In this document: positions 1 through 46,053 of the stretch, piece by piece
Position numbering within the stretch: the first letter of the stretch is position 1
Layout: the number at the start of each line of letters is the position of its first letter
Assembly: GCA_013150915.1 (NCBI GenBank)
Contig: JAADJE010000088.1
Location: forward strand, 1 to 46,053
DNA from: Gammaproteobacteria bacterium
GTDB lineage: Bacteria > Pseudomonadota > Gammaproteobacteria > BMS3Bbin11
Reading direction: 5' to 3'
Length of the DNA stretch: 46,053 bases
The notes under the pieces: generated by a model
Seen by the model: the letters and a program-made list of their open reading frames with translations, nothing else
What the model was told of the DNA's origin: nothing
Database searches by the model: none
Made by a program: the position numbers and the translations under genes

Positions 1-1
1 G

Positions 2-3009
<3,008 letters not shown>

Positions 3010-3074
3010 ATTTATTTGCTGAGCGATGACCTCAGGTTCAAATTTTGATGCTCAGAATTAATAGAGGTAGCGAT

Positions 3075-3890
3075 ATGACAAGGATGTATAATGAATTACC
3101 TCAGCGACTGGAAATTAAAATGACTGGAAAATCAGATAAATCAATCCGTAAGGGTATCTACATTCTACCCAACCTGTTCACTACCGGTGCACTGTTTTCG
3201 GGTTTTTCAGCGATCGTACAGGCAAGCAAGGGTGATTTTGAACTGGCGGCGATTCTTATTTTTGTTGCTATGGTGCTCGATGGACTCGATGGACGTGTGG
3301 CACGTATGACCAATACCACCAGTGAGTTTGGTATTCAGTATGACAGCCTGTCAGATATGGTTTCATTTGGCCTGGCCCCCGCACTGGTGGTCTATGAGTG
3401 GTCTTTAAATTCCATGGGTAAGCTCGGTTGGCTGGTTGCATTTATCTATGCTGTGGCTGCCGCTCTGAGGTTGGCACGTTTTAATACCCATGCGGCCCAT
3501 GAAAAATCTGTTTTCCAGGGCCTGCCCAGCCCCTCTGCAGCCGCTATCCTTGCTGCTTTCATCTGGGTGGTCAATGATTATGGTATGACAGGAGCCGATT
3601 TCAAAATCTCTATTTTGTTGCTGACTCTGGTGGCGGCTATCCTCATGGTTAGCAATGTACCGTTCCGCAGCTTCAAGGATTTTGACCTGAAAAGCAATGT
3701 CCCTTTTGTTGTAGTTCTGGGAATAGTTATTGCCCTGGTAGTTATTGTTTATGACCCACCCAGGGTTCTGTTCGCGGGTTTCTTCATTTACCTTGTTTCC
3801 GGACCGGTTACTGCTTTGTTGAATCGCAAGAAAGGGAAAGAAGATCTGAAGGGTAGGGATGCTGACAGTTCTGAGAAAGATTCGGACTGA
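3075..3890 (+). CDS. pssA: CDP-diacylglycerol-serine O-phosphatidyltransferase
   Basis: Type-II phosphatidylserine synthase that transfers a phosphatidyl group from CDP-diacylglycerol to serine on the way to phosphatidylethanolamine. The CDP-alcohol phosphatidyltransferase signature D-x2-DG-x2-AR-x8-G-x3-D-x3-D is intact (DGLDGRVAR ... FGIQYDSLSD), followed by FGLAPALVVYEW. About seven or eight hydrophobic segments make it an integral membrane protein. The tail is charged (KKGKEDLKGRD...). ATG 3075 is preferred because AGAGG lies at 3063-3067 with good spacing. An in-frame ATG at 3045 would add ten residues but has a poorer site. The conserved core starts at IRKGIYILPNLFT. Location next to leuA is common outside the enterics. 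Confidence 0.95.
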   Translation: MTRMYNELPQRLEIKMTGKSDKSIRKGIYILPNLFTTGALFSGFSAIVQASKGDFELAAILIFVAMVLDGLDGRVARMTNTTSEFGIQYDSLSDMVSFGLAPALVVYEWSLNSMGKLGWLVAFIYAVAAALRLARFNTHAAHEKSVFQGLPSPSAAAILAAFIWVVNDYGMTGADFKISILLLTLVAAILMVSNVPFRSFKDFDLKSNVPFVVVLGIVIALVVIVYDPPRVLFAGFFIYLVSGPVTALLNRKKGKEDLKGRDADSSEKDSD

Positions 3891-3913
3891 ATTACTTTTT
3901 ACAGAGCGTTATG

Positions 3914-3953
3914 TGTTTCGGTTTACGTAGAATCAAAAATGCAAACCGAAACA
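3914..3953. repeat. 11-bp perfect inverted repeat after pssA
   Basis: Arms TGTTTCGGTTT (3914-3924) and AAACCGAAACA (3943-3953) are exact reverse complements with an 18-base loop, 23 bases past the pssA stop. There is no T tract on either side, so it is not a canonical intrinsic terminator. It may be an RNA stem at the pssA 3' end or an operator for the leuA transcription unit. Confidence 0.7.
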
Positions 3954-3993
3954 GGTGTTGCAATATACTTGCTGTTTATGCGATAGTCCGCTC

Positions 3994-4104
3994 ATGTTAC
4001 AGGCAGACCAAACATTCTCTACGTCGTTAATTGCAGCAGCACCTGTTGTTGCCGCCTCTGCATATACTGCTTACACCCTCCTCAGCGTTCTGTTGCTGCG
4101 CTAG
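3994..4104 (+). CDS. Candidate leucine-rich leader peptide upstream of leuA
   Basis: A 36-codon ORF (ATG 3994, TAG 4102-4104) ends 124 bases before leuA. It contains seven leucine codons, five of them in the last eight sense codons, giving the C-terminus LLSVLLLR. It also has a run of Ala and Val codons (AAAPVVAASA). This is the layout of amino-acid-biosynthesis leader peptides, in which ribosome stalling at Leu codons sets downstream transcription. A hairpin TGCGCT/AGCGCA (4097-4102/4108-4113) straddles the stop codon. The overlapping segment GTTGCTGC (4092-4099) could instead pair with GCAGCAGC (4033-4040), so two exclusive folds exist. Against it: there is no clear Shine-Dalgarno before ATG 3994 and no U-tract terminator follows. 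A further hairpin CTCCAT/ATGGAG is at 4153-4170. Assignment is inference. Confidence 0.5.
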   Translation: MLQADQTFSTSLIAAAPVVAASAYTAYTLLSVLLLR

Positions 4105-4228
4105 TTCAGCGCACATACTCTTACCCACTACCGAATAAGCATCCATCATTTTCTCCATTTTTATATGGAGTGCATGTTAATCTTGGTGCTGAAAATATTC
4201 AGTGCCAAAAGCAATTCAGGATACAGAG

Positions 4229-5779
4229 ATGAGTGATTCATTAATTATATTTGATACCACCTTGCGTGACGGTGAGCAGAGTCCTGGCGCGTCGATGACA
4301 CGTGATGAAAAAGTACGTATCGCACGCAGCCTGGAGCGTATGCGGGTAGACGTTATAGAGGCCGGGTTCCCGGCGGCCAGCCGCGGTGATTTTAAAAGTG
4401 TTCATGCTGTTGCTTCCGTTGTGAAAGAAAGTTGTGTATGTGGCCTGGCTCGTGCCATCAAAAGTGACATACAGGCGACAGCAGACGCCATCAAACCAGC
4501 GAAAAAGAACCGTATCCATACCTTTATCGCCACATCACCCATACATATGCAGGAAAAATTACACATGACGCCGGAGCAGGTGCTGGAGCGTGCCGTCTGG
4601 GCGGTAAAATTTTCCCGTCAGTTTACCGATGATGTTGAGTTCTCTCCAGAAGATGCCGGTCGATCCGATGAAGACTTTCTGTGTAAGGTGATTGAGGCCG
4701 TTATCTCTGCAGGCGCTACGACCATAAATATACCGGACACCGTGGGCTATAATTTACCGGGTCAATTCGGTCTCTTGATTGCAAATCTACGTCAGCGTAT
4801 TCCGAATTCGGATAAAGCCATCTTTTCTGTTCATTGTCATAATGACCTTGGTATGGCCGTTGCCAATTCACTGAGTGCTGTTCTCAATGGTGCAAGACAG
4901 GTTGAATGTACCATTAATGGCCTTGGTGAAAGAGCAGGAAACGCCGCGCTCGAAGAGATTGTCATGGCGGTAGAAACTCGGCAGGATGTGTTCGACTGCA
5001 CAACCGGCATAGATACCACCCAGATCGTACCAACCAGTCGTCTGGTCTCCAATATTACCGGTTTTACTGTGCAACCAAACAAAGCGATTGTTGGTGCCAA
5101 TGCCTTTGCTCATGAATCGGGGATCCACCAGGATGGTGTGATTAAAAAACGTGAAACTTATGAAATAATGCGTGCTGAAGATGTTGGTTGGGCACATAAT
5201 CGCATGGTTTTGGGTAAGCACTCTGGTCGTAATGCCTTCCGTACTCGACTCAAAGAATTAGGAATTGAAATCGAAACCGAATCAGCGCTCAATTCTGCCT
5301 TTGCCCGATTTAAAGAACTTGCAGACAAGAAACATGAGATATTTGACGAAGATCTACAGGCATTGGCGACCGAGGAATCGATTGGTCAGGAGAACGAAAC
5401 AGTTAAGCTGGTTACATTGAAAGTGTGTTCAGAAACTGGTGAGACACCCATGGCTGATGTAACGTTGAACATAAATGGTACGGATATGTCGGCATCAATG
5501 CCGGGTGGTGGGCCTGTCGATGCTGTTTTTAAGGCCATAGAGGCCATCATTAACTGTGGCTGTAAATTACTGCTTTATTCGGTAAACAACATTACTACCG
5601 GCACTGACTCGCAGGGTGAAGTGACTGTTCGTATTGAGAAAGACTCCCGCATAGTTAATGGTACGGGTGCCGACACCGATATTGTCATAGCTTCTGCGAA
5701 GGCGTATCTAAATGCTATGAACAAGATGAAAGTCGACCTTGACCGTTCACATCCACAATCCAGTTTGCCTCCAATCTGA
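4229..5779 (+). CDS. leuA: 2-isopropylmalate synthase
   Basis: Catalyses the first committed step of leucine synthesis, condensing acetyl-CoA with 2-oxoisovalerate. The N-terminal TIM barrel begins with [16 protein letters not shown]. It continues through [14 protein letters not shown] (metal-binding His pair) and [14 protein letters not shown], and HESGIHQDG lies in the linker domain. The C-terminal ~130 residues form the LeuA regulatory domain ([16 protein letters not shown]) that normally binds leucine for feedback inhibition. Length is 516 residues, the usual value for the type-1 enzyme. ATG 4229 is chosen because CAGG lies eight to nine bases upstream. GTG 4202 would add nine residues. 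The upstream leader ORF suggests attenuation as a second level of control. Confidence 0.97.
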
Positions 5780-5789
5780 GAATTTTATA

Positions 5790-6440
5790 ATGCCGTCTAT
5801 CTCCGATCTGCGAAGACAAATGCTCGAAGATTTGGGCATAGATGTCTGGCTATTTCGGGATAATACTACCAGAGATGAGAATTACTGGAGATCACTACAA
5901 AATAAGGTACAAACCTGTCAATCATGTGCCCTGTCTAAAAGCCGTACTCAGACAGTATTCGGTAGCGGTAATGCCCAGGCCGAATTACTGTTGATTGGTG
6001 AGGCTCCAGGTGCAGAGGAGGATCGGCAGGGGCAGCCTTTTGTTGGTAAGGCAGGAAAACTACTGAATGCGATGTTATTTTCTATTGGCCTTACGCGAGA
6101 TCAGGTTTATATCTGTAACGTTCTGAAATGTCGACCACCCAATAATCGTAATCCCTTGCCTGCTGAAGTTGAATCCTGTGCATCTTTTCTTAGTGCGCAG
6201 ATTGAGTTCATAAAACCAAAAGTTATACTTGCGCTGGGACGATTTGCAGCACACAGTCTGTTACAGACAGAAGCACCCGTTTATAAGATGCGTGAAAACA
6301 ATAATGTCCTCCCAGGAGCCGAAATACCCGTTGTGGTAACCTATCATCCCGCAAGTCTATTACGAAATCCTGAGCAAAAAGCGCAATCATGGCAGGATTT
6401 ATGTAAAGTAAGCCAATTGTTGGGGATTAAAAAGGGTTGA
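5790..6440 (+). CDS. Uracil-DNA glycosylase, family 4 (iron-sulfur type)
   Basis: Family-4/5-type uracil-DNA glycosylase that removes uracil from DNA in base excision repair. Visible motifs: [24 protein letters not shown] (active-site loop and phosphate region, from ~residue 69), the [14 protein letters not shown] segment, and the C-terminal HPASLLRNP. Cysteines at CQSC (N-terminal), KCRPP and ESC fit the four-cysteine 4Fe-4S cluster of the family. The first ~40 residues are a poorly conserved extension common to proteobacterial members, often annotated as DNA polymerase-related. ATG 5790, ten bases after the leuA stop, is preferred. An upstream in-frame TTG (5739) would overlap leuA. The gene overlaps rimI by one base (TGATG), so the two are translationally coupled. 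Confidence 0.92.
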
Positions 6441-6898
6441 TGGAGGGGGTGCCTTCAGCCAGTATTCGACCGATGCAGGCGATTGATTTAGCAGAAGTTC
6501 TAACGATAGAACAGGCGTCCTATGATTTTCCATGGACGGAAGGGATTTTTCGCGATTGTTTGAAAAAGAAGTATCCCTCAATGCTTTTTGTTCAGCAAAA
6601 AAAGATTCTTGCTTACGTAATTTTTCACTTTATCGTTGATGAATGTCATCTGCTCAACCTTTGTATCCGACAGGAAGATAGAAGGCAGGGCCTGGCAACG
6701 AAAATGGTTCAGTATTTAATGAATCAGGCCCGACAAAATGATATGGGTTCGATATTTCTTGAGGTGAGAAAATCCAATGCCGCCGCAATAAATCTTTATG
6801 ACAAGCTGGGATTTAATGAAATAGGTTTGCGAAGAGATTATTACCCGGGGAGTAGCGGACGTGAAGATGCACTGGTACTGGCGCGTGAGATAGTTTGA
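6440..6898 (+). CDS. rimI: Ribosomal protein bS18-alanine N-acetyltransferase
   Basis: A GNAT-fold acetyltransferase that acetylates the N-terminal alanine of ribosomal protein S18. The acetyl-CoA binding loop is RRQGLATKM (motif A, near residue 77), followed by LEVRKSNAAAINLYDKLGF and the RimI-typical ending LRRDYYP...EDALVLARE. Length (152 residues) fits the family. ATG 6440 shares a base with the preceding stop codon, and AAGGG just upstream serves as ribosome binding site. In many gammaproteobacteria rimI sits near tsaB. Here its partner is the uracil glycosylase, an arrangement also seen widely. Confidence 0.93.
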   Translation: MEGVPSASIRPMQAIDLAEVLTIEQASYDFPWTEGIFRDCLKKKYPSMLFVQQKKILAYVIFHFIVDECHLLNLCIRQEDRRQGLATKMVQYLMNQARQNDMGSIFLEVRKSNAAAINLYDKLGFNEIGLRRDYYPGSSGREDALVLAREIV

Positions 6899-6901
6899 AT
6901 G

Positions 6902-6936
6902 CAGTTTTTGGTTTTCAGTCAAAGTCAAAATCAAAA
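6902..6936. repeat. Seven-base periodic repeat island 1 (after rimI)
   Basis: Five heptads in continuous register follow the rimI stop: cagtttt, tggtttt, cagtcaa, agtcaaa, atcaaaa. They are degenerate but keep the period of seven and the same A/T-rich vocabulary as the islands at 14587, 25972, 28806 and 34110. This is the weakest of the five. The island lies between the convergent rimI and dctM genes. A short CTCT/AGAG stem follows at 6941-6952. Confidence 0.45.
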
Positions 6937-6974
6937 TATACTCTTGCGAGAGAAAAATATTATGACCTTATCTT

Positions 6975-8249
6975 TTATGGGCTTAGAAACACCAGGCTCA
7001 ATGATGGGACGTAGGTGATAATCAGTACGGCGAAAAGTAGAATAAAGAAGAATGGCAGGGTTGCAATATACAACTCCATTACCGGTTTGTTGAAGCGGTA
7101 GCTGGCAATGAACAGGTTCATGCCTACCGGTGGCGTAAAATAACCTAGCTGCATGTTCGCCAGAAAAATAATACCGAGGTGGACAGGCTGAATACCGTAA
7201 CCGGCGGCGAGTGGCAGTATGATCGGGATGATAATGATCAATGCCGAAAAAATATCCAGCATCATACCCAGCAGCAGTAAAAATATATTCAGCGCGATTA
7301 GAAACGTCCACCTGTTATCGATATACTCACGAATGGTTTCAAACAGACGGGTAGGGATATCTGCATCGATCATATAATTGGTTGATGCCAGTGACACACT
7401 CAGTATCAGTAATATTGCACCGACCAGGACCATGGATTCACGGATAATTTTTGGCATATCTCGTACTTTTACTTCACGTTTAATGAAGACTTCGACGATT
7501 AACACGTATACTGCAGTGACCGCAGCGGCTTCTGAGACGGCGATATAGCCACCGTATATTCCCCCCAGTACCAGGAAAGGGAGAGGGATTTCCCAGATGG
7601 ATTCTCGAATTACTGCGAAGATTTCCTTGCCGTCCAGTTTACCCGTAAGCTGGCCTTTGGGCTGTTTCCACATGCTCCAGCCTGAAAGCAAAATCACCAT
7701 CAGCAGGCCAGGCAGGATGCCTGCGAGAAACAAATCGTCAATATTTACCGGTGTATCTAATGATGCCTGTTGTGCGATTACACCATAGAGAATCAGTGGC
7801 AATGATGGGGCGAATAACAGACCCAAACTGCCGGAGGTGGTAATTAGACCCAGGTTAAACCGCTCTGGATAACCCGCCTGTTGTAATGCAGGATAGAGCA
7901 AGGCACCCAAGGCCACAATGGTAACACCTGAGGCCCCCGTGAAAGCCGTAAAAAAGGCACAGGCTGTTAGTGCAACAATGGCCAGCCCACCCGGCATCCA
8001 GCCTAGCAGTGCATGAGCCATTCTTACCATACGGGCGGGTGCCTGACTTTCGCCGAGCAGATACCCCGCAAAGGTAAATAATGGGATTGCCAGCAGCATC
8101 GGCATCTCGGCGAGACGGTATATTTCTATGGTAACGACCTGAAGGTCAACTCCCTCATTGTAAAATCCCCAAAGTGCGCTCCCGCCGATAATACTGAACA
8201 GGGGGGCACCAAGTAATGCTAACAAGAGTAGAAGAATAGCGACGATCAT
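6975..8249 (-). CDS. dctM: TRAP transporter large permease (DctM)
   Basis: The large 424-residue membrane subunit of a tripartite ATP-independent periplasmic transporter, which uses an ion gradient to import an organic acid or similar anion. About twelve hydrophobic segments are visible. Family motifs include PLFTFAGYLLGES near the N-terminus, TGASGVTIVALGALLYPAL, SGSLGLLFAPSLPLILYG, and GLIFLANMQLGYFTPPVGMNLF-like text toward the end (here GIIFLANMQLGYFTPPVG). The start ATG at 8249 overlaps the dctQ stop by four bases, the usual coupling of the two permease subunits. The substrate cannot be read from the sequence. The family includes C4-dicarboxylate, sialic acid and many other uptake systems. 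Confidence 0.93.
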   Translation of the reverse strand: MIVAILLLLLALLGAPLFSIIGGSALWGFYNEGVDLQVVTIEIYRLAEMPMLLAIPLFTFAGYLLGESQAPARMVRMAHALLGWMPGGLAIVALTACAFFTAFTGASGVTIVALGALLYPALQQAGYPERFNLGLITTSGSLGLLFAPSLPLILYGVIAQQASLDTPVNIDDLFLAGILPGLLMVILLSGWSMWKQPKGQLTGKLDGKEIFAVIRESIWEIPLPFLVLGGIYGGYIAVSEAAAVTAVYVLIVEVFIKREVKVRDMPKIIRESMVLVGAILLILSVSLASTNYMIDADIPTRLFETIREYIDNRWTFLIALNIFLLLLGMMLDIFSALIIIIPIILPLAAGYGIQPVHLGIIFLANMQLGYFTPPVGMNLFIASYRFNKPVMELYIATLPFFFILLFAVLIITYVPSLSLVFLSP

Positions 8250-8764
8250 GGGTTGCCATTTCCTTTTGCTGTCTGTAAAAGGAGTGTGATTACTTGAAAG
8301 GTATAGCGCAGTGCAATGACGGTAAAGCCGAAAGGAATAATCGATTCAGGCAGCCAGGCAGGTACTGAGGCAAATGCTGTTACACCTGAATGCCATTCAT
8401 CTATCAGAAAACGAAATGAGTTCCAGGCAATGATCGTGGAAACAATCGCGGCAAATGAACGAGTAAAAATATTGCTGAGGGTTTTTAATTTTTCTGGCAG
8501 GATACGGGTGAGGACATCGACACTGATTTGTTTATCCTGACGGGTAGCAACTAAAGCCCCCAGCAACCCCACCCACAACACAAGAACCCGCAACAGGGGA
8601 TCCAGCCAGATTGTTCCTGTATCGAAAAAGTTTCTCATCACAATCTGACTGAAGGCCAGTATCACCATGGTCAACAGGATAATAACCAGCAAACTGTCTT
8701 CTATATTGTGAAGAATTCTAACACCACGCTGCAGCACGGAATATCCCTGGCCTGGATATTTCAT
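8246..8764 (-). CDS. dctQ: TRAP transporter small permease (DctQ)
   Basis: A 172-residue protein with four predicted membrane helices, the small permease of the TRAP system. The second half of helix two and the following loop carry the family pattern FSQIVMRNFFDTGTIWLDPLLRVLVLWVGLLGA, split here as FSQIVMRNFF and WLDPLLRVLVLWVG, followed by A..TRQDKQISVDVL. It overlaps dctM by four bases. The start codon at 8764 lies inside the left arm of a 20-bp inverted repeat. No strong Shine-Dalgarno is visible upstream on the minus strand, so translation may depend on that structure. Confidence 0.9.
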   Translation of the reverse strand: MKYPGQGYSVLQRGVRILHNIEDSLLVIILLTMVILAFSQIVMRNFFDTGTIWLDPLLRVLVLWVGLLGALVATRQDKQISVDVLTRILPEKLKTLSNIFTRSFAAIVSTIIAWNSFRFLIDEWHSGVTAFASVPAWLPESIIPFGFTVIALRYTFQVITLLLQTAKGNGNP

Positions 8765-8871
8765 AGGAATACCGTTGCAGGAGACATTATGTAGCCTGCT
8801 AATATACGATGGGTCTTTGTTCTGTTTATAGGCCTAAGTCGCACAGTCGTGTTCCTATGAAATATCCAGGC
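8750..8871. repeat. 20-bp perfect inverted repeat between dctP and dctQ
   Basis: The arms at 8750-8769 and 8852-8871 are exact reverse complements of 20 bases, separated by 82 bases. On the transcribed (minus) strand one arm begins four bases after the dctP stop codon, and the other contains the dctQ start codon and its first codons (MKYPG). A smaller stem GCAGG/CCTGC (8777-8781/8795-8799) lies inside the loop. There is no T tract, so this is not a terminator. Known TRAP operons use intercistronic stems to favour the binding protein over the permeases; applying that here is inference. Confidence 0.85.
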
Positions 8872-8875
8872 TTGC

Positions 8876-9901
8876 TTACCTGGTGACAGAAGAGTCCGTG
8901 CCTGAGCGATATTTTGTTAATAAGTTTTTCAGTTTATGATAGAGCCCGGGGGTAACTGCCTTGCTGCCCGTTTCCTCAATCACTTCATTGGCGAGATGGT
9001 TCCAGTGGGCAATCTCATTGTCATCAGGGTTCACAAATTCTGTTCCCATCTTCAGTAAAGCCTGTTTGGCATTTTCGTTGTCCTTACGGTTGGCCTTATC
9101 CATTGCTGAGAATGTTTTTGCGATAACGTCCTTTATAATCTTCTGGTCAGCGGCATTTATTTTATTAAAATATTTATTGTCGACAATCAGTACACCAACA
9201 AGAAATAGCAGAGGGACATTGGTGATGCTACGGATTCGAGTGTGCCATTGAAATGCCAGAGCCCCCGTAGGTGTTGCACCGATAGTATCAATAAGACCTG
9301 TTTGTAAACCGGTGTAAACATCTGCCAGCGACAGGGCAATAGGGTGAACACCCATTTTTCTGAACAGGGCCTCATTCAGTACATCATCTTCTGGTATCCA
9401 CAGTTTGTGCTTTCTCAGATCAGCTACATTCCTTATTGTGCTATTGGACATCAAGTAGGCAAAACCGCCTTCAGAAATTCCAAGCATGGTAAATCCTCTT
9501 TTATCCATACCCTTTTTAAGCAAGGGGTCGATAGTAGGGCGAACATAGTCGATTTCACTGTAGTTTTTAAATACCAGAGGTAGGCTGTATATCTGCATAT
9601 CAGGATAGATGCTTGCCAGACTACCTCCTGTCAGGGCGCCCCCCTGCAATTGACCGAGGCGGATTTTTTTCATCACACTCCTATCGTTGCCCATGACACC
9701 GCCGGGGTAGAATTTCAACTTCACTCTGCCATTAGTTTTTTCATTGATTTCAACAGCGGCAGCGCGCATTTTCTTCATCCATGAAGTGCCGTCAGGCGCA
9801 AGTGTCGCAATTTTTAATGTCATTGCATGGCCATTGCTAAATGGTATAAACAAGGCGGCAATAAGGAAGAATTGCAGGAATCGTTTAGTTATGTATAACA
9901 T
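8876..9901 (-). CDS. dctP: TRAP transporter substrate-binding protein (DctP family)
   Basis: A 341-residue periplasmic binding protein. The N-terminus (MLYITKRFLQFFLIAALFIPFSNGHA) is a cleavable signal peptide. The mature protein opens with the DctP pattern LKIATLAPDGTSWMKK, followed by the GRVKLKFYPGGVMG segment and GLQTGLIDTIGATPTGAL. The last is the region around the conserved substrate-binding arginine/helix of TRAP binding proteins. GGAAAG lies at a good distance before the ATG at 9901 on the minus strand. It forms the second gene of a tatT-dctP-dctQ-dctM operon and is followed at once by an inverted repeat. Confidence 0.93.
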   Translation of the reverse strand: MLYITKRFLQFFLIAALFIPFSNGHAMTLKIATLAPDGTSWMKKMRAAAVEINEKTNGRVKLKFYPGGVMGNDRSVMKKIRLGQLQGGALTGGSLASIYPDMQIYSLPLVFKNYSEIDYVRPTIDPLLKKGMDKRGFTMLGISEGGFAYLMSNSTIRNVADLRKHKLWIPEDDVLNEALFRKMGVHPIALSLADVYTGLQTGLIDTIGATPTGALAFQWHTRIRSITNVPLLFLVGVLIVDNKYFNKINAADQKIIKDVIAKTFSAMDKANRKDNENAKQALLKMGTEFVNPDDNEIAHWNHLANEVIEETGSKAVTPGLYHKLKNLLTKYRSGTDSSVTR

Positions 9902-9969
9902 GTCGTCTTTCCATAAATTTGTACGGTTATTTTGACGCTACTATTTATTGTGCTGCAAAAAGGGGTGAA

Positions 9970-10818
9970 TCAAAAGAAGTCATCGGATTCGTTCAATAAT
10001 TTCTGCGCCTGTTCGTGGGCAAGGGTATTACTCAGTGTCATGCCAGGTGCGGCAACAGGGGAAGCCAGAACTTCATTCAGTAATTTATCGTGCAGTTTTT
10101 TGTCAAACACTGTGCGCGCATAATACTGGGCATACAGGGTTTTGGCCATCAGGTTTTTCCCTTTGCTGTACTTTATGGCTTGTTTAAAATATTTTTTTGC
10201 AAGTTTCGGTTTGCCCCCCATGGCCGCAGGCAGGAAGGAATTAAGGACACCTAGATAGAGTTGTGCGTTGCCATTGTCCCATCCGGGGTCGAGTTCGACA
10301 ACGCGTTGCATGATGGCCTTGATTTTGGGGATGTCAGCAATTGCCATCCAGTCTTTTGTTCTGGTTTGTACCCAGCCGGCCCAGGCGATTCCCCATGTAT
10401 TCAGTACCGGTAGATTATTTTTTTCAATCTTCTGAAGTGCCTTTTCAAAGTCTGGAAAGTAACTTTTTGGTATATCACAGAGTGTTGGTAATCTAATACA
10501 AAAGGCATGCAGGGCATACTGGCGTGATTTTTCTGTCAAACGTCTAGCACGTGCCGGTTCGGTAATGAAAGCACTTGCGTAGGAGCCGTATAATTTACTG
10601 CCGGAAATCAGAAGATCTACATCGTCAGGCGATCCCTGAATAAAGCTGTCTATCATAATTAGATAGGCCGGGGCACCTTGACGAACGGTGTCAGGGTCAT
10701 TCTGGTTTTGAATCGCCTCACTGAGATTGTCCGCCAGATCCTTTGATGCAGAGCTGACTAGTGTGTTGCAAGCACTTAGTGCAAGGAATGTAAACAAAAG
10801 GAGTACTAACCGTATCAC
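9970..10818 (-). CDS. tatT: TRAP transporter TatT-component lipoprotein
   Basis: A 282-residue lipoprotein: the N-terminus ends in the lipobox LSAC (cysteine 17). The body resembles the TatT (TP0956-like) family, helical TPR-like proteins that associate with a TRAP binding protein. Recognisable parts are APAYLIMIDSFIQGSPDD, SRQYALHAFCIRLP, LNTWGIAWAGWVQTRTKD and LYLGVLNSFLPAAMGGKP. The start codon is GTG 10818. The family role is thought to be assembly with DctP into a periplasmic complex handling a hydrophobic ligand, known mainly from Treponema. Its position 68 bases upstream of dctP supports the same partnership here. Hydrophobic ligand handling in this organism is inference. Confidence 0.85.
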   Translation of the reverse strand: MIRLVLLLFTFLALSACNTLVSSASKDLADNLSEAIQNQNDPDTVRQGAPAYLIMIDSFIQGSPDDVDLLISGSKLYGSYASAFITEPARARRLTEKSRQYALHAFCIRLPTLCDIPKSYFPDFEKALQKIEKNNLPVLNTWGIAWAGWVQTRTKDWMAIADIPKIKAIMQRVVELDPGWDNGNAQLYLGVLNSFLPAAMGGKPKLAKKYFKQAIKYSKGKNLMAKTLYAQYYARTVFDKKLHDKLLNEVLASPVAAPGMTLSNTLAHEQAQKLLNESDDFF

Positions 10819-10931
10819 TGTGAGATCTCTTTTTCTGGAGCAGTGATTATACGAGCTATCTCTAGATCTCGCCAGAAGTGGAAAGGATATTCCGCTGAAC
10901 TGTTGCCCCCCCGGAGAAAGAGCGAGGTGAT

Positions 10932-12386
10932 TCAGTAACGCCAGATTTTTAGTTTCTGGCCACTAAACAACATTTCGCTGGCATTAATTTTGTTCCATTT
11001 GGTCAATTCATTGAGCGTTACTTTGTGGCGTCTGGATAGGGACCAGAGGGTATCCCCTTTTCTAACTGAAATAATTTTTGGTGTCTGTTGTGATGGGTTG
11101 CTGGTTGTTTTTGATGATTTATTCCTACTGAGTGACGTTGTCTGGTAATTATGTGTTCTTTTTCGGTGGTTCCTGGATACGGGTATCAGTAGATCTTGTC
11201 CAATAGCTATACGGTCACTTTTCAGGTTGTTGGTTTTCTTTATCGATGCAACACTGATTCCATGCTGGCGTGCAATAAGGCCCAATCTGTCACCTTTTGT
11301 GACTTTATAGTGTGCCCAGCGTACGCGTTTGTGTTGGGGGATGCTGGCTATGGCATCTGCAACTATTTCAGAAGCAGATGCACTGACAAGCAGACGGTGC
11401 GGGCCGGCAGGATCGGTTGCCCAGCGCTTAAAGCCCGGGTTCAGCATTTCCAGTTCTTTGACTGGGATGTTGGTGGCATCCGCAATAACGCCCAGATCTA
11501 TCTGACTGTTTAGTCGAATAACACTAAAATAGGGCTCATTCGGGATTCTGGCAATTTTTAGTCCAAATTTCTCCGGATCTTTTATAATGTTGCTTAGAGC
11601 GATGAGCTTGGGGACATAGCGGCGCGTTTCATTTCGAAGCTTAAGTGAAGTGTAATCAGTTGGTTTTCCCGCACGATAATTGGCCACCATTGCACGTGAG
11701 ACAGTTCCTTCACCTGCATTGTAACTGGCCAGCGTCAATGCCCAGTCGCCATCGAAGTCACTGTTTAGCTTCTCCAGATAATCGAGTGCAGAGCGGGTTG
11801 ATGAATAAATATCTTTGCGACCGTCATACCACCAGTTCTGTTTCAGTCCGTAGTGCCGGCCTGTAGCCGGAATAAATTGCCACAGTCCGACAGCTTTTGC
11901 ACTGGACAGAGCATTCGGCTTATAGGCACTCTCGATGGCCGGCAACAGGACGATCTCCATCGGCATATTGCGGTTTTCTACTTGAGTTGTAATGTAATAC
12001 AGGTAGGGGGTTGCCCTTCTGACTAACCGTTCGATATATTCCGGGCGTGATGAATACCAGCGTTCATACTCGGCAATATGCCGACTTTTTATGGTTGGCA
12101 GGGCATATCCTGCCCGAATCCGATCCCACAGATCTGTGAAATCTTCTGCAGTATATGTGACCTCTTTTGGGAAGTATTCCCTGGGTGCAGCGGTGTATGA
12201 GACGGCGGGTTTTGGGGCAGATGGTCGCTGATCGGGTGCGTCAGACCCACCGATAAGCTCAGCAAGACTGGGTTCTGTGCGACTTGACTGTGTTTCTTTT
12301 ATTTTTGTACTTGAACAGCCAGCAAGAAAAAATAGGCTGGAAAGGAGCAGGGTAAGCAGTGTGCGGATTGTCAGATTATTTTTCAT
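10932..12386 (-). CDS. mltD: Membrane-bound lytic murein transglycosylase D
   Basis: A 484-residue peptidoglycan lyase with a lipobox (LAGC, cysteine 24) marking it as a lipoprotein. The SLT catalytic domain occupies roughly residues 130-260 with the catalytic glutamate in LPAIESAYKP, then SSAKAVGLWQFIPATGRHYGL and ALTLASYNAGEGTV. Two LysM peptidoglycan-binding modules follow: one beginning YKVTKGDRLGLIARQHGIS, the other ISVRKGDTLWSLSRRH at the C-terminus. E. coli MltD has the same arrangement. The gene is divergent from the yafS-like gene over an AT-rich 271-base gap, matching the enteric mltD / yafS-rnhA-dnaQ region, though gloB is absent. Confidence 0.95.
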   Translation of the reverse strand: MKNNLTIRTLLTLLLSSLFFLAGCSSTKIKETQSSRTEPSLAELIGGSDAPDQRPSAPKPAVSYTAAPREYFPKEVTYTAEDFTDLWDRIRAGYALPTIKSRHIAEYERWYSSRPEYIERLVRRATPYLYYITTQVENRNMPMEIVLLPAIESAYKPNALSSAKAVGLWQFIPATGRHYGLKQNWWYDGRKDIYSSTRSALDYLEKLNSDFDGDWALTLASYNAGEGTVSRAMVANYRAGKPTDYTSLKLRNETRRYVPKLIALSNIIKDPEKFGLKIARIPNEPYFSVIRLNSQIDLGVIADATNIPVKELEMLNPGFKRWATDPAGPHRLLVSASASEIVADAIASIPQHKRVRWAHYKVTKGDRLGLIARQHGISVASIKKTNNLKSDRIAIGQDLLIPVSRNHRKRTHNYQTTSLSRNKSSKTTSNPSQQTPKIISVRKGDTLWSLSRRHKVTLNELTKWNKINASEMLFSGQKLKIWRY

Positions 12387-12657
12387 TCAGACGCTGTCCA
12401 GGTTCAGCTACCATAAAAGGCGTATTTTTTTACCTGATAACAGCATAGACTGCACAGATATTCTATTCGTGCCAAGCAGTTTATCTTATCTCTCATACAT
12501 ATTCTAGAAAATAATCTAAATATAGTATATAAGATATTGTTTATACATGATTAATTAACTAATATATTCACATAAATATTGTTTTAATTATGTAAGCAAT
12601 CATGTTTTTTACTGTTGCAGTTCTCTGAGTATAGACACATTAAACGAAAAGACCAAA
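12387..12657. promoter_or_regulatory. AT-rich divergent promoter region between mltD and yafS-like gene
   Basis: This 271-base gap contains both divergent promoters. The central stretch, about 12495-12610, is strikingly A/T-rich compared with its surroundings, with several TATAAT-like words (for example tatagtatataagatattg near 12518-12536). No single -35/-10 pair stands out and no strong inverted repeat was seen. No coding potential is apparent. Confidence 0.4.
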
Positions 12658-13431
12658 ATGAGTAGTTTCCCTGACTGGAGCCGAACGGATCTTGGGCGAT
12701 CGCTGTTTACAGTTGAACAGATGGCGCTGGGTAAATTTTTGCCTGCGCTTAAAGGCGATATTGCTGTTCAGTATGGCTATGCCGGCACATCATCACTGCT
12801 TGAAACGAGCAACATTGAACAAAAAATATTTTTGTTAGCCAGTGAATCTGAAGGTGATATTCCTTCATCTGGGTCTCTTGATGGCTTGCAGGTTCTTTAT
12901 ATAGATGCGGGTTCAACCCTTCCCTTTCAGTCTTCATCCGTTGATCTATGCCTGCTACCACATATGCTGGATTTTTCTGATAACCCGCATCAATTGTTAC
13001 GCGAAAGTAAAGACATTCTTGTTGATGGTGGTCACCTGGTAATTCTTGGTTTTAATCCTTATAGCTTATGGGGAATAAGAAAATTATTTTCGAAAGCAAA
13101 TGCGCCATGGAATGGCCATAATTATTCTATTCACAAAGTCAGGGACTGGCTCAGTTTGCTGAATTTCCATGTTAGCGGCGGTATGATGCTGTACTATTCT
13201 CCACCCATTCGGAATCAGCAACTGCGAGAGCAATTTGTGTTTATGGAAAATGCCGGTAACCGTTGGTGGCCTATGCTGGGCGGTGTTTATTTATTGATTG
13301 CGCTTAAGCGAGAAGTGGGGATGACGGTCATAGACCTTGGGGCAAAGGTCAGAAAAAGAGCTTTTCTGAATGTTGCCGAGCCGGTGGCGAAAAGAAGTGT
13401 GAGAAATAGGGATGTCAACAACAGTGCCTGA
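12658..13431 (+). CDS. YafS-like SAM-dependent methyltransferase
   Basis: A 257-residue protein of the methyltransferase type-11 group. Motifs II and III are readable ([27 protein letters not shown], then [11 protein letters not shown], followed by [10 protein letters not shown]). Motif I near the N-terminus lacks a clean GxGxG. It is placed directly upstream of rnhA and dnaQ, exactly where E. coli has yafS, so it is most likely the orthologue. Substrate is unknown. The C-terminus, rich in Lys/Arg, overlaps the start of rnhA by 20 bases. The ribosome binding site before ATG 12658 is weak. Confidence 0.8.
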
Positions 13432-13879
13432 ACTTGAAGTAATTATTTATACCGATGGAGCCTGCCGCGGGAACCCCGGGCCGGGGGGTTGGGGAGCTGT
13501 TCTTGCCTATGGCGATAAAAAAAGACAGTTATCGGGTTCTGAAAAAGAAACAACGAACAACAGGATGGAATTAATGGCTGCCATCAGGGCGCTGGAGAAC
13601 CTGACCCGATCCTGTAGCATAAGGCTTTACACCGACTCACAATATCTGCGCAAGGGCATCCTGGAGTGGATGGAAAACTGGAAAAAGCGCGGATGGAAAA
13701 CAGCGGCCAGGAAGCCGGTAAAAAACCAGGATTTATGGATAAGACTGGATACCGCTATAGAACGTCATGATATCGAGTGGCACTGGGTAAAGGGGCATTC
13801 CGGCATTGAAGGAAATGAGATTGCGGATAGTCTGGCTAACAAGGCCATAGATAGAATGTTGAAGGGTGCTGAATTATGA
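13412..13879 (+). CDS. rnhA: Ribonuclease HI
   Basis: A 155-residue RNase HI that cleaves RNA in RNA:DNA hybrids, removing primers and R-loops. All four catalytic carboxylates are present: D in [12 protein letters not shown] in [10 protein letters not shown] in YTDSQYL and D in [10 protein letters not shown], with the conserved histidine in KGHSG. The basic handle region [20 protein letters not shown] is also present. AATAGG sits five to eight bases before ATG 13412. The gene overlaps yafS by 20 bases and dnaQ by four, indicating one coupled operon. Confidence 0.98.
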
Positions 13880-14586
13880 GACAGATCGTTCTTGATACTG
13901 AGACGACCGGGCTGGATCCTCACAAAGGGCACCGTATTATAGAGATTGGTTGCGTTGAGCTGATTGACCGCAAACGGACCGGAAATGAACTGCATCAATA
14001 TTTACAGCCGGGTCGAAAGATTGATGCTGGGGCCATAGAAGTTCACGGTATCACCAATGAATTCCTGGAAGATAAACCAAAGTTTGTAGATATCGTTGAT
14101 GATTTTCTTGCTTATATCAAGGATTCACAGCTGATCATTCATAATGCACCGTTTGATGTTGGATTTATTAATGTAGAGCTGAAGCTCACGGACAGAGACC
14201 TGGGTGATACCAGTAAATATTGCGAGGTGATTGATAGTCTGGTGATGGCCAGGCGCATGCGCCCGGGACAGAAAAACTCACTGGATGCGCTGTGCCGGTA
14301 TTTTAATATTGATAATTCCCAGCGGGAGCTACATGGGGCGCTACTGGATGCTGAATTGCTGGCAGAAGTTTATCTTGCATTAACCGGTGGGCAGTCAGCT
14401 CTTTTTCAGGAAAATGAACCTGGAAAACAGGTTCATACAGAGAAAATTATACGCCAGCTTGATGCGAATCGGCCCGTTTTGTCAATTATCCGTGCCAGTG
14501 AGGAGGAGCGGGGCCAGCACGAAGCCTGGCTAGATGAGCTGGATTCTATGACGGAGGGTAAAAGTCTCTGGCGCAAAGATTTTTAA
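13876..14586 (+). CDS. dnaQ: DNA polymerase III epsilon subunit (proofreading exonuclease)
   Basis: A 236-residue 3'-5' exonuclease of the DEDDh class. Exo motifs are [10 protein letters not shown] (residues ~5-14), [11 protein letters not shown], and H-x4-D in [13 protein letters not shown]. After the nuclease domain, QSALF resembles the clamp-binding QxLxLF motif. The C-terminal ~40 residues form the region that binds the alpha subunit. Start ATG 13876 overlaps the rnhA stop (ATGA). In enterics rnhA and dnaQ are divergent. Here they are co-directional, as in many other gammaproteobacteria. A heptad-repeat island follows the stop codon immediately. Confidence 0.96.
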
Positions 14587-14656
14587 GTTGAAAGCTCAAA
14601 GCTCAAAGCCAAAAGCTTAAAAAAACCTACTTTCAACTTTCAACTTTCAACTTTTT
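14587..14656. repeat. Seven-base periodic repeat island 2 (after dnaQ)
   Basis: Ten heptads stay in register from the base after the dnaQ stop: gttgaaa, gctcaaa twice, gccaaaa, gcttaaa, aaaacct, then actttca three times and acttttt. The two halves are near reverse complements (GTTGAAAG against CTTTCAAC), so the island can also fold into a long AT-rich hairpin ending in T-rich sequence on the plus strand. That hairpin could end dnaQ transcription before the convergent TraB gene. Confidence 0.8.
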
Positions 14657-14661
14657 ACCGA

Positions 14662-15699
14662 TCACTCATTTCGTCCAATTCGTGATAACCGATAACCAGC
14701 CTGCTTCAGTTTATTAAGTAAGCCCAATTCACCCGGAAGATGCAGGGCACCAATGGCGACAAAAGTATTTCCCGCCTGCAGCCTTTGTTGCATACGATCA
14801 AACATTTTCTGATTTCGATCATAAATCAGCCGGGTCTTGATTAGCCTGGCAAGCTTTTTATCCTTCGGCTCCTGATCTGTGCTGACTTGTATGAGCTTTT
14901 CCAGATTTCCGCTCAAATAGGCATCAAGCAAATCCCTGTAGGCCTGATTTTTTTCGGGTAATGTACTCATGGTTGAGCGTAATAGATTCACCTGGTCGGT
15001 CAGGAGTAAATCATCAAAGACGGAAAGTTGCTCATCAATGGTTTCCAGCCCTTCTATTCTGATCCCTGAATTTCTCGCGATGTCTGCGAGTTTTTTGTCG
15101 AGGAAGGTTCCTGATTTATTTTCCGGTCTGATCAATAACAGCATTGCGGCCCAGGGTTTGAGAACGGAAAGAATGTCGCCAGGTAGCTGATTGCCTGATT
15201 GGGAAAGGGCTAACGTTACTGCCTTGAATTCAGTTTCACCAATTACCTGTTCCAGGTTCCTGCCGTCAGTGAAAAGCATCTTTCGTAGAATATTAACGGA
15301 ACCGCTTGCATTTAATTCAAGTTCTAGCATCAATGTATTTGCCGCAGCCAGACGACGCACGACGTTATCGGGGATTGCCATTACTTTTTCATTATCAATG
15401 TGTATTGTGCCAAAAATATAACTGCTGAGAATCCCGTTGTTTGTGCCCGGCTGTTCTATCCGCCACAGCATTGGGCTACCAGCTTGCTGTTCAGCAAGGG
15501 GGTTACTGTGTTGTGCAGGCCGTGATACAGAGAAGGGCCTGTTCCGTTCACCCTTACTGCGGTCTATATAACGAATATCGGGCTGTGAGTATTGGGCCGT
15601 TTTATAGGCAATGGCAGGGGCAGACCAGGCCAGTTGAAGAGCCACTATTGGCAAGAGTAGTGATTTTGTAAGTTGCTGGGAAGGAAAATAATTCTTCAT
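14662..15699 (-). CDS. TraB/GumN family protein
   Basis: A 345-residue exported protein with signal peptide ending near SAPAIA. The TraB/GumN pattern is clear: YIFGTIHIDNEKV (first GxxH), TLMLELEL, and near the C-terminus FVAIGALHLPGELGLLNKLKQAGY (second conserved GALHLPG). Members resemble the Tiki/EreA fold of putative metal-dependent hydrolases or proteases, but the bacterial function is not established. It is transcribed alone and convergent with dnaQ. It is divergent from the GT2 gene. Confidence 0.85.
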   Translation of the reverse strand: MKNYFPSQQLTKSLLLPIVALQLAWSAPAIAYKTAQYSQPDIRYIDRSKGERNRPFSVSRPAQHSNPLAEQQAGSPMLWRIEQPGTNNGILSSYIFGTIHIDNEKVMAIPDNVVRRLAAANTLMLELELNASGSVNILRKMLFTDGRNLEQVIGETEFKAVTLALSQSGNQLPGDILSVLKPWAAMLLLIRPENKSGTFLDKKLADIARNSGIRIEGLETIDEQLSVFDDLLLTDQVNLLRSTMSTLPEKNQAYRDLLDAYLSGNLEKLIQVSTDQEPKDKKLARLIKTRLIYDRNQKMFDRMQQRLQAGNTFVAIGALHLPGELGLLNKLKQAGYRLSRIGRNE

Positions 15700-15777
15700 A
15701 ATGAAAAGTGATTAAATCCAGAATGCATCGGTGTATTGTTTATAATACCCTAAATTGATTTAAGGAGCGCACCACCA

Positions 15778-16515
15778 ATGCCGGATCTTTCTGTAGTAAT
15801 ACCTGTACGGAATGAAGAAGATAATATTCGTCTGCTAATTGAGGAAGTCAGACAGTCTCTGGATGGTGTGCTTGATTATGAGCTAATCTATGTCAATGAT
15901 GGCAGTAACGATGCAACGCTGCAGATTCTTGAAGAATACCGTACGGGGTTCCCGTTATTGCATGTCATAAGCCATGAAATCGGGGTTGGTCAGAGTACCG
16001 CAGTACGGACAGGTATAATGCAGGCTAAATCTTCGGTCATTGCGACACTGGACGGTGATGGACAAAATGACCCTGCAGATATTCCGGTACTGTATCAGGC
16101 ACTCAAAAAACATGCAGATTCTGGTGTGGTGCTGGTGAATGGGCACCGCAAAGCGCGTAAGGATACATATATAAAGCGTTTATCCTCGAGGCTGGCTAAT
16201 GGTATACGCGCCTGGCTGTTGGGTGACGATACCCCTGACACAGGTTGTGGCCTTAAAGTTTTTAACCGGGAGGCCTATCAGGCTATTCCATTTTTTGATC
16301 ATTTGCACCGCTTTTTACCGGCGATGATGATTAACGGAGGGGGGAAAGTGATTTCTGTTGAAGTAAATCATAGAGAGCGCCGGCTTGGGTTATCCCACTA
16401 TGGTTTTTTTGATCGCCTGTGGGTGGGGATTTTCGATATTTTGGGTGTAATCTGGCTTAAATCACGCACGACACATCCTGTCGTCAGTAAGGACTCAGAT
16501 GATGACACACATTAG
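15778..16515 (+). CDS. GT2-family glycosyltransferase (polyprenyl-phosphate sugar transferase type)
   Basis: A 245-residue family-2 glycosyltransferase. Motifs: LSVVIPVRNEEDNIRLLIEEV at the N-terminus (nucleotide-sugar binding), YVNDGSNDAT, and the metal-binding TLDGDGQNDPADI (DxD-like). DTGCGLKVFNREAY is typical of the DPM1/ArnC-like group that charges polyprenyl phosphate. It lacks C-terminal membrane helices. AAGGAG lies nine bases before ATG 15778, and a TATAAT word is at 15740-15745. The next gene encodes an LpxB_N-type membrane protein; in many proteobacteria this pair is joined by an ArnT-like transferase, which is missing here. Confidence 0.87.
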   Translation: MPDLSVVIPVRNEEDNIRLLIEEVRQSLDGVLDYELIYVNDGSNDATLQILEEYRTGFPLLHVISHEIGVGQSTAVRTGIMQAKSSVIATLDGDGQNDPADIPVLYQALKKHADSGVVLVNGHRKARKDTYIKRLSSRLANGIRAWLLGDDTPDTGCGLKVFNREAYQAIPFFDHLHRFLPAMMINGGGKVISVEVNHRERRLGLSHYGFFDRLWVGIFDILGVIWLKSRTTHPVVSKDSDDDTH

Positions 16516-16531
16516 ACACTAGAGTAGGTAA

Positions 16532-16870
16532 ATGAATAATACTATTTCGATTATTGAAATTTTTGGGATGACCCTGGTCATCACGCCCTGGAAAATTATA
16601 GGTTATATTGGTGTGATTCTTTTTGCCAGCCGTTGGTTTGTGCAGTTGTGGGTCTCTCGCCGTTCACGCAAGGTTGTGATGCCACGTCTGTTCTGGTACA
16701 TGAGCATTGCCGGTAGTTTGATGCTACTGAGTTACTTTATTTTTGGCAAAAACGATTCCGTCGGGATATTGTCAAACTCATTTCCATTTTTGATTGCCAG
16801 TTATAACCTTTATCTGGATGTAACGCATAAAAACCGGGAAGATAATGCCGACCAGATAGCCAACCCCTAG
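16532..16870 (+). CDS. Small membrane protein with lipid-A-disaccharide-synthase N-terminal domain
   Basis: A 112-residue protein with three or four hydrophobic helices. ASRWFVQLWVSRRSRK and LFWYMSIAGSLMLLSYFIFGKNDSV are the recognisable core of the LpxB N-terminal (LAB_N) family. Despite the name, the domain has no LpxB catalytic part. The free-standing form usually sits beside GT2 and ArnT-like genes and probably acts in lipid-linked sugar transfer (inference). It starts 16 bases after the GT2 stop. Its stop codon abuts the hvfC stop codon on the other strand, with no intervening base. Confidence 0.85.
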   Translation: MNNTISIIEIFGMTLVITPWKIIGYIGVILFASRWFVQLWVSRRSRKVVMPRLFWYMSIAGSLMLLSYFIFGKNDSVGILSNSFPFLIASYNLYLDVTHKNREDNADQIANP

Positions 16871-17638
16871 TCAGCTCCGGGTTACACCAAGGATAATGCC
16901 TCTCTGTTTAAGTCCTTCAAGGATTTCCAGGCCACTTTGTAGTATTGGCTCTGGATTGGCAACACCCAACTCTTTAGCAATTTCATTCAACACATCTGCA
17001 CCACTAAGCGCATCATTTTGCTCGAGTTGTTGTAACAATTTTGCTGTGACGGGATTGATTTCTGTAAACTGAACATCATCATCGGTATCCCGATAAACAA
17101 TGATGCAGACAGGTTGCTCAGCAGGTTGCTCAGGCTGGAAATCGGGTCTGATTTGATGTACGGGCCAGGAATAGGTCAGTAGGCATGCCAGTGGCGACAT
17201 CACGGGATGGCCATCCAGTAATGATAATTTTGTATCAATCAGCTGCAGATCAGGGTTCTCCTGTGAAATTGATAAAGCCAGCTCTATCCACTCGTAGTGC
17301 GCCAGTTCAAACAAAAAAGGCGGGTCAATATCTCGCAGTGTGTGTTCTGTCTGAAGATAGTCAATAAATTCGCGGGATATCTCCAGAAAATAGGGTGACT
17401 GACAATGGTGTAGGGCATAAAAGCGACGTGCCAGTTCAAGCCATGCATCCTCTTCATAGAGGCTCTTTAGAACCGGAAAAGTACTGTTTAGAAAACCCTT
17501 AACATTGTTAAAGAAAAGGTCTCTGTAGATACCCATTCGCCTGTCTTCGATGTCATTCGGTGCTGGACTGTTATCCGGGTCACGAATATGGGCAGCGAAC
17601 TGAAAAAGCTGTTTTCTCAATAATTCAGGCTGTAGCAT
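16871..17638 (-). CDS. hvfC: HvfC/DUF2063-type RiPP maturation partner
   Basis: A 255-residue protein with an N-terminal DUF2063 domain (RKQLFQFAAHIRDPDN, then RRMGIYRDLFFNNVKGFLNSTFPVLKSL) and a C-terminal winged-helix-like region. In the family it pairs with the DUF692 iron oxidase to recognise and position the precursor peptide. ATG 17638 is chosen because GCGAGG lies eight bases upstream. An earlier in-frame ATG (17668) would add ten residues and deepen the overlap with hvfB. It is the last gene of the operon, overlaps hvfB by 14 bases, and ends stop-to-stop against the convergent LAB_N gene. Confidence 0.88.
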   Translation of the reverse strand: MLQPELLRKQLFQFAAHIRDPDNSPAPNDIEDRRMGIYRDLFFNNVKGFLNSTFPVLKSLYEEDAWLELARRFYALHHCQSPYFLEISREFIDYLQTEHTLRDIDPPFLFELAHYEWIELALSISQENPDLQLIDTKLSLLDGHPVMSPLACLLTYSWPVHQIRPDFQPEQPAEQPVCIIVYRDTDDDVQFTEINPVTAKLLQQLEQNDALSGADVLNEIAKELGVANPEPILQSGLEILEGLKQRGIILGVTRS

Positions 17639-18497
17639 GGTATGCCTCGCTGTCAGCAGTTTTTTCATATTGTTGCTGGTGTTTTCTGATCTGTCTGATT
17701 TCTCTCATTAATTCCTTATACGGAGGAATATTGAAATCTCTTTCCAGCAGGGTAGGGAGTACACCAAAATGTTGATAGGCTGCATCCAGCAGCGTCCAGA
17801 CCGGGTCGATAACATCCGCACCATGGGTATCAATAATCAGGTCATCTGCCTCATTATAGTGCCCGGCAATATGGACATAAGCGATACGTTCACCGGGTAG
17901 CGAGCGGAGAAATTTAGCAGCATCATAGCGATGGTTGACTGAGTTGACGTAGATATTGTTAACATCAAGCAGTAATTTGCAGTCAGCTTCATCGAGTATG
18001 GCCTTGATGAAATCGATTTCATTCATCTCTTTGCCGGGTGCCGCATAGTAAGAAACATTTTCGATGACCAGCTGTTGCTCAATGATGTCCTGCACCTGTT
18101 TGATACGGTCAGCAACGTAATGTACGGCTTCCTCAGTAAACGGAATTGGCATCAGATCATAGAGATGGCCATCGTCTGAGCAGTAACTCAAATGTTCGCT
18201 ATAACAACGAACGTCGTGTTCCTTCATGAACTTCTTTACTTGCCTGATAAAGCTGATGTCAAGTGGTTCCGGGCCTCCGATAGACAGAGACAACCCATGC
18301 AAGTTGAAAGGATAACGCTCGGTGAAATACCGAAATTGTTTAGCAAAACGCCCCCCCAGGCCAATCCAGTTTTCCGGTGCAACTTCCATAAAGTTCACAG
18401 GAATTGAGTCCTGTTCCAGAAATTCATCCAGTAAACTGCGGCGTAATCCTATGCCGGTACCATAGACCGGAAATCGGGTAGATTGCTGAGTGTTCAT
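17625..18497 (-). CDS. hvfB: DUF692 multinuclear non-haem iron oxidase (HvfB/MbnB-like)
   Basis: A 290-residue TIM-barrel enzyme of the DUF692/MNIO family, which oxidatively converts cysteines of a precursor peptide into copper-binding groups. The metal-ligand pattern is complete: NLHGLSLSIGG (His), SEHLSYC (Glu), VIENVSYY (Glu), LLLDVNNIYVN (Asp/Asn), YVHIAGH (His), DTHGADV (Asp/His) and LLERD (Glu). The N-terminal GTGIGLRRSLLDEF segment is also typical. It overlaps hvfX by four bases and hvfC by 14. Given the EGKCG precursor nearby, it most likely installs oxazolone/thioamide-type groups as described for Haemophilus HvfA. The exact product here is inferred. Confidence 0.95.
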   Translation of the reverse strand: MNTQQSTRFPVYGTGIGLRRSLLDEFLEQDSIPVNFMEVAPENWIGLGGRFAKQFRYFTERYPFNLHGLSLSIGGPEPLDISFIRQVKKFMKEHDVRCYSEHLSYCSDDGHLYDLMPIPFTEEAVHYVADRIKQVQDIIEQQLVIENVSYYAAPGKEMNEIDFIKAILDEADCKLLLDVNNIYVNSVNHRYDAAKFLRSLPGERIAYVHIAGHYNEADDLIIDTHGADVIDPVWTLLDAAYQHFGVLPTLLERDFNIPPYKELMREIRQIRKHQQQYEKTADSEAYHATA

Positions 18498-19096
18498 GAA
18501 ATTTTTATCTCAGGCATAAAATGTTTGCTGATCCAGTAATCCAGACTGAAATATCTTCCACCACCGATAAAAAATAGCACCAGAAGCATTATGAAGTAAG
18601 TCGCGGCGAATTCTATCCCGTTATTAAGAACAACCAGACCGCCATCCTGGGTCAGCCAGTTATAATTTCCGTGTTCTTTCAGAATATCTTTGCTCACATT
18701 CAGACGCTCGATGGCACCGATAGTACGCTCGGTGGAAAATATGCCGGAGCCTTCTGCAATTGCCAGCCAGCCATGTTGCCAGTGGGTTGTTGCAGCGACT
18801 GCCATGGTAACCATCAGGGGTATCGATATCCAGCGTACGGCCAGGCCTATCGTCAGTAGAATTGCACCCAGTAGTTCTGAACCCGTTGCCAGTGCAGCCA
18901 TCAGTTCGGGCATTGGCATACCCATACTGCCGAACCAGGCGACAGTACTATCGAAGCCCTGAAATTTATTGGAACCGGCCATCCAGAAAATGGGTACCAG
19001 GTAGAGCCTTAGCATGAGAGGGCCAAGAAAATCGATTGCTCGCGTATAATCCAGCAGGCGTTGTAGAGGTAGGAATAACGTTACAAAAAAATTCAT
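18494..19096 (-). CDS. hvfX: DoxX-family membrane protein (HvfX)
   Basis: A 200-residue membrane protein with about four helices. The DoxX pattern appears as LRLYLVPIFWMAGSNKFQGF, followed by GSELLGAILLTIGLAVRWISIPL and a C-terminal helix FAATYFIMLLVLFFIGGGRYFSLDYW. A hydrophilic insertion (~residues 115-155) separates the last two helices. Members in hvf/buf operons are thought to support maturation or redox supply at the membrane; this role is not established. GGAG lies seven bases before ATG 19096. It is preceded by a strong terminator hairpin and coupled to hvfB by an ATGA overlap. Confidence 0.88.
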   Translation of the reverse strand: MNFFVTLFLPLQRLLDYTRAIDFLGPLMLRLYLVPIFWMAGSNKFQGFDSTVAWFGSMGMPMPELMAALATGSELLGAILLTIGLAVRWISIPLMVTMAVAATTHWQHGWLAIAEGSGIFSTERTIGAIERLNVSKDILKEHGNYNWLTQDGGLVVLNNGIEFAATYFIMLLVLFFIGGGRYFSLDYWISKHFMPEIKIS

Positions 19097-19160
19097 TGTG
19101 AGTCTCCGAGATGCTTACGGTCTGACCTGGAAGGAGATTGATAGTTCACTTTATACGGAA

Positions 19161-19188
19161 TAAAAAAAGCAGACGATTTTCGTCTGCC
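19161..19188 (-). terminator. Intrinsic terminator/attenuator between hvfA and hvfX
   Basis: On the minus strand an eight-base-pair perfect stem GCAGACGA/TCGTCTGC (19169-19176 with 19180-19187, three-base loop) is followed by seven T residues (A7 at 19162-19168 on the plus strand). It lies 47 bases past the hvfA stop and 65 bases before hvfX. As a partial terminator it would give much more precursor mRNA than enzyme mRNA. Confidence 0.88.
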
Positions 19189-19234
19189 TTTAACTTATAA
19201 CGCCTGATTTATAAATGATGTTTACAAATAGAGC

Positions 19235-19603
19235 CTACATCCCTGACCCACCACATTTGCCTTCTCCACATTTTCCCTCTTCTTTGGTTTTAGCTTTAGC
19301 TTTGGCCTTGTCGCCACCACACTTACCCTCTTTCATGGCTTTACCATTTTCCATACCTTCGCCACACTGGCCTTCTTTGGCTTTGGATTTTGTTTTGTCT
19401 CCACCACACTTACCTTCTTTGGCTTTGGATTTGTCTCCACCGCACTTACCTTCGCCCATTTTATCAGCAACCACGTATCCGCTTTCCATTGAAGTCATGG
19501 CAAAATGACTGGCAGCAGAAGCAGTACTTATTCCAGAAACTGAACCGATCAGTAATGAACCAACGGCAGCAGCAACAGTTTTCTGTTTGATTGGGTTAAT
19601 CAT
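19235..19603 (-). CDS. hvfA: HvfA-type RiPP metallophore precursor with six EG[KQ]CG motifs
   Basis: A 122-residue precursor. Residues 1-30 form a signal peptide (MINPIKQKTVAAAVGSLLIG..., cleavage likely after ASA). A short spacer SHFAMTSMESGYVVADKMG follows, then a low-complexity Lys/Gly/Glu tail. Six cysteines (54, 66, 80, 94, 112, 117) each sit in an EG[KQ]CG motif: five EGKCG and one EGQCG (77-81). The last two motifs are back to back. No other cysteine is present. In Haemophilus the equivalent motifs are modified by HvfBC to copper-binding oxazolone/thioamide groups. ATG 19603 is preferred over an upstream in-frame ATG because it gives a proper signal peptide and has GAGGAA upstream. It is the first gene of the hvfAXBC operon. 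Confidence 0.93.
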   Translation of the reverse strand: MINPIKQKTVAAAVGSLLIGSVSGISTASAASHFAMTSMESGYVVADKMGEGKCGGDKSKAKEGKCGGDKTKSKAKEGQCGEGMENGKAMKEGKCGGDKAKAKAKTKEEGKCGEGKCGGSGM

Positions 19604-19721
19604 ATTTTTATATTCCTCGTGTTTGCAACATGTTTTAATTTCAACCGTCTTCTCTGACGGCAGTAAAAGAGAATCACCTCCAGGAACCAAAGATAATCGA
19701 CCCATTGACTCCTCGTGCCTG

Positions 19722-19749
19722 TATGAGGGCACGGTTGGAAAAAAGTTCC
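19722..19749 (-). promoter_or_regulatory. Sigma-E/ECF-like promoter of hvfAXBC
   Basis: On the minus strand GGAACTT (19749-19743) is followed after 16 bases by TCATA (19726-19722), matching the RpoE-type -35/-10 arrangement. The predicted start would leave a leader of about 110 bases before hvfA. A six-bp stem CGTGCC/GGCACG (19714-19719/19728-19733) overlaps the -10 area, and an attaagg direct repeat lies upstream at 19768 and 19783. No sigma factor gene is in the window. The call rests on motif match only. Confidence 0.6.
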
Positions 19750-19826
19750 CAATTACGAATCATTTTTATTAAGGAACCTTTGATTAAGGTCCCTATAACG
19801 GCTGTCTGATACAAATAATGCGGAGT

Positions 19827-21269
19827 TTATAATGCAGGTAAATCAATATTATTCAAAATTTGTACTGGTTTTTCTCGCTGTGCGTCAGACCAGCTGAGTA
19901 TTGCATAAAAGCCGCGTATACGATTGACGTAGGCAACGGGTTCATAACCTCGAGCATAGCCGTAACGTGTTTTTTTATGCCATTCAGGCCTGGCCAGTAA
20001 GGGTAAATATTTCCTGACATCAATCCAGCTGTCTGGGTCATCTCCGGCTTTTTGTGTCAGGATACGTGCATCCTCCAGATGGCCGATGCCAATATTGTAA
20101 GCGGCCAGGGCGAGCCACAACCGATCAGGATCTGGAATTCGTGTGGGCAGGCTGTCAAGTAACAATCTAAGGTACTGCGATCCGCCTTTTATACTTTCTT
20201 CAGGGTTGCGACGGTCACTGATCTTAAGTCTTTTTGCCGTTGCATTGGTGAGCATCATAATGCCCCGAACGCCTGTCGGTGATACGGCATCAGCATTCCA
20301 GTGTGATTCCTGATAAGCCTGAGCGGCCAGTAAACGCCAGTCTATCCCTGCTTCCTCTCCAGCCCTGCGGAACATATCCTCATATTCGGGTAAGAGGTTA
20401 TTTATACGCTCCAGGAATTTCTTGGTATTAACATAATTGAATTTTGAGCTAGGGCCATAATAGTGGTCGAGTATTCGATCCAGTTTACCGCTGGATTTCA
20501 TTTCTTTCAGAAAGGTATTTGCCGCATCGATCAATGAGCGATCACTGGAAAGTGTAAACATCCAGGCGAGCTTGTCATCAGGCGGAAGGGAAAAGGCGAT
20601 ATTCAGGTCGGGGTAGAACTGGCGCACCACGGCAACAATGTTGGAATCTGCAATTGTTAGATCCAGTTTTTTTTCCCAGACACGTATAAGCAGATTCTCT
20701 GGTGTTTCATCAGCTGTTTCCTGCCATCGGAGTTCAGGATATCTTTTTTTTAATTTTTCCAGTCGCTCGACATGACTACTGCCGCTTGTAATCATGATAT
20801 TTCGCCCAATCAGGCTGGCTGCGTTGTGCGGTCTTTTTTTCCCACCACCACGAAATACGACCTGTTGTTTGATGGTTTGATATGGTGTGCTGAATGAAAA
20901 CTGTTTCTTTCTATCCTCTGTGATTGTGAGGCCTGCCGCGGCCATGTCTATACGAGCCGCTTTGAGTTCTGGCATTATCTTATCAAATTGATCCGTAAGT
21001 TTTACTTCTAATTCGACACCAAGATGGTTCGCAAACGCCCTGGCAAGCTCAAACTCAAACCCTCCCGTTCCTTGAGAATCTTTATAGTATGTCGTAGGAC
21101 CATTGAAGGTAATGATACTGAGTTTTCCCGCCGACTGAATTCTCTCAAGATGGTTTGCTTCCCAGGTGAATTCGAGAATGAGTACCGGGATTGATAATAA
21201 TACAGCAACCAGAATCCCAATTATTTGAATGCGTCGCAGACGCCTTTTTTGCGGGTTAGATTTGCTCAC
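19827..21269 (-). CDS. mltF: Membrane-bound lytic murein transglycosylase F
   Basis: A 480-residue two-domain peptidoglycan lyase. An N-terminal hydrophobic segment (residues ~14-32) is followed by an amino-acid-binding-protein (SBP_bac_3) module that opens with LERIQSAGKLSIITFNGPTTYY and includes GGFEFELARAFANHLGV and AAAGLTITEDRKKQFSFS. The C-terminal SLT domain (~residues 300-450) has the catalytic glutamate in AAQAYQESHWNADAVSPTGVRG-type text (QESHW), then IMMLTNATAKRL and LALAAYNIGIGHL. In E. coli the binding module is allosteric and responds to muropeptides. The gene is transcribed alone, facing away from ffs. Confidence 0.96.
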   Translation of the reverse strand: MSKSNPQKRRLRRIQIIGILVAVLLSIPVLILEFTWEANHLERIQSAGKLSIITFNGPTTYYKDSQGTGGFEFELARAFANHLGVELEVKLTDQFDKIMPELKAARIDMAAAGLTITEDRKKQFSFSTPYQTIKQQVVFRGGGKKRPHNAASLIGRNIMITSGSSHVERLEKLKKRYPELRWQETADETPENLLIRVWEKKLDLTIADSNIVAVVRQFYPDLNIAFSLPPDDKLAWMFTLSSDRSLIDAANTFLKEMKSSGKLDRILDHYYGPSSKFNYVNTKKFLERINNLLPEYEDMFRRAGEEAGIDWRLLAAQAYQESHWNADAVSPTGVRGIMMLTNATAKRLKISDRRNPEESIKGGSQYLRLLLDSLPTRIPDPDRLWLALAAYNIGIGHLEDARILTQKAGDDPDSWIDVRKYLPLLARPEWHKKTRYGYARGYEPVAYVNRIRGFYAILSWSDAQREKPVQILNNIDLPAL

Positions 21270-21584
21270 ACTGTTTTTATGGGGATGTGATTTTGTGCAT
21301 AATTGTATGGGAACTTAGCACATGAGTAATCGTGGATAGAAATTTATTATAGGCAATTTCTAAGCACTTGATTATGGGGTATTGAGATTACCACGCTTCG
21401 GTTCTCGCGACCAAAAGAGAGAGAGGGCCGTCACGCAGAAAATGCCGATAGGGAGCAATGACGGTTTCCTCTCTAAATAGTAGTGCAATTTTATCTTGAA
21501 ATTTTTTCCGAATCTACTGGTACAGATCATAAAGTCTCGCTAAAATCACATCTGCATTTCCCGTATCATTTGGAATGCTCTCTA
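21270..21584. other. Intergenic region between mltF and ffs with a degenerate palindromic repeat
   Basis: This 315-base gap has no credible gene. It must hold the mltF promoter (minus strand) and the ffs promoter (plus strand). Segment 21384-21464 resembles a decayed copy of the widespread repeat whose usual text is close to GAGATTGCCACGCTTCG...CAATGACGG: here gagattaccacgcttcgg is at 21384-21401 and caatgacgg ends at 21464. CCGTCA/TGACGG forms a stem at 21428-21433 and 21459-21464. Confidence 0.4.
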
Positions 21585-21701
21585 TGGCGGTGATGGTTGG
21601 CCCCCTTAACGACGATATGCAGTGAACCCGGTCAGATCTGGAAGGAAGCAGCCGCAGCTGCAGATTCGGGTGTTAGGGCAAGGCTGTCCTGATCCGCCAC
21701 C
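21585..21701 (+). ncRNA. ffs: 4.5S RNA of the signal recognition particle
   Basis: The universally conserved SRP domain IV is readable at 21622-21653: gtgaacccggtcag, then the GGAA tetraloop with ggaaggaagcagcc. The RNA ends pair as TGGCGG (21585-21590) with CCGCCA (21694-21699). The estimated length of ~117 nt fits the short Ffs RNA of gammaproteobacteria. Exact ends are uncertain by a few bases. It lies just before dnaX, a frequent arrangement. No strong terminator separates the two. Confidence 0.95.
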
Positions 21702-21757
21702 ATTCAGTGTTTCATGATGCTTTTAGAAGTTGCATCAGGATTCTTCCCGGATGTGTT

Positions 21758-23509
21758 ATGTCATATAAGGTTCTTGCACGAAAATGGCGTCCAGGCGACT
21801 TTAGCGAGGTTGTTGGTCAGCAACATATACTCCAGTCTCTGTCACACGCCCTCAATACCGATCGATTGCATCATGCCCTGCTATTTACCGGTACACGCGG
21901 TGTAGGCAAGACGACTATTGCGAGAATACTGGCCAAAGCACTGAATTGTGAACAGGGCATCAGTTCTACACCGTGTGGTAAATGTGGCTCCTGTATGGCC
22001 ATAGATGAAGGTCGTTATATTGACCTGATCGAGGTTGATGCGGCATCGAAAACCAAAGTCGACGACACGCGTGAATTACTGGATAACGTCCAGTATCTTC
22101 CTAGCAGTGGCCGTTACAAGGTTTATCTCATTGATGAAGTCCACATGCTTTCCCGAAGCAGCTTTAATGCATTACTGAAGACTCTGGAGGAACCACCGGA
22201 ACATGTCAAATTTCTACTGGCCACTACAGATCCACAGCAATTACCGGTCACGGTGTTGTCGCGTTGCCTGCAATTTAATCTTAAGCGGCTGAATATTTCA
22301 GAGATAAAATCACAGCTTGTCCGTATCCTTGAGACAGAAAAGATAGAAAGTGACGATGCGGCATTAGATTTATTGGCAACCAGTGCTGATGGCAGCATGC
22401 GGGATGGGCTTAGTCTATTGGATCAGGCCATCGCATTCGGCGCGGGTAAGGTATTCGGTGAAGATGTCAGAAGCATGCTTGGCAGTATCGAACAGCGTTA
22501 TATCCATGCACTGATTGAAAGTCTGGCAAATGATGATGCAGATGCCTTGTTCCGCGCTATAGATGATGCAGCAGACCGCAGTCCGGATTTCATGATGGTA
22601 TTGAATGAAATGCTTGGTGTTTTATACCATCTCTCACTGGTTCAGCTGGCCCCAGCCATTATCGAACAACGTAGATTAGACAGGGAATGGCTGGAAAAAA
22701 CCAGCAATAAATTCAGTGCCGAACAGTTACAACTGTTTTATCAGATATGTCTGACAGGTAAGAGAGACCTGCCGCTGGCACCTGATTCCAGAATGGGTTT
22801 CGAAATGCTTATGCTGAGAATGCTGGCTTTCCAGCTTGGTCCGACTGTATCGGCAGCGAGCACAGCTCCCGTTGCAGACGAGACCCAGGGCGGACACAAA
22901 TCCCGGGCAAGTCAACAGCCTGTTGTTCGGCAATCGCCCACACAGAGTAATGCTGCCTATTCTCAACCTGAATCAGGTATGAAGCCTCAAACTACCGCAG
23001 CACCGCTGAAATTAGACGTTCCAGCCGTTGTCTCTTCAGATGTCTCTACACAGGCAGATCAGATCAAGGAGCCGTCGCCGTTGCCGCCAGAAGGACAGGC
23101 AAGCACTGAGGCAGAATCTTCCGTCGCCAGCAAAGATTGGGCAGGGTTGATCGGTTCACTTTCTGTAACGGGGCTCACAAAACAACTGGCTTTACACATG
23201 GCACCAGAAGTTTGGAATGAAAAGCAACTTGAACTTCTTATGGATGTCGAACAGGAGGCAATCTATTCGTTAGCAAGGGAGAAAGAGCTGATTCATGCAT
23301 TGCAAAAAAAATTGGGCGGTACTGTCCAGGTCAGCATACGAATCGATACCTCTGCGACTGAGACACCCGCACAGCAAAAACAACGGCAGTCCAGAGAACG
23401 CCAGCAGTTGGCGGAACAATCCATAATGTCGGACAAATCAGTGACTAAAATGATCGAGGTATTTGGTGCCAGTATCTCACCGGCATCAATCAGACCGATT
23501 AGTAATTAA
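21758..23509 (+). CDS. dnaX: DNA polymerase III gamma/tau subunit
   Basis: A 583-residue clamp-loader ATPase. The AAA+ domain has Walker A GTRGVGKTT, the zinc-binding cysteines of CEQGISSTPCGKCGSC, Walker B LIDEVHMLS and the NALLKTLEEPP segment. The sensor region SADGSMRDGLSLLDQAIAF follows. After a Pro/Gln/Ser-rich linker (~residues 375-465) comes the tau C-terminal domain V from DWAGLIGSLSVTG onward. ATG 21758 starts the family text MSYKVLARKWRPGDF; an earlier in-frame TTG at 21707 would follow ffs closely. The E. coli slippery sequence at the gamma/tau boundary is absent. An A8 run at 23304-23311 lies much later. Confidence 0.97.
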   Translation: MSYKVLARKWRPGDFSEVVGQQHILQSLSHALNTDRLHHALLFTGTRGVGKTTIARILAKALNCEQGISSTPCGKCGSCMAIDEGRYIDLIEVDAASKTKVDDTRELLDNVQYLPSSGRYKVYLIDEVHMLSRSSFNALLKTLEEPPEHVKFLLATTDPQQLPVTVLSRCLQFNLKRLNISEIKSQLVRILETEKIESDDAALDLLATSADGSMRDGLSLLDQAIAFGAGKVFGEDVRSMLGSIEQRYIHALIESLANDDADALFRAIDDAADRSPDFMMVLNEMLGVLYHLSLVQLAPAIIEQRRLDREWLEKTSNKFSAEQLQLFYQICLTGKRDLPLAPDSRMGFEMLMLRMLAFQLGPTVSAASTAPVADETQGGHKSRASQQPVVRQSPTQSNAAYSQPESGMKPQTTAAPLKLDVPAVVSSDVSTQADQIKEPSPLPPEGQASTEAESSVASKDWAGLIGSLSVTGLTKQLALHMAPEVWNEKQLELLMDVEQEAIYSLAREKELIHALQKKLGGTVQVSIRIDTSATETPAQQKQRQSRERQQLAEQSIMSDKSVTKMIEVFGASISPASIRPISN

Positions 23510-23554
23510 TAGGCTAGTTGACCGACATTTACAGAACATAACAGGAGCATCAAT

Positions 23555-23878
23555 ATGAAAGGTGGATTGGGTAATATAATGAAGCAGGCTCAGGTCATGC
23601 AGGAAAAAATGCAGCAGGCACAGGAAGAGTTGGCACAGACTGAAGTTGAGGGTAGTTCAGGTGGCGGCCTGGTTACAATTACCATGACCTGTCGCCATGA
23701 TGTACGCAAGATTAGTATCGATGACGAATTGCTGAGCGAGGAAAAGGCCGTGCTTGAAGATCTGGTCGCTGCAGCAGTCAATGATGCAGTGCGCAAGGTT
23801 GAATTAACAACACAGGAAAAGATGTCCGGTATGACTGCAGGCTTGGGATTGCCATCCGGAATGAATCTTCCGTTCTGA
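23555..23878 (+). CDS. ybaB: YbaB/EbfC nucleoid-associated protein
   Basis: A 107-residue small DNA-binding protein. The family text is complete: [21 protein letters not shown] (coiled N-terminal helix), [26 protein letters not shown], and the C-terminal [17 protein letters not shown]. It forms tweezer-like dimers on DNA. AGGAG lies before ATG 23555. It sits between dnaX and recR as in most bacteria. Confidence 0.97.
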
Positions 23879-23896
23879 TTCTTTTGTCCCGTTCAT

Positions 23897-24559
23897 ATGC
23901 CTGCGGCCCATGCCATTGAAAAGCTTAGAGCGGCGCTTGCCTGTCTGCCCGGAGTCGGTCCAAAATCTGCTCAACGTATGGCATATTATCTTATTGAGCG
24001 TAACCAGGAAGGTGCGAGGGGAATCGCATCTGCACTTTTGCACGCACTGGATTTAATACAGCATTGTCGGCGCTGCAACAACCTCAGTGAAAGTGAACTC
24101 TGTCCTCTTTGCACTTCACCTTCACGTAAGCATTCGCAACTGTGTATCGTTGAGACCCCGGCAGACCTTGAAGCCATAGAACAGACAGGAAGCTACAAGG
24201 GCTGCTATTTTGTACTGATGGGAACCATTTCGCCACTGGATGGTATCGGCCCTGATGATCTTGGTGTTGACCGCCTCCTTGAGGTGTTGGAAGAATTTGT
24301 TATTGAAGAAATAATTCTTGCAACTAACCTCACCGCAGAAGGTGAAACGACAGCGGAATACCTTGTCGACCTGCTTGCAGGAAAGGAAGTCGCCAGAGAT
24401 ATAAATATTACCCGCATTGCCCGCGGTGTGCCGGTGGGTGGAGAGCTGGAATATATTGATCGCAACACGGTTGCACGCGCAATAAATGAGCGACAGAGAG
24501 TAGAAGCAACCGGGGAAACAAGATTGAGTATATACAGCGACGGGAAAGGTAATCACTGA
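23897..24559 (+). CDS. recR: Recombination mediator protein RecR
   Basis: A 220-residue RecR, part of the RecFOR pathway that loads RecA at gaps. Order: helix-hairpin-helix LACLPGVGPKSAQRMAYYL, zinc finger CRRCNNLSESELCPLC, Toprim domain LCIVETPADLEAIEQTGSYKG, and the C-terminal GVPVGGELEYIDRNTVARAI. It is about 20 residues longer than E. coli RecR, owing to a C-terminal extension after the conserved end (RQRVEATGETRLSIYSDGKGNH). Last gene of the dnaX-ybaB-recR operon, followed by a terminator at 24695. Confidence 0.97.
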   Translation: MPAAHAIEKLRAALACLPGVGPKSAQRMAYYLIERNQEGARGIASALLHALDLIQHCRRCNNLSESELCPLCTSPSRKHSQLCIVETPADLEAIEQTGSYKGCYFVLMGTISPLDGIGPDDLGVDRLLEVLEEFVIEEIILATNLTAEGETTAEYLVDLLAGKEVARDINITRIARGVPVGGELEYIDRNTVARAINERQRVEATGETRLSIYSDGKGNH

Positions 24560-24694
24560 CTGTGTAGAATGAATCCTTCAGGTGTTTCACTACTTCGTTC
24601 AGACCGTTTTCACACAGTCCACTGTTTGTATACTATTACATCCGATAACCTGTTTGAAGAGTCCGCCGAGGCCAGCGATTCTTACCGTTTTATG

Positions 24695-24724
24695 CCTCTC
24701 CTGGAATGAGAGGTTTCTTAATTT
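24695..24724 (+). terminator. Intrinsic terminator after recR
   Basis: Stem CCTCTC (24695-24700) with GAGAGG (24708-24713), seven-base loop, followed on the plus strand by TTTCTTAATTT. It lies 135 bases past the recR stop and just before the convergent M48 gene. The stem is short, so strength is moderate. Confidence 0.65.
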
Positions 24725-25976
24725 AACCTGAGGACTGAAGGTGTTTGATACGAATCGAGGCCGGTGGGTGGGAATCATAAAATGCCGAAAAGACCGGATC
24801 CGGTGTCAGGGTATTGGCATTGTCACGGTATAATTTTAATAATGCGGAAATGAGGTCCCTGGCGTCGGCATTTTCACGTGCATAGTCATCGGCCTCAAAC
24901 TCGTGTTTGCGTGAGAACCACGCGCTGACTGGCTGAATGAAAAATATGAATACGGGACCTGCCATCATAAATAACATTAAAGCAGCGTGGTTCGATGCAG
25001 TGGTTATTCCCAGACCCTGGTAGAACCAGTCCTGCTGCATCAGCCAGCCGAGTAGCGCTAGCGCAAGCAGGCTGATGAGAAAAAATATACTTATACGCTT
25101 AATGATATGGCGGCGTTTGAAATGGCCCAGTTCATGCGCCAGTACGGCAACGATTTCATCTGAACTGAGGGTATCCAGCAGGGTATCAAAGAATACGACG
25201 CGCTTGGATTTACCCAGTCCAGTAAAATAGGCATTGCTGTGCGCAGACCGGCGTGAACCGTCCACAACGAATAATCCCTTAACCTTGAAACCGGTTCGTT
25301 GCATGAGTTCGGCGACACTTTTGCTGACAGATTCATCTTGCAGGGGTTCGAACTTGTTGAACAAAGGGGCTATCCAGATGGGGTAGATAATCATGGCAAG
25401 CAGATTGAAAGCCATCCAGGTTAGCCACAGGTACAACCACCAGAGTTTGCCGCTGGCCTGCATTAACCACAGGGCCACAAAGAGCAATGGCACGCCAATG
25501 ATCAGAAAAAGTGCGGTCTGTTTGATTAAATCCGTGAAATACAGGGCAGGAGTGGTCTTGTTGAAGCCAAAACGGGCTTCAAGTCCGAAGGTTTTATATA
25601 AGGCAAAAGGCATCTCCAGTACCGCGCCAACGAATATGGTCGTAATAATGAAAAATACACCAACCAGCAACGGCTGTTCCAGCAACTGTCGGCTCAGGTC
25701 ATCAATCAGTTGGAGTCCGCCACCGAGGGTGAATGCAAGCAGGATAAGTGCGGAATAGATGCCGTTAACCAACCCTAGACGAGTGCGCGCAATGGTGTAA
25801 TCCGCTGCTTTTCGATGAGTGCTGAGGTCAATCTGCTCGCTAAAAATATCGGGTACCGAATCACGATGTTGCTGTATATTCTGTATTTGACGCCTGCTTA
25901 ACCAGAATTCAGTGATCAACATGGCCGTTAGTGCGAAAAGAAAGAGGACAGTTAATGTGTTCATAAGGGGGTTCAA
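24723..25976 (-). CDS. M48-family zinc metalloprotease (Ste24/CAAX-like)
   Basis: A 417-residue membrane protease. The zinc site is HELGHF (in AVLAHELGHFKRRH) with the third ligand in EFEADDYA, and the N-terminal M48 extension contains LPFALYKTFGLEARFGFNKTTP-type text (here EMPFALYKTFGLEARFGFN). VDGSRRSAHSNAYFTGLGKSKRVVFFDTLL is characteristic of the Ste24-like group. There are about seven membrane segments. In gammaproteobacteria this protein commonly neighbours orn, as here. Bacterial substrates are unknown. Its upstream region is a heptad-repeat island. Confidence 0.93.
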   Translation of the reverse strand: MNPLMNTLTVLFLFALTAMLITEFWLSRRQIQNIQQHRDSVPDIFSEQIDLSTHRKAADYTIARTRLGLVNGIYSALILLAFTLGGGLQLIDDLSRQLLEQPLLVGVFFIITTIFVGAVLEMPFALYKTFGLEARFGFNKTTPALYFTDLIKQTALFLIIGVPLLFVALWLMQASGKLWWLYLWLTWMAFNLLAMIIYPIWIAPLFNKFEPLQDESVSKSVAELMQRTGFKVKGLFVVDGSRRSAHSNAYFTGLGKSKRVVFFDTLLDTLSSDEIVAVLAHELGHFKRRHIIKRISIFFLISLLALALLGWLMQQDWFYQGLGITTASNHAALMLFMMAGPVFIFFIQPVSAWFSRKHEFEADDYARENADARDLISALLKLYRDNANTLTPDPVFSAFYDSHPPASIRIKHLQSSG

Positions 25977-26027
25977 TTTTCAGATTTCAAGCCTCAAGTA
26001 TTCAGTATTGATACTTGAAAGTTGAAA
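25972..26027. repeat. Seven-base periodic repeat island 3 (between M48 protease and orn)
   Basis: Eight degenerate heptads in register: ttcaatt, ttcagat, ttcaagc, ctcaagt, attcagt, attgata, cttgaaa, gttgaaa. The left and right halves are complementary in character, and TCAAGTAT (25994-26001) pairs perfectly with ATACTTGA (26011-26018). The island covers the divergent promoter gap, overlapping the first codons of the M48 gene by five bases. Confidence 0.6.
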
Positions 26028-26110
26028 CTATTTATTCCAGTAGAGCGGATAATACATTATCCTTTCAGTCAAATTGATACTTTCCCCACGAAACAACAGG
26101 ATATTATTCT

Positions 26111-26659
26111 ATGCCACAGGATCCCAATGCACTGGTCTGGATTGATCTGGAAATGACAGGTCTGGATCCGGACACAGACAGAATTATTGAAATGGCCACT
26201 ATCATCACAGATTCAGACCTGAATGTTCTGGGGGAAGGTCCTGTCATGGCCATCCATCAGTCCGACGAATATCTTGATGCCATGGATGAATGGAACACCC
26301 GAACCCATGGCAAAACTGGACTGACCGAACGGGTAAAAGCATCTAAAATTACAGAATTGGATGCGGAGAATGAAACACTGGAATTCATCCGTGAGTTTTG
26401 TCCACGCAACAAATCTCCCTTATGCGGCAACAGTATCTGTCAGGATCGCCGTTTTCTCTATCGTTATATGCCGCAACTGGAATCCTGGTTGCATTACAGA
26501 AATCTTGATGTTAGCTCTGTGAAAGAACTGGCTAAACGCTGGCACCCTGAGATCTATAATGGGTTCAGCAAGAAAAACACCCACAAGGCACTGGACGACA
26601 TTCGTGAGTCGATTGATGAACTTAAATATTTCAGGCGAGCCTTCCTCAAGCTGAAATAA
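26111..26659 (+). CDS. orn: Oligoribonuclease
   Basis: A 182-residue DEDDh exoribonuclease that degrades very short RNAs and the c-di-GMP product pGpG. Exo motifs are [18 protein letters not shown] (residues ~11-28), [17 protein letters not shown], and [18 protein letters not shown] at the end. Length and spacing match the family exactly. Adjacent to the M48 protease on one side and queG on the other, as in many gammaproteobacteria. A weak hairpin before a T6 run occurs about 25 bases downstream. Confidence 0.98.
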
Positions 26660-26806
26660 ATTAGGCCGAAGGGTATGCATATTCCATGGGCATTTTTTGC
26701 AGGATAGCTGCACTTCCCTTGCGGCCACGAGTACCGAAGCTGGGCAATATCGTCAGGTGAATGGGAGAATTGTTGAGCCCTTAACTCAATTTAGTCTGTC
26801 TCCTAT

Positions 26807-27913
26807 TTAAATTGCAGGCGTATCACGCCGACAATTCTGCCCCCTTATGGCCCAGCTAATGTGTTCTGCAACCATTCCCGAAGCCGATGACAGTTTTTCC
26901 TTCAGTGTTTTTACGGTATCAGGATCATAAGCGGCATTGCCCAGCGCAACAGCAATATTTCGCTGCCAGTGCTGATAACCGATGCGTCTTATGGGCGAGC
27001 CTTCCAGATTTTTCATAAATTCGGATTCGTTCCAGCTAAAGAGATTCAGTAATGCCGTGTCATCCAGCCCGTGTCGAGGTTGAAAGTCAGCTTCTTTCGA
27101 CAGTTTTCCAAAACGGTTCCAGGGGCAGCAGAGCTGGCAGTCATCACAGCCATAAATTCGGTTGCCGAGCAGGGGGCGGAGTTCCTCCTTTATGACCCCT
27201 TTATATTCGATAGTCAGGTAGGAAATACACCGTCGAGCATCGACCTGATAGGGTGCAATGATGGCATGTGTTGGGCAGATATCGATACAGGTCTGGCAAG
27301 TGCCACAGTGTTCTTCAACAGCATTATCGACCGGCAGGGGTAGATTAGTGTAGATCTCACCAAGAAAAAACCAGGATCCGGCCTGACGGTTAATCAAATT
27401 GCTGTGCTTGCCGATCCAGCCTATACCTGCCTTTTCTGCCAGTGCCTTTTCCAGCACCGGGGCTGAATCAGTGAAAACCCGGTAGTTGAAGCCCTCCAGT
27501 TCTGTCTGGATACGCTGTACCAGTTTCTGTAGACGCGAACGTATAAGCTTATGGTAGTCGCGTCCCAGGGCATAGCGTGAAATGTAGGCGCGGTCTATTT
27601 TCTTTAGTTGATCTATGGCTGTTTTTACCTCATGCGGCAGATAGTCCATGCGCACGGATATGATACGAGTAGTTCCGTTAAGCAACGCATCAGGTCGGCT
27701 ACGTTTAAGGCCATGCCTGGCCATATATTCCATTTCGCCGTGATAATTCATCTCTAACCAGTACTGCAGGTGATTTTCTGCTTTTTGCAGAGAGATATCC
27801 GTAATCCCGACCTGCTGGAAGCCCAGTTCCTGTCCCCACAGTCGTATTTGCCGTGTCAGGTCGGTTAGCTCGACAGCTAATAGATTATTAGCAGAATGTG
27901 TCTTGGGTTTCAT
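26807..27913 (-). CDS. queG: Epoxyqueuosine reductase
   Basis: Cobalamin- and iron-sulfur-dependent enzyme that reduces epoxyqueuosine to queuosine in tRNA. QueG text: WGQELGFQQVGITD, YHGEMEYMARHGLKRSRPD, YALGRDYHKLIRSRL, DSAPVLEKALAEKAGIGWIGKH. Two ferredoxin-like clusters are CGTCQTCIDICP and the CDDCQLCCPWN set. A C-terminal HEAT-like segment follows. ATG 27913 (368 residues) is given; an ATG at 27934 would add seven residues, and its codon interlocks with the nnrD ATG on the other strand in one CATG palindrome. Neither has a convincing ribosome binding site. It is divergent from nnrD, as in E. coli. Confidence 0.95.
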   Translation of the reverse strand: MKPKTHSANNLLAVELTDLTRQIRLWGQELGFQQVGITDISLQKAENHLQYWLEMNYHGEMEYMARHGLKRSRPDALLNGTTRIISVRMDYLPHEVKTAIDQLKKIDRAYISRYALGRDYHKLIRSRLQKLVQRIQTELEGFNYRVFTDSAPVLEKALAEKAGIGWIGKHSNLINRQAGSWFFLGEIYTNLPLPVDNAVEEHCGTCQTCIDICPTHAIIAPYQVDARRCISYLTIEYKGVIKEELRPLLGNRIYGCDDCQLCCPWNRFGKLSKEADFQPRHGLDDTALLNLFSWNESEFMKNLEGSPIRRIGYQHWQRNIAVALGNAAYDPDTVKTLKEKLSSASGMVAEHISWAIRGQNCRRDTPAI

Positions 27914-27932
27914 TTGTCGTATGATACCGGTC

Positions 27933-28823
27933 ATGGACTCTACTCAACAAAAATCATTTCCTGATATTGCCAAGTCCCACCAGGCTAATCTGGCAGAATG
28001 CCAGAGTTGGTTGCCGGTTCGAACCAAGGATTCACACAAGGGAAGCCAGGGCACTGTATTGATTACAGGAGGTGAACAGGCAATGGCCGGTGCAACCTGT
28101 CTTGCCGGCTGGGCGGCATACATAGCTGGGGCGGGGTTGGTGAGGGTTGCCTGTGTTCCTGATAACGTGACGGCAATTACCGCTTGTCGTCCTGAATTAC
28201 TGGTGAGTGGCATTCACGCGACGAAACAGCTAAAAAGCCTATTTCTGCAATCCGACGTACTCGCTCTTGGTCCAGGGCTAGGACAGAGCAACTGGTCACG
28301 AAAGGTGTTTGAGTATTGTCTTGAGCGTAGGAGCCCCGATATCATTGATGCCGATGGTCTAAATCTGCTGGCAAAATCACCTGAAAGAAGGCAGAACTGG
28401 ATATTGACACCACACCCTGGTGAGGCGGCAAGACTGCTTCAGTGTAAGACAGGTGACATTCAGGCAAACAGGATTGTAGCGATTAAGGAACTTGTAAGGC
28501 AATACGGTGGTATCTGTATTCTAAAAGGAGAGAATACACTGCTGGCCATTAATGAGGGGGATGAAGAGAAGCTGTGGGTCTGTCCATACGGTAATGCGGC
28601 ACTTGCGGTGGCGGGGACAGGCGATGTGCTGACGGGACTGCTGGCTGGGTTTCTGGCACAGAGCATGGCACCGGAAAAGGCTGCAGTAACCGCTGTAGTT
28701 TTACATGCCTGTGCCGGAGATGTTCATGCGGCTAAGTATGGAGATGCTGGCATGCTGGCTTCTGATTTGATGCTGCCGTTACGGCAATTGAGGAATGGGT
28801 ATCAGCTGAAAGGTAAAAGGTGA
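27933..28823 (+). CDS. nnrD: ADP-dependent NAD(P)H-hydrate dehydratase (single-domain)
   Basis: Repairs hydrated NAD(P)H. The ribokinase-like dehydratase domain is complete: SHKGSQGTVLITGG, LALGPGLGQ, DIIDADGLNLLA, ILTPHPGEAARLL, and the catalytic GNAALAVAGTGDVLTGLLAG. E. coli YjeF fuses this to an N-terminal epimerase domain (NnrE). Here only the dehydratase is encoded, at 296 residues, so the epimerase is separate or absent. The last codons and the stop lie inside a heptad-repeat island, giving the C-terminus LKGKR. The exact start (27933, or ATG 27921) is not fixed by a ribosome site. Confidence 0.93.
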   Translation: MDSTQQKSFPDIAKSHQANLAECQSWLPVRTKDSHKGSQGTVLITGGEQAMAGATCLAGWAAYIAGAGLVRVACVPDNVTAITACRPELLVSGIHATKQLKSLFLQSDVLALGPGLGQSNWSRKVFEYCLERRSPDIIDADGLNLLAKSPERRQNWILTPHPGEAARLLQCKTGDIQANRIVAIKELVRQYGGICILKGENTLLAINEGDEEKLWVCPYGNAALAVAGTGDVLTGLLAGFLAQSMAPEKAAVTAVVLHACAGDVHAAKYGDAGMLASDLMLPLRQLRNGYQLKGKR

Positions 28824-28861
28824 AAGGTGAAAGGTGAAAGGTGAAAGGTGAAAGGTGAAAG
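28806..28861. repeat. Seven-base tandem repeat island 4 at the nnrD-tsaE junction
   Basis: Eight units in register: ctgaaag, gtaaaag, then six perfect gtgaaag copies (28820-28861). The nnrD stop codon TGA (28821-28823) is in the first perfect unit. The fifth perfect unit (28848) supplies the GTG start of tsaE and the preceding unit supplies an AAGGTG-like ribosome binding site. This is the cleanest of the five heptad islands. Confidence 0.95.
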
Positions 28862-29351
28862 TAATGAACCGAGTGAACTTACTCTAACCCTGATCGATGT
28901 TACGACCACAGAGAAACTGGGGGCTGTGCTGGCCGATGTATTACCAGAAGGCGTGCTTGTATTTTTAACAGGTGAACTCGGTACCGGTAAGACCACTCTG
29001 GTTCGGGGGGTACTGAGAGCTCTGGGGTATCAGGGAGCGGTAAAAAGTCCAACCTATACTCTGCTTGAGGAATACTCTCTTGCTGGCAGGGAAATCATAC
29101 ATTTTGATCTTTATCGTCTCATTGACCCGGAGGAGCTCGATCTTATCGGCATAAGGGACTATTTCAATGATAAGGCCTGCTGTTTTGTTGAATGGCCTGA
29201 CCGAGGGGAGGGTTATTTACCCCCTGAGGACCTGGTGGTATGGATGTCACACAGGGGCAGCGGACGAGAAGTCAGGATATCCGCCGCCAGTAACAGAGGC
29301 AAGGAGATGGTCGGGTCTATTCAGACTGTACTTTGTCAAGAATCCGGTTGA
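28848..29351 (+). CDS. tsaE: tRNA threonylcarbamoyladenosine synthesis ATPase TsaE
   Basis: A 167-residue P-loop ATPase that regulates the TsaBD complex making t6A at position 37 of tRNAs. Walker A GELGTGKTTLVRG (residues ~44-56), then GAVKSPTYTLLEEY, IIHFDLYRL, EELDLIGIRDYF and FVEWPDRGEGYLP. The GTG start at 28848 is within tandem repeat unit five; one unit back the frame is closed by TGA, so no earlier start exists. The 3' end overlaps the convergent DUF302 gene by 35 bases. In enterics amiB follows directly; here two minus-strand genes intervene. Confidence 0.95.
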   Translation: MKGESNEPSELTLTLIDVTTTEKLGAVLADVLPEGVLVFLTGELGTGKTTLVRGVLRALGYQGAVKSPTYTLLEEYSLAGREIIHFDLYRLIDPEELDLIGIRDYFNDKACCFVEWPDRGEGYLPPEDLVVWMSHRGSGREVRISAASNRGKEMVGSIQTVLCQESG

Positions 29352-29775
29352 CAGCATTTTCCCATTCGGAGAATTCTTTATTCATCTTTATCTTTGGGAA
29401 GAATTCGTTCAGTTTTGCCGGATTTAAAGTGACAAGGATGGTTTCATCGCCTTCTGCAAAAATGGTGATTTTCAGTGGCAGGAAGGGGATAAGTTCAGGT
29501 TGCCGTTTCACGATATCGTGTACCGTCTTTTCTTTCATGAAGAAAACTATCCGGTATTCCGCCGTTTTATAACCGGATGCGGCCAGTCCCACATCGACGC
29601 GTTGGACGCGGGTAACCTTAAAGCCTTCTTCAGTAATGGCCGTCTGCAGGGTATTCATGGCCTCGGGGAAAGACGCTTTGGTACGACGCATAATCAAATC
29701 ATCGGCTATAGCAGACAGTGAAATAGTCAGTGTGACAATGAAGAAACTGATGAGTATTTTACGGTAGCTATTCAT
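29317..29775 (-). CDS. Exported DUF302-domain protein
   Basis: A 152-residue protein with a signal peptide ending near LSAIA. The rest is one DUF302 domain (SFPEAMNTLQTAITEEGFKVTRVQRVD, then RIVFFMKEKTVHDIVKRQPELIPFLPLKITIF). DUF302 proteins are small periplasmic or cytosolic domains of unknown biochemical role, often seen near cytochromes in sulfur- and metal-oxidising bacteria. It overlaps the preceding cytochrome c-DUF302 gene by four bases and the convergent tsaE by 35, so the pair forms a small operon inserted into a conserved locus. Confidence 0.87.
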   Translation of the reverse strand: MNSYRKILISFFIVTLTISLSAIADDLIMRRTKASFPEAMNTLQTAITEEGFKVTRVQRVDVGLAASGYKTAEYRIVFFMKEKTVHDIVKRQPELIPFLPLKITIFAEGDETILVTLNPAKLNEFFPKIKMNKEFSEWENAVNRILDKVQSE

Positions 29776-30809
29776 AGCAGTGCCTCATCAATCATTGCTT
29801 CGTAGACTGATTTTAATTCCGTACACATATTATCAAGTTCACTATTGTTAAAGAGTTCACTCATACGGAGGGGGTTGGCAAACATCACCAATACTTTATC
29901 GTCATGTTGTACAACGGTTACTCGACAGGGAAGAAATAATCCTACGCGTGGATCAATCTTAAGGGCCCGGTCAAGGATATTGAAGTTGCAGGAGTAGATG
30001 ATGACCTGTTTCTTGTCTTCTTTTCCCTTTTCAGTCAGACCTGCGTCCAGATTTTGAACACGGATCAGGCGAAAATTCATGCTGACGACGGCATTTTTTA
30101 GGCTATCAACTGTTTCATCAAGTGAATAGGGAGACTCTTTGATGATCACAGCCGGTTCGCCCTTTTTGCTATTCGTGCTGACGGTCGTTTGTGTTTCAAA
30201 AGAACGGACGTAGGCCACGATGTCATCGATGTCTTTTTCACTGAGACCTTCGTCGAGAAATGATACCATCGGGGTTCCCTTTCGACCCTTGATAAGAGTC
30301 CTTTTAATCATCTCATCCGGGGCTGAGGTGAGAAATCCTGTATTGTTCAGGGCCGGTGCGAGTATGGGCTGGTTACGGGGGCGAGATAGGGTGACGCCTG
30401 TTCCTTCACCTCCTTTACCCGATTTACCGTGGCAGGATGCACATTGTGCCTGAAATAGCTTTCCACCATTTATTGCATTACCCCTGACTGGTTGTGTCGA
30501 GTAATTGGGTGGCGCGTTGTCAGACCAGGTGCGTATGAAATGGATGATAGAATCAACTTCATTATTGCTAAGATTCTTAAAAGCGGGCATGACCCGGCCA
30601 GGGCGGCCTTTTCTGATAGTCTTGAAAAAATAGTCATCAGATGCCGTTGCCAGAAAATCAGGCAATGACAGCGGTACGCCCACGCCACCGTCGCCGTTAT
30701 AACCGTGACAGGCTGCACAATTCTGCACATACAGGCGCTGGCCGTCCGCCGCTGCATAACTGACAGACGAGAACACGATGAAGAAGGCCGAAATGATAAT
30801 TCTGAACAT
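29772..30809 (-). CDS. Dihaem cytochrome c fused to a DUF302 domain
   Basis: A 345-residue exported protein: signal peptide (MFRIIISAFFIVFSSVSYA), then two cytochrome c domains with haem motifs CAACH (~residues 33-37) and CASCH (~residues 122-126). Each is followed by a methionine in a likely axial-ligand position (RVMPAFKNLS, TPMVSFLDE). The C-terminal ~130 residues form a DUF302 domain (SLKNAVVSMNFRLIRVQNLDAGL ... VGLFLPCRVTVVQHDDKVLVMFANP). The fusion and the adjacent second DUF302 gene suggest that the domain works with periplasmic electron transfer. Electron partner and substrate cannot be read from the sequence. Confidence 0.9.
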   Translation of the reverse strand: MFRIIISAFFIVFSSVSYAAADGQRLYVQNCAACHGYNGDGGVGVPLSLPDFLATASDDYFFKTIRKGRPGRVMPAFKNLSNNEVDSIIHFIRTWSDNAPPNYSTQPVRGNAINGGKLFQAQCASCHGKSGKGGEGTGVTLSRPRNQPILAPALNNTGFLTSAPDEMIKRTLIKGRKGTPMVSFLDEGLSEKDIDDIVAYVRSFETQTTVSTNSKKGEPAVIIKESPYSLDETVDSLKNAVVSMNFRLIRVQNLDAGLTEKGKEDKKQVIIYSCNFNILDRALKIDPRVGLFLPCRVTVVQHDDKVLVMFANPLRMSELFNNSELDNMCTELKSVYEAMIDEALL

Positions 30810-30976
30810 TTACCTAACCTCGTCACTCTGATAGCGGTTATTATAGGTCTAAAATTAATTGAAGATATTGATTATTGTCAAAAAAAAGGTATTTGGGTGC
30901 CTTTAATTTTTTCTGAACGAAACAGGGTGTGATTGGAATGCTTAATTTATGAGACGGATAGGCATGAAGGAGTATG

Positions 30977-31009
30977 CCGTCATGCCCACGGATGTGGATA
31001 TCCAGTAAC
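30977..31009. repeat. Degenerate palindromic repeat upstream of amiB
   Basis: The text ccgtcatgcccacggatg followed by tggatatccagtaac resembles the very common interspersed repeat near CCGTCATGCCC-GCG...GCGGGCATCCAGT found in many proteobacteria, with a CCCAC/GTGG core. It sits in the 289-base gap between the cytochrome gene and amiB, which otherwise shows no gene. The family assignment is from memory. Confidence 0.45.
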
Positions 31010-31098
31010 TCTTTGATTTATATTAGTATCAATGGCACTGAATTCCGGTATTCACCAGTATGATTATTTTGTGGGGCAGCAGTGAGAATCAATATTTC

Positions 31099-32256
31099 AT
31101 GAAGCAGGCAATTTTGTTCCTTATTGGTATCAGCCTGCTACCACAAATTGCTGCTTCATCCACCAGTGTCAGTGTAAAAAATCTGCGTGTGTGGAATGCC
31201 CCCGATCATACCCGTGTAGTTCTTGATCTGAGTAGCGGTATAGATCACAGGATTTCGACTTTTTCCGATCCAGATCGAATAGCTATTGATATTAAAAATG
31301 CCAGGTTAAGTAAAGGGATTCCGCATGAGGTGAAAAATAACCCCTATATTAAACGGTTTCGCTACGGAAAATATTCGAAAAATATTACTCGCATTGTCCT
31401 TGACCTGAAAAAACCTGTTCGAGTGAAGAGTTTCACACTGAAGCCTAACGCTGTTTATGGTTATCGGCTGGTGGTGGATTTGTTTGATAAGAATAAGAGG
31501 GCTGTACCAAAGGTTATTCGTCCCCCAGCAAGACGCCCGGGTATTGTTACTATAGCCATTGATCCCGGTCATGGCGGTGAAGACTTCGGCGCTTCCGGCA
31601 GGAAGAAAACGCGTGAGAAAAAGATTGTTCTGTCTATTGCGAAGGAACTTAAAAGACTTGTTGATAAGGATCCTGTCTTACGATCACATATGACCCGCAA
31701 GGGTGATTACTATGTATCGCTGAGAAGGCGTACTAAACAGGCACGAAGGGCCAATGCGGATCTTTTTGTTTCTATACATGCTGATGCCTTTCGTCGTTCA
31801 TCTGCACGTGGCGCGGCGGTCTATACTTTATCCAATCGGGGTGCAAGCAGTGAGACAGCACGTTGGCTGGCAAACAAGGAAAATGCTGCTGATCTGGTGG
31901 GGGGGGCATCAATCAGTGATCGGGAGGATGTCGTTGCCGGCGTGTTACTGGATATGCAGATGGACAAAACTCTGGAATATAGCCTGGGTTTTGGTGGTCA
32001 GGTGCTAAAAGAAATGCGAAAAATCGCAAAATTACATAGCAAGAGAGTACAGCAGGCGAGTTTTGTTGTCCTCAAGTCACCGGACATTCCTTCCATTCTA
32101 GTAGAAACAGGTTTTATTTCTAATCCATATGAAGAGCGCAAACTGAAAAGTAGTAAATATCAGAAACAGGTTGCCAGGGCGATCTATAGAGGTATTAAAC
32201 AATTTATCAGTCAAGAAAAAGTTGCATTCATGAAACCCGCGTCGGCAAAAAGGTAA
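31099..32256 (+). CDS. amiB: N-acetylmuramoyl-L-alanine amidase (AmiB/AmiC type)
   Basis: Periplasmic amidase that splits septal peptidoglycan. Signal peptide MKQAILFLIGISLLPQIAAS supports ATG 31099 (385 residues) over the ATG at 31060. The AMIN domain (~residues 25-125) precedes the amidase-3 domain, whose zinc ligands are in IAIDPGHGGEDFGASG (His), a Glu after the RKKTREKKI region, and FVSIHADAF (His). The catalytic Glu is in SILVETGFISNP. No LysM module follows, unlike E. coli AmiB. In the family, activity depends on EnvC/NlpD-type activators. mutL follows four bases downstream. Confidence 0.95.
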   Translation: MKQAILFLIGISLLPQIAASSTSVSVKNLRVWNAPDHTRVVLDLSSGIDHRISTFSDPDRIAIDIKNARLSKGIPHEVKNNPYIKRFRYGKYSKNITRIVLDLKKPVRVKSFTLKPNAVYGYRLVVDLFDKNKRAVPKVIRPPARRPGIVTIAIDPGHGGEDFGASGRKKTREKKIVLSIAKELKRLVDKDPVLRSHMTRKGDYYVSLRRRTKQARRANADLFVSIHADAFRRSSARGAAVYTLSNRGASSETARWLANKENAADLVGGASISDREDVVAGVLLDMQMDKTLEYSLGFGGQVLKEMRKIAKLHSKRVQQASFVVLKSPDIPSILVETGFISNPYEERKLKSSKYQKQVARAIYRGIKQFISQEKVAFMKPASAKR

Positions 32257-32260
32257 GGCA

Positions 32261-34105
32261 ATGGAAAACAGCGGGGGGACCAATCAAGCACCGAGGATTC
32301 GCCAGTTACCAAATCAGCTGGTAAATCAAATTGCAGCGGGTGAAATTGTTGAACGACCGGCATCGATACTTAAAGAGCTCCTGGAAAACAGTCTGGATGC
32401 CGGTGCAAGGCAAATCGTGGTCGAACTGGAGCATGGTGGTTTGCGGCGAATATCGGTGCGTGATGATGGTCATGGCATCCGCCAGGATTGCCTGGCGCTG
32501 GCAATGGGCCGACACGCCACCAGCAAGATCCGGAACCAGAATGATCTGCTCAACGTAATGACCATGGGGTTTCGTGGAGAGGCATTGCCCAGCATGGGAT
32601 CAGTATCCCGTATGACTATTACCAGTCGTGCACGGGGCAGCGAATACGCCTGGAAAATTCTCTATGAAAGCAATGAAGACCTTCCTACTCCTGAGCCTGC
32701 GGCCCATCCTCAGGGCACCAGCATTGAAATCTGTGATCTTTTCTATAACACGCCTGCTCGACGAAAATTCTTACGTACAGAGAAAACTGAATACAAACAT
32801 CTGGATCGTCGTTTTATCGAACAGGCGCTGGCTCGCCCCGACGTCGGGTTCCGTCTTTTCCATGACGGACGGGCTGTGCGTTCGATGGAGGCTGCTGAAG
32901 ATGAGGCGGGGCGCAACAAACGCGTGTTCGATGTGCTGGGAAAAGACTTCATCGAAAATTGTCTTTTTATTGATCAGCAAACGGGTGATCTGCACGTGCA
33001 TGGCTGGTTTTCACAACCTACCTACTCAAGGAGCCAGCGGGATCAACAGTTTTTCTACGTGAACCGCCGTTACGTGCGGGATAAACTGCTGATGCATGCA
33101 GTGACACAGGCCTATCGGGATGTGTTGCATCATCAGCGCCAGCCCGCATTTGTTCTGTTTCTCGATTTGCCACCGAACCAGGTCGATGTCAATGTACATC
33201 CGGGCAAGCATGAAGTCAGGTTCCGTGAGGACAGGCAAATCCACGGTTTTATTTCCCAGTCACTGAAAAAGATGTTGACCGATACCCGACCTGGCGCTAT
33301 GCCTGCTAACCCATTCTCAGAGACGTCAACAGAAAATAGTGGCACGTTTCTGTTTGCCCAGCGGCACGTTGAAATGGCAGCTGCACCGTATTCTGTACAG
33401 GAGCAGATGACTGGGCTGGGGAAACTCTATTTTGCTGAAGGCAATATTGATCCTACTGAAGCGGGAGGAGACGAACAGGGTGTCGCTAAGGATCAGCAGG
33501 GTAATGATTTTTCCTTATCTGATTTTCCGCTAGGTTTTGCTCTTGCGCAGCTGCAGGGTATTTACATACTGGCAGAAAATGAAAACGGCCTGGTCATCGT
33601 CGATATGCATGCAGCGTATGAGCGTATCCGCTACGAAAAGCTAAAGTCTCAACTCGATAAAGAGCCACTGGCCAGACAGCCCCTACTGGTACCGGTTCAC
33701 CTGGCCCTAAGTCAGGAAGAGATATCGTTGGCCGAATTAAATATCTCTTATTTCAATAAGATCGGATTTGAAGTTGATGTAATTACTGAGACAAGTATCG
33801 TGATTCGTAGTGTCCCTGAGATGCTTGCCAGGGTGGACATCCCATCCTTAATTCGAGACATTTTGTCAGACCTCGCCGAACACGGTCGCTCCAGTAGGAT
33901 GGAAGACCGTATAAATGAAATTCTCTCTACCATGGCCTGTCATGGTTCAGTACGAGCAAACCGCTTGTTGACCCGAGAAGAAATGAATGCACTATTACGG
34001 GAAATGGAGCAAACCGAACGCAGTAATCAGTGTAATCATGGGAGGCCAACCTGGAAGCAGCTCACCATTAGAGAGCTGGATAAAATGTTTATGAGGGGGC
34101 AATGA
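32261..34105 (+). CDS. mutL: DNA mismatch repair protein MutL (endonuclease type)
   Basis: A 614-residue MutL. N-terminal GHKL ATPase: IAAGEIVERPASILKELLENSLDAGA, RDDGHGI, ATSKI and MGFRGEALPSMGSVS. The C-terminal dimerisation domain carries DMHA-x2-E-x4-E from residue ~448 (DMHAAYERIRYE), ACHGSV at ~559 and CNHGRP at ~591. These are the metal-site motifs of MutL homologues with their own nicking activity; E. coli MutL lacks them because MutH does the nicking. A MutH-independent repair system is therefore expected here. The gene starts four bases after amiB and ends beside a heptad-repeat island. Confidence 0.97.
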   Translation: MENSGGTNQAPRIRQLPNQLVNQIAAGEIVERPASILKELLENSLDAGARQIVVELEHGGLRRISVRDDGHGIRQDCLALAMGRHATSKIRNQNDLLNVMTMGFRGEALPSMGSVSRMTITSRARGSEYAWKILYESNEDLPTPEPAAHPQGTSIEICDLFYNTPARRKFLRTEKTEYKHLDRRFIEQALARPDVGFRLFHDGRAVRSMEAAEDEAGRNKRVFDVLGKDFIENCLFIDQQTGDLHVHGWFSQPTYSRSQRDQQFFYVNRRYVRDKLLMHAVTQAYRDVLHHQRQPAFVLFLDLPPNQVDVNVHPGKHEVRFREDRQIHGFISQSLKKMLTDTRPGAMPANPFSETSTENSGTFLFAQRHVEMAAAPYSVQEQMTGLGKLYFAEGNIDPTEAGGDEQGVAKDQQGNDFSLSDFPLGFALAQLQGIYILAENENGLVIVDMHAAYERIRYEKLKSQLDKEPLARQPLLVPVHLALSQEEISLAELNISYFNKIGFEVDVITETSIVIRSVPEMLARVDIPSLIRDILSDLAEHGRSSRMEDRINEILSTMACHGSVRANRLLTREEMNALLREMEQTERSNQCNHGRPTWKQLTIRELDKMFMRGQ

Positions 34106-34109
34106 AAAT

Positions 34110-34179
34110 CAGTTTTCGGTTTTCAGTTTTCGGTTTTAAGCTTTCGACTGAACACTGAACACTGAACACTGAACACTGA
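34110..34179. repeat. Seven-base periodic repeat island 5 (between mutL and miaA)
   Basis: Ten heptads in continuous register: cagtttt, cggtttt, cagtttt, cggtttt, aagcttt, cgactga, then acactga four times. The first four make an exact 14-bp duplication (34110-34123 and 34124-34137). It fills nearly the whole 79-base gap and ends five bases before the miaA start, so it replaces the normal ribosome-site region. Confidence 0.92.
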
Positions 34180-34184
34180 AGTTA

Positions 34185-35126
34185 ATGAATGCCAGCAACC
34201 CCAAACCCACCGCCATCTTCCTGATGGGCCCAACCGCCGCTGGCAAAACTGGCCTGGCTATGCGGATTGCTGAGTATTTACCTGTTGGTTTGATCAGTGT
34301 TGATTCCGGGCAGGTTTATCGCGGGATGGATATCGGTACTGCAAAGATCACCGTGCAGGAGATGAAGGACTATCCACATGCGCTGATAGATATACGCGAA
34401 CCTTCTCAGCCCTATTCGGCTGATGAGTTTCGTACTGACGCCTTGCAGTTGATGAATGACTTTCAGGCTCAGGGCAGGGTTCCACTGCTGGTGGGGGGAA
34501 CCATGTTTTATTTTCGGGCGCTGCAGTATGGTTTGCCGGATTTGCCTGCAGCAGATGAAGCTGTGCGGGAAAAACTGCTGCTTGAGGCGAAAGAAGACGG
34601 TTGGCAGGCCCTGCATGATCGACTGTCTGAGATAGACCCTGAATCCGCAGTGCGGATAAATCCCAATGACAGGCAGAGAATACAACGCGCGCTTGAAATC
34701 TACCAGCTTAGCGGTGTCACTCCTACGCAACACGCCAGGAACAGCACGCAGGAGATTCCGTGGAAAATTATCAAAATTGGAATATGGCCCTCTGAGAGAA
34801 CCCTGTTACATGAAAATATCGAAAAAAGGCTGAGCCAGATGTTCGAACAGGGTTTTATTAATGAGGTAAAACTGTTACAGGCACAGGGGCTAACAAACAA
34901 CCTGCCTGCCATGCGTACAGTGGGTTACCGTCAGGTTCTGGAGCATCTCAATGGAAAAACCGATTATGAAGAAATGCGTCTCCGCTGTCTTTACAGTACG
35001 CGTCAATTAGCAAAGCGACAATTAACATGGCTTAGGAATGACTCGGAGTTGACGTGGTTTGACAGTAAAAATGAAGATTATCCCGAAAAAGTCTTGGAAT
35101 TTATTCAGAAAAAGACTAGTGTTTAA
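34185..35126 (+). CDS. miaA: tRNA dimethylallyltransferase
   Basis: Transfers a dimethylallyl group to A37 of tRNAs reading UNN codons. A 313-residue protein with P-loop LMGPTAAGKTGLA, the substrate-binding DSGQVYRGMDIGTAK, PHALIDIREPSQPYSADEF, LVGGTMFYFRAL and the C-terminal RTVGYRQVLEHL and STRQLAKRQLTWLRN. Length fits the family. The start ATG 34185 has no good Shine-Dalgarno, as the upstream sequence is repeat. It lies between mutL and hfq as in E. coli, with a 229-base gap before hfq. Confidence 0.97.
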   Translation: MNASNPKPTAIFLMGPTAAGKTGLAMRIAEYLPVGLISVDSGQVYRGMDIGTAKITVQEMKDYPHALIDIREPSQPYSADEFRTDALQLMNDFQAQGRVPLLVGGTMFYFRALQYGLPDLPAADEAVREKLLLEAKEDGWQALHDRLSEIDPESAVRINPNDRQRIQRALEIYQLSGVTPTQHARNSTQEIPWKIIKIGIWPSERTLLHENIEKRLSQMFEQGFINEVKLLQAQGLTNNLPAMRTVGYRQVLEHLNGKTDYEEMRLRCLYSTRQLAKRQLTWLRNDSELTWFDSKNEDYPEKVLEFIQKKTSV

Positions 35127-35355
35127 GGTCTCGCCTGTCAATAATACGTCTACACGTACAGAGCGTGTAAGGCTGGCAAAGGGGGAGAAGGTGAGGGGAT
35201 GCTATCTATTTTATAGAACCTGGCCGGAGCCTAACGTACCGGTGTGATGAAAACCCCGACAAATCTTTGCTCCTTAAGGGATACGGAACGCATGAAGGTA
35301 GAGCTATACCCCAGGCAGCACTGAAAACAATAAATAATTATTAAGGAGCAACAAA

Positions 35356-35607
35356 ATGTCACAACAAAAAGGGCAAACACTACAAGACCCGTATCTAAAT
35401 ACACTCCGTAAGGAAAGAGTACCCGTTTCTATTTTTCTGGTTAATGGTATTAAGTTGCAGGGGCAGATAGAATCCTTCGATCAATTCGTCGTGCTACTAA
35501 AAAATACAGTCAGTCAGATGATATATAAACACGCCATTTCAACGGTAGTGCCTTCACGAGCAGTAAAGCTCCAACTCGATGACTCGGACAGTGCCGGCAA
35601 TCAGTGA
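35356..35607 (+). CDS. hfq: RNA chaperone Hfq
   Basis: An 83-residue Sm-like protein that pairs small RNAs with mRNAs. The Sm1 motif is [39 protein letters not shown] and Sm2 is [14 protein letters not shown], each matching the enteric protein closely. The distal-face and lateral residues (RKER, YKHA) are intact. The acidic C-terminal tail is short ([10 protein letters not shown]). AAGGAG lies eight bases before ATG 35356. The 229-base upstream gap after miaA suggests a dedicated promoter; no clear box was found in it. Confidence 0.98.
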
Positions 35608-36904
35608 TCTGACGGAAGATTCAAACCAACGATCCATCGCCTACCTATCGATAAATGATGGTGCAGAACCGGCCGTCCTTGTCCATATTCATTTCAAGCA
35701 TCAGCGTGATGAGGAATCTCTCGCAGAACTGAGTCTGCTTGCCCGTTCTGCTGGTGCCCTGCCGGTAGCACAGGTTATCGGCAATCGGCGAAGTCCGGAT
35801 CCTGCCCTGTTTGTCGGCAAGGGCAAGGCTGAGGAGATACGCCAGATACTGAAAGATTCTGGTGCAGAGTTGGTACTGATCAACCACATCATCTCACCCG
35901 TACAGGAAAGAAACCTCGAGCGTACCCTGGGGTGCCGTGTAATTGATCGCACCGGGCTGATTCTGGATATCTTCGCCACACGGGCGGAAAGTCACGAAGG
36001 TAAGTTACAGGTAGAGCTTGCCCAGCTTCGACATCTATCAACTCGTTTAGTCAGAGGCTGGACCCACCTTGAGCGCCAGAAAGGAGGGATAGGACTCAGA
36101 GGGCCGGGTGAAACACAGCTGGAAACTGACCGTCGATTACTGGGTCGGCGGATAAAATCTTTGCGGGCACGTCTGGAAAAGGTCAGAAAACGTCGCTCAC
36201 AGCGGCGCATGGCCAGAAGGAAGATACCTGTCGCAACGGTTTCACTTGTTGGATACACCAATGCTGGTAAATCATCAATTTTCAATTATTTGACCGGTGC
36301 CGGGGTGTATCAGGCCGATCAGCTGTTTGCTACCCTGGATCCAACCATGAGACGACTGGATCTGCCGAATGCCGGGCATATTTTGCTGGCTGATACCGTC
36401 GGGTTTATAAGCCACCTGCCACATTCTTTGGTAGAGGCCTTCCATTCTACCCTGGAAGAAGTCAGCGACTCAGATCTACTCTTGCACGTTGTTGATTGCT
36501 CGTCCGGTCGACGATGTGAAAATATCGAACGGGTGAATGAAGTCTTGAGGGAGATCAATGCCCACGATATTCCTTTTATTACGGTGTTCAACAAGGTAGA
36601 CCTGGTGGATCGTGAGGCGGATCTGGAAAGAAATGTAGATGGGATTATTACCAAGGTCTGGCTATCAGCCAGTACTGGCGATGGAATGGAGTATCTCCAG
36701 CAGGCAATAGATGAGCATTTCAGCCGTTTGCGTTTTCGCCAGAGTATTACGGTTCCTGTTGCAGAGGGCGGCTTACGGGCGAAAATATTCCAGCGATTCA
36801 GTGTCCTGCACCAGTCTATGTATGAGAATGGAGACTGGGAAATGGAAATAGAGGGAAGCCAGACTGATATGGCCTGGTTGCACAGACAGGAGAAAGGCAG
36901 GTAA
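35579..36904 (+). CDS. hflX: Ribosome-dissociating GTPase HflX
   Basis: A 441-residue GTPase that splits stalled ribosomes under stress. N-terminal domain with [28 protein letters not shown] and the glycine-rich [17 protein letters not shown], followed by the coiled linker, then the G domain: [13 protein letters not shown] (G1), [17 protein letters not shown] (G3) and FNKVD (G4). ATG 35579 overlaps the last 29 bases of hfq in another frame. GTG 35591 is an alternative. No strong ribosome site was seen, so coupling to hfq translation is likely. Confidence 0.97.
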
Positions 36905-37138
36905 AAAGGGAAGGGCGAGAGGCAACAACAATCACCATCACGGCCTGCTTTCAGACATAACCTATTTTATTGCCTAAGATCGAATAAAATCAAAAATATT
37001 CATTGCGGGGCGCGCTCCCCACGAAAACCCCCTTCCTCTTTAAGCTTTTTTCCTTTTTTTCACCTATTTCTATATGCCACAGCCTAAATTCAAGTTAGAA
37101 TCCTACGTCTTTGAATAGCAATAGGAGTAACCCAAGCC

Positions 37139-38350
37139 ATGCCATGGAATCAGCCTGGTGGCTCAGATGGAAAAGATCCCTGGGGAAGCAAGAATAACCA
37201 GGACGGTCCGCCTGATCTCGACGAGATTGTAAAAAATCTTCAGAAAAAATTCAGCAGCTTTTTCGGTGCTGGAAAAAGTGACGGCAATAATACTGGTAAG
37301 GGTGCCGGCAAGCGGTTTGGTGCTGTTGGTATACTGGTTGTGCTGCTATTGCTTGTCGGCGTCTGGATGGCGACGGGTTTTTATACGGTACAGCAAGGAG
37401 AAACAGGTGTTGTTCTGCGTTTTGGGAAGTACCAGGAGTCTACCGGTGCCGGCTTACGTTGGCACCTCCCTGCGCCAATTGAGATAAAAATTATTGTCAA
37501 CACCAAAAAGGTACATACCGTCGAGGTTGGCTACCGGACAACGCGCAATAATTCAAGACAGGATGTGCCCCGTGAATCACTGATGTTGACAGAAGACGAA
37601 AATATCATCGATATCGCCTTCGCTGTGCAGTATCGAATCTTGGATGCCAATAATTTTCTTTTTAATGTCAGTGACAAAATGGACGTCGTTGTACGTTCTG
37701 CCACTGAGTCTGCAGTCAGAGAAACAGTTGGTAAGAACTCTATGGATGACGTCATTACCAGTGGACGGTCAATTGTTGGCAGCAATGCCAGTGAGATATT
37801 GCAACGAATCCTGGATCGATATGAAACCGGTATCGAAATTGTGACGGTTGACATGCAGAGTGCCTTGCCACCACAGGAAGTGAAGGCCGCCTTTGATGAT
37901 GCGGTGAAGGCGCGTGAAGATGAAGTGCGCTATAAAAATGAAGCAGAAGCCTACGCCAATGATGTTATTCCCCGTTCTCGCGGTAAGTCAGCAAGAATTA
38001 CCCAGGAAGCTGAGGCCTATAGAGCGACTGTTATAGCTGGCGCAGAGGGTGAAGCATCGCGTTTTCTCAGTATTCTGAAAGAGTTTAATGTCGCACCAGA
38101 AGTCACCCGTGAGCGAATGTACCTTGATGCTATTGAGAGCGTTCTTGCTGGTAGTAATCTGCTTTTGATTGACCAGAAAAAAAGCAACAACATCATGTAT
38201 CTACCACTCGATCGCTTGTTAAATCGTATAGAACCAAAAGGTTCTATTGCAAATGTTGATGTTTCCGAAGATGCATTCCTTGAAGCCAGAAAGAAAATTA
38301 ATCAATACCGCCAGAGGGCTAATCGCTCTGGCCGCACCGACAGGAGATAG
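37139..38350 (+). CDS. hflK: FtsH protease modulator HflK
   Basis: A 403-residue SPFH/band-7 membrane protein that forms a cage with HflC around the FtsH protease. N-terminal Gly/Asp-rich tail (MPWNQPGGSDGKDPWGS), one membrane helix near residues 60-82, then the band-7 domain with GFYTVQQGETGVVLRFGKY and VQYRILDANNFLFNV. DDAVKAREDEVRYKNEAEAY begins the coiled region. AGGAG precedes ATG 37139. The 234-base gap upstream contains several short GC stems but no clear terminator. Confidence 0.97.
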   Translation: MPWNQPGGSDGKDPWGSKNNQDGPPDLDEIVKNLQKKFSSFFGAGKSDGNNTGKGAGKRFGAVGILVVLLLLVGVWMATGFYTVQQGETGVVLRFGKYQESTGAGLRWHLPAPIEIKIIVNTKKVHTVEVGYRTTRNNSRQDVPRESLMLTEDENIIDIAFAVQYRILDANNFLFNVSDKMDVVVRSATESAVRETVGKNSMDDVITSGRSIVGSNASEILQRILDRYETGIEIVTVDMQSALPPQEVKAAFDDAVKAREDEVRYKNEAEAYANDVIPRSRGKSARITQEAEAYRATVIAGAEGEASRFLSILKEFNVAPEVTRERMYLDAIESVLAGSNLLLIDQKKSNNIMYLPLDRLLNRIEPKGSIANVDVSEDAFLEARKKINQYRQRANRSGRTDRR

Positions 38351-38353
38351 CGA

Positions 38354-39220
38354 ATGTCTGCGAAATTACCAGTAATAGCTATTGTTATTTTTGTGCTGGC
38401 ACTGCTGGCATCGGGCATCTTTTACACTGTTGATGAACGAGAAAAAGCCATAGTATTCAAGTTTGGCGAGATTATCCGAGCAGATGATAAACCGGGCCTG
38501 CACACAAAAGTACCCTTTATTAACAATGTCCGTTACTTCGATGCTCGGGTACAGACGATGGACTCTGACCCTGAACAGTACCTTACAATCAAAAAGAAAG
38601 GCCTGATCGTCGATTCATTTGTCAAATGGCGCATCATTGACCCGACGCTGTATTTTGTTACCGTAGCCGGGCAGATTGGCAGTGCTAATCAACGCTTACG
38701 ACAGTTAACCAATGATGGACTCAGAACCGAGTTTGGCAAACGTACGGTCAACGATGTCATTTCCGGCGATCGTCATTTGATTATGAAGATCGTACAGAAA
38801 AGCATGAACGAGGACGCAAAAAAATACGGTATCGAGGTGATTGATGTACGCCTGAAACGTGTTGACCTTGTGCCGGAAATTTCACAGTCTGTTTATGACA
38901 GGATGGAAGCAGAACGTGGCAGGGTAGCTAAAGAGCTTCGTGCTCGTGGTGCGGAAGCCGCTGAGCGACTGCGTGCCGATGCAGACAGAGAGTCACAGAT
39001 TATCATAGCCGAGGCTGAACGGGATGCCCAGAAAAAACGCGGTGAAGGTGATGCTGAGGCAACTCGTATTTATGCTAAAGCGTATACTCAGGATGTGGAG
39101 TTCTTTTCCTTTTATCGCAGCCTTGCAGCTTATAAGAATACCTTCAGTAATAAGGATGCCATAATGGTTATCGAGCCTGACAGTGAGTTCTTCAAGTATT
39201 TTAAGAAGCCTGTGAATTAA
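38354..39220 (+). CDS. hflC: FtsH protease modulator HflC
   Basis: A 288-residue SPFH protein, partner of HflK. An N-terminal membrane helix is followed by YTVDEREKAIVFKFGEI, PGLHTKVPFINNV, FVKWRIIDPTLYFVTV and the coiled MEAERGRVAKELRARGAEAAERLRADADRE segment. EGDAEATRIYAKAY near the C-terminus is typical. It begins four bases after the hflK stop (AGGAG of the intercistronic site is within hflK) and precedes yjeT by five bases. Confidence 0.97.
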   Translation: MSAKLPVIAIVIFVLALLASGIFYTVDEREKAIVFKFGEIIRADDKPGLHTKVPFINNVRYFDARVQTMDSDPEQYLTIKKKGLIVDSFVKWRIIDPTLYFVTVAGQIGSANQRLRQLTNDGLRTEFGKRTVNDVISGDRHLIMKIVQKSMNEDAKKYGIEVIDVRLKRVDLVPEISQSVYDRMEAERGRVAKELRARGAEAAERLRADADRESQIIIAEAERDAQKKRGEGDAEATRIYAKAYTQDVEFFSFYRSLAAYKNTFSNKDAIMVIEPDSEFFKYFKKPVN

Positions 39221-39225
39221 CAGCG

Positions 39226-39429
39226 ATGGACTGGAGCGATTTTTTTGCTGCCATTGCACTGATGCTTATTTTTGAAGGAATACTGCCTTTCCTGAACCCA
39301 GATCGATATAGAAAAATGTTGGAAATGATGGAAAAGATCGGCAACAGCCAGTTACGGACAATGGGCCTGATTGTAATGGCGGTTGGTGCAGTACTGCTGA
39401 CCTTTGTTCGTGCTGGGTCAGGAACCTGA
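39226..39429 (+). CDS. yjeT: DUF2065 small membrane protein (YjeT)
   Basis: A 67-residue protein with two hydrophobic helices (FFAAIALMLIFEGILPFLNP and GLIVMAVGAVLLTFV). The text matches DUF2065/YjeT, which always lies after hflC in gammaproteobacteria. Its function is not known; proximity suggests a role with the HflKC complex. The gene ends ten bases before the preferred hisZ start. Confidence 0.93.
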   Translation: MDWSDFFAAIALMLIFEGILPFLNPDRYRKMLEMMEKIGNSQLRTMGLIVMAVGAVLLTFVRAGSGT

Positions 39430-39439
39430 CATTTATTCC

Positions 39440-40645
39440 ATGAGTAGTTCCAATCCATCTTTGATTAAGGGTGACCGCTGGTCGCTGCCGGTTGGTGTCG
39501 AGGAAACGCTACCAGCAGAGGCTAAGCGAATAGAAGGCCTGCGCCGCAAAGTGCTGGATTTACTTGCAAGCTGGGGTTATGACCTGGTGATGCCGCCATT
39601 GATGGAATATCTTGATTCCCTGCTCACGGGGGCGGGACATGGCCTAGAGATCGAGACCTTTAAACTGACGGATCAGATGAGCGGAAGGATGATGGGGGTG
39701 CGTGCAGACATGACACCGCAGGTTGCCCGCATCGATGCCCATTACTTACATAATGATGGGGCAAACCGTCTTTGTTATTTAGGGCCGGTGTTGCGCACCC
39801 GTCCAGACTGTCTGGGCTGTTCGCGTGTTCCCTTACAGCTTGGGGCCGAGTTGTTCGGTGTGAAAAGCTACCGTGCTGATATTGAGATTGTTGAACTGCT
39901 GGTAGAAACACTGCATAACATAGGGTTAGAAAATCTCCATGTAGATCTTGGTCACATGGGTATTTTTCAGGCATTGGCAGCGGTAGAGGATCTGGATACT
40001 GCAACCCAGGATCAAATCGTTGAAGTCATCAGCCGCCGCGCCAGAGATGATGTAGCACAGCTTTGTCAATCGCTGGGTTTGTCAATAGAAGCCTCAGAGC
40101 TGTTTGTTTTAATGACGGTAAGCAGTGGTGAAGTAGATAGTCTGCCCAGAGTAGTAGAGAAGTTTTCTGCAGCCTCAGAAGAAGTGAAAGCAGCCGTTAA
40201 AAATCTGTCACGCATTGCAAGCAGATTGAAACAACACATGCCAGCTACCCGCCTTTACTATGACCTCGCCGAGCTGAAGGGAAAGAGTTACCACAATGGG
40301 CTGGTTTTTTCTGTCTACGCGCAGGGCTCTGGACGGGCGATAGCAAAGGGTGGGCGCTATGATGACATCGGTATTGATTTTGGCCGGGCCAGAGCGGCAA
40401 CTGGCTTTAGTCTTGATCTGCGAGCGGTATCCGGGTTGATCAAACAATCTGATAGAGACGTGACGAGTTCAAATATGACTATTTGTGTGCCGGATGACGA
40501 TGATCCTGTACTTTTTGATATGGTCAGGCAGTTACGCCTGGATGGCAATCGAGTCATTTATTGTTATGACAAAGAAGGGGCCGATAAGGATTGCGATAAT
40601 GCGGCTAATCTAGTCAGGAAGGACGGTAACTGGATAGTGCAGTAA
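39440..40645 (+). CDS. hisZ: ATP phosphoribosyltransferase regulatory subunit HisZ
   Basis: A 401-residue class-II tRNA-synthetase-like protein that activates the short form of HisG in histidine synthesis. Motifs include LPVGVEETLPAEAKRIEGLRRKVLDLLASWGYDLVMPPLMEYLDSLLTG, in pieces of which DMTPQVARI and YYDLAELKGKSYHNGLVFSVY are diagnostic. It lacks the HisRS anticodon domain. ATG 39440 (MSSSNPSLIKGDRW) is the likely start; an upstream TTG would overlap yjeT. hisZ beside purA marks non-enteric gamma- and betaproteobacteria, and implies a short-form HisG elsewhere in the genome. Confidence 0.95.
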   Translation: MSSSNPSLIKGDRWSLPVGVEETLPAEAKRIEGLRRKVLDLLASWGYDLVMPPLMEYLDSLLTGAGHGLEIETFKLTDQMSGRMMGVRADMTPQVARIDAHYLHNDGANRLCYLGPVLRTRPDCLGCSRVPLQLGAELFGVKSYRADIEIVELLVETLHNIGLENLHVDLGHMGIFQALAAVEDLDTATQDQIVEVISRRARDDVAQLCQSLGLSIEASELFVLMTVSSGEVDSLPRVVEKFSAASEEVKAAVKNLSRIASRLKQHMPATRLYYDLAELKGKSYHNGLVFSVYAQGSGRAIAKGGRYDDIGIDFGRARAATGFSLDLRAVSGLIKQSDRDVTSSNMTICVPDDDDPVLFDMVRQLRLDGNRVIYCYDKEGADKDCDNAANLVRKDGNWIVQ

Positions 40646-42006
<1,361 letters not shown>

Positions 42007-42014
42007 CGTCGGGT

Positions 42015-43097
42015 ATGGCGCTACAACCTTTCATTGAGCAGCCGTGCAATCGTTGCCTTAATGTGTCTGAGTATGGATTTATGAGTGCATCCGGTTATCT
42101 CCAGACAGGGCAGACTACCTGCCATGACGCAGATGGACGCGATATTCACTGTAGTGGAAGCGGTCAGGATGGTGAGCTTCAGCTCGGTGTTCCATGGCCG
42201 GTGCCACGATTTGAAACACAAGAAGATACCGTCATAGATCTGCTCACAGGTCTAATCTGGCCTCGCAACGCCAACCTCGCTGAATTCCCCCTAAGCTGGC
42301 AGGAAGCACTCGATTTTGTTTCCAGAATGAACCGCGATCAGCTGCTTGCATATAATGACTGGCGCCTGCCGAATCGACGGGAACTGCGCAGCCTGATTAG
42401 TCATCAGACAAAGCGGCCGGCACTTCCTGCTAATCATCCCTTTATCAATGTATTTTTGAGTTGGTACTGGAGTTCGACTACCGCAGCAATCAACACGTCT
42501 CATGCCTGGTATGTCAATATGGATGGCGGGCGCATGTTTTATGGCGGCAAAGACCAGTCTTTTATGCTGTGGCCAGTCCGCGGGCAGGGCAATGGTGTGC
42601 TTCCTGGCACCGGACAGATAGCTTGCTATAATGAGAGGGGTGAGATTATCGACTGTGCAGGGACTGGCCAGGACGGTGAATACTCAAGTAGCCGCTTTTG
42701 GTGCTCTCCGCGTTTTGAAGTCGACCAGAAGGGCGTGGCAGATAAATTGAATAATCTATGTTGGCGGCAGGCTGCCGACCTTTGTGGGCCGGTACTCTGG
42801 CAGGAGGCGTTGGCCGAAGTCGAACAGATGAATCAACAGGGTGATTCGCCTGACTGGCGCTTACCCAATATCAATGAACTGGAATCATTGATTGACTGTG
42901 CTACACACAGCCCGGCACTCCCGCTTGGATATCCTTTCGATAGCCTGGAAGATGTCTACTGGTCGTCAACCAGTAGCCTCTATGAGCCCGATTGGGCCTG
43001 GGCACTTTACCTGAACAAAGGGGCGGTTGGTGTCGGTATGAAGGCACAGGCTAAGTTTCATATATGGGCAGTGAGTAATGCATCCGAGTTTTCCTAA
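42015..43097 (+). CDS. Tandem DUF1566 (Lcl C-terminal domain) protein
   Basis: A 360-residue protein of two homologous DUF1566 units. Each unit has an opening TGQ-x3-C....G..I.C.G.GQDGE stretch (TGQTTCHDADGRDIHCSGSGQDGE and TGQIACYNERGEIIDCAGTGQDGE, given only for pattern). A W.EAL..V..MN....... DWRLPN..EL.SLI core and a YWSSTTA/YWSSTSS segment with a final WPVRG or WAVSN follow in each unit. No signal peptide is evident, and the N-terminus has CNRC. DUF1566 units are found in surface, lectin-like or unknown proteins; no function is assigned. It starts eight bases after purA and may be co-transcribed with it. Confidence 0.85.
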   Translation: MALQPFIEQPCNRCLNVSEYGFMSASGYLQTGQTTCHDADGRDIHCSGSGQDGELQLGVPWPVPRFETQEDTVIDLLTGLIWPRNANLAEFPLSWQEALDFVSRMNRDQLLAYNDWRLPNRRELRSLISHQTKRPALPANHPFINVFLSWYWSSTTAAINTSHAWYVNMDGGRMFYGGKDQSFMLWPVRGQGNGVLPGTGQIACYNERGEIIDCAGTGQDGEYSSSRFWCSPRFEVDQKGVADKLNNLCWRQAADLCGPVLWQEALAEVEQMNQQGDSPDWRLPNINELESLIDCATHSPALPLGYPFDSLEDVYWSSTSSLYEPDWAWALYLNKGAVGVGMKAQAKFHIWAVSNASEFS

Positions 43098-43118
43098 AAT
43101 TGTACTGAAGAAGATCAT

Positions 43119-44042
43119 ATGAATAATGTTAAATTACAGTATCTTATCCTGACAGCTTTGCTGTTGTTTTCCCCTAATTTATTCGCAGTTTCTGTGCCAC
43201 CATCGGTCAGTGCTCAATGGTTGATCGAGAACCTGCAGCAACCTGACCTGGCAATCATTGAAGTATCCAACGAAGAGGAATTTACTTTTAACGGCCACAT
43301 TCCGGGCAGTTTATCCACCAGTAAGACGGTCTGGCGTGATGTCGACAAGGACGGTTCGATAGTCCATCTGCCGATTGAAAAACTGGCCGAAAAAATACGC
43401 AAGCTTGGTATCAATGATAAAGACGGTGTCGTGCTCTATTACAAGGGGGATAATACCGATGAGATACTGGGTGCTTACTACCTGTTCTGGCTGTTTCACC
43501 TGTTAGGTCATACCAACGTGGGTGTGCTGGATGAAGGCTGGGTTGGCTGGTTGAATGCCAAGGGTCCAATAATGACAGATACCAAAGAGATTAAAGTGGG
43601 CGATTTTGTTGCCAGGCCTATACTCGCACTTGAAATATCTACAGACGAATTAGACAAGATACGTGAGAATTATATCCTTATTGATGGCCGACCCAAATCA
43701 CATTTTGCAGGCCTGACCCGGTTCCCGGCCAATCCACGATACGGCCGCATACCCGGTTCCTTCAATCAACCGTGGCAGGATTATATTCGCAAGACTGAGG
43801 ATGGCCGTTATTATGCGAAGCAGCCAAAAGTGCCGCGATTGCTAGCCCGCCTGAAGCTTGATCCACATACCCCCCTCTTGCTGACCTGCCTTGGAGGGAC
43901 GGGGGCAGCAATCAACTATGCTGTTTTCTATGCCGCAGGTTACCGTAATATGCGTCTGGATGATGCGGGTTTGCGACGCTGGAATACTCGCCGGTTGCCG
44001 TTGGAGAAGACTGATCTCCATAAATTAGAGAAGAAGGAATAA
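43119..44042 (+). CDS. Exported double-rhodanese-domain protein
   Basis: A 307-residue protein with a signal peptide (MNNVKLQYLILTALLLFSPNLFA). Two rhodanese-fold domains follow (~residues 30-150 and ~165-295), as in thiosulfate/mercaptopyruvate sulfurtransferases. The first lacks a catalytic cysteine (YYKGDNTDEIL at the loop). The second has a cysteine in LLTCLGGTGAAINYAV, but the loop CLGGTGA lacks the arginine of the usual C-R-x-G-x-R type. Substrate binding may therefore differ. Periplasmic sulfur transfer is plausible but inferred. It begins 21 bases after the DUF1566 gene. Confidence 0.88.
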   Translation: MNNVKLQYLILTALLLFSPNLFAVSVPPSVSAQWLIENLQQPDLAIIEVSNEEEFTFNGHIPGSLSTSKTVWRDVDKDGSIVHLPIEKLAEKIRKLGINDKDGVVLYYKGDNTDEILGAYYLFWLFHLLGHTNVGVLDEGWVGWLNAKGPIMTDTKEIKVGDFVARPILALEISTDELDKIRENYILIDGRPKSHFAGLTRFPANPRYGRIPGSFNQPWQDYIRKTEDGRYYAKQPKVPRLLARLKLDPHTPLLLTCLGGTGAAINYAVFYAAGYRNMRLDDAGLRRWNTRRLPLEKTDLHKLEKKE

Positions 44043-44310
44043 TAAAACTCAGGGATGTTTCACGATTTGTATTATTTCTTACCAGGCAAGCTTTGATTAT
44101 ACATTATTGGATTCGATCATTATATTGGGGTATTTTTCGAGGTACTCTGTAGACAAGGGACATCATTCCCGGTGAACTAAGCAGTATTTCTGAATGTGCT
44201 GGCAGACCCTGTACTGTTGCTGTCATGCAATATTTCACCAGGTAGTTGCCGTAAATGGATGGCGTATTGGGTATTTAACAGGGATTTAAGTAAATCAGGC
44301 AGGAAAAAAT

Positions 44311-45651
44311 ATGAGCCAGTCGATCAAGGCATATATATGTGCAGTCGCCCTAAGCAGTATGTTTATAAATTTCGCTGCAGCTGATGACATGATGACGACC
44401 TATCAACTGGCTGTCAAACAGGATCCGGTATACCAGGCTGCGGTCAACACCTACAAAGTAGAACAGGCCAGACTGGGTATTGCCCGTTCTACTTTATTGC
44501 CATTTCTTGATGCCAATGCCAGTACGGCGAGACGCGGGCAGAAGGTCACCAGTGCGGACAATGTAACTGGCTTTGATGGCGAAGCCAATTATAATGTCGA
44601 TGATTGGGCAGTGAGTTTCAATCAAACACTGTTCGATATTCCTGCCTGGCAAGGGTATAAAAAAGCAAAATTCAATCTCGAAAGGGCGGGGCACGATTTC
44701 CATTCGGCACAACAAAATTTAATTTTTCGTGTGGCGAGTATTTATGGGCAGGCACTAATTGCGAAAGAAAACCTGCGCGTGTCTGAGGCTGAGAATCAGG
44801 CCCTCGCAGAGCAGTTACAACTGGACAAAGAACGTCTTAAAGTCGGTCTGGGTACGGTGACAAACCTGTATGCGACCGAATCCCGATATCAGCTCGCGGT
44901 AACGAATGTCGTCGAAGCAGATTTTGCCCTACGGGATGCCCTGCAGGCGTTAAGGGAACTAACCGGTCAGATGCCTGGTGATCTGCGGCGGATCGCCGAT
45001 GATAAACCACCGCTGGATCCACCTGAGCCGGACAGCATGGATTTCTGGCTCCAAACTTCCTTGAAAAACAATCTTGAATATCTTTCTGCCAGCAGTACCG
45101 TTGCCGTTGCCGATCGTGAAATCTCCCGCATCAAGGGGCAGCACTTACCTACATTGGGTGTGGTCGCCTCGCGTTCATACTCTGATGCAAGTAGCAGTCT
45201 GACCGGTGCCGGTCGTAAACGGGAAGGCAGCAATGTTGGCTTGCGTCTGGTTATTCCACTTATTCAGGGCTGGGGTGTCGTGGCTGGAATCGATGAAGCG
45301 CGTTCGCAGTATCAGGTTTCTCTACAAAAGCAGGAATCTGCACGGCGCAATGTGGACCGTACTTCACGTTCATCATACCAGGCAGTCAAGAGTGGTATTA
45401 GCCGCCTTAAGGCATTGAAGTCTGCGGTCAAGGCAGGAAAAAGTACAGTTGAAGCCAAACGTGAAGGTTTCAAAGCTGGCGTCAACACGAATGTAGAAGT
45501 ACTTGATGCGGTACGCGACCTGTATGGTTCAGAGCGTAACTATATCAATGCAAAATACCAGTTTATTCTGAGTACGCTGAAATTAAAACAGGTTGCCGGC
45601 AAACTGGTGCTTGCAGACCTTGAGAGGGTTAATGGCTGGTTGGGAAAATAG
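44311..45651 (+). CDS. TolC-family outer membrane channel protein
   Basis: A 446-residue outer membrane efflux protein with a signal peptide ending near FAAADD. The TolC hallmarks are YQLAVKQDPVYQAAVNTYKVEQARLGIARSTLLPFL at the mature N-terminus, RVASIYGQALIAKENLRVSEAENQALAEQLQ, and the second repeat GFKAGVNTNVEVLDAVRDLYGSERNYINAKYQFI. Its partner transporter is not in the window, so it may serve type I secretion or a multidrug pump. CAGGAAAAAAT precedes ATG 44311. The 268-base gap upstream shows no gene. Confidence 0.93.
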   Translation: MSQSIKAYICAVALSSMFINFAAADDMMTTYQLAVKQDPVYQAAVNTYKVEQARLGIARSTLLPFLDANASTARRGQKVTSADNVTGFDGEANYNVDDWAVSFNQTLFDIPAWQGYKKAKFNLERAGHDFHSAQQNLIFRVASIYGQALIAKENLRVSEAENQALAEQLQLDKERLKVGLGTVTNLYATESRYQLAVTNVVEADFALRDALQALRELTGQMPGDLRRIADDKPPLDPPEPDSMDFWLQTSLKNNLEYLSASSTVAVADREISRIKGQHLPTLGVVASRSYSDASSSLTGAGRKREGSNVGLRLVIPLIQGWGVVAGIDEARSQYQVSLQKQESARRNVDRTSRSSYQAVKSGISRLKALKSAVKAGKSTVEAKREGFKAGVNTNVEVLDAVRDLYGSERNYINAKYQFILSTLKLKQVAGKLVLADLERVNGWLGK

Positions 45652-45721
45652 GTGTGAGAATACTTATGGGTCCCCTTATAGATAAATAGTAAGAGTTTGC
45701 TGACTAAGGGACGAGGTAAAT

Positions 45722-45799
45722 ATGAAACATATGGGGTCATTCTTGAAAACCTTTATAATTTTGTTGTCGATATTAAGTCTAGGGCCAGTCAGGAAGTGA
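45722..45799 (+). pseudogene. Possible truncated exported small protein
   Basis: ATG 45722 has GAGG five bases upstream and encodes a signal-peptide-like MKHMGSFLKTFIILLSILS, but stops after 25 residues. A neighbouring frame then continues as ASQEVSVALSQTPSVDQNF to a stop near 45848, which would make sense as a mature peptide after one frameshift. No homologue was recognised, so this is only a suspicion of a broken small secreted protein. Confidence 0.3.
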
Positions 45800-45845
45800 G
45801 TGTTGCGCTTTCACAGACACCGTCTGTAGATCAGAATTTCATGGG

Positions 45846-46052
45846 GTGATTAAAAACGTGCTGGTTGATGTGGTGGGTATTCTAGCCGTGATTATTGCTG
45901 CAGTTTTAATCAAAAGAGTCCTTTCTGATAGATGTGTGCTAGGCCGGGATAATGACAGGCTCAATTCTTCTGAAATACAGCAATATCAAGGCGTTAATGG
46001 GTTGCATAGCGGTAAGATTTATACCATAATCCGCCGCTTTACAGGCGCGTAG
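45846..46052 (+). CDS. Hypothetical small membrane protein
   Basis: A 68-codon ORF beginning at GTG 45846 and ending in TAG at 46050-46052, one base from the window edge. One hydrophobic segment (VGILAVIIAAVLI) is followed by a basic, hydrophilic tail. No family was recognised, and the start codon lacks a clear ribosome site, so the ORF may be chance. Confidence 0.25.
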   Translation: MIKNVLVDVVGILAVIIAAVLIKRVLSDRCVLGRDNDRLNSSEIQQYQGVNGLHSGKIYTIIRRFTGA

Positions 46053-46053
46053 C

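Follow-up and report, generated by a model that had tools for sequence, protein, structure and literature searches.

To our knowledge, leucine control of leuA, the gene for 2-isopropylmalate synthase, has been little described outside enterics. In Actinobacteria, the LEU element comprises a leucine leader, no terminator and a pseudoknot, with a base stem formed between the Leu codons and the Shine-Dalgarno (SD) sequence of leuA (PMC1262725), and leader mutations in S. coelicolor were found by Seliverstov et al. to misfit classical attenuation (PMC1262725), which cautions against certainty. In S. lividans the leuA leader LeuL1 is reported to be leaderless and to have no typical terminator (PMC8079986). 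Campylobacter and other Epsilonproteobacteria carry LeuL, an ORF of 20-35 amino acids with a C-terminal Leu cluster before leuABCD (PMC3847290), and in Sinorhizobium meliloti the leader peptide peTrpL is made from an mRNA beginning at its AUG (PMC10117765). The literature consulted holds no description of a leucine leader of the kind reported here in gamma- or beta-proteobacteria, although the broad attenuator survey of Lopatovskaya et al. 2010, as far as it is represented in PMC4833913, which cites it, may predict some.

The DNA analysed here, hereafter the window, is a stretch of 46,053 nucleotides from a Gammaproteobacteria bacterium (contig JAADJE010000088.1), in which leuA, the gene under control, lies at 4229..5779 on the + strand, as do the other features of the leader region given below. 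The sequence-only reading had placed before it a leucine leader peptide, a 36-codon ORF with five Leu codons in its last eight, 124 nt upstream, and this was borne out. The ORF (3994..4104, 36 codons plus TAG) runs from an ATG at 3994 to the stop at 4102-4104, translates as MLQADQTFSTSLIAAAPVVAASAYTAYTLLSVLLLR, and is separated from the leuA ATG (4229) by 124 nt. Its C-terminus, LLSVLLLR, stands directly before the stop and is encoded by CTC CTC AGC GTT CTG TTG CTG CGC (4078..4101), a set of codons that is near-invariant across seven species. Six-frame reading of the window gave 2037 stop-ended segments with 12 codons or more, and only two of them close with so dense a Leu cluster; the second is antisense and at another location.

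Conservation was assessed on leuA and its upstream region in eight species, seven from the genus and one from a sister genus. The leader ORF, the Leu cluster and a hairpin at the stop codon, P1, are kept in all seven genus species, where the leaders have 35 or 36 codons, begin with MLQ and end with LLSxLLLR*; a single copy of this pattern is present in each of these seven genomes and in no other. Over codons 5-24 there are 0.36-0.48 differences per site, whichever of the three codon positions is taken, while the untranslated region 3' of the leader changes in length by 5 to 8 nt among the species. The sequence-only reading had named relatives lacking a Leu-rich ORF, or carrying frame-breaking indels, as evidence that would count against it; all seven keep the ORF in frame, and the sole indel is of 3 nt and in-frame. 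No third-position coding signature appears in the genus alignment of the ORF, which is constrained at its ends only, and as judged from this alignment its conservation is different from an ordinary protein-coding signature. Free variation in the middle of the ORF with the frame kept is what would be expected if only its translation, its start and its Leu end matter. In the sister genus (L009) the leader ends in ALLLRLRGA*, with a hairpin just 5' of the stop.

The leader has no clear ribosome site, as the sequence-only reading had remarked, and the geometry of the putative promoter may account for this. A -10-like hexamer, GATAGT (3982..3987), has its 3' end exactly 6 nt from the leader ATG and is preceded, across an 18-nt spacer, by the -35-like hexamer TTGCAA (3958..3963), which is kept in the seven species bar its last base in L006 and was not listed by a generic promoter scan because it matches TTGACA at only 4 of 6 positions. 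Genus-wide, the -10 consensus at this 6-nt distance is [CG]ATA[GT]T and the hexamer beyond the 18-nt spacer is TTGCA(A); other families carry TATAGT or TATATT at the equivalent -10 position. Where a leader had just one in-frame ATG, a hexamer sharing five or more of its six bases with TATAAT and ending 6-8 nt upstream of that ATG was present in 23 of 38 loci (shuffles: mean 0.7, max 4) and in 12 of 24 hold-out loci (mean 0.6, max 3). An SD-like 4-mer preceded the leader ATG at only one of the 38 loci and one of the 24; near the leuA start it was present in 24/38 and, in the hold-out, 38/46. Promoter geometry therefore predicts a +1 on the A of the leader ATG or next to it, and this spacing, together with the missing leader SD, suggests that the leader mRNA is probably leaderless, which would explain why the leader has no ribosome site. 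A second promoter was sought by eye in 4165-4200 and rejected, as no convincing hexamers were seen there.

Leu-rich ORFs ending ~80-190 nt before leuA are also found at most gamma and many beta loci examined, usually with the C-termini LLP*, LLR* or LRPAR*. The hold-out consisted of 73 other leuA upstream regions, chosen at class level, in which the leader had to end at -200..-60 of leuA. Such a leader was present in 46 of the 73 (block shuffles: mean 5.2, max 9), compared with two in the antisense control and eight at -360..-220; the remaining 27 had no leader under the criteria used. Two hold-out loci, L136 and L120, are near-repeats of training loci and were excluded from the P1 swap test only. 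Dozens of families have Leu clusters of their own, written in different codons, and comparison of these sequences argues that the leader before leuA is a conserved leucine sensor in many gamma- and beta-proteobacteria. Loci from Burkholderia (L091, L096) and Nitrosomonas (L070, L071) have less Leu-rich leaders, e.g., MTAFSRLSLLLAGAPLRALALARLPR, which fall below the Leu threshold and share the -10/ATG spacing.

The hairpin that had been proposed at the stop codon is P1, TGCGCT-AGTTC-AGCGCA (4097..4113), with the leader stop falling at the junction of its 5' arm and loop in the window and with arms that are invariant in the genus and covary in other families. Almost every one of those families has a hairpin at its leader stop. 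Gamma-type leaders place the stop in the stem loop (CTGCC-gtaa-GGCAG, TGCGCC-gcta-GGCGCA, GCCGC-gcta-GCGGC and ATTACC-gtaa-GGTAAT), and beta-type leaders have the stem immediately 5' of the stop (GCGC-ccc-GCGC). When arms were paired with their own or with swapped partners, z was 6.6, and 6.4 in the hold-out, with flanking controls at ~0. P1 is followed by a near G-free, C/U/A-rich unstructured stretch (4114..4152), a possible Rho loading site. Two further hairpins separate it from leuA: P2, CTCCAT-TTTTAT-ATGGAG (4153..4170), kept in the seven species with G-U-preserving changes, and P3, GGTGCTG...CAGTGCC (4185..4206), just 5' of the leuA SD, with one-sided pair-preserving changes in the genus. 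In about 45 relatives the interval between P1 and leuA carries the motif nnCC-TGGCGA-GGnn(1-6)aACGC (L010, L021, L028, L033, L036, L042, L045, L064, L135 and about 35 more), which is absent from the window genus, where P2 and P3 stand. Its loop GCG possibly pairs with the downstream CGC as a tiny pseudoknot, as the letters allow; in L064 and L135 the loop is TGACGA with ACGT downstream, i.e., ACG/CGT in place of GCG/CGC. No Rfam match for this motif was obtained in the loci tried.

The sequence-only reading had also offered an upstream pairing mutually exclusive with P1. Its two segments are present as letters (GCAGCAGCA at 4033-4041 and TGTTGCTGC at 4090-4098), but the complementarity decays in sister species such as L004 and L007, so that 4033-4041 was rejected as the partner. 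A partner downstream, in the leuA initiation region, is better supported: in the window fold, leader positions 4087-4097 (GTTCTGTTGCT) are predicted to pair with the leuA SD region AGCAATTCAGGAT (4210..4222), a pairing approached at the other loci by swap tests. The last 16 codons of each leader were matched with the leuA SD region of its own locus or of other loci. The Leu segment fitted its own SD with z 3.2 (hold-out 5.3), the upstream SD flank at -31..-17 with z 3.3 (hold-out 4.2), the region -45..-31 of leuA with z 3.8 (hold-out 2.6) and leuA 0..14 with z 3.7 (hold-out). As controls, earlier leader codons gave z 0.25 with the SD (hold-out 1.8), and the sequence after the stop z -0.4 (hold-out -0.5).

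When the Leu codons were masked in the computed folds to mimic a stalled ribosome, mean SD accessibility in other families rose from 0.22 to 0.31. The effect is small; p was 0.001 relative to a downstream mask, 0.03 relative to an upstream one and 0.07 relative to a ribosome placed on the stop. Inside the window genus the same masking did not raise it on average (0.37 to 0.31), in a figure for which the SD of L008 was mis-picked, and SD pairing probabilities were taken by fixed position instead. On that basis the SD pairs with the leader with a probability of ~0.99 in the window fold and of 0.04 to 0.8 in the sister species, in differing registers. The genus consensus fold joins the leader UCCU to the SD AGGA and the preceding bases to leuA GAGUGA, and RNAalifold on the genus found no pair changed on both sides. 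The SD pairing is only moderately supported for the window's own genus, and its unevenness there, together with the small masking effect, leaves control at the SD as the best account but not a proven one.

With a probability of roughly 0.6, we read the ORF as a leucine leader peptide by which the translating ribosome controls leuA, its stalling freeing the leuA SD. The control would probably work by hiding and freeing this ribosome-binding site, not by a classical terminator. The promoter at 3958-3987 would fire at or beside the leader ATG, giving leaderless translation of the leader. When leucine is plentiful, the ribosome would reach the stop and depart, and the Leu-codon segment could then capture the leuA SD and start region by base pairing, keeping leuA translation low. 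When charged Leu-tRNA is scarce, the ribosome would stall at CTC CTC ... CTG TTG CTG and cover that segment, leaving the SD free. P1 probably slows RNA polymerase or the terminating ribosome, holding the two coupled. In this scheme the conserved ORF, Leu cluster and P1, the distance from the -10 box to the ATG, the missing terminator and the SD complementarity are observed, and we infer the transcription start, the translation, the stalling and the direction of regulation. The attenuation logic of the sequence-only reading is supported by the ORF, Leu cluster and P1 shared by the seven species, and, of the two modes of action it had left open, control of leuA translation fits the SD complementarity, while Rho keeps a place among the alternatives.

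By analogy, we conclude that this leader would work like the LEU element. Each places an ORF containing a Leu run ahead of leuA, has no obvious terminator and has internal hairpins between the Leu codons and the leuA SD. The complementarity of the Leu codons to the leuA SD, which would correspond to the base stem, is statistical across other families, present in the window fold and uneven among the sister species; the counterpart of the pseudoknot would be the candidate GCG/CGC pairing of many gamma loci, absent from the window genus. For the leaderless feature, promoter spacing agrees in two data sets, with the start site predicted from it. Two actinobacterial leuA regions, found with a probe that was used for the search only, also have a Leu leader, which in Microbacterium is MQFGLLLLSCRDESSD; their Leu codons CTTCTTCTT are, by eye, complementary to AGAAGAAG before leuA. 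However, the proteobacterial leaders are longer (~20-45 codons) with their Leu codons right at the stop, their stop codon lies within a small hairpin, and their CC-TGGCGA-GG..ACGC motif, itself not of the window genus, was unseen in the two actinobacterial regions. A widespread gamma/beta counterpart of the LEU element, with a leaderless Leu leader, a stop-codon hairpin, a small pseudoknot and control at leuA translation initiation, is a reading to which we would give slightly less than even odds. LeuL resembles the present leader in its length, Leu cluster and place, but has a predicted ribosome-binding site and an RNA reported to end soon after the stop codon (PMC3847290). While peTrpL shares the start at its AUG, it senses tryptophan in an alphaproteobacterium, and its attenuator doubles as a separate small RNA (PMC10117765).

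Three other explanations were weighed. Rho-dependent attenuation is less likely than SD control but a serious rival: after ribosome release Rho would load 3' of P1 and terminate before leuA, and a ribosome stalled at the Leu codons would shield the stop region and block Rho, a tnaC-like geometry. As in tnaC-like Rho leaders, the RNA 3' of the leader stop is C-rich and G-poor. It is near G-free for ~40 nt past P1 in all seven species, with a C/G ratio of about 22 at +10..+30 past the leader stop; the ratio is 5.1 for beta-type leaders, which are C-rich there, and 2.4 for gamma-type ones. The pyrimidine-rich tail after P1 recurs elsewhere, and the window has no intrinsic terminator. However, a typical rut is longer than the G-free stretch, gamma-wide the region is broken by the P2 hairpin, and the complementarity between the Leu segment and the SD, seen in two data sets, is not predicted by Rho attenuation. 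The two are not exclusive, and Rho termination and SD control could both operate.

The absence of a U-tract terminator, already remarked upon in the sequence-only reading, counts against classical attenuation of the E. coli leu type. Like the E. coli leu, trp and his attenuators, the locus has a leader rich in end-product codons, with the regulatory cluster near the leader stop, a stop-codon hairpin and alternative pairings, but neither the window nor most relatives have a U-tract terminator, and the leader here has no SD. A scan of 3850-4300 found no intrinsic-terminator-like site before leuA. Among 102 leaders, from the window and other families, 16 have such a site, where shuffled sequences average 4.8, but many of these sites are P1 with a C/U-rich tail and not a U-tract, and 84% of the leaders have none; we hold classical attenuation to be very improbable. 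A role for the conserved block at the RNA or DNA level only, be it as a protein site or a structured RNA, with the ORF incidental, is scarcely credible. Third-position changes are not in excess and P2 to P3 is partly conserved at the nucleotide level, yet the frame is kept at ~0.4 differences per site next to a UTR that varies in length, Leu clusters are built from differing codons in dozens of families, and the position of the leader ATG follows that of the -10 box.

The widespread gamma/beta counterpart of the LEU element, if real, would make leaderless translation a conserved component of the way in which Gram-negative bacteria sense amino acids. Annotation and terminator-based searches for attenuators would both overlook a leader whose start codon opens the mRNA and which needs no terminator. 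The likely leaderless leader, kept in two large proteobacterial groups, would offer a natural system for asking why sensing uses leaderless initiation, and, with the element present in culturable relatives, it would be readily testable.

Some minor observations concern the same DNA. The block GTGCATGTTAATCTTGG is near-invariant across the seven species, with one change (L006). Rfam covariance models gave no credible match on six related loci, and their sole match at gathering score in the window was elsewhere, a bacterial small signal recognition particle RNA (RF00169) at 21595-21692. A second LeuA-like protein is encoded in the same genome (G000, contig C10, 9887-10915), with 36% identity over ~354 residues. 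Finally, a small ORF (ATG TTA ATC TTG GTG CTG..., 4174-4236) begins 3 nt after the GGAG locked in P2; it extends over the leuA start in the window, L003 and L004, and in L005-L008 it is MLILAL* only, with the stop TAG or TGA.
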